DNA of 64,000 bases from positions 1 to 64,000 of the forward strand of contig QCGA01000005.1 of assembly GCA_003280095.1 (NCBI GenBank). Direction: 5' to 3'. This DNA is from Prochlorococcus sp. AG-363-O16. GTDB lineage: Bacteria; Cyanobacteriota; Cyanobacteriia; PCC-6307; Cyanobiaceae. Below, one piece after another: positions 1 through 64,000 of the stretch (position 1 is the stretch's first letter; each line of letters begins with the position of its first letter). The notes below the pieces were generated by a model, which searched no databases, was not told the origin of the DNA, and saw only the letters and a list, made by a program, of their open reading frames with translations. The position numbers were made by a program, and so were the translations under genes.

Positions 1-69
1 TACATCAAGATGTCCAATCTCATGGAATCTATATATAATATGAAAAATCTGCGAGACAAAAGAACTTGA
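1..69 (+). CDS. C-terminal end of a cut-off gene
   Basis: The first frame is open from base 1 to a TGA at 67-69 and encodes the last 22 residues of a protein whose start lies outside the window. The residues end in a charged tail (NMKNLRDKRT). The stop overlaps the TTG start of the next gene within TTGA, a common arrangement for translational coupling, which argues that the frame is real. The family cannot be recognised from this piece. Confidence 0.45.
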   Translation, partial: YIKMSNLMESIYNMKNLRDKRT

Positions 70-824
70 AAAGGCACTTTTATAAAAAAGAACTTTCTGG
101 TTTCGAATATCTTGCCGAGATAAATCTTGGTAGCGTAGCCTTCTGGGAAAGATATGCCCCATATAGAAATTCGAAAGAATTATTTGGTTGTACTAAAAAT
201 ATTTATGGATTCAAAAAAGAACAATTTTTAAGGGAGGCTACCCTTTCTAGTATATTTAGACTTGAATCTCTATATAGGAACTTAATGCACATAATCAAAA
301 CAAAAGAAAAAAAAAGGATGAAAGAAATTAATGTAGTAGAATGTGGTGTGGGATCTGAATATAAGTCATGTAAGTTAATCTCTTCCTTAATAGAAAATTC
401 AAGTTTTGAAAACAAGCATTTTTTTGCTTATGACACATTCGAAGGTTTCCCCAAGTCCGATCATAATCCAGAAATTAAAGAAGGTTCATTTGCTAGATCA
501 TTAAGCGACTTTAAATATGAGTTCTCAAAATATGATTTTATTCTTCCAATAAAAGGAATTATCCCTGAATCCTTTGATAAATATGATAATAAAATATACG
601 ACTTTGTTCATATAGATCTTGATTTATATGAAGGTACATACGAGTCTTTATCACATTTCTTTCCTAGATTAATTAGAAACGGAATAATTCAAATTGATGA
701 TTATAATATCCACCCTTGGATTGGTGCTAACGATGCTGTAGATAAGTTTCTGAATGAAACTGAAAATGATGTAAAATTCTTCTCGGAACTACCTCAAGGT
801 GGTGCTTTTATAATAAAGCTTTAA
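66..824 (+). CDS. TylF/macrocin-O-methyltransferase-like SAM methyltransferase
   Basis: A 252-residue protein with the layout of the TylF family of SAM-dependent methyltransferases. VECGVG (91-96) is the SAM-binding glycine motif, YDTFEGFP (122-129) follows beta 2, HIDLDLYEGT (182-191) is the acidic metal/substrate segment and IDDYN (210-214) precedes WIGANDAVDKF. These proteins usually methylate hydroxyls of sugars or polyketides. In marine cyanobacteria they sit in surface-polysaccharide islands, so a glycan target is inferred. The TTG start overlaps the stop of the upstream frame. No in-frame start lies further upstream, because a stop occurs at 36-38. High AT content and neighbours of similar type suggest an accessory region. 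Confidence 0.8.
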   Translation: MKRHFYKKELSGFEYLAEINLGSVAFWERYAPYRNSKELFGCTKNIYGFKKEQFLREATLSSIFRLESLYRNLMHIIKTKEKKRMKEINVVECGVGSEYKSCKLISSLIENSSFENKHFFAYDTFEGFPKSDHNPEIKEGSFARSLSDFKYEFSKYDFILPIKGIIPESFDKYDNKIYDFVHIDLDLYEGTYESLSHFFPRLIRNGIIQIDDYNIHPWIGANDAVDKFLNETENDVKFFSELPQGGAFIIKL

Positions 825-941
825 ATCAATTAACTAAAACATTTCTAGTATATTAATTGCTTGTATATATATATTTATATTTAATCACTTCAAAACTTGA
901 TACAAGCTAAGATTTTATAAAACTTTTTGCCATACATTATA

Positions 942-2744
942 TTACTTGCTATAAGACAAAAAGTTATTAATGTTATTGCCGTATTCATCGGATTTGATAT
1001 CCTCGACCATTGGTTTCAATATATAATCAATAAGCAAAACTGGTCTATACAATTCTCTTACGCCAGGGAGTACAGCATGTGCTGAGAATTTGTCATAGTC
1101 GGCTATTAAATTATTTTCTTGAGGTGTAAGTATACCGAATGATTTAATACATGAGATATTGGGTATAATCAAACCTTCTCCTGGTTGAAGACTAATCTCG
1201 CAGTTATTCATAGGTGCTCCATTCAATTTAAGCTTTTTGTTATCTCTAACCGAAAAGGAGAAATAGATACTTGGAATATGCTGAGAAGTACCAATTAACC
1301 TTTCCTTTGAGAAACTTGATTTGTCAATGCTAATTTGTTCTTTTGTCAACTTTAGATATTCTCGATCAAATAATCCACCGCTCACAAGGCTTGTTGTAGT
1401 TGCATAAGGCATTAAAGGTATTATTACCGCCGCGAAAGTATCTGGTGAATCTATATGTCTATCTAATTTGAAACTATGTAGGTCTACGAAATGTCTAAAA
1501 CGTGGAACTAACTTGTATTCTAAATGAATTGATTCTTTTTTCCCATACAACCTATTGCTTAATTCTGTTAATTTAAATTCAGATATTGCGTCATCAAAAC
1601 ATTCCTTGACAAGGTAAAATAGTTCCCTAGAGTTTAAAAGAGAAATCACCTTTGAGAAATACTGCGAATCTAACTTTTGTAGACTATTTCTTGGCAAAAG
1701 GTATCTTGGTGTATTCGTTTCAGTGACACTACCTTCAAATCTAAATGGAGAAACTTCAAAACTACTCTGCAAAGCAGCATCTACCATCAAAATAGGTAGG
1801 TGATTTAACTCTTTGCCTTTATACAAGGTTTTGAGAGCATAAGTTGATGGAAGTCGAGAAATCTTTTGTATACCTGAAGGGGTAAATTTAAAGTCATTTG
1901 AAGATTTCATTAGCTGACTCTCCTTTAACTTGCTATATTCAATTGATGTTTTATATTTATTTTTCATAAACGAAGAAGTTATTTCACAAAGTTGCTTAGG
2001 AACGAATTTTCTGAAAACATAAACTGAAAAGTCCATGTCTTTTTCATAATTACTATTTCCAAGTCCAACTTTTGATTGTTCGAAAATATAACCAGTATTT
2101 TGAAGTCTATTGATCAATTCTTCATGGCTTTTGATATTTGGACAAAGCTCTACGAGAATTGAAGTAATTCTATGTATAGCCTTTTCTTTAAAAAGAGATT
2201 CAAGAAGATCATACTGAATCTGACCTACACCTATCTTGATATGTAGAGGAGAATTTGGTTCTATATTTTCTTTGATAATAGATGACAAGCTTCTAGAATA
2301 AAGACTTCTCGCAAAGGGCTGATGATTAAATTCCTGTTTTGAGCTTGCTTTACTTTTAACCGTTTCATCTAGGAAAGAACAGTATTGAATAATCTTGGAA
2401 TCAAACTCTGTAGAAATAGCTATTGGGACTGGCAGTATTGAGTGTGTAGTCAGATCATTCAATCTGATATTTTTAGCCAGTAAGTTGAATTTACTCAGAT
2501 TTGGCTCAATTGCAATAACTCGATCTACATGAAAAAGAGCCGCTGGAATTGAAAAGATACCAATACTTGCACCAACATCAATTAAAGTTGAATCTCTATC
2601 AAGTTGTTGAAGCCATTGATAAGCATTCGCTTTTCTTTTTAAAAATTCAATTGAAGTGGCTAATTCTTGCTTGTCTTCATGACAAAGTTTGAAACTTCCA
2701 AAACGGCAATAGTCAATATTTTCAATAGAAGATTTTTGCTTCAT
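942..2744 (-). CDS. Fusion: FkbM-like methyltransferase domain plus 2OG-Fe(II) oxygenase-like domain
   Basis: A 600-residue two-part protein. The first half resembles FkbM methyltransferases: IDVGASIGIFS near residue 55 is the SAM motif and VIAIEP follows. The usual KIDVEG segment is altered to KIGVGQ, so catalysis by this domain is uncertain. The last 180 residues show a 2OG-Fe(II) oxygenase pattern: H430-I-D432 in an RHIDS context, H556, and R567 in YRPVLLIDY. These match the HxD...H...R metal and 2-oxoglutarate ligands. The separate oxygenase at 31719-32453 has the same pattern (PHTDS ... FHG ... R). A glycan or lipid substrate is inferred from the island context. The domain call on the C-terminal half rests on motif reading only. 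Confidence 0.65.
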   Translation of the reverse strand: MKQKSSIENIDYCRFGSFKLCHEDKQELATSIEFLKRKANAYQWLQQLDRDSTLIDVGASIGIFSIPAALFHVDRVIAIEPNLSKFNLLAKNIRLNDLTTHSILPVPIAISTEFDSKIIQYCSFLDETVKSKASSKQEFNHQPFARSLYSRSLSSIIKENIEPNSPLHIKIGVGQIQYDLLESLFKEKAIHRITSILVELCPNIKSHEELINRLQNTGYIFEQSKVGLGNSNYEKDMDFSVYVFRKFVPKQLCEITSSFMKNKYKTSIEYSKLKESQLMKSSNDFKFTPSGIQKISRLPSTYALKTLYKGKELNHLPILMVDAALQSSFEVSPFRFEGSVTETNTPRYLLPRNSLQKLDSQYFSKVISLLNSRELFYLVKECFDDAISEFKLTELSNRLYGKKESIHLEYKLVPRFRHFVDLHSFKLDRHIDSPDTFAAVIIPLMPYATTTSLVSGGLFDREYLKLTKEQISIDKSSFSKERLIGTSQHIPSIYFSFSVRDNKKLKLNGAPMNNCEISLQPGEGLIIPNISCIKSFGILTPQENNLIADYDKFSAHAVLPGVRELYRPVLLIDYILKPMVEDIKSDEYGNNINNFLSYSK

Positions 2745-2767
2745 CTGCTACAGGAAGATACATAACA

Positions 2768-2953
2768 TTAAAGTTCATTTTCAATTATTTTTCTCCCTTC
2801 ATGAATCTCATCTAGTTCTCTATAGATCTCCTTTAACTTGAGTTGAATATGATCGATATTCTCAATTTTATTTAGTGAATTCATGGCAGATAGCAAATTA
2901 TCCTTGGCAGCAATCAAACCACGACATTGGGTACTCCCTGGTTCATAAGACAT
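2768..2953 (-). CDS. Small coiled-coil hypothetical protein
   Basis: Sixty-one residues, not recognised. The second half is rich in Leu, Ile, Glu and Lys with heptad-like spacing (QLKLKEIYRELDEIHEGRK), suggesting a short coiled coil. It lies 23 bp upstream of the FkbM/oxygenase fusion on the same strand and could be its operon leader or partner. Function unknown. Confidence 0.5.
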   Translation of the reverse strand: MSYEPGSTQCRGLIAAKDNLLSAMNSLNKIENIDHIQLKLKEIYRELDEIHEGRKIIENEL

Positions 2954-3382
2954 TGTTTTTAGCTCCGACCAATTGAAAAATCCACATAAAATCTAAGCAA
3001 GCAAGCATTTGAGTGATAAGTGTCAAGGGGACTCATCAGAGCAGCTTTTTCATTAAGACAGCTCAGATTTCTAGAGGATAACTTACTTCTTGAGCAAAAA
3101 CTCAACTGTTACTTTCACCAAACAATAATTTAATAGTTCACGAAGACAGTAGATCGTAGGAACTGTTCATTGCTAAAAACAAAGTCCAATAAGGTTCTAG
3201 TCTCAAATCTACATTAATGAATTTGATCTAAAATCGCTATTCAAGAAATTTAAACAGGAAGAGTGTGATTATTAAATGAATAAAAATTCTTGCTGTGTAA
3301 TTAGACAGAAAAAGTTTTTTAGTAGAAAATTTCTTAAACAAATTGATAATATTTTATGTTTTGGAAGAATCAAATAATTGGA

Positions 3383-3419
3383 GTCAAAAAAAAACCTCGG
3401 AGTTCCGGTTCCGAGGTTT
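3383..3419 (-). terminator. Rho-independent terminator
   Basis: The 10-bp perfect stem AAACCTCGGA (3392-3401) and TCCGAGGTTT (3410-3419) has an 8-nt loop. Read on the minus strand it runs into a stretch of nine T. No protein gene ends here, which points to a short untranslated transcript. Confidence 0.75.
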
Positions 3420-3490
3420 ATAGCTATTCCAAGATCGACGCGTACCCCATCGATTAGCCTTTAGGAGGCTAATCCATAAAGTCAGAAACT
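3384..3490 (-). ncRNA. Candidate small RNA with two hairpins and a terminator
   Basis: On the minus strand a promoter-like pair, TTGTGA and TAATAC with 16 bp between, lies near 3490-3520. About 100 nt follow with no convincing open frame. Within them is a 7-bp hairpin, ATTAGCC/GGCTAAT, with a pyrimidine-rich CCTCCT at the loop. The RNA would end in a rho-independent terminator at 3383-3419. Promoter, hairpin and terminator in this compact form resemble the Yfr small RNAs of marine picocyanobacteria, but I cannot match it to a named one. The CCUCCU is complementary to Shine-Dalgarno sequences, so an antisense role is conceivable. Confidence 0.4.
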
Positions 3491-3697
3491 ATGTATTAAA
3501 AGCCATATAAGCAATCACAAGAATTTGCAATAGAGATTATCAATTCATACCAACTCCAGTAGGCATTTAATCACTAACATAAGAGACACTTTTTAGTATT
3601 AAAATTGACAGGAGTTTTTCATAAGATTCCAGTCAGGTTTAAAATCATAGTTTTTGATTCAAGATTCACTGGTAGACACCTCTCAATTTCTTAATCA

Positions 3698-3904
3698 ATG
3701 ATTTTCTCTTCATTAACTACTGGTGCTCCCTCTGCTATCACTGATCTTTCAGCGCCAATATTTGGAATACTTGGTATTGCGGGTTTTGCAATCTTTGCTA
3801 TTGGCGGCAAAAAAGACAATGATGGACAGGGGACTAATTCTTCTCCTTATCTTAAAAACACCTCTACAGCATCTAAGGTAGTTTCAAAAACAAATGAGGA
3901 GTAG
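3698..3904 (+). CDS. Small single-span membrane protein, hypothetical
   Basis: Sixty-eight residues. Residues about 18-37 form a hydrophobic helix (IFGILGIAGFAIFAIGG), followed by a polar Ser/Thr/Lys tail likely in the cytoplasm. A strong terminator follows 45 bp after the stop, supporting a monocistronic gene. It lies tail-to-tail with the Pcb antenna gene. It is not a photosystem subunit that I recognise. Confidence 0.55.
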   Translation: MIFSSLTTGAPSAITDLSAPIFGILGIAGFAIFAIGGKKDNDGQGTNSSPYLKNTSTASKVVSKTNEE

Positions 3905-3947
3905 AAGCGTGTAAAATTAATTTTTTCGATACAAGTAAATCCCTCCA

Positions 3948-3980
3948 GAGTCCTCTGATTAAAAAATCAGAGGACTTTTT
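3948..3980 (+). terminator. Rho-independent terminator of the small membrane protein gene
   Basis: AGTCCTCTGATT pairs with AATCAGAGGACT over 12 bp with a loop of a few A, followed by TTTTT on the plus strand. Confidence 0.85.
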
Positions 3981-4012
3981 AATTAGAAATCCTTTAAGAA
4001 TGATATTTAATA

Positions 4013-4048
4013 ATTAAAAAAAGCCCCACATTAAGTGAGGCTTTTGAG
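4013..4048 (-). terminator. Rho-independent terminator of the pcb gene
   Basis: On the minus strand AAGCCTCAC pairs with GTGGGGCTT (one G-T pair) around a TTAAT loop and is followed by eight T. It lies about 60 bp past the stop of the Pcb antenna gene. Confidence 0.8.
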
Positions 4049-4108
4049 ATTTAGTAGGTGTGATTCAAACATTCAATCAAATCAATTTAGAGCAATGTCC
4101 AAATTAAT

Positions 4109-5146
4109 TTATTTTGCCTGTTCCATATTATCAAAAGCATTTTGAACTCTTCTAAAATCAAAGCCCATTCCTCTTAAAGCATGCCATAAATGGCCCTGCA
4201 AAAAGAAAAAGCCTAAGAAGAAATGAACATTGGTAAGCCAAGCACGTGAAGTGTGTACCCCATCAGGCAAAGCCGCCGTATCAGTAAAATAAGGGAAGAA
4301 TTCAAAGTTAATCTTCAGGACCTCACCATAGAACTCTGTTGGATAAACAGTTGTATTGGTAGAACACCAAAAGGCTGCGACAAAGGCCATATAACCAACC
4401 CCAGCAAGAGAATAAGACAACACTGACTCCGCAGAGAGCAATCCTTTTCCTTTGAATTCGGTATATTCACCGAATTGCTTGGTAGCGATATGAAAAGCTC
4501 CACCACTTATTAGAAGAAATGCCAAAAGAGCATGTCCACCCATAACATCTTCCAAGCTACTAATGGATAGAAAATCAGCTTGATGATTCCAAACAGCAGC
4601 TGCGCTTAAATTTGGTTCAACAGTGCGAACCAATCCCTGTGCACTATCCCAAATTCCATGGTACTTAGCCCACTCAACAAACTGAATGGCTCCAAGCCCA
4701 AGAAAAATCAAGTGATGGCCAAGAATAAAGGTTAATTGATTGGGATCTTCCCATGAAAAATCAAATTTTTGGGGTCGACCGGTTGCATCACCTAAGTCAC
4801 CCTCGAATTTCAGAGAATGCAGGAGGCCACCTGCCCCTAAAACCCCTGAAAAAATCAAATGAAGTACAGCAATTACTGTGCACGCATAAGAATCAGTAAT
4901 CACACCTCCTTCAATTCCACCAATACCAAGATTTGCTAAATGTGGCAAACAGATCAGATTCTGAGTGCCCATTGGCAAAGAAGCGTCATAACGAGCCAAT
5001 TCAAAAAGAGTGAATGATCCCGCCCAAAACATCATCAACCCTGCATGAGCTGCATGGGCTGCGATGAATTTTCCTGAGCGATTGGTCACCCTAGAATTTC
5101 CCGCGTACCAGTCATAGGTAACGTTTGGGTTTCCGTAGGTCTGCAC
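4109..5146 (-). CDS. pcb: Pcb chlorophyll a/b-binding light-harvesting antenna protein
   Basis: An integral thylakoid protein of the CP43/IsiA/Pcb family that binds divinyl chlorophylls and passes energy to a photosystem. I chose the GTG at 5144-5146, giving 345 residues beginning VQTYGNPNVTYDW, because Pcb proteins start at this motif. An in-frame extension to 5263 is possible but unlike the family. Seen are VTNRSGKFIAAHAAHAG, FELARYD, repeated His-bearing membrane helices (GHHLIFLG, GGHALLAFLL, HFFLGFFFLQGHLWHALRG) and a short final lumenal loop, unlike true CP43. The divergent flavodoxin gene nearby suggests an iron-stress Pcb, by analogy with pcbC of strain SS120. That assignment is inference. 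Confidence 0.92.
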   Translation of the reverse strand: MQTYGNPNVTYDWYAGNSRVTNRSGKFIAAHAAHAGLMMFWAGSFTLFELARYDASLPMGTQNLICLPHLANLGIGGIEGGVITDSYACTVIAVLHLIFSGVLGAGGLLHSLKFEGDLGDATGRPQKFDFSWEDPNQLTFILGHHLIFLGLGAIQFVEWAKYHGIWDSAQGLVRTVEPNLSAAAVWNHQADFLSISSLEDVMGGHALLAFLLISGGAFHIATKQFGEYTEFKGKGLLSAESVLSYSLAGVGYMAFVAAFWCSTNTTVYPTEFYGEVLKINFEFFPYFTDTAALPDGVHTSRAWLTNVHFFLGFFFLQGHLWHALRGMGFDFRRVQNAFDNMEQAK

Positions 5147-5373
5147 GAGGTAGACAGATATATAGGACAAGATGAGCTTATTAATTGATTGCACACATTT
5201 AGTATCCACTTCATATGGCTTATTGAGCATGTTCTTTATGAAGATCTTTCCCTTATCATTCACTACAAGTCTATGTAATTTCCTTTATTTAGATCTCCAC
5301 GAATATTTAAATAGAGAAATATGAGTCATCTGAATGTAATCAATTTGACACCTATCTTTCATTAGATGCACCA

Positions 5374-5399
5374 ATCTCTAAATGCTTGCATTTAGAGAT
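5374..5399. promoter_or_regulatory. Perfect 26-bp inverted repeat between pcb and the isiB side
   Basis: ATCTCTAAATGC and GCATTTAGAGAT form perfect 12-bp arms with a TT spacer. It lies in the pcb upstream region and 32 bp before the ATG of the 47-residue membrane protein. No T run follows on either strand, so a terminator is less likely than an operator or an RNA hairpin in a 5' leader. It does not match the classical Fur box closely. Confidence 0.5.
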
Positions 5400-5431
5400 C
5401 ATGATTGCCTGGAATTTCTCCTAACCATCCA

Positions 5432-5575
5432 ATGGGACGCTATCAACTTGATCTTTACCTAATTGCTTTCATCCACTTTCTTATTGGGATTCCTTTGATA
5501 CTAAGCATTATGAGAGCTCGAAGCATGGCAAAACAAGGAATAGCTCCCCCTCCTGCTGGGTTAAAAAGATGGTGA
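5432..5575 (+). CDS. 47-residue membrane protein, hypothetical
   Basis: An ATG frame of 47 residues: a short polar start (MGRYQLDLY), one hydrophobic helix (LIAFIHFLIGIPLILSI) and a basic, proline-containing tail ending PPPAGLKRW. Such proteins are typical of small thylakoid or plasma-membrane polypeptides of marine cyanobacteria. It sits between the Pcb gene and flavodoxin, in the same direction as flavodoxin. Function unknown. The composition is too protein-like for chance, but no strong ribosome-binding site is visible. Confidence 0.65.
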   Translation: MGRYQLDLYLIAFIHFLIGIPLILSIMRARSMAKQGIAPPPAGLKRW

Positions 5576-5799
5576 TTCCAATCGGTTCATTAGAAAAACA
5601 ATTTCAAAGCAATTAAAGTGTTTAAAACTTTAGAATCTAAAAGGTCAAAATAATATCTAAATTGACTAAATCTTGAGACTTAATGGAAAGCTCATCGTCA
5701 ATCGAGTCTTCCTAGTATAAAACAACACAGGAAAGAGTAAAACTTGAACTTTAAAATAATTTGATTATGGATTAGGAGATATAAGTCAAACAAAAACCA

Positions 5800-6324
5800 A
5801 TGTCTGTAGGAATTTATTTTGCTACTACTACCGGCAAAACTGAAGATGTTGCCGAAAGGCTTCACGAGTTGCTTGGCGGTAGCGAGTCACCTAAAGATCT
5901 TGCCGATCTCTCTAACCTTAGTGAATTACAAGATCTAAATGGCATTATTTGTGGAATTCCAACTTGGAATACTGGAGCAGATCAAGAAAGATCTGGTACT
6001 GCTTGGGATTCAATGCTCGAAGAGATAGGAAATATGGACCTAAAAGGGAAAAAAGTTGCTATCTTCGGATTAGGAGATTCTTCCACTTATACAGAAAATT
6101 TCTGTGATGCCATGGAAGAATTGCATGCCTTCTTCTCAAAATCTGGTGCTACTATGGTCGGATATGTAAATAGAGATAGTTATACATTTGAAGAATCCAA
6201 AAGTCTTATAGGCGGTGAATTCTGCGGATTACCACTTGATGAAGATAGTGAGTCAGACTTAACAGATGAACGTCTTAAGAGCTGGGCTGAACAACTTAAG
6301 AGTGAATTTCCAGAATTAAATTGA
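5800..6324 (+). CDS. isiB: Flavodoxin (long-chain)
   Basis: A 174-residue soluble FMN electron carrier that replaces ferredoxin between photosystem I and FNR when iron is short. TTTGKTED (9-16) is the FMN phosphate-binding loop. PTWNTGADQ (about 54-62) carries the aromatic residue of the 50s loop. GLGDSSTYTENFCDA is the 90s loop, and the long-chain insertion (VNRDSYTFEESKSLIGGEFCG) is present. It faces away from the Pcb antenna gene, consistent with a shared iron-stress locus. An AGGAG lies 21 bp before the ATG, too far to be a normal ribosome-binding site. The approximately 220-bp leader is a likely regulatory region, but no clear Fur box was found. Confidence 0.95.
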   Translation: MSVGIYFATTTGKTEDVAERLHELLGGSESPKDLADLSNLSELQDLNGIICGIPTWNTGADQERSGTAWDSMLEEIGNMDLKGKKVAIFGLGDSSTYTENFCDAMEELHAFFSKSGATMVGYVNRDSYTFEESKSLIGGEFCGLPLDEDSESDLTDERLKSWAEQLKSEFPELN

Positions 6325-6974
6325 AAGAGATCGCAAAACAATCGATATTCTAAAATAGTTTTATTAACATAAAAAATTAGCTCCAGAAAACTTACACTTT
6401 TTATTGATTTAGAATACGGATCTATCAAGACTTATAAAAAAATTCATTGACATAAAAACAAACCACAAATTGTCACTTTTGATCTATTAAATCAGTTCAT
6501 ATCTCCAGACAAGAATATTTTTTTAGCTAATAATATACTTTAGTAGTATTAAATTGATTATGGAAATTGATCGAAGGATTCGGCCCATAATACGCACAAA
6601 GACATGTACAATTGGAAATCAAAGGCCATCGCAGTCAGGGAAAAATCTAGCAATAGCATTTCAAGCCAAGCAAGCGCCTACAAAATAGCTGAAAAATAAA
6701 ATTATCCATAAAATATATCTTTAATAGACTTAACTCAAAGTTGAGTCTATTAAAGATAGTTCCAAGTCTAAATCTATTCTAGATGAAAAATTAACAATGA
6801 ATTAGAGATACATTACGATTACTCTAATGAACCAAATTGTAAGTCACTTAAAATCTTCGAGCCAACCGAAGAACTGCACCTCTCTTTTGCTATGCAATGT
6901 AGGAGTAGTAAATAAACATATAATTCATTTGCTTAAGAACATTGTCTTTAACCAATTTCGTATGAAAATAAAGA
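6325..6974. other. 650-bp gap with a long hairpin and possible tiny frames
   Basis: No recognised gene. It contains an AT-rich stretch, two overlapping tiny frames (42 residues at 6560-6688 and 31 residues at 6604-6699, both basic and unrecognised) and then a 20-bp-stem hairpin at 6716-6758. The tiny frames plus hairpin could be one short transcript. Confidence 0.4.
6716..6758. repeat. Long hairpin, 20-bp arms with 3-nt loop
   Basis: TATCTTTAATAGACTTAACT (6716-6735) pairs with AGTTGAGTCTATTAAAGATA (6739-6758) around CAA, with a single G-T pair. There is no T run after it on either strand, so it is an atypical terminator. An RNA stability hairpin or a protein-binding palindrome is possible. 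Confidence 0.7.
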
Positions 6975-8636
6975 ATGGCAGGGTTTTATCCATACACAAA
7001 TATGTTCTCCTTCTCAAAAGTCAAAAACGAGTTAACGAAAGCTCTTGAATCCTACCCCAAACAGGTCCTATGGATGGCTTCAGGATTTTTCCTGATAGGC
7101 CTAAGCATTCAAATCTGGCGAATTGAAAGCCTTAGTGCAACCTTTGACCAGGCCTTATTTCATCAGTTGCTTTGGTCTTCATCAAAAGGACATCTATTTC
7201 AAAGCAGCCTTTCATCTTCGCTGTCATCAGGAGTAGCGATTGATGGAGAAATTCCTAGTGTTACATATTTACATCTGGGTCAACATCTGAACTTTCTTAC
7301 TCTACTTGGAGTCCCTTTTGTAAGTATATTTGACCGATGGGGGGGGCCTATTTTACAAATTGGATTGCTATCTATTGCTGGTATTGTCTTATGGAATATG
7401 GCAAGTGCAAGATTAGAAAAATCTTTAGCCCTACGGTTAACTCTCGCCTATTATCTCAGTGGAACAGTTATCGGACCTGCAGTGGAAAATTTCCACGATT
7501 TCTGTTGGTATCCACTTATAGGTTTTTTATTAATAAATTCCCTACTTAAAGAAGATCGAAAGGGGGCCTCAATCTATAGCATCTTGTTTTTATTAATTCG
7601 TGAGGATTCAGGAATTACACTTTTTTCAATAGGACTTTGGGCTCTACTTCGAAAGAAAAATATTCGAATTATAAGTATATTTATCCTGACTTTCTCATTT
7701 ATATATGTCCTAATAATGACGAGCTGGGTTCAACCATCCCTTGATTCATCTCTATCTGAAAGATTTCTTTCTGAAAAATTTGGACATCTGACAAATAATG
7801 CATCTGGCGGAACTCTTCCATTACTCTGGGCAATAATTAGCAAGCCAAAGTCACTTTTAATAGCTCTAGTTTCACCCCCAGGTGGAACTTTGGCATTCCT
7901 TTTAGCTCCATCAATACCTTTAGCATTGATTCCTATTTTTTCAGTTGATGTAGCCCTAATGGTCGCATTACCTCTGTTTATTGCTCTGATTTCTCAAGGC
8001 ATGAGTTCATTATCAGTAACCCTCCGTTATGTGATGGCCCTAGTTCCAGGGTTATTTGCAGGAACAATGCTTTGGCTGGAAGCCCACCCAAAGTGTTGGT
8101 CAGTATTAGGATTCAGAAGATTTTGGACTGGTTGTCTTGCCCTTGGGCTCTCGCTAACACTAATTAGTAATCCGAATCGCAGTTTTTCTGCCCTTGTGCC
8201 AGATAGCTTTCAACCCTGGGTACATGTATCAGCGAAAACAATGCTGTTGCGAGCCAATGCCGCGAAAAAAGCTATTGCTCTAATTCCAAACAATGCATCC
8301 ATTTCTGCCGATACACCTTTCTTACCACTAATTGCAGAAAGAGAAGCAGCTCTGCGGTTTCCAGAAAATATCGAATATCGCGATAGAGCCGGGAAAATCA
8401 AATCAGTTGACTGGATATTGGCTTCTCCGAATTACTACAAACCATTTATGCCACTTTTTCAAGTTGAGACCGCCAGATGGAAAGCAATCAAAGAAAATTT
8501 GATCTCTTTAGTTAAACAAAAGAGATATGGAATATTCCATTGTCAAAATGGTGTAGTTGTATTGAAAAAGGATTCTCCATCATTGCAAGGTAACATTATT
8601 TGCATGAACCAGCTCTTATCAAAACCTTATGAATGA
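6975..8636 (+). CDS. DUF2079 family polytopic membrane protein
   Basis: A 553-residue protein with about ten hydrophobic helices. The N-terminal part has the DUF2079 pattern: FDQALFHQLLWSSSKG, then HLGQHLNFLTLLGVPF, and ENFHDFCWYPLIG further on. The family resembles GT-C-type membrane glycosyltransferases in topology, but its activity is not established. The last 130 residues are soluble, with NNASISADTPFLPLIAERE, and end in a likely periplasmic domain. The start could also be the ATG at 7002, nine codons downstream; neither has a clear ribosome-binding site. Possible role in envelope glycan assembly is inference. Confidence 0.75.
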   Translation: MAGFYPYTNMFSFSKVKNELTKALESYPKQVLWMASGFFLIGLSIQIWRIESLSATFDQALFHQLLWSSSKGHLFQSSLSSSLSSGVAIDGEIPSVTYLHLGQHLNFLTLLGVPFVSIFDRWGGPILQIGLLSIAGIVLWNMASARLEKSLALRLTLAYYLSGTVIGPAVENFHDFCWYPLIGFLLINSLLKEDRKGASIYSILFLLIREDSGITLFSIGLWALLRKKNIRIISIFILTFSFIYVLIMTSWVQPSLDSSLSERFLSEKFGHLTNNASGGTLPLLWAIISKPKSLLIALVSPPGGTLAFLLAPSIPLALIPIFSVDVALMVALPLFIALISQGMSSLSVTLRYVMALVPGLFAGTMLWLEAHPKCWSVLGFRRFWTGCLALGLSLTLISNPNRSFSALVPDSFQPWVHVSAKTMLLRANAAKKAIALIPNNASISADTPFLPLIAEREAALRFPENIEYRDRAGKIKSVDWILASPNYYKPFMPLFQVETARWKAIKENLISLVKQKRYGIFHCQNGVVVLKKDSPSLQGNIICMNQLLSKPYE

Positions 8637-8807
8637 AAACCGGTACTAAGTCAATTGATTAAATCCCAAATACATAGACCCTCAATGAAAAAAATCAATT
8701 TTTTGAACTAATTGAAACCTTCAATGAGTTTATTATAGCTAAGAGAAATCTAAGGTTGTTTTCATGCGAAATAAATAGCCCCAGCCATGCTCAGATAAAA
8801 ATTGCAT

Positions 8808-8854
8808 AAAAAAATGATTTAGGGGAATCGGTGAAAACCCGATTCCCCTAAATC
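8808..8854 (-). terminator. Strong rho-independent terminator
   Basis: GATTTAGGGGAATCGG (8816-8831) pairs perfectly over 16 bp with CCGATTCCCCTAAATC (8839-8854). On the minus strand seven T follow. It ends the transcript of the 78-residue membrane protein, 26 bp after its stop. Confidence 0.88.
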
Positions 8855-8880
8855 AGCTCAAAGATTCAGATTGCTTGATA

Positions 8881-9117
8881 TCAGCGCTGGAAACGCTTTG
8901 AAGGATCGTTTTTATCTCTGGCATACCAATGGAATTGGGATACCTGGATGATGGCAATCAAGCCAAAGATGGCTGGAACCAATTGAAGTCCACCAGAAGG
9001 CTTAACCAAGCCAAGATCAGATGGATGTGGCTGTTGAGCTGGAAGAGCAGCTGCAAAGTCAATGATTGGGGAGAAATCGATTGAAGCGAAATCAACGATG
9101 TGGGTCAAATCAATCAT
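8881..9117 (-). CDS. Small membrane protein, hypothetical
   Basis: Seventy-eight residues. An Asp/Ile-rich N-terminal segment (residues 1-26) is followed by QQPHPSDLGLVKPSGG, then a hydrophobic helix LQLVPAIFGLIAIIQV and a polar, basic tail ending NDPSKRFQR. One membrane span near the C-terminus is likely. The strong terminator directly downstream suggests a highly expressed single gene. The size and layout recall photosystem-associated small subunits, but I do not recognise it as any named Psa or Psb protein. Confidence 0.65.
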   Translation of the reverse strand: MIDLTHIVDFASIDFSPIIDFAAALPAQQPHPSDLGLVKPSGGLQLVPAIFGLIAIIQVSQFHWYARDKNDPSKRFQR

Positions 9118-9710
9118 TAATAAAAAATCTCAGGTGGTACTTATAGCCCATAAGAGCAGTGTAATGGACATTTCTGTTGCAGCTTGAAAAATGAATACAT
9201 AATTGACTAGCAAGAAAACTCGTGGAAATCAGTACCACCAATGGCCTCACAGCAACGAAATCACAACCCATGAAACGAGCTAAAGACTTGCAATGAAAAG
9301 AATCTTGCCTAGAAAAGCAAGGCAATAAAAAATGACGCCTTAGCGTCCTCAAGTGAAATACCACGTATTACAAAAAGAACAATCCGGCAAATCAGCCAAA
9401 TGGTCAGCTCAAAACGGAAATATATGGTCCAAATCGATAGGAACCTCTTAATGGCATTAAGAAAGGCTGTTTTAAGACCAGAAATCGATTAAGACCTTTT
9501 TTCTTGCCAAAGATGAGGTTCTACGCATCCTAGAAATCAAATTCTTTCTAAATCCGAATTGAGGATCCATACTCCCTACCAAATGGAATCCAATGAAAAG
9601 ACTAGATTCATTCATTAATTCAAAACAAAAAGAATTCTTTTTTTCAGTATAAATAACCTGGTTAAGTATAAAAAGATCAGTTATTTTTCCAATATAAACG
9701 CATCAAAAAC
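9118..9710. other. 590-bp gap, one terminator-like hairpin
   Basis: No convincing gene. On the minus strand GACGC (9343-9347 side) and its partner at 9334-9338 form a 5-bp stem with a TAAG loop followed by six T. A short untranslated RNA ending at about 9326 is possible, but I see no clear promoter for it. Confidence 0.3.
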
Positions 9711-10316
9711 ATGGCTTTCATAAAACAGCAAAAGAGTTTCAAAGAATTGTATAAAAGAAATTACCTGACAATAAACCAAGGTTTCGATATGATTTTGGAT
9801 ATAATTGTTGAGGGTGTTTGTAAATCACTACTCATCGGAAAAGGAAACACTACAGACAAAAAAAACATAACTCCTCCTCCTATAAACGAAGTAAATGCCA
9901 TCAAAACAAACAATCATGAAACCTTGATCCCAAAATCTCAATACAAAGAGCATCCTTACGAATACAAGTCAAACAAAGTTGACTATTTAGAACAAGAAAA
10001 AATCATAGAAAGATCATTTTCCAATATTGATAGCAAAGAGGAATCTTTTATCATTCCTATTAACCATAGCGAAACAAAAGCCTATCATGAATCTAAGAAA
10101 AAAATATTAAAAAATGAATCTTCAAATCAAGAGAACTATCTTCAAGAAAAACCAGACCTTGTATTGTTACCTATGGGTTCTAGAGTTATCACTATCTTTG
10201 TTGAAGCAGGAGAAATAGTAGAGAAAATCTACTTTACTCCCTATGGTGAAAAAGTTACCTTAAGAGGAAACTACCAAGAAGAATCAAAAACCTTAAACTA
10301 TGTGCATGCCAAATAA
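9711..10316 (+). CDS. Hypothetical protein
   Basis: A 201-residue, mostly polar protein that I do not recognise. Residues about 1-45 contain a mildly hydrophobic stretch (GFDMILDIIVEGVCKSLL). The middle (50-145) is low-complexity and rich in Lys, Glu, Asn and Ser, probably disordered. The last 50 residues form a small beta-rich unit (LVLLPMGSRVITIFVEAGEIVEKIYFTP). ATG start with no strong ribosome-binding site. It is convergent with the 116-residue gene to its right. AT-rich codons suggest a fast-evolving or accessory gene. Confidence 0.5.
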   Translation: MAFIKQQKSFKELYKRNYLTINQGFDMILDIIVEGVCKSLLIGKGNTTDKKNITPPPINEVNAIKTNNHETLIPKSQYKEHPYEYKSNKVDYLEQEKIIERSFSNIDSKEESFIIPINHSETKAYHESKKKILKNESSNQENYLQEKPDLVLLPMGSRVITIFVEAGEIVEKIYFTPYGEKVTLRGNYQEESKTLNYVHAK

Positions 10317-10411
10317 ATTCAGGTATTAAACTCTAATCTTCAGAACAGACACATAATCAAACTTAACTTCGATTGTAATTTATGTTAGATTTTAATTGAA
10401 TAAATAAAGGC

Positions 10412-10762
10412 CTAACTTTTTCTATTAAAACAACGGTTTAAATGTGCTATTGCTTTGTCTCTCTGAAAAGTTTTATCTCCAATTCCCATTAAACCTAGCC
10501 AAAAACTTCCATCTCGCTGCAGAACTAAGACAGGTTTAGCTGAAGAGTTGTCATAAGACTGGTAGAGGGACATACAAAGCTTCTCCGCGAGTAAAGACCC
10601 TTTTGGGTGTTCCTTGAGCCTTCCCAACAAAGTACTCAGCTGTGAGATAGAGACAAACGAAGCGCTACTCGATTCGTTAACAAGGATCAACCCTTCTAAC
10701 CATTGAACTTCGTAAAGCAACTCCTCAATCGAGGAAAGAAGAGCAGGAATAGGGAAGGCCAT
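10412..10762 (-). CDS. Conserved-looking hypothetical protein
   Basis: A 116-residue soluble protein. The helical N-terminal half (PALLSSIEELLYEVQWLEGL, then QLSTLLGRLKEHPKG) is followed by a beta segment VLVLQRDGSFWLGLMGIG and a basic end. It lies downstream of menG on the same strand, 72 bp after its stop, and may be cotranscribed. No family recognised. Codon use is like that of core genes. Confidence 0.6.
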   Translation of the reverse strand: MAFPIPALLSSIEELLYEVQWLEGLILVNESSSASFVSISQLSTLLGRLKEHPKGSLLAEKLCMSLYQSYDNSSAKPVLVLQRDGSFWLGLMGIGDKTFQRDKAIAHLNRCFNRKS

Positions 10763-10834
10763 AGTGACCCCTTCTTTATATTTCCTTCATACTTCAATTT
10801 GTGCCTATTGCGCAAGTGGTTGAAGCATTGCATC

Positions 10835-11536
10835 TCAAACCTCAAGGAACAAGACGCCCATTTGCCCTGCAGCAAAATCGTGATAACAAGCCTTACGAAA
10901 ACCTAAAGCAAGAGCCAGTTGGACCTGATCGCTCCCACTGAGGAAATGCTTCAAACTGGCCTCTAGATAAGAATATTGCGTTTTAAGTCCAGCGATCTCT
11001 GCTACTGGAACGACAACTCTTCTCAGATAGAACTTTTGAAAACGATCCCCCGTTGACCCCTCAATTTTCTTGCTGAAATCAAGTACACCGGCTCTTGCAC
11101 CGGGCTTTAAAAGGCGATGAATCTCTTGCAACCCTGCTTTGGGTGATGACAAATTGCGCAAACCATATGCCATTACAGCCCCATCAAAAAGTCTTGGAGG
11201 TAACCCTGTATTTAATGCATCTTGCTGTAACCAAGTAATTGATAGAGAAGGGTTTTCTTTGGAACGACCTCTTGCTAATTCAAGAGGTCCTTTAGCCGAA
11301 TCAATCCCCAAGACTTGTCCTCCTGGGCTCACGCGCCTAGCCAAATCCAAAGCCAAATCACCTGTCCCACAACAAAGGTCTAACCAATACTGACCAGTAG
11401 CAGGACTGAGGAAGTCAAGCATCTCCCTTTTCCAAATTCGATGAAGGCCTATGCTCAACAAATCATTAAGAAGATCATATCTATGAGAAACGGAATCAAA
11501 CAACTCCTCTACCGCTAAGGGATCGCCTGGCTTCAT
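10835..11536 (-). CDS. menG: Demethylphylloquinone/demethylmenaquinone methyltransferase (UbiE/MenG)
   Basis: A 233-residue SAM methyltransferase of the UbiE/MenG family. In cyanobacteria it adds the 2-methyl group to demethylphylloquinone, the last step for the photosystem I quinone. YDLLNDLLSIGLHRIWK (20-36) is the family signature, WLDLCCGTGDLALDLA (51-66) the SAM motif, AYGLRNL the second signature and RLLKPGARAGVLDFSK the third motif. Length is normal. It lies 192 bp downstream of hisF on the same strand. In this genus the quinone target is phylloquinone rather than ubiquinone, by pathway knowledge. Confidence 0.95.
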   Translation of the reverse strand: MKPGDPLAVEELFDSVSHRYDLLNDLLSIGLHRIWKREMLDFLSPATGQYWLDLCCGTGDLALDLARRVSPGGQVLGIDSAKGPLELARGRSKENPSLSITWLQQDALNTGLPPRLFDGAVMAYGLRNLSSPKAGLQEIHRLLKPGARAGVLDFSKKIEGSTGDRFQKFYLRRVVVPVAEIAGLKTQYSYLEASLKHFLSGSDQVQLALALGFRKACYHDFAAGQMGVLFLEV

Positions 11537-11728
11537 AAAAATTTCGACCTCAAGGGATTACCTATGTAGGAATCAATGTATGCATGAATATTCGATAAAA
11601 AATTTCGAACATCAATTGTTTTACTAGAAATTATCAAACCGGTCCTTTTTTTAAGCCAACTGAATTTTGTTAGTGCAAACAAACTCCTTAACAATTTTAT
11701 CGCTATCAATCTGGTCAATGATTTGAAT

Positions 11729-12505
11729 TTACTGAACAGAAAGAGGACGAACTAACAAACCTCTGCCTATCAAATACTTTTTTATTTCCTCAACTGTTAA
11801 AACGCCATCATGTAGCAAAGATGCCAAAAGAGCCGCAGAAGCATTGCCTTGAGTAAAAGCTTCTGCAATATGTTCCACACATCCCGCCCCTCCAGAAGCA
11901 ATTACTGGAATTGGCACTGCCTCCACTACTGCTCTAGTTAGTTCTAAGTCATAGCCAGCTTTTGTCCCATCACCATCCATAGAAGTCAAGAGAATTTCTC
12001 CAGCGCCAAGATTCGAAACCTCCTTGGCCCAAGTCAACACATCCAAACCAGTATTCTTTCTACCCCCCTGTATAAAGACGTCCCAACCTCTTTCGGCCTG
12101 ATTTCGTCTTCTCGCATCAATTGCTACAACAATACACTGACTACCAAATCGTTGAGCTCCTAATGAGACCAAATTAGGCTCCTGAACAGCTGAGGAGTTG
12201 AGGCTAACTTTGTCAGCTCCTGCCCGTAAAAGCTCTTTGATGCCATCAATTGACCTGATCCCACCTCCAACGGTAAAGGGAATCGTGACCGCCTCTGCGG
12301 TTCTACGCACAAGTTGCACAAGCGTTTTCCTTCCCTGATGACTTGCTGCAATGTCAAGAAAAACCAACTCATCTGCACCTGCAGTGCTGTATCGGCAAGC
12401 GAGTTCAACAGGATCACCAGCATCACGAAGCCCTAAAAAGTTGACGCCCTTTACAACCCGACCATCTGCAACATCAAGACAAGGGATCAATCGGAGTGCG
12501 ACCAT
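11729..12505 (-). CDS. hisF: Imidazole glycerol phosphate synthase cyclase subunit HisF
   Basis: The (beta/alpha)8 cyclase of histidine synthesis. With HisH it turns PRFAR and ammonia into IGP and AICAR. I start at the ATG at 12503-12505 (258 residues, [16 protein letters not shown]), the standard HisF N-terminus. An in-frame upstream extension to 12559 looks spurious and would overlap the divergent gene. Catalytic Asp11 (CLDV) is present, as are VGGGIRS, the VVAIDARR segment with the second Asp, and the phosphate loops [13 protein letters not shown] and VIASGGAG. The divergent DUF2862 gene starts about 50 bp away. Confidence 0.96.
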
Positions 12506-12553
12506 TTTTAAATAGGCAAAGGCGACTGTTAAGGTTGCGCCACCTTCTAAGCC

Positions 12554-12787
12554 TTGCAAGCTATGTACCAGGCTGCCACAACTTTTAAAATTGGATCAAG
12601 ACTTAAAGTCGAACTTGACAGAGTGCGCGAGCGCATTCCATCAAGACTTCAAGAGCAAATCAAAGCAGACCCACGAGGCACACTAGTGAAATTCAAGATG
12701 ACAGACGGCCAGGGAATTGGTGTAGTTCTAGAACTAAGCAATGGATCCACATGCTGGTTCTTTGAAAACGAAATCTCACGAGCTTGA
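12554..12787 (+). CDS. DUF2862 family small protein
   Basis: A 77-residue protein with the DUF2862 pattern seen across cyanobacteria and plastids: [19 protein letters not shown], then [14 protein letters not shown] and the closing CWFFENEI. It is predicted to be a small beta barrel of unknown role. The start may instead be the ATG at 12563. It lies 10 bp before the likely GTG of chlG and is probably cotranscribed with it, which hints at a link to chlorophyll or photosynthesis but proves nothing. Confidence 0.8.
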
Positions 12788-12797
12788 GGCACCTTCA

Positions 12798-13751
12798 GTG
12801 AGTGATGCCCGCCAACTACTTGGAATAAAAGGTGCCTCAGAGACAAAGAGCATCTGGAAGCTCCGCTTGCAACTAATGAAACCCGTTACTTGGATCCCCC
12901 TTCTTTGGGGAGTAATTTGCGGGGCAGCAGCAAGCGGACACTATCAATGGAAAATCTCCTACATATTGGCTTCTATTGCATGCATGGTCATGAGTGGACC
13001 ATTGCTCGCAGGGTATACCCAGACAATTAACGATTACTACGATCGAGAGATCGATGCAATTAACGAGCCTTATAGGCCTATCCCCTCCGGAGCGATACCG
13101 TTAGGTCAAGTCAAGCTTCAAATTTGGGTTTTACTTCTAGCTGGCCTAGTTGTTGCATACTCTCTTGACATATGGGCACATCATTCAACACCTGTCCTAC
13201 TCCTACTTGCATTAGGAGGCTCATTCGTCAGTTTCATTTACTCAGCCCCGCCACTAAAACTCAAACAAAATGGTTGGCTAGGTAACTATGCCTTAGGGGC
13301 TAGTTACATAGCTTTGCCATGGTGGGCTGGACAGGCCTTATTTGGAGAGCTCACTTGGTCCACTTCACTAATCACCCTCGCATATAGCTTGGCAGGTCTA
13401 GGCATAGCCGTAATTAACGATTTCAAAAGTGTTGAAGGAGACCGTGCCCTTGGGCTTCAATCATTGCCAGTTGCCTTCGGAATAAAAACAGCAAGCTGGA
13501 TCAGCGCTGGAATGATTGATATTTTTCAACTGGCAATGGTAGGGGTATTAATACTAATTAATCAACATCTAGCTTCAGTAATACTAATCCTACTAATAAT
13601 TCCACAAATAACCTTCCAAGACATATGGTTACTTCGAGATCCCTTAAAATTTGATGTTAAATATCAAGCAAGTGCCCAACCATTCCTAATCCTAGGGATG
13701 CTAGTAACTGCCATAGCCATAGGTCATAGTCCCCTTACTCATGGGCTGTGA
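12798..13751 (+). CDS. chlG: Chlorophyll synthase
   Basis: A UbiA-family prenyltransferase in the thylakoid membrane that esterifies chlorophyllide with phytyl or geranylgeranyl diphosphate. I chose the GTG at 12798 (317 residues, VSDARQLLGIKG), which matches the known ChlG N-terminus. A longer ATG frame from 12741 would overlap the DUF2862 gene. The first Asp-rich motif NDYYDREID and following PYRPIPSG are present, as is the second, NDFKSVEGDRALG. About eight or nine membrane helices are seen. The TGA overlaps the GTG of the next gene. Confidence 0.95.
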   Translation: MSDARQLLGIKGASETKSIWKLRLQLMKPVTWIPLLWGVICGAAASGHYQWKISYILASIACMVMSGPLLAGYTQTINDYYDREIDAINEPYRPIPSGAIPLGQVKLQIWVLLLAGLVVAYSLDIWAHHSTPVLLLLALGGSFVSFIYSAPPLKLKQNGWLGNYALGASYIALPWWAGQALFGELTWSTSLITLAYSLAGLGIAVINDFKSVEGDRALGLQSLPVAFGIKTASWISAGMIDIFQLAMVGVLILINQHLASVILILLIIPQITFQDIWLLRDPLKFDVKYQASAQPFLILGMLVTAIAIGHSPLTHGL

Positions 13752-15655
13752 GGCAAATCAATTTATATAAATTATTTGCACTTTTAGGAGCCTCATTAAC
13801 TATTGGAATTGTGGCCGCAATGACAGAAAAGACAGTTAGTCATTTTATAGATTCATTAATACCTGACTCAAAAGGAATCTCTAACTTTTCCAGGCCAGGA
13901 ACTATCACAATCTTATCGACAAATGGTCAAATAATACAGAAGCTTGGTCCCGCCACTAGAGAAAAAGTTGATATAGAAAAAATGCCAAATATTCTAAAAA
14001 ATGCTTTTGTTGCTGCCGAAGATCGACGTTTCTACAAACATAAAGGTGTTGATATATGGGGGATAAGTCGTGCAATATTGACAAATTTGCGTGAAGGCTC
14101 AGTAAAGGAAGGTGGAAGTACAATTACACAACAACTCGCAAGAACTGTTTTCCTAAGTCAAGATCGTACTTTAACAAGAAAGCTAAAAGAAGCCGCTCTT
14201 GCTTACAAATTAGAGCGTCAATTAACAAAAAGAAAAATCCTTGAACAGTATTTAAATAATGTATATCTAGGTTCGGGGGCATACGGAGTAGCAGATGCAT
14301 CCTGGGTTTATTTCTCTAAAAATCCTGATGAATTAACTTTATCAGAAGCAGCAATGTTGGCAGGGCTCCCCCCCGCACCTTCTATATATTCTCCTCTCGT
14401 TAACCCAGAGTTTGCCCTTAGACGTCGTTCAATTGTTCTCAAAAGAATGAATCAAGAAAATTTTATTAGTATTGAAGAAGCAAAGAGAGCAAATACAAGT
14501 TCACTAAACCTCAACCCTGGTGTTCCCAAGTATTTTAGTAGCAAAGCTCCATTCTTTACTAGTTGGGTAGAAAAGCAACTCCCAAATCTACTCACAAAAG
14601 AACAACTTGAGGTTGGTGGATTAACAATAAGAACGAGTTTAAATCTCAGTTGGCAGAAATCAGCACAAGAGATCATTACTAATAATAGTCCTTCAGGTAC
14701 TGAAGGTGCAATAATCTCAATTAGCCCTAATCAAGGTCTTATTAGAGTAATGGTAGGAGGTAAAAATTTCCGCGAAAGTCAATTTAATCGAGCCACGCAG
14801 GCACTTCGTTCTCCAGGTTCAACCTTCAAGCTTTTCCCTTATACAGCAGCAATTAGTGCGGGTTACAAACCAGAAGATATTTTTATTGATACACCACGAT
14901 GTTGGCAGGGATATTGTCCAAAAAACTTTGGCAACAAATACATGGGAAAAGTTACTTTGGCTGATGCCTTGAAAAATTCCCTGAATACTGTAGCTGTTCA
15001 GCTTGTTGATAAAGTAGGTTTCGAAGAGGTGATCTCCATAGCAAACAAGCTAGGGATAGGGAATGAAAGACCTTTGGGTAAGTACTACCCATTGGCAATT
15101 GGTGCCTATGAGCAAACCGTTTTAGACATGACGGCAGCATATGCCGCCATAGCCAATCAAGGTATTTATCTCAAACCAACTGCTTTTCAAGAAATTAGAG
15201 GACCTGGAAATGTACTCTTTTGGAGTCGCAGAGTTAATGGGGATAGGGGAACAAGAGCTATAAATAGAAATGTTGCCGAAACAATGAATTGGATGCTTCA
15301 ACGTGTAGTTGATAATGGAACTGGCTACAGAGCCAAACTTGAGACAAGGCCTGTAGCCGGCAAAACAGGTACATCTGAAGGAGCAAGAGACCTTTGGTTT
15401 ATAGGGTCAATACCGCAGTTAACCACTGGGGTTTGGTTTGGTCATGACAATAATAAAAGGACAAAGATAGATAGTGGAGAAGCTGCCTGGGCATGGAAAA
15501 AATTCATGGAAAAAATAGAAACAAACTTTGAAATTCAGAAATTTCCTGAAAGGAGAGTTAGTCAACCACTACCACCTCAACAAAGTTATAAACCGATAGA
15601 GCCATTATGGGGACCACCATTAAGTGAATATTTTGGCCCCAACTCTTTTAACTAG
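13748..15655 (+). CDS. Class A penicillin-binding protein (glycosyltransferase/transpeptidase)
   Basis: A 635-residue bifunctional peptidoglycan synthase of the PBP1A type. One N-terminal membrane anchor is at about residues 8-27. The GT51 domain shows the catalytic Glu91 in AAEDRRFYKHKG, EGGSTITQQLAR (121-132) and KRKILEQYLNNVYLG. The transpeptidase domain has the active Ser358 in STFK, SLN (411-413) and KTGTS (539-543). The GTG start overlaps the chlG stop by four bases, so expression is probably coupled. It converges on rsmB with a 7-bp gap. Whether it is ponA or mrcA by local nomenclature cannot be decided here. Confidence 0.93.
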   Translation: MRQINLYKLFALLGASLTIGIVAAMTEKTVSHFIDSLIPDSKGISNFSRPGTITILSTNGQIIQKLGPATREKVDIEKMPNILKNAFVAAEDRRFYKHKGVDIWGISRAILTNLREGSVKEGGSTITQQLARTVFLSQDRTLTRKLKEAALAYKLERQLTKRKILEQYLNNVYLGSGAYGVADASWVYFSKNPDELTLSEAAMLAGLPPAPSIYSPLVNPEFALRRRSIVLKRMNQENFISIEEAKRANTSSLNLNPGVPKYFSSKAPFFTSWVEKQLPNLLTKEQLEVGGLTIRTSLNLSWQKSAQEIITNNSPSGTEGAIISISPNQGLIRVMVGGKNFRESQFNRATQALRSPGSTFKLFPYTAAISAGYKPEDIFIDTPRCWQGYCPKNFGNKYMGKVTLADALKNSLNTVAVQLVDKVGFEEVISIANKLGIGNERPLGKYYPLAIGAYEQTVLDMTAAYAAIANQGIYLKPTAFQEIRGPGNVLFWSRRVNGDRGTRAINRNVAETMNWMLQRVVDNGTGYRAKLETRPVAGKTGTSEGARDLWFIGSIPQLTTGVWFGHDNNKRTKIDSGEAAWAWKKFMEKIETNFEIQKFPERRVSQPLPPQQSYKPIEPLWGPPLSEYFGPNSFN

Positions 15656-15662
15656 AAAATTA

Positions 15663-17021
15663 TCACTCTAAATCCATAACAGCAGCATAGAAACCATCTC
15701 CACAATTATCTTGCCCAGGCCATATTTGATTTTCAAAAACGAGTTTTAGTTTAGGATTATAGGAAAGAAATCTTTTAACCTGATTGCAATTTTCTTCAGG
15801 AAAAATAGTACAAGTTGAATAAACAATTCTTCCGCCAGGAGACAAAAGAGGCAATAAACCATCTAGGAGCTTTCTCTGCAAGTTTAAAAGCTCCTTCAAA
15901 TAGTGAGGGTTTATTCTCCAACGCGCATCTGGATGCCTGGCTAGCGTTCCCAACCCAGAACATGGTGCATCAACAAGAATTCTCTTGAATGATCCTTCCC
16001 AGAGTGGTTTTGTATTCAAAAGATTAGAAGAGTCTGCCACTAATGTCCTGATAGATGTAATACCAAGACGATCAACATTCTCTGCCAAGCGTTGCAATCT
16101 TTCCAAGGAACGATCAACCGCCCAAATTTCTCCTATATCTCCTATTAATTCTGCTAAATGAGTCGTCTTTCCTCCAGGAGCAGCACATGCATCAAGAATT
16201 CGTTCACCTGAACGAGCACCTAATAATGGAGCCACCCATTGTGCAGATCGATCTTGTACAGACCACTCTCCATCTTTAAATCTTGGCAATTGACGCACAT
16301 CTCCGGTAGATGTAGAGAGTTGCAGCGCATCTGGACTCCCGTCCACAAAATCACTTTGCAACCCTGCATTCTCAAATAACTTTTTTAATATTTCCGGAGT
16401 TGTAAGAAGTCGGTTAACACGGAGATCCAACGATGGAGATTTATTAAAAGCATTCGCAACAACATCTGCTCCTGACTCACCTCTCCACAAAATTAATTTC
16501 TTGACCAACCAATGTGGGAGAGACTGTTCTTGAGCGATCCTCTCAACATGGTCCTGAGGAATAGGCAATGATTCTCCAGCCTCTTTAGCTCTAATTGCAG
16601 ACCTAAGAAGCCCATTGACAACAGGTGCCAATTTAGAAATCCGCCCTGATTTGGCTATCTCTACTGAAGTGTTTACAGCCGCAGAGGCAGGAATTTTATC
16701 CATACAAAAGATTTGATATAAGCCTATATGAAGAAGCCAACGCAAAGAAGGGGGTTGTTTAGTTGCAGGCAATTTTCCTAAAAAATCAATCCAACAATCC
16801 AACCAATACCTTTTACGAATAGATCCATAAGCAAGTTCCATGACCAATCCATGATCTTTAGATTTAAGACGTTTCTTACTAAGGGCACGCTCAAGCGCAA
16901 CATCTGCATAAGCTCCTCTCATAGCAACTACTTGAACGATTTCTAATGCGACTTGCCTAGCAAGCAATCCTGATTTTGGTTCCCCTCTAGGAATAGAAGA
17001 ATACAATGCAAGTGAACACAA
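15663..17021 (-). CDS. rsmB: 16S rRNA m5C967 methyltransferase RsmB (Sun)
   Basis: A 452-residue protein of the RsmB/Sun family. An N-terminal NusB-like RNA-binding domain (about 20-150; ARQVALEIVQ, SIRKRYWLD) precedes a Rossmann methyltransferase domain. LDACAAPGGKTTHLAELIG binds SAM. DAPCSGLGTLARHPDARW carries one catalytic Cys, and YSTCTIFPEEN carries the other. Cytosolic, it acts on cytosine 967 (E. coli numbering) of 16S rRNA. The start may be slightly downstream, as the first 15 residues are not family-typical. Confidence 0.93.
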   Translation of the reverse strand: MCSLALYSSIPRGEPKSGLLARQVALEIVQVVAMRGAYADVALERALSKKRLKSKDHGLVMELAYGSIRKRYWLDCWIDFLGKLPATKQPPSLRWLLHIGLYQIFCMDKIPASAAVNTSVEIAKSGRISKLAPVVNGLLRSAIRAKEAGESLPIPQDHVERIAQEQSLPHWLVKKLILWRGESGADVVANAFNKSPSLDLRVNRLLTTPEILKKLFENAGLQSDFVDGSPDALQLSTSTGDVRQLPRFKDGEWSVQDRSAQWVAPLLGARSGERILDACAAPGGKTTHLAELIGDIGEIWAVDRSLERLQRLAENVDRLGITSIRTLVADSSNLLNTKPLWEGSFKRILVDAPCSGLGTLARHPDARWRINPHYLKELLNLQRKLLDGLLPLLSPGGRIVYSTCTIFPEENCNQVKRFLSYNPKLKLVFENQIWPGQDNCGDGFYAAVMDLE

Positions 17022-17260
17022 AGGACTAGACTAATCTTGAATTCTGAGCTCTTCTAGAGTTTTCATTTCTAGATCATCACGGATAACTTTAATCTGCAAA
17101 CTTTCAATTTACCAATAATAATCCTACAGAGACACCTTCTCCTTGCAATCAACCTCTATCCTCTCAGAGAGCAAAAGCTAACTTGGCCATACTTACAGAG
17201 AGCTCGAGAAGGGATAAATGCAACCACTTCATACACCATCCTGGCAAAACCCTGCAAACA

Positions 17261-17917
17261 ATGACTCTTCTAAGTCCTCGATTTAAAAGAATTCAATCGG
17301 TTTTGAACTGTCGTATGGCAAATCTGACTGTACTTCTTGAGCAAGTTAATAAACCTCACAATCTCTCAGCCATAATGCGCACATGCGATGCCGTAGGCAC
17401 ACTAGACGTACATGTTGTTAGTGATGAGAATCGCCCACCCACTTTTAATAGCACGGCACAAGGCAGCCAAAAGTGGGTTCGATTACATCCCCATTGCGAC
17501 ATAACCAATGCAGTGCAATCACTAAAAAAACAAGGATTTCAATTATATGGAACCAACCTAGATGTCAATGCACGTGATTATAGAGATTGTGACTTCTGTG
17601 GACCAACCGCATTTGTATTAGGTGCGGAGAAATGGGGGCTTAGCGAAATTGCTACAAAGTTAATGGATGAATCAATATTCATCCCAATGCGTGGAATGGT
17701 TCAATCATTAAACGTTTCAGTTGCAACTTCAACACTTCTATTCGAAGCCCTTAGGCAAAGAAAAATAGCAGGCCTAATACCTAATAAAGGTGAAGGACTT
17801 AGCCAGAATCTCTATAAAAAACTTCTTTTTGAATGGACTTATCCGAAAGTTGCAGCTGTATGTATAAAAAATGGTGCAAAATATCCTGAAATCAGCGAAA
17901 CAGGGGAAATACTATGA
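17261..17917 (+). CDS. trmH: tRNA (Gm18) 2'-O-methyltransferase, SpoU/TrmH family
   Basis: A 218-residue SPOUT methyltransferase, if the ATG at 17261 is taken. A longer in-frame start at 17183 would add 26 residues not seen in the family. The motifs are NLTVLLEQVNKPHNLSAIMR (motif 1 with the conserved Arg), FVLGAEKWGLS (motif 2) and IPMRGMVQSLNVSVATS (motif 3, SAM-binding trefoil knot). The fit to TrmH, which methylates G18 in tRNA, is good. Its gene faces away from rsmB, so the two RNA-methylation genes may share an approximately 240-bp promoter region. Confidence 0.9.
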   Translation: MTLLSPRFKRIQSVLNCRMANLTVLLEQVNKPHNLSAIMRTCDAVGTLDVHVVSDENRPPTFNSTAQGSQKWVRLHPHCDITNAVQSLKKQGFQLYGTNLDVNARDYRDCDFCGPTAFVLGAEKWGLSEIATKLMDESIFIPMRGMVQSLNVSVATSTLLFEALRQRKIAGLIPNKGEGLSQNLYKKLLFEWTYPKVAAVCIKNGAKYPEISETGEIL

Positions 17918-17980
17918 ATATTAGTTATGATAATCAAACCAATTATTTCTTGAGTTTAAGTATACCTAATCACCAAATCT

Positions 17981-18835
17981 TTACTGTCTATTTAACCAAA
18001 CTTCAAGTCCCTCTCCAATAAAGGAAAGTCCTAGAACTAATACGAACATTGCCAAGCCAGGGAAAAGTGCAGTCCACCAAATACCTGTAGGCAATGCGGA
18101 CAGAGCAAGGTTAAGGTCAGCACCCCATTCGGGAACAGATTCAGGCAGGCCTAAACCAAGAAAGCCCAAACTTCCTAGTACTAAAACAGCATCAGCAGCA
18201 TTTAGAGTTATCAAAACAGGTACAGAAGTAATAACGTTCTTAAAAAGGTATTTCCGCAAAATCCAAAAAGGTCCTGCTCCAAAAGATTGTGCAGCTTCTA
18301 CATAAAGCTCGGCTTTGACTTGGGCAGTCTGATTGCGAACTACACGGAAGTACTGAGGCACATAGACAAAGCATAAGGCCGCTGCAGCATTAGGAATACC
18401 ACGTCCCAAGAGGAAAGCTAGAACGACAGACAGCAACAAAACCGGGAGTGTATAAAGTGTATCCATAACAAGTACCAAAGCCCTATCAACAACCCCTCCG
18501 AGGTACCCGCTAATCATGCCTAAAGGGACACCAATAACTACAGCAAGACTGACGGCCAAAAGAACCACCTGTAGAGCTACTCCACTTCCCTCCAAAGTCC
18601 TTATACAAACATCCCTTCCTAGTCGATCAGTTCCACACCAATGGTCCATGCTTGGAGAGGAGTAGATAGGGTTTTCAATGCCCAAGTTCGCGTCAGGCAA
18701 AATCTCTAAATGCACCAAGAACGGTGTTAAAAGAGCAATCACGATATAGATAGCAACTATAAAAATCCCCAATCTAGCCATTTGGTAAGACAGGTCCACC
18801 GAAGTTAATTGTCTGGTTAAGGGTGAGAGAGTCAA
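17981..18835 (-). CDS. ABC transporter permease, DppC/OppC type
   Basis: A 284-residue inner-membrane permease of the peptide/nickel importer family. Seen are the N-terminal OppC-type segment, HWCGTDRLGRDV, and the EAA loop for the ATPase (YVEAAQSFGAGPFWILRKYLF). Also present is the closing GLGLPESVPEWG. Five or six helices are predicted. No binding protein, DppB-type permease or ATPase gene lies next to it, so it must work with components encoded elsewhere. Substrate unknown; peptides are the family default. Confidence 0.88.
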   Translation of the reverse strand: MTLSPLTRQLTSVDLSYQMARLGIFIVAIYIVIALLTPFLVHLEILPDANLGIENPIYSSPSMDHWCGTDRLGRDVCIRTLEGSGVALQVVLLAVSLAVVIGVPLGMISGYLGGVVDRALVLVMDTLYTLPVLLLSVVLAFLLGRGIPNAAAALCFVYVPQYFRVVRNQTAQVKAELYVEAAQSFGAGPFWILRKYLFKNVITSVPVLITLNAADAVLVLGSLGFLGLGLPESVPEWGADLNLALSALPTGIWWTALFPGLAMFVLVLGLSFIGEGLEVWLNRQ

Positions 18836-18919
18836 AAGAAATTGGTTCTATCGAGAATTATTCTATTTAAGCTAAAGATGTCTTAAAATAACCAAAGAAC
18901 TAAACAAAAAAATTAAAAA

Positions 18920-19090
18920 ATGAACTCCAGAGACCAAGGATTGACAGTTGGAGAACTGACAATTGCTATAGCTGCACTTCTGATTACATTAATTGCATGG
19001 AGCAGTTTTACAAGAAAAAACGATTCAAGTAAAAACCCTGCTCATATACAACCACCTTTTGAAAAGGTAACAACCAAGCAAATTTTGTAA
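18920..19090 (+). CDS. 56-residue single-span membrane protein
   Basis: An ATG frame of 56 residues in the space between the permease and lepA: MNSRDQGLTVGELT, then a hydrophobic helix (IAIAALLITLIAWSSF) and a basic, polar tail with TRKNDSSKNP. The N-out/C-in arrangement expected from a basic tail fits a real small membrane protein. The family is not recognised. It is convergent with lepA, 53 bp apart. Confidence 0.65.
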   Translation: MNSRDQGLTVGELTIAIAALLITLIAWSSFTRKNDSSKNPAHIQPPFEKVTTKQIL

Positions 19091-19143
19091 CCAAGGGAGA
19101 GAAATAGCAACATTATTCTTTGATTAAGTTGAAGATTTTTTTG

Positions 19144-20952
19144 TCATTGATTAAGTTTCAAAACCGCCATAAAAGCCTCTTGAGGAACATCAACTTTACC
19201 CATTGCTTTCATTCTTTTTTTCCCTTTTGCCTGTTTCTGCAATAATTTTTTCTTCCGTGAAATATCTCCACCATAACACTTTGCTAAAACATCTTTACGC
19301 ATAGCACTAATACTTTCACTGGCTATAACTCTGCTTCCAATAGATGCCTGTAAAGGTATCTTAAATTGTTGTCTTGGAATTAGTTCCTTCAATTTCTCAA
19401 CTAGTCCCTTACCAACACCATAGGCCTTATCTCGATGAACAATAGTAGTCAAAGGATCTGCCCTTTCTGAATTAATCAATACATCAAGTCTTACTAAATC
19501 ATTACGTCTATATCCGATAAGTTGGTATTCCATTGAAGCATATCCTTTTGTTCGACTTTTCATTTGATCAAAGAAATCAGTAACGACCTCCGCAAGCGGT
19601 ATTTCATATATCAAAGTAACTCTATCTGTTGTTATGTACTTCATATCAATAAAATCTCCTCTTCTTTCCTGGCAAAGACCCATTAGAGTTCCGTTATAGT
19701 CATTAGGTGCATATATCTCAATCTTTACATATGGTTCCTCAATAGAATCTCTCTTCTGCGGATCAGGCAGGATTGCAGGATTATCGACCATCAAGGTTTC
19801 ACCATCCAACATATTCACCTTATATATAACTGAAGGTGCTGTAACTATTAAATCAAGATCATATTCACGCTCAAGTCTTTCCTGAACTATTTCCATATGC
19901 AATAAGCCAAGAAAACCACAACGAAATCCAAATCCCATTGCACTACTAGTTTCAGGTTCAAACTGCAGTGCTGAATCTGATAACTGTAACTTGTCAAGCG
20001 CCTCTCTCAAGTCTGGATATTGATCCGCATCAGTAGGAAATAATCCACAAAATACCATAGGTTTTACCTCTTTATACCCTGACAAAGGGACCTTTGCTGG
20101 AGAATTTTGAAGAGTAATAGTGTCACCTACTCTGGCATCGGACACTGCCTTAATAGAAGCGGCTAAATAACCGACTTCACCTGCATGTAAATCATTAACT
20201 TTAGTCTCGTCTGGAGACATTATTCCTATCTCGTCTATATCGTAGGTTTTCTTACTGGCCATCAATAGTACCTTATCTTTAATATTAATAGATCCACTCA
20301 TTACACGAAAGTATACTATTACCCCCCTATAAGGGTCATAGTAAGAATCAAAGATTAATGCTTTAGTTTCTTTCTTTAAGGTGTCATCTGGTGCAGGGAT
20401 GCGATCCACTACAGCTTGAAGAATGTCTTGAACGCCTAAGCCAGTTTTCGCCGAACATGAGATCGCATTAGAAGTATCCAATCCAATTATCGATTCAATT
20501 TCCTCTTTAATTCGATCAGGGTCAGCACCAGGTAAATCTATTTTGTTTAAAACAGGAATTATTTCAAGATCATTTTCTAGTGCCAAATACACATTTGCCA
20601 AAGTCTGCGCCTCTACACCTTGGCTGGCATCAACAACCAACAACGCTCCCTCACATGCCTGTAGAGATCGACTGACCTCATAAGAAAAATCAACATGTCC
20701 AGGCGTATCAATCAGATTCAGCACATAGTTCTCACCACCATTACCCGAATAATTCATCCTGGCCGCCTGAAGCTTAATAGTTATTCCTCGTTCTCTCTCT
20801 AGGTCCATGCTATCCAGGAATTGATCTTGCATATCCCTACTGGACACTGTTCCTGTTTCCTGCAGAAGCCTGTCTGCAAGAGTTGACTTGCCATGATCTA
20901 TATGGGCAATTATGCAAAAGTTTCTCAAACGAGAAATCGGAACTTCTGTCAT
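19144..20952 (-). CDS. lepA: Elongation factor 4 (LepA)
   Basis: A ribosome-binding translational GTPase that helps back-translocation and ribosome assembly. I start at the ATG at 20952 (602 residues, [23 protein letters not shown]), the usual N-terminus, rather than 20979. G1 is AHIDHGKS, G3 DTPGHVDF, G4 NKID and G5 SCSAKTG. The LepA-specific C-terminal domain ends with [22 protein letters not shown]. It is one of the best-conserved genes in the window. Confidence 0.97.
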
Positions 20953-21042
20953 ACGATGGCGGGATCCTCGCTCAAGCACCTTTAACTAATTCCTGGATCC
21001 TAAGGATTCAAGCGTCCTATAACAATAAAGTCTGCTGTTTCC

Positions 21043-22533
21043 TCATTGAAGGTCTAAAAGGAAATTACTCCGCCTACGCATTTCAACAAGAGTCTTTCCT
21101 GCAGGAGCAAGGCCGTCATTGAAACTTGGCAGAAGATTAACTAATCTCTCCCTCCAAGGGCTACTAGTCATTTGTTTAGTCCAACAACGTTGCAAAATCT
21201 CCAACATTATTGAAACAGAGGTACTAGCTCCAGGAGAAGCGCCCAGCAAAGCAGCTAGAGAACCATCTGAAGAAGTTACAACTTCTGTACCCATCTGCAA
21301 AACGCCTCCTGAAGAAGTGCGTTTAATTATTTGAACTCGTTGTCCCGCTATAGCAACATCCCAATCTTTAGGATCTGCAAAAGGGAAAAATGCATACAAA
21401 GCATCCATCCGCTCCTCTTCTCCTTGGAGAAGCTGCCCAATCAGGTAAGTAACAAGTTCAATATTGTTAAAACCTACCTGCAACATTGGGAGAAGATTAG
21501 AGCGACTTATCGACTGCAATAAATCCAATCGCGACCCCTCTTTTAAGAACTTTCCACTAAAGCCCGCGTAAGGTCCAAAAAGCAGTGATCTAGAGCCTTC
21601 TATCCAACGTGTATCTAAATGAGGAACTGACATTGGTGGAGCTCCTACTTTTGCTTTCCCATAAACTTTCGCGGAATGCTGAGTTGCCAATGAAGGATCC
21701 GAGCACACTAACCACTGCCCACTAACTGGGAAACCTCCATATATTCGAGATTCAGGAATACCTGACTTTTGCAAAAGAGTTAAAGCCCCTCCTCCTGCAC
21801 CAAGAAAAACAAAATCTGTTTTCACCTGATACTTTCCATTCGAACTAAGAATATCGAGCTGCCAAAAATCATTATCTACCTTTTTCAAATCAACCACTTT
21901 TGAACCAAAAATAAGTTCTACACAATCAACCTCATTAAGACGCTCCACAAAACAACTAGTAAGTGAGCCAAAATCAATATCAGTCCCTCTTTCAACAATT
22001 GTTGCCGCATAGCTGCCACTTTTAGGTCTTCCTTCCATTACCAATGGCATCCAACTGTGAAGTTGTTCATATTCGTCACTCCATTTCATTTCCGCAAAAG
22101 CCGTCAGATCAGCAAGTTTTAGAAAACGCTTTCTCAAAAAAGCAACGTCCTCATCTCCCCAAACGAAACTTATATGGGGCAGCTTATGAAGAAATCTCTG
22201 AGGAATTAACTTCCCTTGCTCAACAAGAGAAGCCCAGAACTCAAGACTTCTTTCAAAAGCAGCATTTATTGATAGGGCTTTACTAATCGAGAGAGTGCCA
22301 TCTGCTTGTAGAGGCGTGTAATTCAATTCACAATTAGCCGCGTGGCCAGTTCCTGCGTTATTTACCGCTGCAGAGCTTTCAAGCCCAGGCCCCTCCAAAC
22401 GTTCGACTATCAAAAGCTTTAAATCTGGATCAAGCTCACTCAACAAAACGGCCAATGTGGTGCTCATAATTCCAGCACCCACTAAAACAGCGTCAAAACT
22501 CTTTTCAATTCCAAGCTGGTGTGAAGCGATCAC
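21043..22533 (-). CDS. mqo: Malate:quinone oxidoreductase
   Basis: A 496-residue FAD-dependent peripheral membrane enzyme that oxidises malate to oxaloacetate and passes electrons to the quinone pool. DAVLVGAGIMSTTLAVLL (about 14-31) is the FAD-binding Rossmann motif. SSAAVNNAGTGHAANCELNYTP is the Mqo signature, and the C-terminal QRVQIIKR and ASPGAS segments fit the family. It lies about 90 bp upstream of lepA on the same strand. Confidence 0.96.
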   Translation of the reverse strand: MIASHQLGIEKSFDAVLVGAGIMSTTLAVLLSELDPDLKLLIVERLEGPGLESSAAVNNAGTGHAANCELNYTPLQADGTLSISKALSINAAFERSLEFWASLVEQGKLIPQRFLHKLPHISFVWGDEDVAFLRKRFLKLADLTAFAEMKWSDEYEQLHSWMPLVMEGRPKSGSYAATIVERGTDIDFGSLTSCFVERLNEVDCVELIFGSKVVDLKKVDNDFWQLDILSSNGKYQVKTDFVFLGAGGGALTLLQKSGIPESRIYGGFPVSGQWLVCSDPSLATQHSAKVYGKAKVGAPPMSVPHLDTRWIEGSRSLLFGPYAGFSGKFLKEGSRLDLLQSISRSNLLPMLQVGFNNIELVTYLIGQLLQGEEERMDALYAFFPFADPKDWDVAIAGQRVQIIKRTSSGGVLQMGTEVVTSSDGSLAALLGASPGASTSVSIMLEILQRCWTKQMTSSPWRERLVNLLPSFNDGLAPAGKTLVEMRRRSNFLLDLQ

Positions 22534-22607
22534 AAAAAGGCAGAAAACTTATAGCCAGGTTATGTAATTAATCTCTAAGATAGTAAAAAAGGACTTTAAA
22601 ACCACTC

Positions 22608-22853
22608 ATGAGTAACGACGGCATGGCACTCACCCAAGAAAATGTTGAAACGGTCCTTGATGAGCTAAGACCATTTCTTATGGCCGATGGGGGGAACGTA
22701 GAAATTGTTGAAATTGACGGCCCAACTGTCAAGGTGAGGCTTCAAGGCGCCTGCGGAAGCTGTCCTAGTAGCACTATGACTTTAAAAATGGGTATTGAAA
22801 GAAAATTGCGTGAAGCAATACCTGAGGTAAATGAAGTCGTTCAAGTCCTTTAA
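22608..22853 (+). CDS. NifU C-terminal-domain iron-sulfur scaffold (Nfu)
   Basis: An 81-residue NifU-like protein. [20 protein letters not shown] is followed by [20 protein letters not shown], with Cys49 and Cys52 as the CxxC that binds a transient [4Fe-4S] cluster. In cyanobacteria this protein delivers clusters to photosystem I and other targets. The start could also be the ATG at 22623, which gives the more usual N-terminus. It diverges from mqo with a 74-bp promoter gap. Confidence 0.92.
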
Positions 22854-23003
22854 ATCCAATCGAGAATCACAAAAATGAAACGTTATAATTTAAGACTAAT
22901 TAACTAAAATATAGATAGAGGTCAATTTAGATGCATTTATCTAAAAAGAGCTTTAACTTGACTTAGGAACCTTGTAGCAACGTTTCCTTAAAGTCTTCTT
23001 TCA

Positions 23004-23183
23004 TTAATCTACTAAAGACTCTTTATCATAATCCATACCTTGTTCATAGACCCACTCAGACTCAGTCTTACAATACTTGCCATGCTTAATCACATGGACA
23101 GTTTCTATAAATCCCAAAAACAATAACAGTGCCGTTGGAAAAAGCCATGTAGGGGACTTAACTATTTCCTTCCAATTAGCCAT
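23004..23183 (-). CDS. Small membrane protein, hypothetical
   Basis: A protein of 59 residues from the ATG at 23183 (MANWKEIVKSPTW), or 66 from the ATG at 23204. One hydrophobic helix (LFPTALLLFLGFIETVHVI) is followed by an acidic tail with WVYEQGMDYDKESLVD. The tail is probably cytoplasmic. Family not recognised. It looks like a real gene from its composition. Confidence 0.6.
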   Translation of the reverse strand: MANWKEIVKSPTWLFPTALLLFLGFIETVHVIKHGKYCKTESEWVYEQGMDYDKESLVD

Positions 23184-23435
23184 TGCGAACGAGAAAACAT
23201 GCAAATGTTACCCCAAGAAACGTCGAATTGCGAAAGATCAAAATTCTTAGGAAAAGAAACATCTGATTATTGTGAGGGGTATTTGGCCTACAAGTAAATA
23301 GTTTCCATAGACTAAACAAGGACGAATTCCTATTGACACATGACTATGACAAAGGGGCAGAGTAGATAATGCAATATTCATAGGATCGGTTTTTTCTACA
23401 TGTTTAAGTAGATTTCTGCTTGAATTCCAGTTAGA

Positions 23436-23774
23436 TTGAATCAAAGAAAAAGGATTAAACCCTTGAGAGAATTGCCTTTCGTACCAAATCAAATTAGCCA
23501 CAGAGAGCTCGATAATCTTTTAAATGCCGCCAGCAAGGACATTCGCTCTGCAAACAAAGCAGACAACAATACAACACCTCAAGAAGTAGAGGATTTTTAC
23601 AAACTATTGGAAACCTGGGGAGATATGAGTAAAAAAATCAATGAAGCAATCGCAAGCAACCGCTCAGTTATTTTAGATAATCTAAAGTCGAATCAGGCGA
23701 TGGCATTAGGTGCATTCAATGTACATTTATCTCTTGCACTCCAAGCAAAAACTGTAATCACAGAAAATAACTAG
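23436..23774 (+). CDS. Hypothetical soluble protein
   Basis: A 112-residue, mostly helical, hydrophilic protein: ELDNLLNAASKDIRSANKAD, then EVEDFYKLLETWGDMSKKINEAI, and a short amphipathic C-terminal helix. Not recognised. The start may be at the TTG at 23463 or the ATG used here. It is followed 79 bp later by another small gene on the same strand and could share its transcript. Confidence 0.55.
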   Translation: MNQRKRIKPLRELPFVPNQISHRELDNLLNAASKDIRSANKADNNTTPQEVEDFYKLLETWGDMSKKINEAIASNRSVILDNLKSNQAMALGAFNVHLSLALQAKTVITENN

Positions 23775-23853
23775 ACAAGTCAAGCGATATCTTGAAAAAA
23801 TGCTAAAATTTCTTCAAAGCATTATATAATTAGTTTTAGAGGCATCAATTAAA

Positions 23854-24105
23854 ATGCAAAAAAAAGACTGGTTTGGAATAGGCTACGTTTCAATCTGGGT
23901 TGTAATCTGGGGTTCCATAGCCTCGTTTATTGATTTCCCACTTCTTAATACAAATGTATATTCACCAGGCTCTATAGGACAATTAACTACTTTCGTAGTT
24001 ACAGCGATAATTTCTTCTATAGTTGCAATATGGCTCTTTGGTAAAGCTATCAATAGCTCTTTTGTGATTTCTGCCCTTGGACTGGATACAGACAACGATA
24101 ACTAA
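23854..24105 (+). CDS. Two-span membrane protein, hypothetical
   Basis: Eighty-three residues with two hydrophobic helices: about 8-28 (IGYVSIWVVIWGSIASFIDF) and about 45-66 (TTFVVTAIISSIVAIWLFG). A polar acidic tail ends DTDNDN. It is reminiscent of small cyanobacterial thylakoid proteins but not identified. It lies about 100 bp upstream of the PLP enzyme gene. Confidence 0.65.
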   Translation: MQKKDWFGIGYVSIWVVIWGSIASFIDFPLLNTNVYSPGSIGQLTTFVVTAIISSIVAIWLFGKAINSSFVISALGLDTDNDN

Positions 24106-24201
24106 TATGCTTAAAATATTCTGATCAGTTTCATGCTTAAGCACTTCGATTTTTTGCTAATCATTTTATAACAAAAACCTCTTTAATTATAAGACATTAA
24201 A

Positions 24202-25389
24202 ATGAAAAATCTTAGAAGATCAATGCCAGCCTTATCAAACAAGTGCTACTTTAATTATGGGGGGCAAGGTCCTCTACCCAACCTTTCACTGTCTGCTATT
24301 AAAAAGAGTTGGGAAAAAATTCAAGAATTAGGGCCATTTACTAGTAATGTTTGGCCTTACATTGCCAGTGAAATACATTTTACACGTAAAAAACTTGCTC
24401 AAATTTGCGGTGTGCAACCGAATCGTTTATCACTTAGTGAGAACGTAACAAGTGGATGTATTTTGCCTCTCTTGGGACTGCCAATTTCAGAGGGAGATCA
24501 AATATTAATTAGCGATAGTGAACATCCTGGGATAGTAGCAAGCTGCCAAGAACTTGCAAGTCGCAAAAAATTAGAGATCTCAATCTTACCTGTGAAAAAA
24601 TACAGAGAAGGCATTGAAAAAATATTAAATATTGAAGCTGGAATTCTCAGGGATCTAGACGAATTTATAAAACCAAATACACGCTTAGTAGTTATCTCAC
24701 ATCTCCTATGGAATACTGGTCAAGTAATGCCAATTCCTTCGATCGCGAAAAGACTATCTATCCACAAAAATAAACCTTTTTTACTCGTCGATGCTGCTCA
24801 AAGCTTTGGACATATACCTATAAAAGAAGCTGCTTCGGTTGCAGATATTTATGCCTTTACTGGTCACAAGTGGGCCTGTGGACCAGAAGGCCTTGGGGGC
24901 ATAGCACTCTCCGAAAGAGTACTTTCTGAAAGCAATCCTACTCTGGTTGGTTGGCGAAGCTTAGTAAATGAAGAAAGTTTCAATATCAATCATCAACCTG
25001 AATTTCACAAAGATGGAAGGCGCTTTGAAGTCGCAACCTCATGCATCCCATTAATGGCAGGTCTGCGTACCTCCCTAACACTTTTAGAAGAAGAAGGAGA
25101 TGACCAAGAACGCCTATCTCAGATTCTCCGGAAAAGTGATCGACTTTGGAACAATTTAAAAGAAATAAGCGGAGTCAATGTTCTTCTACAAGGGTCGCCA
25201 CCTGCAGGGATAGTAAGTTTTACTCTTCTCAAAAAAATAATGCCTAAAGAAATCGTAAAAAGACTTGGTGAAAGCAAAATTTGGATAAGGAATATAGAAG
25301 AACCACCTTGTCTTCGAGCATGCATTCATGTGCCGAGCACAGATGAAGAAATAAAGATACTAAGCTCGGCCATTTCAGAGATGGTTTGA
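24202..25389 (+). CDS. Class V aminotransferase-fold PLP enzyme (cysteine-desulfurase-like)
   Basis: A 395-residue fold-type I PLP enzyme. NYGGQGPLP opens the protein, LVDAAQSFGHIPI contains the PLP-pyridine Asp, and FTGHKWACGPEGLGG carries the Schiff-base Lys. The loop with the catalytic Cys seen in SufS/NifS is absent: the C-terminal part reads IWIRNIEEPPCLRACIHVPSTDEE. The protein therefore looks closer to the isopenicillin-N-epimerase-like branch than to true desulfurases. Substrate unknown. It is convergent with murE, with 17 bp between. Confidence 0.8.
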   Translation: MKNLRRSMPALSNKCYFNYGGQGPLPNLSLSAIKKSWEKIQELGPFTSNVWPYIASEIHFTRKKLAQICGVQPNRLSLSENVTSGCILPLLGLPISEGDQILISDSEHPGIVASCQELASRKKLEISILPVKKYREGIEKILNIEAGILRDLDEFIKPNTRLVVISHLLWNTGQVMPIPSIAKRLSIHKNKPFLLVDAAQSFGHIPIKEAASVADIYAFTGHKWACGPEGLGGIALSERVLSESNPTLVGWRSLVNEESFNINHQPEFHKDGRRFEVATSCIPLMAGLRTSLTLLEEEGDDQERLSQILRKSDRLWNNLKEISGVNVLLQGSPPAGIVSFTLLKKIMPKEIVKRLGESKIWIRNIEEPPCLRACIHVPSTDEEIKILSSAISEMV

Positions 25390-25406
25390 GAAAAAAATAA
25401 TTTTAG

Positions 25407-26939
25407 TCAGTTATTTTTCATAGACGCAAGAGCATTTCTAGCCACTTCACGGTCATCAAAATATAACCTATTGGTGCCAATTATCTGATAATCTTCATGA
25501 CCTTTACCTGCAACAAGAATAACATCACCACTACATGATTGAAGTATTGCATTTCTGATGGCTAACGCTCGATCAATTTGAATAGTAATTGACTTTTTAT
25601 TTGGGATGCCTTCAATTACTTCATTAAGTATTTGTTCAGGATCTTCAGTCCTTGGGTTGTCAGAAGTAACTACTACTCTATCCGCTAATTGAGCGGCAAT
25701 AAATCCCATTTGTTTTCGCTTACCTCTATCCCGATCACCTCCACAACCAAAAACACAAACTAATTTTCCTCTTACAAAAGCTCTTGAAGCCTCCAATGCA
25801 TTTTTCAATCCATCTGGAGTATGTGCATAATCAACTAAAACGGTGGGCAAATTATTACCCTCATTGCCATTTGTTTTTACACATTCCATTCGGCCAGGAA
25901 CACCTGGAAAAGATGATATTGCCTCTAACAATTCTGGCAAGGGGAATCCTTGCTGTAACAATGAACCTACTGCTTGAAGCACATTCATTAAATTGAATCT
26001 TCCTAACAGTGGTGAGTTGAACTTACCTTCACCAAGAGGACTTATTAGTCGGCCTTCAACACCAAATTCGCTAACAACTAGATCCCTCATAGTTAATTCA
26101 GTAATCAAATTTGTTCTATGATCATTAGACAAAGAACTTCCCCAACAATCTTCACCCAATCTTTCGGAAAGCTTCTTGCCCCAAAAATCATCAATATTAA
26201 CAACAACTTTATTCTTTCCTTGATTTAAAAATGGAGGTTCAAATAATTTAGCCTTTGCTTCGAAATATAAGTCCATTGAATGATGATAATCCAAATGATC
26301 TTGAGTTAAATTTGTAAAAATTGCACCAGAGAAATCACACCCTGCCACACGATTTTGTTCAAGTGAATGAGAACTTACTTCCATTGCACATAATTCAGTT
26401 CCAGCAAGTAATGCTTCAGAAAGTTGAGCTTGTAACAAGTCTGAAAAATTTGTTGTATGAGTAGCTTTAGATGTGTAATGAGGCCAACTATTAGACAAAG
26501 TTCCAAATAATGCTGTCGCCTTTCCCAGAGCAGAGCCTAAATAGTCAATCAAATGAGTTGTTGTTGTTTTACCATTTGTCCCTGTCACTCCGATTAGAAC
26601 CATCTTGGAAGAAGGGTGACCCCAAAAACAAGAAGAGATTTCCCCCATCCATCTTTCTACCGGTCGAGAAACTACTACCACCGAATGTTGTAGCGAAGGA
26701 GCAACCACGACCTCTCCTCCCTTTCCACCCTTACCAATGACAGCCGCCGCCGCACCACTTGCTATGGCTTCTTCCCAAAACATTCCTCCATCTACCTTTT
26801 GACCAGATAACCCAAAAAACAAGCTTCCTTTTTTAACATTCCGAGAATCACATGTGATATGAGCTATCTCTGGATTGGCAAGACCTGCAGGGACTCTCAA
26901 ACCAACCGCTTGAAGCAAAGAATGCAAATCCTTCTTCAT
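25407..26939 (-). CDS. murE: UDP-MurNAc-tripeptide synthetase MurE
   Basis: A 510-residue cytosolic Mur ligase that adds meso-diaminopimelate to UDP-MurNAc-L-Ala-D-Glu. [16 protein letters not shown] is the ATP loop. [16 protein letters not shown] and [12 protein letters not shown] follow. The DNPR motif in [11 protein letters not shown] is diagnostic for meso-DAP rather than lysine, and GKGHEDYQ closes the protein. Its ATG overlaps the stop of the upstream CxxC protein by four bases, and yidD overlaps that gene likewise, so the three are one operon. Confidence 0.96.
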
Positions 26940-27283
26940 TTCAAATCCGCAATAGAGCAGTTTTGGTTTGTTTGAAGAGCCTTAAAACATACCTTTTGCA
27001 ACCATTTAAATAAAGAATCTCCCTTTAAACGAGGTGAGAGACGAGGCAACTCAACACATTGCCTTTTCCCTTTATCTCCGAGAGCTAGCACAATTACTGG
27101 AACTTCCTTGTCATAAAGCGCTCTGATATCTAATGGGATGTCATCTTGATCGATATCAATCACGCGAAGCTCCAAAGGAGGGACAAGACCCTGCAAGTTC
27201 ACACTACGCAAATGCTCCTCAACACCTTCACAAAGGCAACAGCCCTCACGGGTATATAAAACCAATGACAAATGCTGCATCAA
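26936..27283 (-). CDS. Glutaredoxin-like CxxC protein (DUF836 type)
   Basis: A 115-residue thioredoxin-fold protein. [19 protein letters not shown] places the redox CxxC at residues 15-18, and VIDIDQDD, the VPVIVL cis-Pro segment and LFKWLQKV complete the fold. It is related to the glutaredoxin-like DUF836 family. Its target is unknown. It overlaps both yidD and murE by four bases, which indicates tight translational coupling. Confidence 0.85.
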
Positions 27284-27492
27284 TCTGGAACAGGGTCATA
27301 GCCACACGGACTAAACGGGTGACAACGAGAAAGTCGTTTAAGAGCGAGCCAACTGCCTCTTAAACTCCCATGTCGCGAAATCGCCTCCACAGCATAGGCA
27401 CTGCAAGAAGGAACGAACCTACATCTAGGACCTAGTAATGGAGAGACCCATCGACGATAGATCCCTATTAAAGCGATCAAGATTGCGCTCAT
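27280..27492 (-). CDS. yidD: Membrane protein insertion efficiency factor YidD
   Basis: A 70-residue YidD-family protein: [20 protein letters not shown], then [27 protein letters not shown] and the closing CGYDPVP. It is membrane-associated through an amphipathic N-terminus and assists YidC-dependent insertion. It is the first gene of the yidD-CxxC-murE operon and diverges from rpsD. Confidence 0.93.
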
Positions 27493-27559
27493 TGAAAAAG
27501 TTTATCTTTAAGGCAAGCCGACATATAGAATATTAGATCTGTGAATTGCTATCAACTTT

Positions 27560-27579
27560 GCTGGTCTTTCATAACCAGC
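27560..27579 (+). promoter_or_regulatory. Hairpin in the rpsD leader
   Basis: GCTGGT (27560-27565) and ACCAGC (27574-27579) form a 6-bp stem 42 bp before the rpsD ATG. In some bacteria S4 represses its own mRNA through leader structures; whether this hairpin does so is only a suggestion. Confidence 0.25.
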
Positions 27580-27621
27580 ATGAATTAGCGGCCACATTAT
27601 TGTTCACTTGAATTTTCTCTT

Positions 27622-28230
27622 ATGTCTAGATACCGCGGCCCTCGCCTGAGGATTACGCGGCGCTTGGGAGATCTACCAGGTCTCACCCGGAAGGCCGCAA
27701 AGCGGTCACATCCACCAGGTCAGCACGGCCAAGCCCGTCGCAAGCGCTCCGAATACGCGATTCGCCTCGAGGAGAAACAAAAACTTCGGTTCAATTACGG
27801 AATTTCTGAACGCCAGCTTGTTCGATACGTAAAAAAAGCCAGAGCTCAAGAAGGTTCTACAGGAACGAATCTCTTGAAGCTACTAGAGAATCGGCTAGAC
27901 AATGTATGCTTTCGTCTTGGTTTTGGACCAACTGTTCCCGGCGCACGACAACTCGTCAACCATGGTCACGTCACCGTAAATGGTCGGGTCTTAGACATAT
28001 CCAGTTATCAATGCAAACCAGGAGACGTTGTCGCTATCCGAGAAAGGAAAAGTAGTAAAAAACTCAGTGAGACAAATCTGGAATTTCCAGGTCTTGCAAA
28101 TGTTCCACCCCACATGGAACTAGACAAGTCCAAAATGTCTGCAAAAATCTCAGGAAAATGTGAGCGGGAGTGGGTAGCCCTAGAAATCAATGAACTACTA
28201 GTGGTTGAGTACTACTCACGTAAAGTATAA
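27622..28230 (+). CDS. rpsD: 30S ribosomal protein S4
   Basis: A 202-residue primary 16S rRNA-binding protein: [21 protein letters not shown] at the start, and the S4 RNA-binding domain with [14 protein letters not shown] and [17 protein letters not shown]. The C-terminus is VVEYYSRKV, the usual S4 ending. The gene is more GC-rich and stronger in codon bias than its surroundings. A terminator follows 70 bp later. Copies of its last codons, terminator and downstream flank recur at 30021-30240 and, in part, at 31391-31490. Confidence 0.98.
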
Positions 28231-28450
28231 ACAGCCAGGCATAGCAAGAGTTGCCAGCGAAAGCTTGTCAATTCAGACAAACTTTAGACAAACTTTTTCA
28301 CCCCTCGGATCCTCAATCTGGGGGGTTTTTATTTAGCCCCACAATTTCACTAATTCATTAGATAGCGAGCCAAACCAAGCGCAATACATAGACCGATGCC
28401 AACGTTGCAAATCAAGGTTTAATTTCTTAAAAGCAGAACATCCTTTCTTA
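28207..28450 (+). repeat. rpsD 3' end and flank: native copy of a repeat
   Basis: This stretch holds the last codons of rpsD, its terminator and the flank with CACTAATTCATTAGATAGCGAG and GAGCCAAACCAAGCGCAATA in succession. Decayed copies lie at 30021-30240 and 31391-31490. Confidence 0.75.
28301..28330 (+). terminator. rpsD terminator
   Basis: CCCCTCGGAT (28301-28310) pairs with ATCTGGGGGG (28316-28325), with two G-T pairs, around CCTCA, followed by five T. Confidence 0.85.
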
Positions 28451-28473
28451 TCCATCCTTAAGTTTTAATAAAC

Positions 28474-29691
28474 TTAGTTTGATCTTTCCTTAATATTTTT
28501 CTCTAAATTAAGAATATTTATTATACATTTCTCCCACTTCAATCTATTAGTCAATGGTTGAAATCTAGATAGCTCCTCATTCCTATATAGATCAAACTGC
28601 TGTGTCAACTTAGCATAATTGCTTGTCGCATAATTTATTAACTTTGGCAAATTATCCCCTACCAAAACAACTCTACTCAACTCAGTATAGCTAGGCATTG
28701 GCGAAGCAACTACTATACATCCACATTGCAATGAGTCTGAGACTCTATTGTGACTCACTCCTATCTTTCTTAAGTTATTAATATCGGAGGGCACAATAGA
28801 GATGTGCGATCTGCTAAGTTGTTGTTCAAGAAAGGAGGGATCCCAATCTTCATTGTTGAACCAATCTCGAAAGCGTAGAGACCATGTTTTTGAAAAGTTC
28901 AAGCTATTCATTAGCGTTTGAACTTCTAGAAAGGCATCTGTGCCACTTAATATAGTTAATTCATAACGATTTGAAATCGTGCATTGTCTTACAATCGATG
29001 GCAATAGATCAAGCAGGAATCTAATATTAGAAAAATGCCCAAACCAAATCAATTTACATTCATTCGATAAGTCATTCTCCAGAAATGGCTGCTTCTTAAC
29101 TTGAAGAGGATCTTCTATGACACATCCCAAGCCATTTTTTGAGAACCATGGTTTTGCTAATTCATAAGCTTTAAGGCAAGGAGCAACTACTAAGTCCGCT
29201 AAATATAATAAATCTCGATAGAATGATTGAGAAGATAATAACCATTCTTTTCTGGAATCGCTCCACTCATCATTACCGTTAGGGTTTGGCCATTCCGAAG
29301 CCTCACACCAATTATCACTATAAACAACAATTATTGGTACTTTTCTTCTTTTAAGTCTGGCAATAGCAGCTAAATTTGCCATTACTATTCGACTCAAAAA
29401 AGGCTTGTCAGAAGCTACTTTTCCAATGAAACAGACTTTAGGAGTTCCCAACAGATCTAACTGAGCTGGCTTCTCAGACCTTAAAGACAAAACTTTAATT
29501 TTAAGGCCTAGCTTTTGACATGCTTCAACCGCAGGGAAAAGCTGGAGCCTTAAAGATGCAGAAGAAGACAAGTACAGGCCTTTAGAAGAAAGGAATTTCT
29601 CTGTTAGATCTCCAGGTTCACAATAATTAAATGGAAACAGAAATAACGCTGTATCCCCATCTAAATATGAATTAGTTCTATGATTTCTCAT
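28474..29691 (-). CDS. Glycosyltransferase-like protein (GT-B fold)
   Basis: A 405-residue protein with the outline of a GT4-type glycosyltransferase. The N-terminal half is variable. The C-terminal half has LIWFGHFSNIRFLLDLLPSI, a segment like the donor-binding strand (ELTILSGTDAF), then SHISIVPSD and RVSDSLQCGCIVVASPMPSY where family members bind the nucleotide sugar. The usual EGFG-type Glu motif is not obvious, so activity is uncertain. It is the first gene of the island after rpsD and probably acts on surface polysaccharide. It is convergent with rpsD. Confidence 0.65.
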   Translation of the reverse strand: MRNHRTNSYLDGDTALFLFPFNYCEPGDLTEKFLSSKGLYLSSSASLRLQLFPAVEACQKLGLKIKVLSLRSEKPAQLDLLGTPKVCFIGKVASDKPFLSRIVMANLAAIARLKRRKVPIIVVYSDNWCEASEWPNPNGNDEWSDSRKEWLLSSQSFYRDLLYLADLVVAPCLKAYELAKPWFSKNGLGCVIEDPLQVKKQPFLENDLSNECKLIWFGHFSNIRFLLDLLPSIVRQCTISNRYELTILSGTDAFLEVQTLMNSLNFSKTWSLRFRDWFNNEDWDPSFLEQQLSRSHISIVPSDINNLRKIGVSHNRVSDSLQCGCIVVASPMPSYTELSRVVLVGDNLPKLINYATSNYAKLTQQFDLYRNEELSRFQPLTNRLKWEKCIINILNLEKNIKERSN

Positions 29692-29728
29692 TAGTCTTTT
29701 ATCTATATTCTTACCAGAATGCTTCGTA

Positions 29729-29760
29729 TCAGCAAGCTTTAAACGGTTAAAGCTTGCTGA
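29729..29760. repeat. Perfect 14-bp-arm hairpin
   Basis: TCAGCAAGCTTTAA (29729-29742) and TTAAAGCTTGCTGA (29747-29760) are perfect inverted repeats around ACGG. They lie 38 bp upstream of the glycosyltransferase start. No T run follows on either strand. Confidence 0.75.
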
Positions 29761-29965
29761 GTTCTACGACTGAATGGCGCTAAAGAATGGGGGTGTAGAT
29801 ACTGGTTTATGAGTTTATAAATTAATCGTATATCCAAGAACCCAGGCTGAAACAGGCGGTTTTCAGTAGATTTACAATTTAACGGGGGTCGAGGGAGAAG
29901 GGCAAGCCTTATTTGTTTTTGGCTCAAGTGCAACCCAGTTGGCGGTGCTGTGTCTAAGTCTTGTC

Positions 29966-30022
29966 TAACCCTCTTCCTACCGTTATGGGCTAGTCATACC
30001 AATGCATTTAACCCTGCGTAGA
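29966..30022 (+). repeat. Island repeat R1, copy A
   Basis: The core (29966-30002; ACCCTCTTCC, then GTTATG and CTAGTCATACCAA) recurs at 35251-35288 with a few changes. It runs directly into the decayed rpsD 3' copy that begins at 30021. Confidence 0.75.
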
Positions 30023-30240
30023 GTATTACTCACGTAAAGTGCAAGATACTAGCTATACCAAGGGCTTTGGATCTTCTTTTCCAATTCTACTCCAACTTTT
30101 TTACCGCCCGGATCCTCATTCTGGTTTTTTTTATTTAGCCAAAGAATTTCACTAATTCATGAGATAACGAGCAAAGCCAAGTGAAATACAAAGACCTATT
30201 CAACATTCCAAGTCAATGCATGGTAAACATCTGTCCTTCA
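30021..30240 (+). repeat. Decayed copy of the rpsD 3' end, terminator and flank
   Basis: GAGTATTACTCACGTAAAGT (30021-30040) still encodes EYYSRKV, the C-terminus of S4. CGGATCCTCATTCTGG followed by TTTTTTT is the old terminator. AATTTCACTAATTCATGAGA and the AAGACC stretch match the native flank at 28320-28400. The copy is not attached to an rpsD gene and is diverged, so it is an old duplication. Confidence 0.85.
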
Positions 30241-30397
30241 TTTAGCAAGTGACTTGGACCCGTTAACGACTATCGAAGTTGACTAATAAGTTAAAGAGCG
30301 CAACAAAGTAAAGATAATAATAAGCAAATAAGCTTATTTACTAGCATCGAGAGAAAGAGAACAGCTATATTAAACGTAAATTATTAACTAAAAAGTT

Positions 30398-31120
30398 TTG
30401 CCCAAATCAAAAATAAAAACAACACCTGGCTCATTGAGCAAAATCCTTGCAGGTACAACCCTGATCTTGACAATAATAAATGTCGCAATCCAATTTGCAA
30501 TCTATAGCTTTGGATTGAAAAAAGAATGGTTTTTACTATTCAATATGGACAAAGAGGTTAATATCCCAACACTATTTTCAACAACCCTTTTTCTAATTTG
30601 CGCAGGCTTAATTTCCCTTATACACAAAAAATTGAACAAGAAAAATAAAGCCATCAGAAAAAAATGGTCTGCATTGCGATGGCTTTTTATCTTCCTTGCA
30701 ATTGACGAAGGATTGCAAATTCACGAAGTATTTATAATCCCAGGGTTAAAAGACATGCTTCCTGCAATACTAACCTCTGTATGGGTTATTCCTTATAGCA
30801 TACTAGCTTTAATTGCTCTAATATATTTCATATCACTTGTAAAAAGTTTGCCTAATAAATTAATGGAAAAGACTTTATTGTCTGGTGCAATATATCTCTT
30901 GGGTGCCATAGGATTTGAAATACTAGGAAGCTTTCTGGTCCGAACAGGGGACATAAGACTACACGGTATATCCTATGGTCTTATCTCGACAATAGAAGAA
31001 GCACTGGAAATGAGTGGATTAATACTATTTATACACGTACTACTAAAATATATTTTAAATTATCAACGACAAAAGCTAAAAATAAAGCTTCATTTTTCAA
31101 GTGATCAGATTATAACCTAG
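30398..31120 (+). CDS. Multi-span membrane protein, hypothetical
   Basis: A 240-residue protein with about six hydrophobic helices. A conserved-looking polar cluster FLAIDEGLQIHEVFIIPG lies inside or at the edge of a helix, and GFEILGSFLVR and TIEEALEMSG later add further acidic residues and a His. Such buried Glu/His sets are typical of metal-binding or enzymatic membrane proteins. I do not recognise the family. The TTG start is uncertain. The gene lies between two rpsD-end copies inside the island. Confidence 0.6.
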   Translation: MPKSKIKTTPGSLSKILAGTTLILTIINVAIQFAIYSFGLKKEWFLLFNMDKEVNIPTLFSTTLFLICAGLISLIHKKLNKKNKAIRKKWSALRWLFIFLAIDEGLQIHEVFIIPGLKDMLPAILTSVWVIPYSILALIALIYFISLVKSLPNKLMEKTLLSGAIYLLGAIGFEILGSFLVRTGDIRLHGISYGLISTIEEALEMSGLILFIHVLLKYILNYQRQKLKIKLHFSSDQIIT

Positions 31121-31718
31121 AAGAAGAACTCTCTTAGATTAAGATTTAACCAAAAAGATCCGTTAACATTTCAACCATGCAAGAACAAATAGGATTACGC
31201 CAATTAAAAGACAGTAATATCACTCTGACTTTTCTCAAACCAAAGGCTCCCTTGAAAACCCTGATATATCCTATTGCAGACACTTACTCACACAGTAAGA
31301 CGTCAAATTACACCAAGGATTTTCGGATAAATCATTACTGTCTCATTAAACTTTATTCAAAATTTTCATATCCAAGATTATCAAAATAGATGGGGTAGGG
31401 GTGTTATTATCCAAAATTTCACTACTTCATTAAAGTGCTAGCCAAACCAAGAGGAATAAATAGACCTATTTCTACGTTCAAGATCCAATATTGATTAAGA
31501 CCTTTTATTGCCCCTCCTAAGGAACCCCATATAAACAACCTTATTTAAAAGTTGAGCCAGTTCCATGAAAAAGCATATAATTTGGATATATTTGAATTGA
31601 TCTTTGGAAAAGCAACTAAACAAATGAAGTCAAATTTAACTGGCATCTACAACTCTAGTTGCTGTATTTGCACTGCCTTTTTAAATCAAAATAAATTGAC
31701 ATTTAAGGTATCAAGGAT
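31121..31718. other. 600-bp gap holding the third rpsD-flank copy
   Basis: I see no convincing gene. A 70-codon frame at 31177-31389 has low-complexity composition and no homology signs. The rpsD-flank remnant occupies 31391-31490; the rest is featureless AT-rich DNA. Confidence 0.4.
31391..31490 (+). repeat. Third, partial copy of the rpsD downstream flank
   Basis: AAAATTTCACTACTTCATTA, then GCTAGCCAAACCAAG and AATAGACC, match the native flank (about 28340-28395) in the same order and spacing. The S4 codons themselves are no longer recognisable. Confidence 0.7.
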
Positions 31719-32453
31719 ATGGAAATAGATTTTCACCTTAAACAAAAAATAGAAACAAGGCTAATTAATAATTTCAGTTCTGCAAAAATTTCTGATCAGC
31801 CTTACCCACACTTCTATGTGAAAGATATCTTTAGCAAAGATGTCTATGAAATGATTCAAAGATTAATGCCTGATGATGCCGAATTTCATGAGAACAAACG
31901 CAAACAAACAACTCAAGGAAGAAAACATCTAAAACTTGATGAAGCCAATCTGATAAAATTAGATAAAGAAAAAGAAATTTTCTGGGGTACAATAGCAGAA
32001 GCATTAAAAAGTAATAAGTTTTCCAATAGAGTAAAGACTTTTTTAGATAAGCACCTTCAGAAAAGATACGGAACAGCAAATATAGAAACAGTTACTAGGC
32101 TAGAACTATTAAGAGATAGAGCAGAGTTTGAAATTCCTCCTCATACAGACTCTGGCTACAAGGCTATAACTATATTTATTTATCTACCTGCAGACAAAAA
32201 CCTAAAGCAATATGGAACGAGTATATACATACCAAAGGAAATAGGGTTTAAAGATGAAGAGTCAACAAGATATCCTTATGATCAGTTTTATGAGTTAAAA
32301 CGAGCCGCATTCCTTCCAAATTCGCTATTTGGATTCATGAAAACGGACAATTCATTCCATGGTCGCCCGCCTCTTAATGGGCTAAAGGTGAATAGAAACT
32401 CATTGAATTGCTCAATAAACCTTCCTAATTCTATTGATAGGTGTGAGGCATAG
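31719..32453 (+). CDS. 2OG-Fe(II) oxygenase superfamily protein
   Basis: A 244-residue double-stranded beta-helix oxygenase. The metal ligands are H142 and D144 in IPPHTDSGYKAI and H214 in SFHGRPP; R226 binds 2-oxoglutarate. IYLPADKN and the FLPNSLFGF segment between them fit the fold. Enzymes of this kind hydroxylate or otherwise oxidise sugars, lipids or small molecules. The substrate here is unknown, but a carbamoyltransferase gene follows 595 bp later in the same direction. Start ATG; no strong ribosome-binding site. Confidence 0.85.
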   Translation: MEIDFHLKQKIETRLINNFSSAKISDQPYPHFYVKDIFSKDVYEMIQRLMPDDAEFHENKRKQTTQGRKHLKLDEANLIKLDKEKEIFWGTIAEALKSNKFSNRVKTFLDKHLQKRYGTANIETVTRLELLRDRAEFEIPPHTDSGYKAITIFIYLPADKNLKQYGTSIYIPKEIGFKDEESTRYPYDQFYELKRAAFLPNSLFGFMKTDNSFHGRPPLNGLKVNRNSLNCSINLPNSIDRCEA

Positions 32454-33048
32454 AATCTAACTTATGTAAAGAAAATAATGATTTATAAGCTTTAAATGTT
32501 GTTACTCTATCATAACTAATAAACGATTGCCAATGCATATAGTGGAAAACTATCGGAAGCAGAGCTATCAGAAAAACCAAGTCCTTCACCTTCTCGTTTG
32601 TTTAATTTAAAATATTAATTTCATTCTAGCTGATGTAAACTATTATCAGCACATCACTATTTAGTTGGATAGAGTTTCGTTAATTTATCAGTCTACTCTC
32701 TAAAAATAGCTTCAGGCAGGGCAACTAACTTCTCTTTAGATATAGAATTATTTTGCATACTTGAAAGCCACCCTTGAAAATTGAATGACTATAGCTAAGT
32801 CTCTAAAACCCTAGATAAATTTAATAAAGATGAAGGAATAAAAGATATCTTATTCCAATAATCCTGCAAATATCAATTAACAATGACTGACGATATATTT
32901 GCTGTAAGAAGCCTAAAATCAATAGCTCTTTAGGAGGACTATACGGGCAATCTAAGAGGAGTCACATCCCTATCCCATGTTCAACAGAAACAATAAAGAT
33001 TGAGGACAAGCAAATGTACTATTATAAAGTTAGAGAAAAGGAAACTCA
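32454..33048. other. 595-bp gap without a visible gene
   Basis: AT-rich DNA without an open frame worth reporting, repeats or a clear terminator. It may be eroded coding sequence within the island. Confidence 0.4.
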
Positions 33049-34956
33049 TTGGTTATACTTGGATTCTTGGCAGGCCATGACTCAAATGCTTGCTTAATAA
33101 ATAACGAAAAAATCCTAGCCTATTCCAATGCAGAAAGGAGTGACAGGCTAAAGAGATCTTCCAGCTACATTGAAGCCATAAAAAATCTTTTAACCACCTC
33201 TGGTATTAAGATAGATGATATCAAAGAAATAGCATTAACAAATACGCAAGGGAATTCTCTCACTTTAGAAAATAAAAAGCTCTTTGATGTAATGCAATGG
33301 GAAAACAATCCAGATCAATTTACTTTAGAAAATCCTATTGAACTTATTAACAAAGCAAATTCAAAAGAAGATAGCTTCAAGCCAATTCCTGAGCATGCAG
33401 AAGGTTTTCCAGTTCCAGTAGCAATAAAATGTAATAACAGAAACAAACTCAATAATCTGAAAGAAGCGAAAGAAAAGTTAGATCTTAAAAGTTTCATTCG
33501 TTCGGGAAAGTTTAGTTTTTATGGAAAACAAATTAAAGGTTATTTTGTAGAGCACCATTTTGCTCATGCGGTAAGTGCACTAATAAGGAATCCAGACATG
33601 AATATTGCCATTAGTCTCGATGGAGCTGGTCATAGTTTTAGTCTAAATAGACAATACCCATATTTTGCAGGTATTAGTATTGCAAAAACCAATAAAGGTA
33701 TACTTTTAGGACCAGCGCCTTTTTTCCTTGGGGGTGTACTTTATAGCTGGGCATCGAAAACTACTCAAATGAGTGAAGGGAAAGTAATGGGACTATCCTC
33801 ATATTTTAATATAAAAAATGTGTTAAAAATCGCCGATAAAGACTGGATTACGTGCCTGAACTTACTAGAGAATCTTTTCGAGTTTGACTCTTCAAATGAT
33901 GAGTTCTTTCAGTACGAGGATATTTATTATAAAAGCAAATATAGGGATATAATGTTTACTCTAGTAAAACATGGTAAGAAATATTTAAAATTAGATAATA
34001 CACTTATAAATAGCCGGGTCAAAAAGAATCTAAGCTTGCCTTCTGAATCCCTAATTATTGTTTCAGGAGTAACTCAGGAAATTTTCTCTCGTTTATATAA
34101 AAAGGAAGTTTCCAGGCAAATTAATTTCTTTAACAAGAATGGTGTTGAAACAAATTCTGTTATTCTTACTGGTGGATGTGCTCTTAATTGTCCATCCAAT
34201 AGAATTATTTCCGAAGATATATTAACATCAAGATTTACTTTTGATAATGCTTGTAATGATGAAGGTTTATCAATTGGAGCGGCATATGCAAAATTATTTA
34301 TAACAAATAAGGGTTACCTGAGTTCAATTAAAACAGGTCCTTTTATAGGAGGATATATATCAGCAGTTAATGAAGCTATTGAACTGGCCTCCATAGATAA
34401 TAGTTTTATTGTTGAAAATTTCACTACTAACGAATTTACTGCAACGAAGATTGTAGAATATTTAGTTACAGGTAATGCGATAGTCCTTGCTCATGGTAGA
34501 TACGAATCAGGTCCAAGAGCTTTAGGAAATCGTTCTTTGATTGGCCTAGCAGAATTAGAGTCAACACATTGGAAACTAAATCAAATAAAAAAAAGAGAGC
34601 AATGGAGGCCCATAGCACCAATGGTTAGAGATATCGATTTCAATGAGTTCTTTGAAGGACCAATGGACTCACACATGCTAATGACAAATACAGTCAAGAA
34701 TCCAAGCAAATTGCCAGGAACAACTCATATAGATAATTCGGCTAGAGTTCAAGTAGTAAAAGACAAATCACATTTAACATGGTTAATTTTAAAAAAATTA
34801 AAAGAAAGAGGATTTGCTCCAGTTATAGCCAATACATCTCTAAATCAAGCAGGTGAACCTTTAATAAATTCAGCGACTAGAGTCATCAATCTAATGAAGG
34901 AAAATACTGAAATAAGAGCTGCCTACATAGATAATTTTCTATTTACTCGTCAATAG
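33049..34956 (+). CDS. Carbamoyltransferase, NodU/CmcH family
   Basis: A 635-residue enzyme that transfers carbamoyl from carbamoyl phosphate to a hydroxyl of a sugar or antibiotic. The N-terminal Kae1-like domain shows GFLAGHDSNACL with NAERSDRLKR, EHHFAHAVSALIR and ISLDGAGHS, the metal/substrate His and Asp motifs. TGGCALNCPSNR follows in the middle. The C-terminal YrdC-like domain starts near GRYESGPRALGNRSLIG and includes WRPIAPMV. Length is typical. The TTG start gives VILGFLAGHD at the expected position. The island setting suggests carbamoylation of a surface glycan. Confidence 0.9.
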   Translation: MVILGFLAGHDSNACLINNEKILAYSNAERSDRLKRSSSYIEAIKNLLTTSGIKIDDIKEIALTNTQGNSLTLENKKLFDVMQWENNPDQFTLENPIELINKANSKEDSFKPIPEHAEGFPVPVAIKCNNRNKLNNLKEAKEKLDLKSFIRSGKFSFYGKQIKGYFVEHHFAHAVSALIRNPDMNIAISLDGAGHSFSLNRQYPYFAGISIAKTNKGILLGPAPFFLGGVLYSWASKTTQMSEGKVMGLSSYFNIKNVLKIADKDWITCLNLLENLFEFDSSNDEFFQYEDIYYKSKYRDIMFTLVKHGKKYLKLDNTLINSRVKKNLSLPSESLIIVSGVTQEIFSRLYKKEVSRQINFFNKNGVETNSVILTGGCALNCPSNRIISEDILTSRFTFDNACNDEGLSIGAAYAKLFITNKGYLSSIKTGPFIGGYISAVNEAIELASIDNSFIVENFTTNEFTATKIVEYLVTGNAIVLAHGRYESGPRALGNRSLIGLAELESTHWKLNQIKKREQWRPIAPMVRDIDFNEFFEGPMDSHMLMTNTVKNPSKLPGTTHIDNSARVQVVKDKSHLTWLILKKLKERGFAPVIANTSLNQAGEPLINSATRVINLMKENTEIRAAYIDNFLFTRQ

Positions 34957-35485
34957 AATAATTAGAGCAATCTCTAGCCCTTCAAAACTGACAACCTTTT
35001 AAAAGCCAGGTACACCACTGGTGGGTTAATGACTGGAGTAATGGTTTAGTGAGAATTGAACATAATTCTGTAAGACAAAACAGCACTGAGAAAGTTTTCA
35101 TCATTGCCCCTGCGAGCTCCTTCCAGTACAACTCAAGACTAGAGGGAATAATCGATTGTTCTGCCTAAATGCCATCAAACAACAATCGGGACCTCATATG
35201 GGTTTTATTCAACTTGGTAAATTGGTTATTTTTTCTAGTCAAACTTTAGTTAAACCCTCTTCCCAACGTTATGATCTAGTCATACCAAATGATTTCTTCA
35301 ACGCAGAGGCCTACTAACTTGCAGACTAGAAACATACGAATTTTTTCTTGCAAAAACTGTATCAGCATTATTTCTATATATTCAATCCTAAGACTTACCT
35401 GAAGCGTAGTAATTTACTAATCGCGATTTCTAATTCGTAATCGAAGAGGATGTCCAGGACAGGTTAGTGCCTTTTACTTTTGAGA
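34957..35485. other. Gap with repeat R1, no gene seen
   Basis: About 530 bp without a gene. Repeat R1 copy B lies at 35251-35310; the remainder has no clear feature. Confidence 0.45.
35251..35310 (+). repeat. Island repeat R1, copy B
   Basis: TAAACCCTCTTCCCAACGTT and ATGATCTAGTCATACCAA match copy A at 29966-30002 with few changes. Weaker similarity to the following rpsD-end copy continues (GCAGAG, TGCAGACTAG). Confidence 0.7.
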
Positions 35486-35527
35486 TAAAAAAACTGATCA
35501 CCCCCTGGCAATTATCCAGAGGATGAT
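35486..35527 (-). terminator. Rho-independent terminator of the 53-residue gene
   Basis: ATCACCCCCTGG (35497-35508) pairs with CCAGAGGATGAT (35516-35527), with two mismatches. On the minus strand a run of T follows. It lies 44 bp after the stop of the 53-residue gene. Confidence 0.7.
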
Positions 35528-35570
35528 TAGTAACTTGGCCGAAGCAGGTTTTCAATCGAAACTTGTGAGA

Positions 35571-35732
35571 TCAGCCATTTTGCATAATCTCGTCCTGAGC
35601 TTCTTTTCTTCGGTCATCGAAATGTGACCGATAATAAAAACACCTCTGGCCATGAATTGTAGCTATGAGCTGTGCATCATGAAGGCGTTTAGTTTTGATT
35701 TCTTTCTTGCGGATCTGGTCAAGTTCATTCAT
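35571..35732 (-). CDS. 53-residue charged protein, hypothetical
   Basis: From the ATG at 35732 the product is MNELDQIRKKEIKTKRLHDA and onwards, rich in Lys, Arg, Glu and Asp, with QRCFYYRSHFDDRRKE near the end. An AGGAGA lies 8 bp before this ATG, one of the best Shine-Dalgarno sequences in the window. A terminator follows the stop. I therefore prefer it to the overlapping plus-strand frame at 35652-35861 and to its own longer start at 35753. Function unknown; a helical, perhaps RNA- or protein-binding peptide. Confidence 0.65.
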   Translation of the reverse strand: MNELDQIRKKEIKTKRLHDAQLIATIHGQRCFYYRSHFDDRRKEAQDEIMQNG

Positions 35733-35878
35733 GAAGGTTCTCCTGAATGGCAATCCCGTTCCCTATTGCCATTACATGCATCCCAGCAGGAACGAACGTT
35801 CCTTAATTGTAGCGGTTACTACCAAAACAGGTGGGTAGGAGAAATTCCATCATATGCATGATGCAAAGTACTACCGAT

Positions 35879-36297
35879 TTAACTCTTTAATGCAAAAAGT
35901 AGATTTTTCCTTGGCAACTTTGACCCTGGCTTCCAATTATTCTTTACGAAGTGTCCAAATTTTGCTATTAGTTCAGCAAACTGCATCTTCTCCATGGGGT
36001 CTGCTTGAACCATGAAACATGCAATTATACTTCCGTCATACATAAAATCATATTCTGGGTCAACCCAAACCACAAGGTTTCCTCCAGGTCTAAGCACCCT
36101 CCAAAGCTCAAACATTGGTTTTTCTGGATCTTGAGTATGGCGAACTACGCCATGGCTATAAACAATATGAAATGAACTTTCCTTTAAGAGGAGATCCTCA
36201 ATACTCCCTCTAATAGGCAAAAAATTCTCAACTTTAGTAAGGTTTTCTGCGGAAACAAAAATGGATTCAGACAAATCTGGCCAAGCCTAATAATTAC
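35879..36297 (-). pseudogene. Truncated SAM methyltransferase (type 11), N-terminus lost
   Basis: The open part encodes the later half of a class I methyltransferase: DLSESIFVSAENL (motif II), IEDLLLKESSFHIVYSHGVVRHT (motif IV) and ELWRVLRPGGNLVVW. The SAM-binding glycine motif that must precede DLSES is missing. A stop occurs at about 36290, and the FkbM gene ends at 36301, directly against it. A SAM-binding protein cannot be complete without that part, so this is most likely a remnant cut by a deletion or insertion. Confidence 0.75.
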
Positions 36298-36300
36298 TAT

Positions 36301-37212
36301 CTACTTGCTCCTGTTAAAACCTCCTGCCAATCCAGATCTAGCTATCTTTAAGAACTTCTCGGCCTTTTCTCTAGGTAGGATCAATCTATTGAGCCTAGAC
36401 TTTATTGGCTTTTCATCTACCAACTCTGGTTTTATTGAATCAACTTGAGTAATAGTTTCTAGCTTTTCATCAATCAAATAAAAATAATAATTTTGAGCAG
36501 AAAGTATTTCAGTACATCTTTGACCTGATTCTCCATCGATACATTCCATTATTAAAACCGATCTTCTATTAAGAAGTTGATCTGATCCCAAAAGTACATC
36601 CGACTCCAGACCCTCAACATCAATCTTTACCAAAAGTTGTCCCTCGCTATTGATTTTTGCTAAAGCATCATCAAGTTTAATCGAATCTATTTTATCTTTC
36701 CTCTTATCTGAGGAATCATAAGAAATAGATTTTCCTGATGTTAAAAATCCTACCGAACCAAAAAGATCCATAAAAACTTTACTTGTAGAATTTGATACTG
36801 CTTCTTTAAATATTCTTATATTATTAGTCTTATTATATTGTAAATTCATAACGAGTCTTGCCAGATTCATTGGCATAGGTTCAAACGAATATACTCTTGC
36901 ACGTTCATTTAAGGAAGCTATTAATGAATAAGATCCTGTATGGGCACCAACATCGAAGATACAATCGGCGTGATCTGATAAAGATCTCCAAGCCATAATT
37001 GAAGCATACTCATATTTTCGATTCCAAAGCCATTTGAGGGCCACACCGTCATCTTGTCCATTGAGATATATATATCTAGGGAAATCGCCTAATTGCACCC
37101 ACCCAAAGTAAGGTGGTTTCTTCAAGATTTCTTCTAGCTCTAGATCGCAACCTTCTGTCATCTTCTTCAAGATGGAAAGAGCTTCATTATTGAGAGTCTT
37201 AGGGTCGATCAT
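36301..37212 (-). CDS. FkbM family methyltransferase
   Basis: A 303-residue SAM methyltransferase. CIFDVGAHTGSYSLIAS (84-100) binds SAM, VYSFEPMPMNLARL follows, and LLVKIDVEGLESDVLLG (about 196-212) is the FkbM signature, intact here. VLIMECIDGES comes after it. Typical FkbM enzymes O-methylate sugars or polyketides; a surface glycan is the likely target in this island. ATG start. Its stop abuts the truncated methyltransferase on the same strand. Confidence 0.82.
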   Translation of the reverse strand: MIDPKTLNNEALSILKKMTEGCDLELEEILKKPPYFGWVQLGDFPRYIYLNGQDDGVALKWLWNRKYEYASIMAWRSLSDHADCIFDVGAHTGSYSLIASLNERARVYSFEPMPMNLARLVMNLQYNKTNNIRIFKEAVSNSTSKVFMDLFGSVGFLTSGKSISYDSSDKRKDKIDSIKLDDALAKINSEGQLLVKIDVEGLESDVLLGSDQLLNRRSVLIMECIDGESGQRCTEILSAQNYYFYLIDEKLETITQVDSIKPELVDEKPIKSRLNRLILPREKAEKFLKIARSGLAGGFNRSK

Positions 37213-38148
37213 ATAAGTGATTTTGCATTTGGTCGAATAAAGGGTCTTTCCACTCTAAATGGAGAGTAACTAATCCAGTTATTTCCTGATCTAACTCTAG
37301 GTTTAAACTGCGACTAACAAACCTCCTGAAAAACTGCATTTAGATGACGATGTAAATAAGGAATTAGAGCTTAATACTAGTAGAATTTTTTAAGAGGAAG
37401 CGAAAAAAACATTACTTCTGGCATGTCTCTACAACTTTATTTAAGCAACAAGTTGCCATTTTCTATAATTTGAAAATCCTCTTATCATCTGCAATTTCAT
37501 TATGTTATTCCAACCTTCTAAATCAGTACTTAATTCATAAATCTAGATCTACTCGTATCTCGTATTCTGTTAAAAACAATCTAACGACATAGGAAATAAC
37601 TTGTTAATCATTAACGAAAATTACCTTTCCATAGAAACATAATGCCTTTCTTTGACAGAAATCACTCTGCGCATGAAAGATATCCAATCTAGTCACAAGA
37701 ACAAAAAACAACCTAAAGAGGGTGTCCGTAAATGAGAGTCAGTGGGTTTTATCTATCCAAAAAAAAGGCAGGAGCCAAATTAGCCTTATCAGTCCTCATT
37801 GACTCCTTACCGTCCAGTAGATACGACAATGGATCACCTCCTTCAAGAAACTATGAATAACTCTACATCGGAATGAAAACCAATTGAAAATTTCTATTCA
37901 TAGAGTTGGATTCAGTAATTAGGTGAGCATTGATTTTCTTGACCATGTAGTGTCAAGTTCTGGCGAAAAGGATGAGAAGCCCTTAAAGCAACACACCAAA
38001 TAGCTTTCAAAGCTCAGGTCATGGGTTCATAACTCACTCGATTCGTCCCAATCTCACCCTTGGGTTAATCCTTACAATGAAAATCTTGTCATAACAAGAA
38101 TATTCACAAGAGAAATTTAATTCTCTAGCCTTATTTAAGAAATTCTCT
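37213..38148. other. 935-bp gap at the island's right edge
   Basis: No recognised gene. A 42-codon frame (37732-37860, starting MRVSGFYLSKKKAGAKLA) has plausible composition but no other support. It contains TGGATCACCTCCTT (37830-37843), identical to the 3' end of 16S rRNA. No riboswitch of a known type was recognised before the methionine/cysteine genes. Confidence 0.35.
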
Positions 38149-39324
38149 TTGCAAGTGGCCTCAGCAAATCCCAAAAGGAGCCACAAACCAGGTCTAAATA
38201 CAAGGACCATTCATCACGGAAACAGTTTCGCGAAAGAGACTGGCACCGTGATGCCTCCTATATTTCAGACCTCAACGTTTGCTCAAGGAAATCAAGAAGG
38301 ATTCGATTACACACGCTCTGGTAATCCCAACTTTCGGATCCTATCCTCGATCCTGGCTTCCATAGAAGATTGCCAATATTCCACGGTTTTTGCTTCGGGT
38401 GTTAGCGCTATTACGGCAATTGTTTCCGGGCTGAAATCAGGTGATCTTGTCTTATGTGAGGAAAATCTCTATGGCTGCACGGTGCGTTTATTTGAACAAG
38501 TATTCAAAAAGTTTGGCATCAAAACTGAATGGGTTGATTTCACAGATAGAGAATCTCTTTCATTAGTAACTAACCTTAAGCCCTCAATGATCTGGCTGGA
38601 AAGTCCAACAAACCCACTACTCAAAATCATAGATTTAAAGGAAGTCTGCAAGGTGGCCCAAAACAATAAGGTTCCTGTTGTCGTAGATAACACCTTTGCT
38701 ACAGCGCTTTTACAACGACCTCTTGAACTGGGTGCAACGATTTCTTTGACAAGCACTACTAAATTCATCAACGGTCATTCGGATGCACTAGGTGGGGCCG
38801 TTTGCACTAACGATTCTTTCTGGCATGAACGAATGGTCTTTGCACAAAAAGCTCTTGGATTACAGCCATCCCCTTTTGACTGCTGGTTAATAACCAGAGG
38901 AATAAAAACATTACCTCTTCGTCTTGGGCAACAGGTTACTAATGCTGCAACACTCGCTGATCAGCTAGCCAACCACCCCAAGGTGAACTGGGTTCGATAC
39001 CCTTTTAGAAATGATCACCCGCAAAAGGATGTCGCCCAAAAACAAATGAATAGCGGAGGTGCAATGGTCACAGCCAGCATCAAGGGAAACCTCGAGCAAA
39101 CCTACAGAATGTGTAAGAACCTGAGATATTTCACTATGGCGGAAAGTCTTGGAGGAATAGAAAGCCTTATTTGTCACCCTGCAACAATGACACACGCATC
39201 TATATCGCCTGAGGTCAGGAGTCAACTTGGAATAGATAATTCTCTAATTCGGTTGTCTGTAGGCTGCGAAAGCATTGATGATCTAAGTGAAGATTTAGAT
39301 CAGGCAATTAATCAAATGAAGTGA
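38149..39324 (+). CDS. Cystathionine gamma-synthase/gamma-lyase-type PLP enzyme
   Basis: A 391-residue Cys/Met-metabolism enzyme of fold type I. YTRSGNP (54-60) and FASGVSA bind phosphate, LESPTNPLL and VVVDNTFATALLQRP include the Asp that contacts PLP, and Lys205 in STTKFINGHSDA forms the Schiff base. A TTG start is used; the first 15 residues may be leader. It overlaps the next paralogue by four bases. Whether it makes or cleaves cystathionine cannot be read from sequence alone, so I give no symbol. Confidence 0.88.
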   Translation: MQVASANPKRSHKPGLNTRTIHHGNSFAKETGTVMPPIFQTSTFAQGNQEGFDYTRSGNPNFRILSSILASIEDCQYSTVFASGVSAITAIVSGLKSGDLVLCEENLYGCTVRLFEQVFKKFGIKTEWVDFTDRESLSLVTNLKPSMIWLESPTNPLLKIIDLKEVCKVAQNNKVPVVVDNTFATALLQRPLELGATISLTSTTKFINGHSDALGGAVCTNDSFWHERMVFAQKALGLQPSPFDCWLITRGIKTLPLRLGQQVTNAATLADQLANHPKVNWVRYPFRNDHPQKDVAQKQMNSGGAMVTASIKGNLEQTYRMCKNLRYFTMAESLGGIESLICHPATMTHASISPEVRSQLGIDNSLIRLSVGCESIDDLSEDLDQAINQMK

Positions 39325-40796
39325 GTAAGCGCAACCTTTTAATAAATCCATACTGGTCACCAAAAGACCTTGGGAAAGCTATTCCAGATAGCCCTCATGC
39401 AGTTTCTGTTGCCCTCCCAACATGGAAAGATATTATTGCTTACGAAGAAAATGACCCTGAGTGCACTAAAAGACTTAGGGCCATATATCCCCGCTTTGGA
39501 TTAAATCCTCTTGTTTCCGAAGTGGCAGCAAAAGCAATTCAATTACAAGGTTCTGTTGGCTTCAGTGCTTGGCCTTTCCCTAATAAATTAACTGCAGAGA
39601 TAGCAAAGCGACATTGCGAACGCAAAACAAGAAAATCTAATATCACAATTATTGAAATCAATGGTCTTAGCTGCTTATTGACAGATCCTCAAGCAAGTTG
39701 CCATGCCAAAGCATTCTGGCAGCACACTGGACTGGGGGCTTCTTCGCGGCAAGCAGCAATAGCATTAAACAAGGAAGATGCCCCGTTAGCCAACTTAGGT
39801 AAAGAGGCCAAGTTTGAAATCTGCTTACGCCTATCAGAAATCTATAACTGTGACCAAGGACTAATACAACTACACCCTTCTGGCATGGCTGCTCTTACAA
39901 CAGCACTCAGCTTGATTTATGAGATAAGACCTGGGAGAGCAACATTGCAGTTGGGATTTCCTTACGTAGATGTATTGAAATTGCCTCAAGTTGTTTTTCA
40001 GGGTGGAGATCTTCTACTACTTCAAGAGAAAGAGACAACTTCGCTAGCTACTGAACTCGACAAGCGACAACCTGCCGCAGTGATAGTCGAACTACCAAGT
40101 AATCCAATGCTTCAATGTGTGGATCTTCAAGCTGTCGCCAAAATTGCTCATGAGAGAGGTATACCTGTCATTGCTGATGACACAATTGGGTCAGCATTAA
40201 ATATTGATGTTCTGCCTTATGCCGATATCGTTTTTAGCTCTCTAACAAAAAGCTTTGCAGGACGAGGAGACATTCTCGCAGGATCCTTGATTGTGAGCCC
40301 TAACTCCTATTGGAAATCAAATTTTAAGGAAGCATTATCTAAAGCGTCGCTAACACCACTATCAGATTCTGATGCAATTGCTCTAGAAGAAACAAGTCGA
40401 GATGTAGTAAATCGCTTGCCTGAATTAAATCGCGCGTGTAGCGCCCTAAAGGAAAAGCTAGAAACACATCCAATGGTAAAAAGGGTGCTGCATCCAGGTC
40501 GATGTCCAAATTTTCAATCTCTCATGCGTCCAGAAGGAGGCCATGGTTGCTTGTTGTCCTTTGAACTTGAGGGAGGGCTGACAAAGGCTCAAGACTTTTA
40601 TGACTCAGTAAAAGTTTGTAAGGGACCAAGTTTGGGTACAAGTTTCACATTAGTCTGCCCTTACGTGATGCTTGCCCACTACAACGAACTCGAATGGGCA
40701 CAGCAGTGCGGCATACCAGCCCATCTTCTGAGAGTATCCGTTGGACTGGAAGACCCTAGTGAACTCTGGACAAGGTTTAAAAAGGCGCTCGAATAA
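39321..40796 (+). CDS. Second Cys/Met-metabolism PLP enzyme (cystathionine gamma-synthase-like)
   Basis: A 491-residue relative of the preceding enzyme with about 100 extra N-terminal residues (SPKDLGKAIPDSPHAVSVAL and following). The catalytic part has LHPSGMAALTTAL, VELPSNPMLQCVDL, PVIADDTIGSALN and Lys in SSLTKSFAGRGDILAG. The extension resembles that of fungal-type cystathionine gamma-synthases. The GTG start overlaps the previous stop by four bases, so the pair is translationally coupled. The two proteins may act together in transsulfuration or as separate synthase and lyase. Confidence 0.85.
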   Translation: MSKRNLLINPYWSPKDLGKAIPDSPHAVSVALPTWKDIIAYEENDPECTKRLRAIYPRFGLNPLVSEVAAKAIQLQGSVGFSAWPFPNKLTAEIAKRHCERKTRKSNITIIEINGLSCLLTDPQASCHAKAFWQHTGLGASSRQAAIALNKEDAPLANLGKEAKFEICLRLSEIYNCDQGLIQLHPSGMAALTTALSLIYEIRPGRATLQLGFPYVDVLKLPQVVFQGGDLLLLQEKETTSLATELDKRQPAAVIVELPSNPMLQCVDLQAVAKIAHERGIPVIADDTIGSALNIDVLPYADIVFSSLTKSFAGRGDILAGSLIVSPNSYWKSNFKEALSKASLTPLSDSDAIALEETSRDVVNRLPELNRACSALKEKLETHPMVKRVLHPGRCPNFQSLMRPEGGHGCLLSFELEGGLTKAQDFYDSVKVCKGPSLGTSFTLVCPYVMLAHYNELEWAQQCGIPAHLLRVSVGLEDPSELWTRFKKALE

Positions 40797-40888
40797 TCCG
40801 AGAACACACCAAAAGTTTTCACATCAAAAGCTTTGGGATGCAATTAGTTGAAATTCCGGCTAATGATTAGGTCGATTCACAAGAACGC

Positions 40889-41875
40889 ATGTCACGAATT
40901 TACGAAGACAACAGCCTGGCCATAGGGAACACCCCCCTTGTAAGACTGCATTCATTAACCAAAAACTCAAAAGCAACAGTTTTAGCAAAGATTGAAGGTC
41001 GTAATCCTGCCTACAGCGTCAAGTGCCGAATTGGGGCAAACATGATTTGGGACGCAGAAAAAAAAGGTCGGCTCAATAAAAACCAAACGATCGTTGAACC
41101 AACCTCAGGGAACACAGGAATTGCTCTTGCTTTTACTGCTGCCGCCAAGGGCTACAAGTTGATCTTGACAATGCCTGAGTCAATGTCTATTGAAAGAAGA
41201 AGGGTTATGGCTCTTCTTGGGGCAGAATTAATTCTTACAGAGGCTGCTAAAGGCATGCCAGGTGCCATTGCTAAGGCCAAAGAAATTGCAGAAAGTGATG
41301 CCAACAAATACTTCATGCCAGGACAATTCGAAAACCCAGCCAATCCAGAGATTCACTTCAAAACTACGGGTCCAGAAATTTGGAATGATTGCGATGGTCA
41401 AATAGACGTACTTGTAGCAGGAGTAGGAACAGGTGGAACAATTACAGGAGTATCGAGATATATCAAGCAAGAGAAAGGAAAAAAAATCCTTTCAGTTGCT
41501 GTAGAGCCAACTCATAGTCCCGTGATCACTCAAACCCTTAACGGAGAAGCAGTCCAACCCGGTCCTCACAAAATCCAAGGAATCGGCGCTGGCTTTATTC
41601 CTGCCAACTTAGATCTCTCCCTGGTGGACAAAGTAGAACAAGTATCTAACGAAGAGTCAATTGAGATGGCTCTCAGACTAGCCAAAGAGGAAGGTTTACT
41701 AGTCGGCATCTCTTGTGGTGCTGCTGCTGCTGCTGCAATCAGACTTGCAGAGCAAGCTGAATTCTCAGGTAAAACAATTGTTGTTGTACTACCAGATATG
41801 GCTGAAAGATATCTTTCTTCAGTCATGTTTGAAAATGTTCCTACAGGAATCATTCAAGAACCTTCAAAAAGTTAA
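40889..41875 (+). CDS. cysK: Cysteine synthase (O-acetylserine sulfhydrylase A)
   Basis: A 328-residue fold-type II PLP enzyme that makes cysteine from O-acetylserine and sulfide. [19 protein letters not shown] has the Schiff-base Lys45 in the CysK-type context. TSGNTG (72-77) is the substrate loop, [14 protein letters not shown] the phosphate loop and [11 protein letters not shown] the pyridine Ser segment. It lies 92 bp after the second transsulfuration enzyme, making a sulfur amino-acid operon. Its stop overlaps the convergent queA stop by four bases. Confidence 0.95.
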
Positions 41876-42984
41876 GAATGCGATGCCATGCCAATAGCTT
41901 CTGGCCCAATCCACATTGCATCCCCATAGGAATAGAACCGATACTGGCGTTCAATCGCTTCCTGATATAGCGCCAGTAATTTTTCTCGACCAACGAGAGC
42001 ACTAACAAGTAGTAAAAGAGAGCTCTTAGGAAGATGGAAATTGGTAAGCAAACCATTTACCACTCCAAATCGATACCCGGGCTTTATTACTAAGTCAACA
42101 GGTCCACGGAATGGTCTCAACCTTCCGCCCCCGGCGCAGAAGGCTCCTTCTAAAGCTCTGACACTTGTTGTTCCAACGGCAAAAACCTTGCCACCAGAAG
42201 TCCTACAAGATTCCACCGCAGAAACAGTACTTTGCCTTACTTCAACCCACTCACTATGAAGTTGTAGATCTCCCAGGTTTTCCTTCTCTACTGGTCGAAA
42301 CGTACCAAGTCCAACATGCAAAGTAACAGTTGCTTGTTTTACTCCCTTTTGAGTCAATCCTTTCAAAAGTTCATCACTTAAATGCAGTCCAGCCGTAGGA
42401 GCCGCAACCGCACCTGGTCTAGTAGCAAAGAGAGTTTGATACCGTTCTTCCTTATCGTCTGAATTTTGTCTGTGTATATAAGGTGGCAAAGGAACTTCTC
42501 CATAACGGTCTAAAAGCACCTCAATACTTTCCCTATCCACATAATCAGAAGGGAACTGAACAATTCGTCCTCCACTAGCAGCATGATTACCAACTACCTG
42601 AAGTCGAATTGGATCCTGCTCAAGAGCTTCCATCCATAAATAATCCCCAGGTTTCAGTCGCTTCGCTGGTCTAGCAAGACACAACCACCGGGCTTCCCCC
42701 AAAGGCTCTATTAATAAAAGTTCTGAAAGGCCCCCTCCTGTTCGACGCACGCGCAACCTCGCTTTGAGCACGCGCGTGTCATTTAAAACAACTAAATCGC
42801 CAGCGGATAATTCATTCTGCCAATCCCATACTTTTACATGCCGTGCCAATGAAGAGTCGTCTCCTATCTTAGGAACAATCAGCAAACGTGCCGAATGCCT
42901 TGGTTCTACAGGGATTTGGGCTATGCACTTTGGATCTAAGGCATAGTCATATGAACTAAGTAAATAATCTCTAGGGTCTGACAC
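41872..42984 (-). CDS. queA: S-adenosylmethionine:tRNA ribosyltransferase-isomerase
   Basis: A cytosolic enzyme that builds epoxyqueuosine on tRNA by transferring the ribose of SAM. I use the GTG at 42984 (370 residues, [18 protein letters not shown]), since DPRDY is near the family N-terminus; a longer ATG frame to 43041 adds an unlikely hydrophobic stretch. [18 protein letters not shown]-type opening, [27 protein letters not shown] and [15 protein letters not shown] are diagnostic. Confidence 0.94.
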
Positions 42985-43062
42985 TAGAGGGAAAGACAAA
43001 AGATAGAAAACAGAACATGAATATAGAGGGATACCAAGCAATCCCTAATCATTAATTGTTGA

Positions 43063-44466
43063 TCAATTTGCGAGACTCTCTGGATGAGTCTCGATTACAT
43101 CGGCTAGATCCCGAAGGAAAGCTGCACCATCAGCCCCATATATAACTCTATGGTCAGCAGTCAAGTTCACCTGCATTTGACGCTTAACTGAGATAGAACC
43201 ATCGGTCCCTGCTACAACTTTAGGCTGGGAAGCTGCTACAGCAAGAATGGCTCCTGTTCCTGGTGGAAGTATTGCGTCGAAACGATCAACCCCAAACATT
43301 CCTAAATTCGACAAAGTAAATGTTCCTGTGCTGTACTCATTTGGCTGAAGCTGCTTACTCCGCGAACGTTTAACCAAATCAGCCCAACGAATAGAGAGTT
43401 CAAAAAGATTTGTTTTATCCGCATCAACAAGCACAGGTGTAATCAACCCCCCCTCTTCCATAGCAACTGCCACTGCCACATTGACATTCGAAGGGTAACT
43501 CATTTCATCACCATGATGGGCAGCATTGACTTGCGGATGTCGAGCGAGTGTTCTCCCGACAGCTTTAGCCAAAAGTGCTGTCATGGTAACGCCTTTAGGT
43601 TTAACTTGTTTATAAAAACTATCCAACTTATCTGTATTAATTGTATACCCAACTCTAAAGCACGGAACTTCTAGACTGGACTCCATATTGCGATTTACCG
43701 CCTGCTGAAGCATATTGAACGAAACACTCTCACCAGGAGAACCAAAGCTTTTGCCCTTGAGGTCAGGGTTAGCTTTTGAGGCGGATTTTGTATTACTTTT
43801 GCTCAAAGGGTCAATCTCCGCTACAGAAGCTGGTCCACTACTTTCCGCAATCCAAGGAACGCTAATTGGCTGACCTTTTGCTCTCTGAATATCTTCGGCC
43901 TGAATTCGGCCATGAGGCCCAGTTCCTCGCACTAATGACAAGTCCACGCCCATTTGCTTAGCAAGTTTTTTCGCGCGAGGAGAAGCAACTATTCGTCCAC
44001 TATTAAGTGTTGCCGGAGCCTGCGCCAGCGACTGAGGAATCTCTCCAGAAGAGACCTCTGCTGTCACAGGAACCTCGGCAGGGGTTCCTGATCCTTGTTG
44101 TTTTGTTTGAAGATCAGATTCTTTCAGCGAAGCTGTTTCTAATTTTTCTGATTTATTGCTCGATTCAACATTTCGACTGGAAGAAGAAGTTGGCTGCCTT
44201 GCCTGAATAGCAGCAATCTCATCCTGACTCTCCACAATTATGCCGATTGTTTCCCCTACAGGTGCTGTACTTCCTGCGGGCATTAAGACAACCGCCAAAT
44301 AACCGTCTTGAAAAGATTCGACATCCATATCTGCTTTATCAGACTCAACAACAAGCACCGACTCGCCCCGACCAACCTTCTCACCAGGTTGTTTGAGCCA
44401 TTCAACTATCTTGCCCTCCGTCATCGTAGAGCTGAGAGCAGGCATGAAAATATCGTGAGTCGCCAT
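43063..44466 (-). CDS. pdhC: Pyruvate dehydrogenase E2 (dihydrolipoamide acetyltransferase)
   Basis: A 467-residue E2 subunit. The single lipoyl domain (1-80) has Lys44 in VESDKADMDVE. An Ala/Pro/Ser-rich linker follows, then the E1/E3-binding domain (VASPRAKKLAKQMGVDLSLV, then GTGPHGRI) at about 160-195. The catalytic acyltransferase domain ends in NLTADHRVIYGADGAAFL with the active His. It supplies acetyl-CoA for fatty-acid synthesis. Other PDH genes are not in the window. Confidence 0.94.
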   Translation of the reverse strand: MATHDIFMPALSSTMTEGKIVEWLKQPGEKVGRGESVLVVESDKADMDVESFQDGYLAVVLMPAGSTAPVGETIGIIVESQDEIAAIQARQPTSSSSRNVESSNKSEKLETASLKESDLQTKQQGSGTPAEVPVTAEVSSGEIPQSLAQAPATLNSGRIVASPRAKKLAKQMGVDLSLVRGTGPHGRIQAEDIQRAKGQPISVPWIAESSGPASVAEIDPLSKSNTKSASKANPDLKGKSFGSPGESVSFNMLQQAVNRNMESSLEVPCFRVGYTINTDKLDSFYKQVKPKGVTMTALLAKAVGRTLARHPQVNAAHHGDEMSYPSNVNVAVAVAMEEGGLITPVLVDADKTNLFELSIRWADLVKRSRSKQLQPNEYSTGTFTLSNLGMFGVDRFDAILPPGTGAILAVAASQPKVVAGTDGSISVKRQMQVNLTADHRVIYGADGAAFLRDLADVIETHPESLAN

Positions 44467-44860
44467 AGGATAATGAAGGAGGGATTAAAAGCTTGACGAA
44501 GCCTTCCCGAAAACAAGAAAGCAGCCAGAGATCTTCAATTATAAATTTTAAATCGAGCCCCCCTCAATAGTCAGATGACATTGAAAATAAGCAGAAAAGA
44601 CTTAGTAAATCCGAAATGCTCCAAAACAGGCCCTCACATGACTCGACCACTCAAAAGAATTTCATAAATATAGTGACTTCCTTAACAAATTAAATCCAGT
44701 AAAAATATTACTCACAAAACCTTTTTATTTAATATTAAATACATCATTTTTCAGTCCTCATGAACTTCGGAATCTATTTATAATCAGAAAAGACAACTCT
44801 TAAATCATGCTATTTCCTTACTTAAATCCTTTTTGAAAGTCTAAAATTAAAAAGTTTACT
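44467..44860. other. 390-bp gap without a visible gene
   Basis: AT-rich sequence upstream of the PDH E2 gene. I see no open frame of note, hairpin or tRNA. It probably holds the pdhC promoter. Confidence 0.4.
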
Positions 44861-45190
44861 TCATCTACAACAAGCAAAAATCGGCTTATCCTCAAGGGAT
44901 CTTCCAGATTCATCAACCTCGTTTCCTATTTGATAGCAAATCGCATTCGAATGATTCATTTCTGATCGAAAAGAATGGGTTGAATTTCGCTTAAGACTTC
45001 CTTTTCCCTCTCCATACTTAATCTCACAAATTTGAGTTTGAGCAAATACACTACAGGGAATCACAAAAAAAGACAAAAATAAGCTAGCAATTAATCTTTT
45101 TTTTGCAACATCAAAACCAACCAGGGATTTACAATCAAACTGAACAAAACCATCAAAAATAAGTTCCAAGCAAAAACCTCTACAAGTCAT
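44861..45190 (-). CDS. Secreted Cys-containing small protein, start or frame uncertain
   Basis: The open frame contains a good signal peptide (KKRLIASLFLSFFVIPCSVF, then AQTQ) but preceded by an odd 30-residue segment. The mature part of about 60 residues has four Cys (QIC, AIC, ACC). An ATG at 45109-45111 in another frame is followed by eight A. With nine A it would read MLQKKRLIASLFLSFFV, a perfect signal peptide. The gene may thus be frameshifted, phase-variable or mis-sequenced at this run. Family not recognised. Confidence 0.5.
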   Translation of the reverse strand: MTCRGFCLELIFDGFVQFDCKSLVGFDVAKKRLIASLFLSFFVIPCSVFAQTQICEIKYGEGKGSLKRNSTHSFRSEMNHSNAICYQIGNEVDESGRSLEDKPIFACCR

Positions 45191-45246
45191 AAAAAATACA
45201 AAGAAAGACCAAACAAATTGGCTCAGAGCTGAAACATTGAAGGCCC

Positions 45247-45690
45247 CTAAGCCTCTTCAATGGACTGAACTATCCCATCTTTAACAACTATCGATACCTG
45301 CATCTTTTTAACAAGATTATCTCCTATATTCAAGTCGCAAAAACTATCAATCTGACCCTGTTCGACAATCTGCTCCATTTCTAAATCTCGAACTTGGGTT
45401 TGTTGTAAAAGCAAATTCCTTTTCTGCTCTTCCAATTCAGCACGTTTAGCGGCCACCTGCTGTTGAACATGTGCAACCTGTTCTTGTACTCGAGGATCAA
45501 GTGGGTTAGCACTCTGACTCCTTACTTCTTCAACAACCTGCTGTCCCTCCTGCTCTAATTGAGCCAACTGTTGATCTGTTGAGGATATTGCAGTACTCAA
45601 CTCCTTTTCTGCCTCCTCTTTCCAGGCTGGGGTAACGACAGCACGAACTGTGATGGACCGTTTAATAGTCAATGTGTTGGCTGCCGACAT
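45247..45690 (-). CDS. YlqD-like coiled-coil protein
   Basis: A 147-residue protein with the pattern of the YlqD family. The N-terminal beta strand SITVRAVVTPAWKEEAEKEL is followed by a long coiled coil (about 40-105; QLAQLEQEGQQVVEEV, QQQVAAKRAELEEQKRNLLL), then the small beta domain VKKMQVSIVVKDGIVQSIEE. Role unknown. It lies 65 bp downstream of the acyl-ACP synthetase on the same strand. Confidence 0.8.
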   Translation of the reverse strand: MSAANTLTIKRSITVRAVVTPAWKEEAEKELSTAISSTDQQLAQLEQEGQQVVEEVRSQSANPLDPRVQEQVAHVQQQVAAKRAELEEQKRNLLLQQTQVRDLEMEQIVEQGQIDSFCDLNIGDNLVKKMQVSIVVKDGIVQSIEEA

Positions 45691-45755
45691 TGATCAAGGG
45701 ATTAAAAACCTACCGTCTCAGGGAGTAGCTCTTAGGTCAACTTAAAATCTCAAGT

Positions 45756-47738
45756 TCAAAGCACACGCCCATAAATAAGTTCAACTAATTTCTTATCCCT
45801 GGATGTAATTAATGCTCTGCGTTGCTTAAGAGTCTGAGTAAGAAGTCCATTCTCAATTGTGAATGCTTCAACCAACGCAACCCCCGCAACCCTTTCATCC
45901 AACCGGGATCCCAATCTCTCAGCCAAGAGTCGATTCACTTCCCCGCGTAGCATTTTCCTTAATTGTAGATCTCCAGGGACTCCTCCAAGATCCCTCGGCA
46001 GATCAAGTCCACGATCTTTTGACCAAGAAAAAATCCTTTCTAAGTTTGGAACAACTAAAGCACCAAGCTGCTTTTCATCCTGACCAACAATCAAAACCTG
46101 TTCAATTAAGGGACTCGCAACCAAAAACTCCTCTAAGGGACCAGGTTCAATATTTTCTCCATTACTTAGAACAATCGTATCTTTTGCACGTCCAGTTAAA
46201 ACAAGATTTCCATCTCTTAACAAGAGTCCCAGATCCCCCGTATCAAACCAACCTTCTGAGTCCAGGACCCTAGAGCTGGCTTCTGGGCTACACAAATATC
46301 CAGACATCACCTGAGAACCTCTAACTAAAACCAAACCACGCTCACCAAAGCTCTTGGACTGTTTTGTCTCGGGATCCACAATCCTAAACTCAGTTTCTGG
46401 CAAAGGGGGGCCGGAACTTCCTCGAATATTTCTCCATGGTCTTCGGCAACTAACTACTGGACTTGTCTCTGTCAGACCATATCCAACCAAAAGATCCAAG
46501 CCCATAGCTTCGAAAAAAGTATCCACATGAGGAGCAATCGCGCCTCCTCCATTTATAGGGAATTTCAATCTCCCACCACAAAGTTTGTTCAGAATCTTGG
46601 GCCACAAAAAAGCTTTAGCAAGCGCATGTAAAGGCCATCGAAAAACAGCCTGGGAAAAAGCCTGCAACCTTTCCCTCAATGCAAGCTCTTCAAGAACAAT
46701 TCCTCTAGCTTTCCTCCAAGCAAGGGTCTGTGCAGAACTGTTTGCCAAAGCAGCTCGGAGCATTCTCTGGCGTGGCAAAGGCATACTGCTTACAGCCTCA
46801 TGAAAGCCTGCCTGAATAGACTCCCAGAGCCTAGGAACAGTTGCCATTACAACTGGACGAACCCTTGGCAAATCTTGCTTCAACTTCTTGATTGTTGTGT
46901 AATGTTGAGTGCATCCACACGAAAAAAAGTAATACTCCGCACTCCGTTCATATGAATGCCAAATAGGTAAAACACTAAGAACAGGTGAACCAGGCTTGGG
47001 ATGTGCGATACATGCCAAAAATTTTATTTGGTGAAGCAAATTCTCATGGGTAAGAGGAACCCCCTTAGGCTTCCCAGTCGTCCCTGATGTATACAAAATT
47101 GTGGCTATTTCACTTTTATCAAAGGCAGTCTTTCGAGTTAGAACAAAACCTTTGGTTCCAGGACTAATATCATGGGTAATTAATGAATCCCATCCTTTGA
47201 GACCCTCGGTTGGAGACCCTTCTAGTTGAACAATTACCTTCAACTTCGTTAATTGCTTCTGTGTTAATTCAAGTTTCCTGAATAACTCTGCGTTCTGAAC
47301 GATTAGAGCTATAGCTCCAGCATCTTCAAGAATGAAACGCAGCTCATTAATAGGAGCAGAAGCTCCCCTCACTGCATCAGCTGCACCTACTCTCATTAAT
47401 GCCTGGTCAGCAATCAACCACCTAGGACTATTTTCAGAGAAAAGGGCAACAACATCCCCTCGCCTAACACCAAAAGAATCAAAGGAACTGGCGACCTTGT
47501 TGATTAACTCTTCAAGTTCTAAATAGGAAAACTCTTCCGGATGTGTTGCATGAGGTGCCTCAACTGCAAGGAGGGAACCATATTTTTCTGCCAACAAAGG
47601 CCAAATCTGATCCACTCGATTTACCTGCTCCACATCTCTTCGAGAAGCAAGAGCCTCCTTCTCAATCCGATGAGGGCGCCATCTCGCCCAAGCAAACTCA
47701 CCAGGTTGTCTTGCCTTCATTTCCGTTATTGGAATCAT
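45756..47738 (-). CDS. aas: Acyl-ACP synthetase / long-chain acyl-CoA synthetase-like AMP-forming enzyme
   Basis: A 660-residue ANL-superfamily adenylating enzyme. ILYTSGTTGKPKGVPLTHEN is the ATP loop. VGYGLTETSPVVSCR, GWFDTGDLGLLLRDGNL and GRAKDTIVLSNGENIEPGPL are motifs A5-A8. In cyanobacteria the single homologue is usually Aas, which re-activates free fatty acids on ACP at membranes. The alternative, an acyl-CoA synthetase, cannot be excluded from sequence. It follows lipB on the same strand. Confidence 0.9.
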   Translation of the reverse strand: MIPITEMKARQPGEFAWARWRPHRIEKEALASRRDVEQVNRVDQIWPLLAEKYGSLLAVEAPHATHPEEFSYLELEELINKVASSFDSFGVRRGDVVALFSENSPRWLIADQALMRVGAADAVRGASAPINELRFILEDAGAIALIVQNAELFRKLELTQKQLTKLKVIVQLEGSPTEGLKGWDSLITHDISPGTKGFVLTRKTAFDKSEIATILYTSGTTGKPKGVPLTHENLLHQIKFLACIAHPKPGSPVLSVLPIWHSYERSAEYYFFSCGCTQHYTTIKKLKQDLPRVRPVVMATVPRLWESIQAGFHEAVSSMPLPRQRMLRAALANSSAQTLAWRKARGIVLEELALRERLQAFSQAVFRWPLHALAKAFLWPKILNKLCGGRLKFPINGGGAIAPHVDTFFEAMGLDLLVGYGLTETSPVVSCRRPWRNIRGSSGPPLPETEFRIVDPETKQSKSFGERGLVLVRGSQVMSGYLCSPEASSRVLDSEGWFDTGDLGLLLRDGNLVLTGRAKDTIVLSNGENIEPGPLEEFLVASPLIEQVLIVGQDEKQLGALVVPNLERIFSWSKDRGLDLPRDLGGVPGDLQLRKMLRGEVNRLLAERLGSRLDERVAGVALVEAFTIENGLLTQTLKQRRALITSRDKKLVELIYGRVL

Positions 47739-47795
47739 CCAACATCTCCCATCTAAATCAATCCAGGCCTACCACTGTTATGCAAAAGAGGCAAA

Positions 47796-48506
47796 TCAGA
47801 AAACCTGAACAGGTTTCGGTTGTTTCCAATTAAGTTGAAAATGGTTTACAAAAGCTTTCCTTATCAAAGGTTGCACATCGCTAACGGTTAGTCCAGGCAA
47901 CCATGTACTTAGTCTCCCCACCTCATGCTTTCGCAGCCCACAAGGGATAACTTGTTCAAAACCGCTCAAATCACAATCAACATTTAACGCCAACCCATGC
48001 TGAGTAATCCATCTCCGCCCTCCTATTCCAATCGCGGCGACCTTAAATCCATTAACCCATATTCCAGTCAATCCAGGGAGTTTCTCGCCCTGAAGTCCTA
48101 AGGAACCTATAACATCAATCAATAAATTCTCTAATGCCCGTAAATACCAATCCACATCAGTTTTATATCGATGAAGGTCAAGCACTGAATAAGCCACCAA
48201 TTGCCCCGGAGCATGATGAGTCACTTCACCACCTCGATCGATGCGAAATAAATCAAAAGGTGGCTTGCTTGAATCAAAAAGCAGATTCCTCTCACTCCCT
48301 CCTCTCCCTATGGTGTAACAATTCTGATGTTGAAGTAACCAAACGGCCTGAGGATAAAGAGGGTCTTCAATTAAGCGGCTTTGCCAGTTACGTTGCCAAT
48401 TCCAGACCATTTCAAATGGCATAGGATCCATAAACTCGAACAAAAAAGCCTCTGATGAATTTGCCAATGATGAGGTTCTCACTAACTTCCCGGTATCTAT
48501 AAACAC
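47796..48506 (-). CDS. lipB: Octanoyltransferase LipB
   Basis: A cytosolic enzyme that moves octanoate from ACP to lipoyl domains such as that of the E2 protein encoded nearby. Seen are [16 protein letters not shown], the [21 protein letters not shown] signature, and [22 protein letters not shown] with the catalytic Lys, then VIPCGL with the catalytic Cys. The start could be the ATG at 48431, since family members often lack the first 25 residues. It diverges from lrtA with only 12 bp between the longest starts. Confidence 0.93.
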
Positions 48507-48518
48507 AGGAGCAATGCA

Positions 48519-49106
48519 ATGAAGCTACTAATCCATGGTCGCAATCTGGACCTTACTCCTGCTCTCCGTGAATACACACAATCAAAATTGGAGCGGGCCA
48601 TCCAACATTATGAGGACTTTGTTAAAGAAGCGGATGTCCATCTGTCAGTCGCAAAAAACCATCGTGTACACCAACAAACAGCAGAGGTCACCATATTTGC
48701 CAACGGCACAGTAATACGAGCACAAGAACGCAGTGAGAACCTATACGCAAGTATTGATTTAGTCGCAAGCAAATTAAGCAGGCAACTAAGACGTTTCAAG
48801 GAAAAGACCACCGATCACCACCACAGCTCAGGGCATAGAGCTTCAATTACACCATCAACTGAATCTGTTGTAGATGACAACTCAATCAATGTCTCTCTAC
48901 TGGAAGGGAAGAACGCAACCCTCCCCAATCCGGGAATACGACGAAAGTATTTCCCGATGAATCCAATGAAAATTGACGAGGCATTACATCAGTTAGAACT
49001 TATAGATCATGATTTCTATCTTTTCTGCGAAGAAGAGAGTGGGGAATTACAGGTTTTATACAAAAGAAATCATGGCGGTTATGGAATCATTCAAGCCAAA
49101 AGATAA
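48519..49106 (+). CDS. lrtA: Long-form ribosome hibernation promoting factor (LrtA)
   Basis: A 195-residue protein: the HPF/YfiA domain (1-100; [39 protein letters not shown]) that binds 30S, a His/Ser-rich linker, and the C-terminal dimerisation domain ([33 protein letters not shown]). It makes inactive 100S ribosome dimers. The cyanobacterial gene is known as light-repressed lrtA. It is the first gene of a run with deoC and recO, 9 bp before deoC. Confidence 0.95.
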
Positions 49107-49115
49107 AAGATAGGA

Positions 49116-49805
49116 ATGGACACCAAAAAGAATAGTCTTCAAAAGCGTCTACCTGCCTTAGAAAAACTTATTAATCTCGCATTACTCGGCCCAAATTTAG
49201 ATGAAAATGAACTAAGAAAAGCCTGTGAATTATCTGTTTATTTCTCTTTTGCAGGTTTGTGTACAAACCTCACTCAAGTACCGGCCGCTCGTAAATGTCT
49301 TGAAAACAATGGAAAAACCAAATTAATTGCTGCAATCTCATTCCCTTTTGGTGCAATACCAACAGAATTAAAAGTAGCTGAAACTGAATGGGCGGCTGCT
49401 CACGGTGCAGAAAGAATTGACCTAGTACCAAACTTCTACGATCTTCAAAATGGAAACACAACAAGGTTCGGAGAGGAGGTGTCAAGGATTTGTAGTATCG
49501 GCCTCCCTGTAAGACTGATACTCAACATGTCCTTTCTAAAAGATGAACATCTTAAAACTGCAGTAGAAACCGCAATTGAGGCAGGAGTTCAGAGTCTTCA
49601 GAATGGAAATGGTTTTGGTCCTGGAGTAAATCCCTCTGATATTCGTCAACTTTCCCAATTAGTTCGCGGGCGATGCGGTATTCAAGCTGTAGGAGGAATA
49701 AACACCTTGGCGCAAGCAATAGAACTAATTGATGCGGGAGCCTCAACTATTGGAACAAGTAAAGGAGAATTAATAATGAATGAGTTGCGCCATTATTTGA
49801 AATGA
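49116..49805 (+). CDS. deoC: DeoC-family protein lacking aldolase lysines
   Basis: A 229-residue (beta/alpha)8 protein of the deoxyribose-phosphate aldolase family, recognisable by GLCTNLTQVPAA, ERIDLVPNF, NGFGPGVNPSDI and GIQAVGGINTLAQA. In active enzymes the Schiff-base Lys lies in FVKTSTGFG. The corresponding stretch here is SLQNGNGFG, with Gln162. The second Lys (VKASGGIRT) is Gln190. Asp102 is kept. It is therefore doubtful that it is an aldolase, whatever name the family gives it. It overlaps recO by four bases. Confidence 0.88.
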   Translation: MDTKKNSLQKRLPALEKLINLALLGPNLDENELRKACELSVYFSFAGLCTNLTQVPAARKCLENNGKTKLIAAISFPFGAIPTELKVAETEWAAAHGAERIDLVPNFYDLQNGNTTRFGEEVSRICSIGLPVRLILNMSFLKDEHLKTAVETAIEAGVQSLQNGNGFGPGVNPSDIRQLSQLVRGRCGIQAVGGINTLAQAIELIDAGASTIGTSKGELIMNELRHYLK

Positions 49806-50596
49806 GCGGAACGAGATCTTTAGAAGGGCTTTCCCTAAAGGTAGGGACCTTAGGAGAGAATGATCGACTACTAACTCTTTTAAGCGAAGAAGAAGGTTTG
49901 ACCCGAATAGCAGTACCAGGTGCGCGGAAACCACGCAGCAGTCTGGCGGCCGCGATTCCATTAACTCTAATGAACTTAGAAATTGTCGAGAAGAAAAGTC
50001 TCCCTAGGGTTAGGCATTTAAAAGTCTTAAAAAGCTTCAACGGAATTGGTCAAACACTAGAAACACTTGCTGGTGCTCAAGCCTTAACGGAATTAGGCTT
50101 GCTTTTAGTCGCTGAAGGAGATCCACTACCAGGCCTTCTGAAAACATTGCTCATGCATCTTGAAAGGCTAGATGCCTTCAGCAAAAACTCTATAGAGAAT
50201 GAAACCAACACAGTTGCAACTACTATTCAAGGCTGTATCCATATGCTGGCAATAGGTGGGTATGGACTTCCCCTACAAGTCTGTTCCCACAGCGGTAAAG
50301 CACTTGAGCCACCCTTAGGTCAATGGGACTGGAGATGTAGCTTAATAGCATCTGAAGGATTTGCGATCGGTTCTTTCTCAGGAGCATCGATACAACTAAA
50401 TCCTTCAGAATTGGCCCTTCTACAAAGACTAACTCGAGCTTCCTTACCTATTGATCGTCAACATAAATTGATTGGCCCAAAAGAAGTTTGGATTAAACTT
50501 CTTGCTGTGGTTGAATGTTGGATAAATACTAATTTACCAAGAAAGATTCACTCATTAACAATTTTGCATCAGGCAATAACTCAAAAAAAAGGATGA
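49802..50596 (+). CDS. recO: DNA repair protein RecO
   Basis: A 264-residue RecF-pathway mediator. An N-terminal OB fold (LEGLSLKVGTLGENDRLLTLL, then GLTRIAVPGARKPRSSLAAA) precedes a helical C-terminal domain. The zinc-finger Cys found in many RecO proteins are not obvious. It loads RecA onto SSB-coated DNA. The ATG overlaps the deoC stop, and one base separates it from the MFS gene. Confidence 0.9.
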   Translation: MSGTRSLEGLSLKVGTLGENDRLLTLLSEEEGLTRIAVPGARKPRSSLAAAIPLTLMNLEIVEKKSLPRVRHLKVLKSFNGIGQTLETLAGAQALTELGLLLVAEGDPLPGLLKTLLMHLERLDAFSKNSIENETNTVATTIQGCIHMLAIGGYGLPLQVCSHSGKALEPPLGQWDWRCSLIASEGFAIGSFSGASIQLNPSELALLQRLTRASLPIDRQHKLIGPKEVWIKLLAVVECWINTNLPRKIHSLTILHQAITQKKG

Positions 50597-50597
50597 G

Positions 50598-52013
50598 ATG
50601 GCCAACAATTACTCCAATCCTAAATCAAATTCCGGAGATGAAACCATAAAAAAGCCAATAGAGTTGCAGCAAAAAAATATTAACAAACTTGATCACTATG
50701 GATTAAAAACTGTTTTACAGCTGAAGGAGTTTCGCAAGCTCTGGATAGGACAAGTCTTCTCACAATTAGCAGACAAGTTCTACATCGTTCTAATGGTGTA
50801 CTTAATTGATCAATACTGGGTAGTTAATAACCCACAAAGCAATTCTGCATTAGCTGAAATGGCATCCGTTATACCTGTGGATATCGAAACGGGTGCACAG
50901 GTGATAACCCCACTAGTCACAGGTATCTATATAGTTAATACTCTTCCAGCGATATTTTTAGGGACAGTTGCCGGGGTATGGGCTGACAGATGGCCCAAAA
51001 AAAGAGTAATGGTTTCATCTAATGCCCTAAGAGCAATATTAGTTCTCTTTACTCCATTTTGTCTTGAACCTGGTCCAAGCTTAATAGGTATGAGTTGGGG
51101 TTACTGGGCTCTATTAATAATGACATTTCTAGAGTCGATACTTACTCAATTCTTCTTACCAGCAGAACAAGCAACTATTCCAATGTTAGTACCAAGAAAA
51201 CAATTACTTGCTGCCAATTCGGCATACCAAGCAACCAGCATGGGAGCAACAATTATTGGATTTGCATTTGGAATCCCTATGATTCTAGTATTAAAAAACT
51301 CTGTTCAATTCTTTGGTTTTTCTGGAGGGGAATTTCTTCTTTTACCACTTTGCTATGGAGTAGCTGCAATCACACTTAGCACAATTCAGATAAATGAAAC
51401 TGCCTATCCTCGAACAGAAAATACTGTTTGGGATGATATACAAGAAGGGATAAAAGTACTAAAAGAAAAATCCACAGTTAGGAGTGCAATGGTTCACCTT
51501 GTACTCCTATACAGCCTACTAGCTGCTTTATATGTATTATCCATCAGTCTTGCCTCATATATTCCTAGTCTAGGACGAACAAGATTCGGCATACTTCTGG
51601 CTACTAGCGGATTAGGTATGTCATTTGGTGCTGTTGTTATTGCGCAAATTGGGCAAAGATTTAGCAGAAGAAAGCTAACTGCAACAGGACTGGGGACAAT
51701 TACTTGGAGTCTCATATTGCTAGCAGAAGTGCGTGGATCATTGAGTTTCACGCTTCTACTTTGTATCGCTCTAGGGATAGGCTCAGCCCTGGTTGCTATC
51801 CCAGCTCAAACAACTCTTCAGGAAGATACACCTCAAGATAAACGTGGAAAAGTTTTTGGACTTCAAAACAATCTCATCAATCTTTCGTTGAGTCTTCCTC
51901 TTGTTCTCTCCGCCGGAATAGTGAGCCAATATGGTCTTGTTCCAGTAATCTGGATTCTTGCAATAATAGCTCTTATAGCAGCTTTTCTCGAGCGTCCTTG
52001 GAAGCGCTGCTAA
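50598..52013 (+). CDS. MFS transporter
   Basis: A 471-residue inner-membrane protein with about 12 helices of the major facilitator type. A cytosolic N-terminal tail of about 45 residues precedes LWIGQVFSQLADKFYIVLMV. The A-like loop GVWADRWPKKRVMVSSN between helices 2 and 3 is the family signature. PAEQATIPMLV and the GLQNNLINLSLSLPLVLS segment suggest the enterobactin-exporter-like branch. Substrate unknown. It follows recO by one base. Confidence 0.88.
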   Translation: MANNYSNPKSNSGDETIKKPIELQQKNINKLDHYGLKTVLQLKEFRKLWIGQVFSQLADKFYIVLMVYLIDQYWVVNNPQSNSALAEMASVIPVDIETGAQVITPLVTGIYIVNTLPAIFLGTVAGVWADRWPKKRVMVSSNALRAILVLFTPFCLEPGPSLIGMSWGYWALLIMTFLESILTQFFLPAEQATIPMLVPRKQLLAANSAYQATSMGATIIGFAFGIPMILVLKNSVQFFGFSGGEFLLLPLCYGVAAITLSTIQINETAYPRTENTVWDDIQEGIKVLKEKSTVRSAMVHLVLLYSLLAALYVLSISLASYIPSLGRTRFGILLATSGLGMSFGAVVIAQIGQRFSRRKLTATGLGTITWSLILLAEVRGSLSFTLLLCIALGIGSALVAIPAQTTLQEDTPQDKRGKVFGLQNNLINLSLSLPLVLSAGIVSQYGLVPVIWILAIIALIAAFLERPWKRC

Positions 52014-52041
52014 GTTTCAAATGTATCGAGAGACAAGTTAA

Positions 52042-53277
52042 TTGGCTCACATAGCCTGGCTTGGAAAAAAAACACCCTTCTGTGGCAACGTAACCTACGG
52101 GCACACCACCACAGAAGCTCTTAAACAACGTGGACATCTAACAAGCTTTATTCACTTTGACAATCCAACCAGCCCAGGCAACAGTAAAACCTCTTTATTA
52201 GCAAATGATCCAGAAGTCAGTCTTCCTTATTTGGTGAAGTCTCAGGTTTACACAATCCCATCCCCAGGTGCACAAAGAGAACTCAGAGAATCACTAGGAC
52301 GACTGCAACCAGACCTAGTACATGCAAGCCTTACTCTCTCTCCTCTCGATTTCCTACTACCAGAGCTATGTCAACAACTTGGGGTACCTCTTGTCGCGAC
52401 CTTTCACCCTCCTTTTGATGCTGGAATCCGTAATCTCACAGCAGGGACACAACAACTTACCTACCAGTTATATGCCCCAGCATTAAGTAGATATGACAGA
52501 GTTATAGTTTTCTCTGAACTTCAAGCAGAAGTTTTAGCAAGACTAGGAGTACGGGAAGAACGACTAGCTGTCATTCCTAATGGAGTTGATCCTGAATGCT
52601 GGACACCAGCAAGCCCACAATGCAATAGCCCCAAAAGACAAGAAATTAGAGAACGACTAGGGCAAAAAAGAGTGTTTTTATATATGGGGAGAATTGCAAC
52701 TGAAAAAAATGTTGAAGCTCTACTTCGAGCTTGGAGATTAGTCGATCCACAAGGATGTCGGCTCGTAATTGTTGGCGATGGGCCACAGCGCTCAGCACTC
52801 GAAAATATCACCTCAATAACTCTCGGTCAAAATATTATGTGGTGGGGTTATGAAGCTGACTTGCAAACGAGAATCGCATTGCTCCAATGTGCTGAAGTCT
52901 TTATCCTTCCTAGCCTTGTAGAAGGCCTATCATTATCTCTCCTAGAAGCAATGTCTACAGGCACAGCATGCATAGCAACAGATGCCGGAGCAGATGGAGA
53001 AGTACTTGAAGGTGGTGCTGGGATTGTTCTAAGTACTCAAGGCGTAACAACACAACTACGTACAATCCTTCCAGTATTGAGAGATCAACCCGTCCTAACT
53101 TCTCAGTTGGGTCAACGAGCTAGAGAGAGAATTTTAGAGCGCTATACCCTGACGCGAAATATAGATTCTCTTGAGAACTTATATGGAGAACTACTTGGTT
53201 GGAGAGCTTTATCTACTGACTCCCGCAAGTTCACGGCTACGCTCAGCCGCAATAACAACCGCTTCAATAAGAGCTGA
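52042..53277 (+). CDS. GT4-family glycosyltransferase
   Basis: A 411-residue GT-B glycosyltransferase. The N-terminal domain has HIAWLGKKTPFCGNVTYGH and VATFHPPFDAGIRN. The C-terminal domain has VIPNGVDPECW, FLYMGRIATEKNVEALLRAW, and the Glu motif in LPSLVEGLSLSLLEAMSTG with CIATDAGADGEVL. The acceptor is not known; in cyanobacteria such enzymes make glycolipids or polysaccharides. The TTG start is 28 bp after the MFS gene. Its last 69 bp overlap the 3' end of proC on the other strand. Confidence 0.88.
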   Translation: MAHIAWLGKKTPFCGNVTYGHTTTEALKQRGHLTSFIHFDNPTSPGNSKTSLLANDPEVSLPYLVKSQVYTIPSPGAQRELRESLGRLQPDLVHASLTLSPLDFLLPELCQQLGVPLVATFHPPFDAGIRNLTAGTQQLTYQLYAPALSRYDRVIVFSELQAEVLARLGVREERLAVIPNGVDPECWTPASPQCNSPKRQEIRERLGQKRVFLYMGRIATEKNVEALLRAWRLVDPQGCRLVIVGDGPQRSALENITSITLGQNIMWWGYEADLQTRIALLQCAEVFILPSLVEGLSLSLLEAMSTGTACIATDAGADGEVLEGGAGIVLSTQGVTTQLRTILPVLRDQPVLTSQLGQRARERILERYTLTRNIDSLENLYGELLGWRALSTDSRKFTATLSRNNNRFNKS

Positions 53278-54051
53278 TCTCAAACCTACCTTCTCAAGAT
53301 GCCGGAGGGCGGCAATGGTGGTTCCACCAGGGGAAGCAACCTTATCCTTCAACTGAGCTGGATGCAACTCTTTCTCTTGAAGCAAGGATGCCGTTCCAGC
53401 AAGGGTTCTATGAGCAAGATGATTTGCAAAGGATCTCGAAAGTCCCGCTGCAACCGCTCCATCAGCCATTGCTTCAGCCATAAGTGCGACATATGCCGGA
53501 CCTGATGAAGTTAATGCCAGAAAAGCATCCAACTGATTCTCTGGGACCTCAAACACTTCGCTTACAGGTGAGAAAATCTGTTTAATCGCCAAAGATTGTT
53601 CCTCGTCAACCTCTCCACCCCAGGCCAATCCAGTCAGGCCAGCTCCCACCATGGCAGGTGTGTTAGGAACAGCTCTAACACAAACATGTTCTGGAAATAA
53701 TTTCTGTAGTCGTTGAAGAGTTACACCTGCGAGTAAAGAAATTAATAATGGTTTTGAGCCATCATTCGACTTCAGGTCAGGAAGTTGAGAAGCAACAACA
53801 TCTAGCTGCTGAGGCTTAATAGCTAATAGCTGTATCTTGCAAGACCAAACATTCTTAGACTGTGAATCAGTAGAAGCAACAATGTTTAACCCTGTAGGAG
53901 ACCTTAGTGAGAGCTTTCGAACACTCTCTGGATGACCAACAACAGCAAAAACATCTTTTGGGAGAACCTTTCCCCTCTCAATTAAGGGAAAAATTATGGT
54001 CTGAGCCATATGACCCAGACCAATAACACCTAGGGAGCTGCTCACAGGCAA
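53209..54051 (-). CDS. proC: Pyrroline-5-carboxylate reductase
   Basis: A 280-residue NADPH-dependent enzyme for the last step of proline synthesis. GVIGLGHMAQTIIFPLI is the nucleotide-binding motif, AIKPQQL and VRAVPNTPAMVGAGLTG follow, and the C-terminal LTSSGPAYVALMAEAMADGA and VASPGGTTIAALRHLE are the P5CR signature. It is the last gene of the der-to-proC run; sepF ends directly before its start. Confidence 0.95.
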   Translation of the reverse strand: MPVSSSLGVIGLGHMAQTIIFPLIERGKVLPKDVFAVVGHPESVRKLSLRSPTGLNIVASTDSQSKNVWSCKIQLLAIKPQQLDVVASQLPDLKSNDGSKPLLISLLAGVTLQRLQKLFPEHVCVRAVPNTPAMVGAGLTGLAWGGEVDEEQSLAIKQIFSPVSEVFEVPENQLDAFLALTSSGPAYVALMAEAMADGAVAAGLSRSFANHLAHRTLAGTASLLQEKELHPAQLKDKVASPGGTTIAALRHLEKVGLRSALIEAVVIAAERSRELAGVSR

Positions 54052-54633
54052 TCAGATGGATGCTGAGACAGCAGTTTCTTCAACCCAAGCCGGGGGGGGA
54101 GCAACATTGACTTCATCATCGAAAGATTGAGAAGACTGATCGTCTTCAGTGGAATCAGAAATCTCTTCATGAGTTGAATTAGTTACCGTTACACAACTAG
54201 GAGCGAAGAGGAAGATACTCTCCCCTATACGTTCTTGATGGCCATCAATCGCGAAAGTACCACCAGCAACAAAATCAACAGCACGCTGAGCTTGATCAGG
54301 CTCCATCATCGTCAAATTAAGAATTACCGTTTTCCTCTCTCGAAGAGCCTGAATCGCACGAGGCATCTCATCAAAACTTCTAGGTTCGAGAAGGTTTACT
54401 TCAGAAGTTGTTCTAGAGATCCCAGGCATACCTACAACCTTTGAACCTGAAAAACCCTGTTCAAGATCAAAGGGCGAGGATTCAGAAATTGGTGCCAACT
54501 TTCCACCCATTCCCCTAGTTGAGGTTCGATCTGGATCAAAATCTTCGCCCGTTTCGTAATCGAGCTCATCGTATTCACTATCAAAATAGTCGTCACCAGC
54601 GACGACAGCACGAAGGCGGGAAATAAGCGACAC
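54052..54633 (-). CDS. sepF: Cell division protein SepF
   Basis: A 193-residue FtsZ-associated division protein. The start is the GTG at 54633 ([25 protein letters not shown]), which fits SepF's N-terminal membrane-binding helix. The open frame extends to 54816, but that part is unlike the family. The acidic linker is followed by the SepF fold ([59 protein letters not shown]). It anchors the Z-ring. pipY-sepF-proC is a known cyanobacterial gene order. Confidence 0.93.
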
Positions 54634-54799
54634 CGTTGAACTCCTCTCGGTATGACATGGAGGTAAGTCAGTGAAATACCGACTTTTTGAGAGTTTCCTT
54701 ATGTGGAAACTACTTAACCTTGTCCCTAAATAGCGCTCCAGACATGCAGGGGCAAGGCTTTCAACTATCTTTGATGATATCTGTGGCAACTTAACCACC

Positions 54800-55501
54800 T
54801 CATAAACGAGCTCCAAACAGTGCAGAACCCAACCGAACCCAGGTAGCTCCAGCGTTTACAGCGTCTCTCCAATCTCTGCTCATTCCCATAGAACAATTCA
54901 ACAAATCAAGCTCCTTAGCTAAATCCCTACATTGATAAAAAAGATCGATTCTTTCTTTTTTAGAAAGTCCAATTGGCGGGATTGCCATCAAACCCATAAT
55001 GTCCAAATTGGGTAATTTCCTCAAAGAAAATATATGCTCTCTAATTTGTCTAGGTTCGAAGCCACACTTATTGGAGTCTTCTCTAAATTTGACTTGAAAA
55101 AAAACTTTTGGGCAACGCCTTTCCTCTACTGAAATCCTTGAGACTCTCTCCGCCAAAGGGGAAGAATCAATCGAATGAATAAAATCAAAGGATCGAACTA
55201 CAGCTCGAACCTTGTTCGTTTGAAGTCTGCCTATAAAATGCCAGTGCAAAGAAACAGAATCGGAAAGTTCTTCTATCTTTGGCAATGCTTCTTGAACACG
55301 GCTCTCTCCAAAATTGATCTGACCATATCTAACCAAAGTCCTTATAGAAGAAGCTGGATGACCTTTGCTAACTGCCAACAAATTCACCCCGATAGGCAAG
55401 TCATGGATCAACTCTTGCCAACCTTCAGAAGAAATCACAATATCATCAATGTAAAAGTCATCAGATAAAAGTTTGATGGAACAACTCCTTCCATTGATCA
55501 T
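54800..55501 (-). CDS. pipY: PLP homeostasis protein PipY (YggS family)
   Basis: A PLP-binding single-domain barrel. I use the ATG at 55501 (233 residues), overlapping the 3' end of pipX by 41 bp, as pipX and pipY genes commonly do. The PLP Lys is in [52 protein letters not shown] and [21 protein letters not shown] are the family motifs. It maintains vitamin B6 and amino-acid balance. Confidence 0.92.
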
Positions 55502-55727
55502 ATTCAAGAGAACTCTCTCGCCTAGATCTGGATAGGTGTATTTCCGCATAGTGCCTAGCATCCTGATAAGGGATGACTTCAAACTCAGCTCCTCTAGGTT
55601 GCACAGTTACCAGAAAAAACATTCTCTGCGCGTACAGCGTTGCGTACACATCCCTCCCTTCACCGGCAGGGGAAACAAGGTAAAGCATTCCAAATGTTGG
55701 ATGATTGAGATATCGCTCAGCACTCAC
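55461..55727 (-). CDS. pipX: PipX, regulator binding PII and NtcA
   Basis: An 88-residue protein that coactivates NtcA and is sequestered by PII, linking nitrogen and carbon status. ERYLNHPTFGMLYLV opens the Tudor-like domain, LYAQRMFFLVTVQ carries the strands that contact PII/NtcA, and helices with [15 protein letters not shown] close it. Length is typical. It is 17 bp downstream of cbiQ and is followed by pipY in overlap. Confidence 0.95.
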   Translation of the reverse strand: MSAERYLNHPTFGMLYLVSPAGEGRDVYATLYAQRMFFLVTVQPRGAEFEVIPYQDARHYAEIHLSRSRRESSLEYDQWKELFHQTFI

Positions 55728-55744
55728 CTTTGGATATTCATCGT

Positions 55745-56659
55745 CTAAAAAGTACCGTACTTCGCTCTTAAGCTCAAAATCAACATCAGCAATATTGTTG
55801 AGCCTAAATTTAAGAAGATAGATTTTCTGGAGAACAACGAAATGGGTCTGATTTGATTTGGAGAGATCAAAACTCCACCCCTAGCCAAAAGGGCATCTGC
55901 GCCCTGCTCAGACCTCAAAAGAATATTGGCCAATAAGCGTTCACCAACTGACAACAACAATCCAAAAGAAGCTTTAAATCCCAGCCTTCTCATGCTGAGT
56001 GCCCGACTAGAAAGAGCACGGAAGAGGTTCTGCAGCTCTTCTTGCACCAATGGCAGAAAACGCAAGGCCAAAAGCAACTGAAAGCTAACCCTTTCTACTG
56101 GAACACCAAATGTGGCCAATGGTGCAATAAACCAACTAATCGTCCAAACCAAGTCTTCTGGTGGTGTAGTTATAAGCATTAAATTAACGCTGTGAACAAG
56201 CGTAAAAATCAAGGTTGAAGTATTTAGTCCCAGTTCTGCCGAGCGACGGTCAATCACTAATGAGCCAAAATTCAGAGGCCCTAGGGACAAAGGGCCGATC
56301 TTGAAAAGTTCCCAATTCTTGCCAAAGGTTTCTGCTCCTGGTAACTCTTGAGGAAAACGTAAGAAAAATAAAGCCGGGGGATCCCCTGTCGGTAACGTCA
56401 TAGCAAACAAGCCCACAACTACTGCCAACATCAAAAGGAAAACACAAGGTCGCCACAAAATGCGCAAAGGTAGAGAACTGAAAACAGTGATCAAACAAAG
56501 TGCCAGAACAAGAAAAAGCCTCCAATGAACTCCTGCCAAAAGAGGTGTAAGTAGAAACATTAGAACCCATGCCAGCTTTAATCTCGGATCAATACGTCTC
56601 AACCAACTAGAACGACCATCAACGAATTGTCCAATAGGAACTTTGCGCAACCAGTCCAT
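55745..56659 (-). CDS. CbiQ/EcfT-type transmembrane component of an ECF transporter
   Basis: A 304-residue membrane protein of the CbiQ/EcfT family. RRIDPRLKLAWVLMFLLTPLL is the N-terminal signature. Five or so helices follow, then the coupling motifs FRALSSRALSMRR and LLARGGV, which touch the ATPases. No ATPase or substrate-binding (S) subunit gene is nearby. The partner ions or vitamins are therefore unknown. It sits between der and pipX with gaps of 3 and 17 bp. Confidence 0.88.
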   Translation of the reverse strand: MDWLRKVPIGQFVDGRSSWLRRIDPRLKLAWVLMFLLTPLLAGVHWRLFLVLALCLITVFSSLPLRILWRPCVFLLMLAVVVGLFAMTLPTGDPPALFFLRFPQELPGAETFGKNWELFKIGPLSLGPLNFGSLVIDRRSAELGLNTSTLIFTLVHSVNLMLITTPPEDLVWTISWFIAPLATFGVPVERVSFQLLLALRFLPLVQEELQNLFRALSSRALSMRRLGFKASFGLLLSVGERLLANILLRSEQGADALLARGGVLISPNQIRPISLFSRKSIFLNLGSTILLMLILSLRAKYGTF

Positions 56660-56662
56660 GGC

Positions 56663-58030
56663 TTAACTCAGAGAGTCCTTCTGCCGAGCCAGCTCGCGTT
56701 CAGCATCACGTTGTTGCTTGCCTCTCCAAAACAACTTCAATGGTGTGCCATCAAACCCAAGTCCTTCTCGCAATTGTCTTTCCAAGTAACGCCGATAAGT
56801 ATCGCCAAATAGCTTCGGATCATTAACGAACAAAGTGAAACTAGGAGGTCCACTTGCAACTTGAGTGGCGTAATAAAGACGACCTTGTCTCCCACCCCTT
56901 GAGGTAGGAGGACTCCTCCAACTCAAGGCTTCTTTTAAAACCTCATTAACCACTGAGGTGCTCACTCTTCGACGATGTTGTTCAACAGCTACTTCTGCTA
57001 ATGCAAAAATGCTTTCTACGCGTTGACCTGTAATTGCAGAAGTAAAAAGCATTTTTGCCCAGTCCAAGAAATAAAGTTTTGCCCGTAACTCTTTTTCCAT
57101 AATTTGCATTGTGTAGCTATCTTTTTCAACTGCATCCCATTTATTCACCACCACCACACAAGCTCTCCCATCCGCCTCGATTCGTCCAGCAAGTCGTTGA
57201 TCCTGCTCTGTCACCCCTTCAAGAGCATCAATCACTAATACACAGACATCACTCCGTTCGATAGCCTTAAAAGTACGATTAATACCAAAAAACTCAGGGC
57301 CATAATTAACACTCCGACGACGACGAATACCAGCAGTATCAATTAATTTCCAATCATATCGATCTCTCTTAATCCGAGTATCAATGGTATCTCGTGTTGT
57401 CCCCCTAATTGGACTAACTATTGCACGGGGTTCGCCACAAATTGCATTTAGCAAACTCGACTTACCAACATTTGGCCGACCGACAATGGCCAATTGAATT
57501 ACCTCTTGCTCTTCTTCTTCGAATCCTTTCGGAGGCAGCAGTGAAATCACCCGATCAAGCAAATCACCAGTGCCAGCACCATGGATCGCCGAGATCGGAT
57601 GAGGTTCTCCTAATCCAAGGCGCCAAAACTCCGCTGCCATTGCGAGGCCCTGATCTGGAGACTCGCACTTATTAACTGCCAAGACTGACTGACATGGTTG
57701 GCTACGCAACCATTCAGCTATCGATTCATCTGCTGCTGTCAATCCTTGTTGGCCATCAACTATTACTAAAGCAACAGAAGCTTCCGCCAATGCCAAGTTG
57801 GCTTGTTCACGGATTTCAGGAAGGAACTCACTATCGTCATCAAAGACCAATCCTCCTGTATCAACAACCTTAAACTCTCTATCTCCCCAGAAACCATCTT
57901 GATAGGTTCTATCACGTGTCACTCCTGGCTGATCATGAACAATCGCCTCACGACTCTTGCAAAGACGATTAACCAGTGTGGATTTGCCTACGTTTGGACG
58001 ACCTATTATCGCCACAACGGGACTGACCAA
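56663..58030 (-). CDS. der: GTPase Der (EngA)
   Basis: A 455-residue double-GTPase for 50S subunit assembly. The first G domain has [20 protein letters not shown] and NKCE. The second has [24 protein letters not shown] and [12 protein letters not shown]-like C-terminal domain ends [20 protein letters not shown]. The TTG at 58030 gives the expected N-terminus. It heads the run der-cbiQ-pipX-pipY-sepF-proC. Confidence 0.96.
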
Positions 58031-58189
58031 TTGCGTTGTCCCTCAAATCAATTATTGACATTACATAGATATCGCAAACAAAGCCATCGACTATTTATGT
58101 TTCATATGCATTGATTTGCCTTTAATCCAAAACTCAAGTGGCCTGTGTCCAATTTCACAATCTTCAGATCTGAGACTGCGATACTAGAA

Positions 58190-58705
58190 TCACTCAAGAA
58201 GTTTATCTCCAGGATGCCCCTTAGTAGAGTCAATTGGACAAGGGAGAAGAACAGGCAAAGGACCTGTCTCCGGAATTCCAAAACCTCTTACTGCCATCCA
58301 AGCTAATAACCAGTTGACTGCAGTGGCACGTCTAGTTCGTCTTGGATAAAGCTCTGAAATACGGTATCCAACAAACTGCATCTGCTCCTTAAGCAATTGC
58401 TTGTATCTTTTTGGGATTGATCTGGTCAATCGAACAGAGGCTCGTCTCTGTGCTATTACTTCTGGTGCAACAAGGAAATCCTCACTCCACTCTTTAGGAG
58501 TCTCAGGTCCCGAAGACCACACACCCTCGGAGCATGAGGATAATCTGTACCCCAATCTTTCCCAAATCAATTCTGATACAAAACGATCACTCAATCGATC
58601 TTCAAGGATTGCATTCAAAAGCTTTTTACTTAGCGGCCAAAAAGAAGCCTCAGCTTCAAGACGATTTTCTAGGCACACAACACATTCACATCTAACTAAT
58701 TCCAA
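58190..58705 (-). CDS. DUF1823 family protein
   Basis: A 171-residue soluble protein. FWPLSKKLLNAILEDRLSDR, followed by ELIWERLGYRL, is the DUF1823 pattern found in cyanobacteria and plants. APEVIAQRRASVRLTRSIP and KEQMQFVGYRISELYPRRTR follow. Function unknown. It diverges from the dus gene with a 19-bp gap, so their promoters overlap. Confidence 0.8.
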   Translation of the reverse strand: MELVRCECVVCLENRLEAEASFWPLSKKLLNAILEDRLSDRFVSELIWERLGYRLSSCSEGVWSSGPETPKEWSEDFLVAPEVIAQRRASVRLTRSIPKRYKQLLKEQMQFVGYRISELYPRRTRRATAVNWLLAWMAVRGFGIPETGPLPVLLPCPIDSTKGHPGDKLLE

Positions 58706-58724
58706 GGCATATCACAATAAAACT

Positions 58725-59726
58725 ATGAATAGTCAACATCGTGAAATATATCTTCCAGGTAATGGAACGAAAAGAGTTCTCAAATGCTGTGTACTCCAAT
58801 CCCCATTGGCTGGGGTAAGCGACAGTATTTTTAGAAGCCTTGTTAGACGATGGGCACCTGAAGCATTGCTCTTTACAGAAATGGTTAATGCCACAAGCTT
58901 CGAACTTGGGTATGGGCAATGCAAGGTTGATGGATTATCAGAAGACACAGGGCCTATAGGTGTTCAGCTTGTTGACTACCGACCCGCAGCTATCGCAGAA
59001 GCCGCCAAAAAAGCAGAAGGAGCAGGTGCTTACCTCGTTGACATCAACATGGGATGCCCTGTTCGCAAGATTTCCTGCAAAGGCAGTGGTAGTGGCTTGC
59101 TATTGAAACCAGATCTTGCGGCAAAAATAGTTAATAGTGTTACAAATGCCGTAAAGATTCCTGTAACCGTAAAGACAAGATTGGGCTGGTCCAAAGAGCA
59201 ATCCGATCCGATTGATTTTGCGCTCAGATTAGAGGAGTCAGGAGCTCAAATGATTACATTGCATGGCCGAACGAGAAACCAAGGCTTCTCTGGGAAAGCA
59301 AACTGGGAAGCTATTGCCAAAGTAAAAGAAAAACTTTCCATCCCCCTCATTGCTAATGGGGACATCTCAAGTATTACGGATGCCTGGCAATGCCTAAATA
59401 CAACAAAAGCAGATGGAATCATGCTTGGAAGGGGGACCATGGGAGCTCCATGGTTGGTGGGACAAATACATTGTGCACTTACCGGGCAACCTGTTTTCGA
59501 TACACCTGGTCCAATCGAGAAAATCAAACTAGCCCGAGAACAACTAGAGCGCCTAGTTGAAGTCAAAGGCAGTCATGGTCTATTGATTGCGAGGAAACAC
59601 ATGAACTGGACCTGTAAAGACTTCTCAGGGGCGAAAGAACTTCGAAGCTCTCTTGTGAGAGCAAAAACAGTTGCCGAAGCTTTTTCTCTAATGGACAACT
59701 ATCTGTGCATCCTGGAACAAAATTAA
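58725..59726 (+). CDS. dus: tRNA-dihydrouridine synthase
   Basis: A 333-residue FMN-dependent reductase from the ATG at 58725 (MNSQHREIYLPGNG). An open frame continues upstream to 58401 but overlaps the DUF1823 gene and is spurious. LQSPLAGVSDSIFRSLVRR binds FMN, NMGCPVRKISCKGSGSGLL includes the catalytic Cys, and KTRLGW and ITLHGRTRNQGFSGKANW follow. MLGRGTMGAPWLVGQI is the phosphate loop. It reduces uridines in the D-loop of tRNA. Confidence 0.94.
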   Translation: MNSQHREIYLPGNGTKRVLKCCVLQSPLAGVSDSIFRSLVRRWAPEALLFTEMVNATSFELGYGQCKVDGLSEDTGPIGVQLVDYRPAAIAEAAKKAEGAGAYLVDINMGCPVRKISCKGSGSGLLLKPDLAAKIVNSVTNAVKIPVTVKTRLGWSKEQSDPIDFALRLEESGAQMITLHGRTRNQGFSGKANWEAIAKVKEKLSIPLIANGDISSITDAWQCLNTTKADGIMLGRGTMGAPWLVGQIHCALTGQPVFDTPGPIEKIKLAREQLERLVEVKGSHGLLIARKHMNWTCKDFSGAKELRSSLVRAKTVAEAFSLMDNYLCILEQN

Positions 59727-59784
59727 TCCTGGCCTAAGCAATGTCGTCCCATGCAACTACCCTCGATTAAGAGCACTTAGGTTA

Positions 59785-60534
59785 CTAAAGAATCCCCTCA
59801 GGCCATCCTTGCCTGATCAACAACAACGAAAAATAAGGTTTAGTTGTAGCAAGAACATCTACAGCTGACTTAACTTCCTGGTCAGGCCATCCAATTCGTT
59901 GAGCAAAAAGTGTCATGTTCAATAAATTAAGTTCCTCAAGTAATGGTCTAACCCATACCCATCTATGACCAAGCTTGAGCAAAGCCAGAACCCGATTAGA
60001 CGCAGATGCTTCTACTAAGAGTTGTTTAAGTTTTATTGGCTCATCAGGAGTAGGTAATATCAGTAGTTGTTCATTTCTCAGAGGCAATGGCCAAAACCCT
60101 GTAGCTGCTGCTGCTGAAAAGGACGTAACTCCTGGGACCAAACGCACTGGACAATTAGGGTGACGAATATTTAATTCAAGTAACAAATATGAACTCGTAG
60201 AAAACAAAGAAACATCTCCCTCACAGAGAACAACAACACGCATCCCCTTCTCTACAAGTGCAACGAGTTGACTGCCAGCTTCGCGCCAAGCTTCCTGACA
60301 AATTTTAATGTCATAAACCATTGGGAAAAGCAGTGGAAGTGTCTTCTGTTCAGAACTTATCCATCGCAAAGCAATTTGATGAGCTACCCCTTCACCACCT
60401 TGTCTAGAAACAGGATATGCAACCACAGTTGCGGACTCAATTGCCTTAACAGCAGCCACTGTCAATAAATCTGGATCACCTGGTCCAACGCCAACAAGAG
60501 TTAGAGAGGGTGTTGACAAATCAGTGCTCGACAA
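59785..60534 (-). CDS. cobI: Precorrin-2 C20-methyltransferase
   Basis: A 249-residue SAM-dependent tetrapyrrole methylase of cobalamin synthesis (CobI/CbiL). LVGVGPGDPDLLTVAAVKAI is the N-terminal signature. CEGDVSLFSTSSYLL, then VRLVPGVTSFSAAAA, are the SAM-binding and substrate loops typical of precorrin-2 methylases. Alternative names follow cobalt timing. Prochlorococcus makes pseudocobalamin, so the pathway is expected. Confidence 0.93.
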   Translation of the reverse strand: MSSTDLSTPSLTLVGVGPGDPDLLTVAAVKAIESATVVAYPVSRQGGEGVAHQIALRWISSEQKTLPLLFPMVYDIKICQEAWREAGSQLVALVEKGMRVVVLCEGDVSLFSTSSYLLLELNIRHPNCPVRLVPGVTSFSAAAATGFWPLPLRNEQLLILPTPDEPIKLKQLLVEASASNRVLALLKLGHRWVWVRPLLEELNLLNMTLFAQRIGWPDQEVKSAVDVLATTKPYFSLLLIRQGWPEGIL

Positions 60535-60704
60535 AGCAACTAGAACTATTCAGGGCATCTTTTCACGAGGCCTCTAAACAATTATTTTAGAGGTCGATCT
60601 CACTCTCATTCCATAAGCCAACAAATAGTAGGCTCAAGGACTACGGACGAAAGTAGCAATAAGATTTAAGATTTTAACTCAATCATTGCACCCCATGAAC
60701 TGAT

Positions 60705-61319
60705 TCAACTATGCATTCGAGGTTCAGGATGCAACTGAGAAAGAATAGTTGACTCCTCTACAGCAAGCTCTTCTAAACGGGAAACAACAACCGCACGCTC
60801 ATAACGCTGTTCTGACAACATCCAATATAAAGAAAAATGCCTGGCCTCACTTGCTAGCAGATCCGCATATAACTTTCTCAACTCATCATCATTACTGTGC
60901 GAAGCAAGCAAAGACATTCGCTCATGACTTCGAGCCTCAATAAGACCTGCCACAAGGAAACAATCAAGCATTCGCTCGGGCTCAGTTCTTCGAATTTGCT
61001 TAGCCAAAGCAGCCCCATAAGGTGGTGCTTTTAACGGCTCCAAGTAACGTCCTCGAGATTTAATCAAAGCAAGCACTCTTTCAAAATGCTCTAGCTCCTC
61101 TCTAACCAACGGGCTCAGGGCTTCTGCCAGGCCAGGTTCACACAAATATCGAAACATAAGTTGAACAGCCGCTCCTGCAGCTTTTCGCTCGCAATGTGCG
61201 TGGTCAATAAGCACCTCAATTGGAAATGCAATCGCTTGGTCTAACCAAGCCTGACTAGTCTTCGAAACAAGCCATTTAATACTTACATTTTCTTGATCAG
61301 GTAAACCAGTGGAACCCAT
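60705..61319 (-). CDS. miaE: MiaE-like tRNA hydroxylase (ferritin-like di-iron protein)
   Basis: A 204-residue four-helix di-iron protein resembling tRNA-(ms2io6A) hydroxylase. The metal-ligand motifs are DHAHCERKAAG, REELEHFERVLAL, GLIEARSHERMSLL and LASEARHFSLYWML. It would hydroxylate the isopentenyl group of ms2i6A37. Annotation to MiaE is by family resemblance. It follows aroQ by 4 bp on the same strand. Confidence 0.88.
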   Translation of the reverse strand: MGSTGLPDQENVSIKWLVSKTSQAWLDQAIAFPIEVLIDHAHCERKAAGAAVQLMFRYLCEPGLAEALSPLVREELEHFERVLALIKSRGRYLEPLKAPPYGAALAKQIRRTEPERMLDCFLVAGLIEARSHERMSLLASHSNDDELRKLYADLLASEARHFSLYWMLSEQRYERAVVVSRLEELAVEESTILSQLHPEPRMHS

Positions 61320-61323
61320 TGGA

Positions 61324-61764
61324 TTAATGAGAATTCCTTAAGTGTGAAACCATCCCATCTAAAGCCAGGAGATAACTAACCCCACCAAACCCACTGACTA
61401 TGCCAATAGCACGATCTACTAGATAAGAATGCCTGCGGAAAGATTCACGGGAATGAGTATTGCTTAGGTGGATTTCCACATAAGGAATATCTGCACTCAA
61501 TAAAGCATCCCTTAAAGCAATAGATGTATGCGTAAAGGCACCAGCATTAATCAAAATTCCTTGAACCTGACCCATAGCCTCATGAATTCGCTCAACTAAA
61601 GCGCCTTCAAAATTACTTTGAAAGCATTCCAGTTCAATCCCCTCCTCTATGGACTTAGCCTGAAGTTGCGACTCAATGTCCTTCAAGGTCATAGAACCAT
61701 AGATTTCAGGCTCTCGCTGACCAAGAAGATTCAGGTTGGGACCATTCAATAGAAGTAAGTGCAT
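61324..61764 (-). CDS. aroQ: 3-Dehydroquinate dehydratase, type II
   Basis: A 146-residue dodecameric enzyme of the shikimate pathway. [20 protein letters not shown] has the catalytic Tyr and the Arg loop. [17 protein letters not shown], then [15 protein letters not shown] with the catalytic His, and GIVSGFG complete the site. ATG start, normal length. The tRNA-Tyr gene begins 110 bp upstream in the opposite direction. Confidence 0.96.
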
Positions 61765-61874
61765 GCTCTTTCATATAAGAGAGCTAATTGAATCGTATCT
61801 ATCCTCGAAGAGAAAACCCAAGAAATTAAATCCAAAAATGGACCATGAACTGATATGGTCTGTTTGTGTGGTTC

Positions 61875-61956
61875 GGGTCGGTGCCCGAGTGGTTAATGGG
61901 GGCGGACTGTAAATCCGCTGGCTCTGCCTACGTTGGTTCAAATCCAACCCGGCCCA
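61875..61956 (+). tRNA. trnY: tRNA-Tyr (GTA)
   Basis: Acceptor GGGTCGG pairs with CCGGCCC. The anticodon loop CTGTAAA gives GTA. The long variable arm of a class II tRNA is present, and the T loop is GTTCAAATC. The first base is 61875 and the discriminator A is 61956; CCA is not encoded as such. Confidence 0.95.
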
Positions 61957-61967
61957 CCTTTCCACAT

Positions 61968-62039
<72 letters not shown>

Positions 62040-62091
62040 TTGAGCCCGGCCTTAACCAAGGGAATGAATCTTAGGCACCATTGGTTCTCAA

Positions 62092-62119
62092 AAGCCAAAG
62101 TGGACGTCCACTTTGGCTT
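62092..62119. repeat. Perfect 28-bp palindrome after the tRNA pair
   Basis: AAGCCAAAGTGGAC and GTCCACTTTGGCTT are perfect 14-bp arms with no spacer, 53 bp after tRNA-Thr. Only a weak T run follows on the minus strand (four T). It may be a terminator of the tRNA transcript or a protein-binding or recombination site. Confidence 0.7.
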
Positions 62120-62606
62120 GAAAAGATCAAATCTGGCTTGCGCATCTATCCAAGACAAAGCTCAACCAATCGAAACCATTCGAAAAAGCGGGAAGAGCTG
62201 TCAAGCCTTAATTAGAAAGAAAGATTATTTAGGCCAAAAAACAAAACCTTTCCTTCCAAAAGTCAGGCTAATTATGGAAAAATACCGTTAATTCCTCCCT
62301 TGCTTGTTCAACAAGGAAGCGCCACAAACAAAATTCAGTAGAGACCTTTTCAAATCGTTTCATGAACTAATTAATTAACACAATTTGACGAGAGCGTTAA
62401 AGGGAGAGAATCGTACTAATGGGAATAGGTATCGAGAGATCCATGTAACAGTAAGATGAACCCAATTCCTTCTACAGAAAAAATAAGTAAGAACCTCAAT
62501 AACTTAATCAAAACAAACCAGTAAGTCGCTTTATTAAACTGATAACTAATAGACCCTAGAGAAATAAAATGATGTTATAATAAAATTACGCGACCTGAAT
62601 TAAGGT
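62120..62606. other. 490-bp gap before the TPR gene
   Basis: AT-rich, without a supported gene. A 22-codon frame at 62456-62524 (MNPIPSTEKISK...) could be a leader peptide but has no further support. Confidence 0.35.
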
Positions 62607-63863
62607 TTGAAACCTACTCTAATTAACGCCAAATTATTATTTCAGCAAAAGAAATTTGAACAGGCAATAAATATATGCATGAAAATTCTATTTTTTGACG
62701 AGAATTCAATTGAAACTTTAAAATTAATGGCAAAATCAATGCTCGCCTCTAAGAGAACCCTAGAAGCACAAGCTACTCTAATTAAATCTCATAAAATCAA
62801 ACCCAATGATATTGAAATCATTCAAAATTTAGCTGATTCATATAAAGCCACAGGAGATCTTAAGATGGCAAAGATCTATTATCAAAAAGCACTTTCAATT
62901 AAGAGTAATCATACCCCAGCATTAACTAATTTAGGTAATCTTTTACTGATTTCTGAAAACAAGAAAAAAGCAATATCTTTACTTGTTAGGGCAACTGAGT
63001 CCGATCCAAAGGTTGCTCTACACTGGGGTAATCTAGCAAACGCCTATTTTCAATTAGGAGAAGATAAAAGGGCGATGTCTGCTTGTCAAAAAGCTATAAA
63101 AATAAATAGAAACCTCCATAAGATGCATTTCCTTCTTGGTGCTATCCTCATAAGGCAAAAACGAATAAAAGAAGCAGAAATACCTCTTAAGAAAGCTATA
63201 GATATTAAGCCAAATTACTATAAAGCTTATTCCAAACTTGGAAACATATTACGAGATCTTGGCAGACCCAATGAAGCAGAGATTTATATCCGAAAAGCTA
63301 TTAGGATCAATCCTGATAATGCAATACTACATTACAACCTTGGTGGAATATTGCATATTCTTGGAAAACTAAAAGAAGCAGAGTCATCAACAAGAAGATC
63401 AATTAAATTCAAACCTGACTTCACAAATGCCCACCTAAATTTAGGGATCATACTTCAAGATCTTGGAAGACTAAGCGAAGCAGAAATGTGTTTAAACAGG
63501 CTGATTCAAATCAAACCTAAATTTGCAGAAGCATATTCTAATTTGGCAAACATATTACAAGATCTCGGAAGACTAAACGAGGCAGAAATTTGCATAAGAA
63601 AAGCAATTGAAATTAAACCTGATTTCAAAGAGGCACATTCGAATTTAGGTAATATTTTGAAAGATCAAGGGAAATTAAATGAAGCCTTACTTAGTTACCA
63701 AAAAGCACTTGAAATTAATGAAAACTTTGACCTTGCCTTAGCAGGAATTGGAACTGTGCTTATAAAGCAAGGTAAGCATATAGATGGGCTGAGAAGGTTA
63801 AGAGAAGGAAGTGGGTCTATAATCTTTGATCATGGTACTTCTTCTATCCGCATTTATTCATAA
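62607..63863 (+). CDS. TPR-repeat protein
   Basis: A 418-residue protein built of about eleven 34-residue TPR units from residue 5 to about 400. Repeats such as NLGNILRDLGRPNEAE, NLGIILQDLGRLSEAE, and NLANILQDLGRLNEAE are nearly identical, showing recent internal duplication. It is a protein-interaction scaffold. Marine picocyanobacteria often place such genes in islands beside methyltransferase or oxygenase genes. TTG start, uncertain. Its TAA overlaps the ATG of the next gene as TAATG. Confidence 0.85.
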   Translation: MKPTLINAKLLFQQKKFEQAINICMKILFFDENSIETLKLMAKSMLASKRTLEAQATLIKSHKIKPNDIEIIQNLADSYKATGDLKMAKIYYQKALSIKSNHTPALTNLGNLLLISENKKKAISLLVRATESDPKVALHWGNLANAYFQLGEDKRAMSACQKAIKINRNLHKMHFLLGAILIRQKRIKEAEIPLKKAIDIKPNYYKAYSKLGNILRDLGRPNEAEIYIRKAIRINPDNAILHYNLGGILHILGKLKEAESSTRRSIKFKPDFTNAHLNLGIILQDLGRLSEAEMCLNRLIQIKPKFAEAYSNLANILQDLGRLNEAEICIRKAIEIKPDFKEAHSNLGNILKDQGKLNEALLSYQKALEINENFDLALAGIGTVLIKQGKHIDGLRRLREGSGSIIFDHGTSSIRIYS

Positions 63864-64000
63864 TGAAAAGAGTGATAATAAAACAATCAGGTCTAAATCC
63901 AAACTTTATTGGAGCATGGATGATCGAACCATCTTCATTATGTGATGAGTTAGTAAAGTATTTTGAATTAAATATCGGAAGGCAGAAAAAAGGTGTTGCA
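63863..64000 (+). CDS. N-terminal piece of a probable 2OG-Fe(II) oxygenase
   Basis: Forty-six codons remain before the window ends. The stretch NFIGAWMIEPSSLCDELVKYF resembles the opening of 2OG-Fe(II) oxygenases from marine cyanobacteria and their phages, which follow the same G-W-I...C-D-L-I-F pattern. The metal ligands lie beyond the window, so the call is tentative. It overlaps the TPR gene as TAATG, which suggests coupled translation. Confidence 0.45.
   Translation, partial: MKRVIIKQSGLNPNFIGAWMIEPSSLCDELVKYFELNIGRQKKGVA

Follow-up and report, generated by a model that had tools for sequence, protein, structure and literature searches.

The window, that is, the whole stretch of 64,000 nucleotides from Prochlorococcus sp. 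AG-363-O16 that was analysed, carries a DeoC-family gene between the genes for a ribosome hibernation factor and RecO, with lipB on the other side of the neighbourhood (Pfam). The genes and the informative positions of the DeoC protein are the following:

48519 to 49106, + strand: lrtA/hpf, S30AE ribosome hibernation factor (Pfam), ends 9 bases before the deoC start codon
49116 to 49805, + strand: DeoC-family TIM-barrel protein without the Schiff-base lysine, 229 aa, ATG start, intact open reading frame
49173 to 49175, + strand: Asn20, Asp or Glu in lysine-bearing relatives (alignment)
49419 to 49421, + strand: Asp102, codon GAC, aspartate of the catalytic (proton) relay, retained (alignment)
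49512 to 49514, + strand: Arg133, strand-5 Lys in lysine-bearing relatives (alignment)
49524 to 49526, + strand: Asn137, strand-5 Glu in lysine-bearing relatives (alignment)
49599 to 49601, + strand: Gln162, codon CAG, at the Schiff-base Lys, E. coli Lys167 (alignments)
49683 to 49685, + strand: Gln190, codon CAA, at the second active-site Lys, E. coli Lys201 (alignments); unusual even within its clade
49692 to 49697, + strand: Gly193-Gly194, part of the phosphate cradle, kept (coordinates computed from the translation)
49752 to 49760, + strand: Gly213-Thr214-Ser215, part of the phosphate cradle, kept (coordinates computed from the translation)
49802 to 50596, + strand: recO (Pfam), 4-base ATGA overlap with the deoC stop codon

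The original prediction had described this gene as a DeoC homologue without the catalytic lysines, with Asp102 and the fold motifs present, packed closely between lrtA and recO, and the features above agree with it. According to passages of PMC8403123, Lys167 is the Schiff-base nucleophile in the E. coli aldolase (DERA), Asp102 and Lys201 assist proton transfer, and the phosphate ligands include Gly205 and Ser238. The window protein matches solved deoxyribose-phosphate aldolases over residues 15-224 (phmmer, E 2e-30), with VQSLQNGNGFG aligned on ADFVKTSTGFS and GIQAVGG on GVKASGG, and glutamine thus stands opposite lysine at both positions. No lysine was found at the Schiff-base position in this alignment with characterised enzymes. 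Lysine-bearing members of the taxonomic family of the window genome (below, the family) have FLKTGSGFGPP opposite SLQNGNGFGPG of the window protein without any gap, and therefore the placement of Gln162 is unambiguous and an alignment error can be ruled out as the reason why the lysine is absent. In addition to the residues first listed, the window protein has lost the aspartate of the N-terminal ID motif (Asn20) and the strand-5 Lys and Glu (Arg133 and Asn137). Structure prediction from a two-sequence alignment, consisting of the window protein and one protein from locus L031, gave a mean pLDDT of 54.8, too low for the model to be of use.

The protein scores 130.1 bits against the NCBIfam model TIGR00126 (deoC; cut-off 117.3), which was passed by eight of the ten proteins tested, including six of the eight lysine-less ones; L010 (111.7) and L077 of genus g18 (56.2) fall below. 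Since the cut-off of this equivalog is passed, the automatic name becomes deoxyribose-phosphate aldolase. The concern that the usual annotation would mislead metabolic models is supported by this, and a Prochlorococcus pathway analysis files deoC under 'sugar degradation' (P 3.0E-03) (PMC5974335). In the same passages deoC is enriched in the dark in both axenic cultures and co-cultures while hpf is not enriched in the co-cultures, so that hitch-hiking on dark-induced hpf/lrtA is not a full explanation of the enrichment (PMC5974335). Pfam DeoC/LacD (PF01791) gave no match to the window protein over its curated cut-off, but the lysine-bearing family member L050 is likewise missed, and the miss alone therefore says little. 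Dihydroorotate dehydrogenase (PF01180) was rejected as a candidate, with 21.1 bits against a cut-off of 27 and a match to residues 175-213 only.

Homologues were matched in 283 of 300 genomes of the family and in 285 of 291 genomes of the phylum sample. From 240 loci 238 were matched and 219 gave aligned rows, after 15 rows with an identical C-terminal stretch and four short ones (L211, L239, L132 and L133) had been dropped. Among the 84 distinct family rows, which represent best hits and genus representatives with no random draw, the Schiff-base lysine is absent from 60 (59 with Gln and one, L032, with Ile). The idea that the loss is common to all relatives thus holds for a large clade, but the other 24 rows keep the lysine. 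The division follows genera, as 34 of the 53 family genera lack the lysine, 19 have it and none is mixed; the locus L031, from Prochlorococcus sp. AG-463-P14, is of the Gln type. Two lysine-bearing family members, L067 and L071, have lost only the second lysine (Glu and Ser, respectively). In the other families of the class (130 rows) the Schiff-base lysine is present in 122 rows and absent from eight, and all five rows from deeper-branching members of the phylum have all three catalytic residues. The lysine is replaced by Met in all five rows of genus g106 (L098, L225, L228, L233 and L234), in which the other catalytic residues are kept, and by Gln in both rows of genus g70, where the second lysine is His and Asp102 is Asn. 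In f6 one of 14 rows is lysine-less (L101, from one species of genus g98), with Glu at the Schiff-base position and Ala at Asp102; its close relative L178 keeps both residues, and the loss in L101 is apparently recent. A search for related loci found one relative among genome contigs and none among viral contigs. Only distant DeoC matches (below 60% identity, 17 records) were found in phage records, and no cyanophage was among the best 15 of these 17.

In the family the loss of the Schiff-base lysine does not come alone. Strand-5 Lys133 and Glu137 are each found in none of the 60 lysine-less rows and in all 24 lysine-bearing ones; among the 122 lysine-bearing rows from outside the family, Lys133 is present in 120 and Glu137 in all, and the three losses outside the family retain both residues (8/8 rows). 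At position 20, the aspartate of the ID motif, His is found in 40 and Asp in eight of the 60 lysine-less family rows. All 60 have Asp or Glu at position 102 and an intact phosphate cradle (GG..GT). The double loss of lysines first described is true of the window protein, but the second lysine (position 190) is normally retained, being kept in 57 of the 60 rows; the exceptions are the window protein (Gln), L010 (Gln) and L015 (Thr). In principle, this second lysine could replace the Schiff-base lysine outside the window species, which is a point against loss of the aldolase reaction. That these proteins are still aldolases, in which the equivalent of Lys201 forms the Schiff base, is nevertheless highly improbable, as three lysine-less proteins do not have it, strand-5 Lys and Glu and in most cases the N-terminal Asp are absent, and the alignment showed no other position near the centre at which a lysine has become conserved.

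New residues have become nearly invariant in the lysine-less core (55 rows), with frequencies of 0.98 for Gln162, 0.96 for Asn165 and 0.95 for Gln21. Together with the conservation of positions 102 and 190 in the lysine-less rows, this is what would be expected if the remodelled centre (Gln162, Asn165, His or Asn at 20, Asp or Asn at 137, the retained Asp102 and usually Lys190) had become a new enzyme running a Schiff-base-free reaction on a phosphorylated sugar, for example isomerisation, epimerisation or dehydration. We regard this as unlikely, because Lys190 is also gone in the window protein, L032 has Ile at position 162 and the gene context showed no pathway partner. The lysine-less DeoC of genus g18 (L077-L080 and L113; small genomes, L077 with 31% GC) is very divergent, with the motif FQFGDGFG and Cys49 replaced by Ser.

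A maximum-likelihood tree was built from 100 of the 219 rows with the eight trait columns left out. In this tree the lysine loss in the family has one origin (SH-aLRT 99; support elsewhere is modest), four changes of the Schiff-base lysine are required over the tree as a whole, and a branch of length 4.04 leads to the g18 rows. The median dN/dS (NG86) is 0.139 among the lysine-less family proteins (range 0.03-0.24, 30 pairs), 0.068 among the other lysine-less rows (11 pairs; 0.06-0.09 among g106 rows), 0.114 among lysine-bearing outgroups (426 pairs) and 0.308 among lysine-bearing family members (65 pairs), where GC-rich loci may bias the method; the GC content of one such locus, L034, is 0.70. 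Within the lysine-less clade, pairs of sequences have a median identity of 0.48 for deoC, 0.576 for recO and 0.728 for lrtA, and within the lysine-bearing relatives of 0.669, 0.609 and 0.665, respectively. The faster evolution of deoC than of its neighbours is thus seen in the lysine-less clade only and suggests partly relaxed constraint, while the dN/dS of about 0.14 and the conserved lrtA-deoC-recO order argue against decay. From the dN/dS values and the identities, DeoC is therefore maintained, although it is less constrained than the neighbouring genes.

The pathway that normally supplies deoxyribose 5-phosphate was not seen in these bacteria, whether the lysine is present or absent, since neither deoB (TIGR01696) nor deoA, pyrimidine phosphorylase (TIGR02644), was found over the cut-off in any of 97 genomes of the class, the window genome included, while each was over the cut-off in six of 14 controls. 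Partial matches below the cut-off were found among the 97 genomes (12 for deoB and 70 for deoA), and we take these weak matches to be other phosphatases and TrpD-like proteins. With two exceptions, the 283 matching family genomes have one DeoC homologue each, so the homologue search gives no second aldolase copy; likewise, no second, lysine-bearing copy was seen in the window genome, which is 64% complete.

Such a genomic setting would suit a relic, an aldolase that is not needed without a deoxynucleoside pathway and is slowly decaying, its frame kept mainly by translational coupling to recO. The ATGA overlap with recO, the faster evolution of deoC in the lysine-less clade and the broken copies L211 and L239 fit this, as does the report, in the passages of PMC5464585, that DERA is conserved but non-essential in data from Synechococcus elongatus PCC 7942. 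Still, we consider a relic improbable, given the low dN/dS throughout the 30 lysine-less pairs, full-length rows in 34 lysine-less genera, a cradle that is fixed in all 60 rows and the new conserved residues in the lysine-less core. In the broken copies, in-frame stops number four in L211 and one in L239, and L211 retains recO downstream.

At the level of sequence, the residue losses, their single origin in the family, the retention of the cradle, purifying selection and the gene order are demonstrated. The natural reading of the sequence is that class I aldolase chemistry would have been lost, and the protein is probably, in our judgement, a maintained pseudo-aldolase that would bind a sugar phosphate. 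In the ancestor of the marine picocyanobacterial clade the DeoC barrel lost its charged centre (the Schiff-base lysine, both charged strand-5 residues and, as a rule, the N-terminal Asp) in apparently one concerted change, with the phosphate-holding loops kept. With the charged centre gone, such a protein would not be expected to cleave deoxyribose 5-phosphate via a lysine Schiff base, and most likely it would act by binding, that is, by sensing, sequestering or allosteric contact with a partner. We infer absence of aldolase activity, ligand binding and a non-catalytic role. The original prediction of a functional protein in another role accords, as to function, with purifying selection and the kept gene order, whereas the other role is inferred. 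As the lysine is lost and the protein is still preserved by selection, it probably has another job, and metabolic models based on its name are likely to be wrong.

Compared with DERA (EC 4.1.2.4, TIGR00126), the window protein is alike in its full-length homology, Asp102, phosphate cradle and single copy, but both active-site lysines are Gln, the strand-5 Lys and Glu and the N-terminal Asp are replaced, and PF01791 misses it. Pseudoenzymes are catalytically dead members of enzyme families, and the window protein resembles them in keeping the fold and the ligand-site motifs while the catalytic residue is lost; it differs in that it is so far without a known binding partner or regulated target.

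In the neighbourhood of the gene, lrtA is found in all 60 lysine-less and 23 of the 24 lysine-bearing family rows, and in one of 130 rows from other families. recO lies directly downstream (same strand, within 400 bases) in 59 of the 60 lysine-less and 23 of the 24 lysine-bearing family rows, and outside the family in 82 of the 122 lysine-bearing and all eight lysine-less rows. The deoC-recO pair therefore predates the family, while the link to lrtA does not. A tie of DeoC to RecO or to hibernating ribosomes is only suggested by this position. Somewhat speculatively, cyanobacterial DeoC could have had a second, non-aldolase function tied to recO before the lysine losses, which four independent losses then unmasked; the recO adjacency of the lysine-less rows in and outside the family is the basis for this thought. 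It is equally tentative that this second function is all that maintains the lysine-less protein, which might for example be a sensor or sink of deoxyribose phosphates set free during DNA repair.

One of the losses outside the family lies in a common laboratory lineage. In genus g70, genome G335 is S. elongatus PCC 11801, as two of its contigs are 100% identical to named plasmid records along the whole of the 20,000 and 15,453 bases that were compared. KaiA of the other genome, G564, shares 283 of 284 residues with solved KaiA, and we take the matched entries to be those of S. elongatus PCC 7942. The S. elongatus DeoC (L099 and L238) retains none of the three catalytic residues, with Gln in place of Lys167, His in place of Lys201 and Asn in place of Asp102. 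It is like the window clade in having Gln at the Schiff-base Lys and in adjoining recO, but differs in its independent loss, in the His and Asn that stand at the other two catalytic positions, and in keeping the strand-5 Lys and Glu. As S. elongatus is easy to transform, the role of a catalytically dead DeoC is directly testable there. The wider pattern is one clade's concerted loss together with three independent losses, and in the literature searched, judged from titles, abstract openings and passages, no description of the missing lysine was found. In cyanobacteria DeoC is regarded as one of the conserved metabolic enzymes, and since the catalytic lysine is missing in the picocyanobacterial clade and in S. 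elongatus, statements on essentiality, flux and transcript pathways that are based on its name need revision. Against the TIGR00126 aldolase equivalog, the S. elongatus protein scores 212.7 bits.
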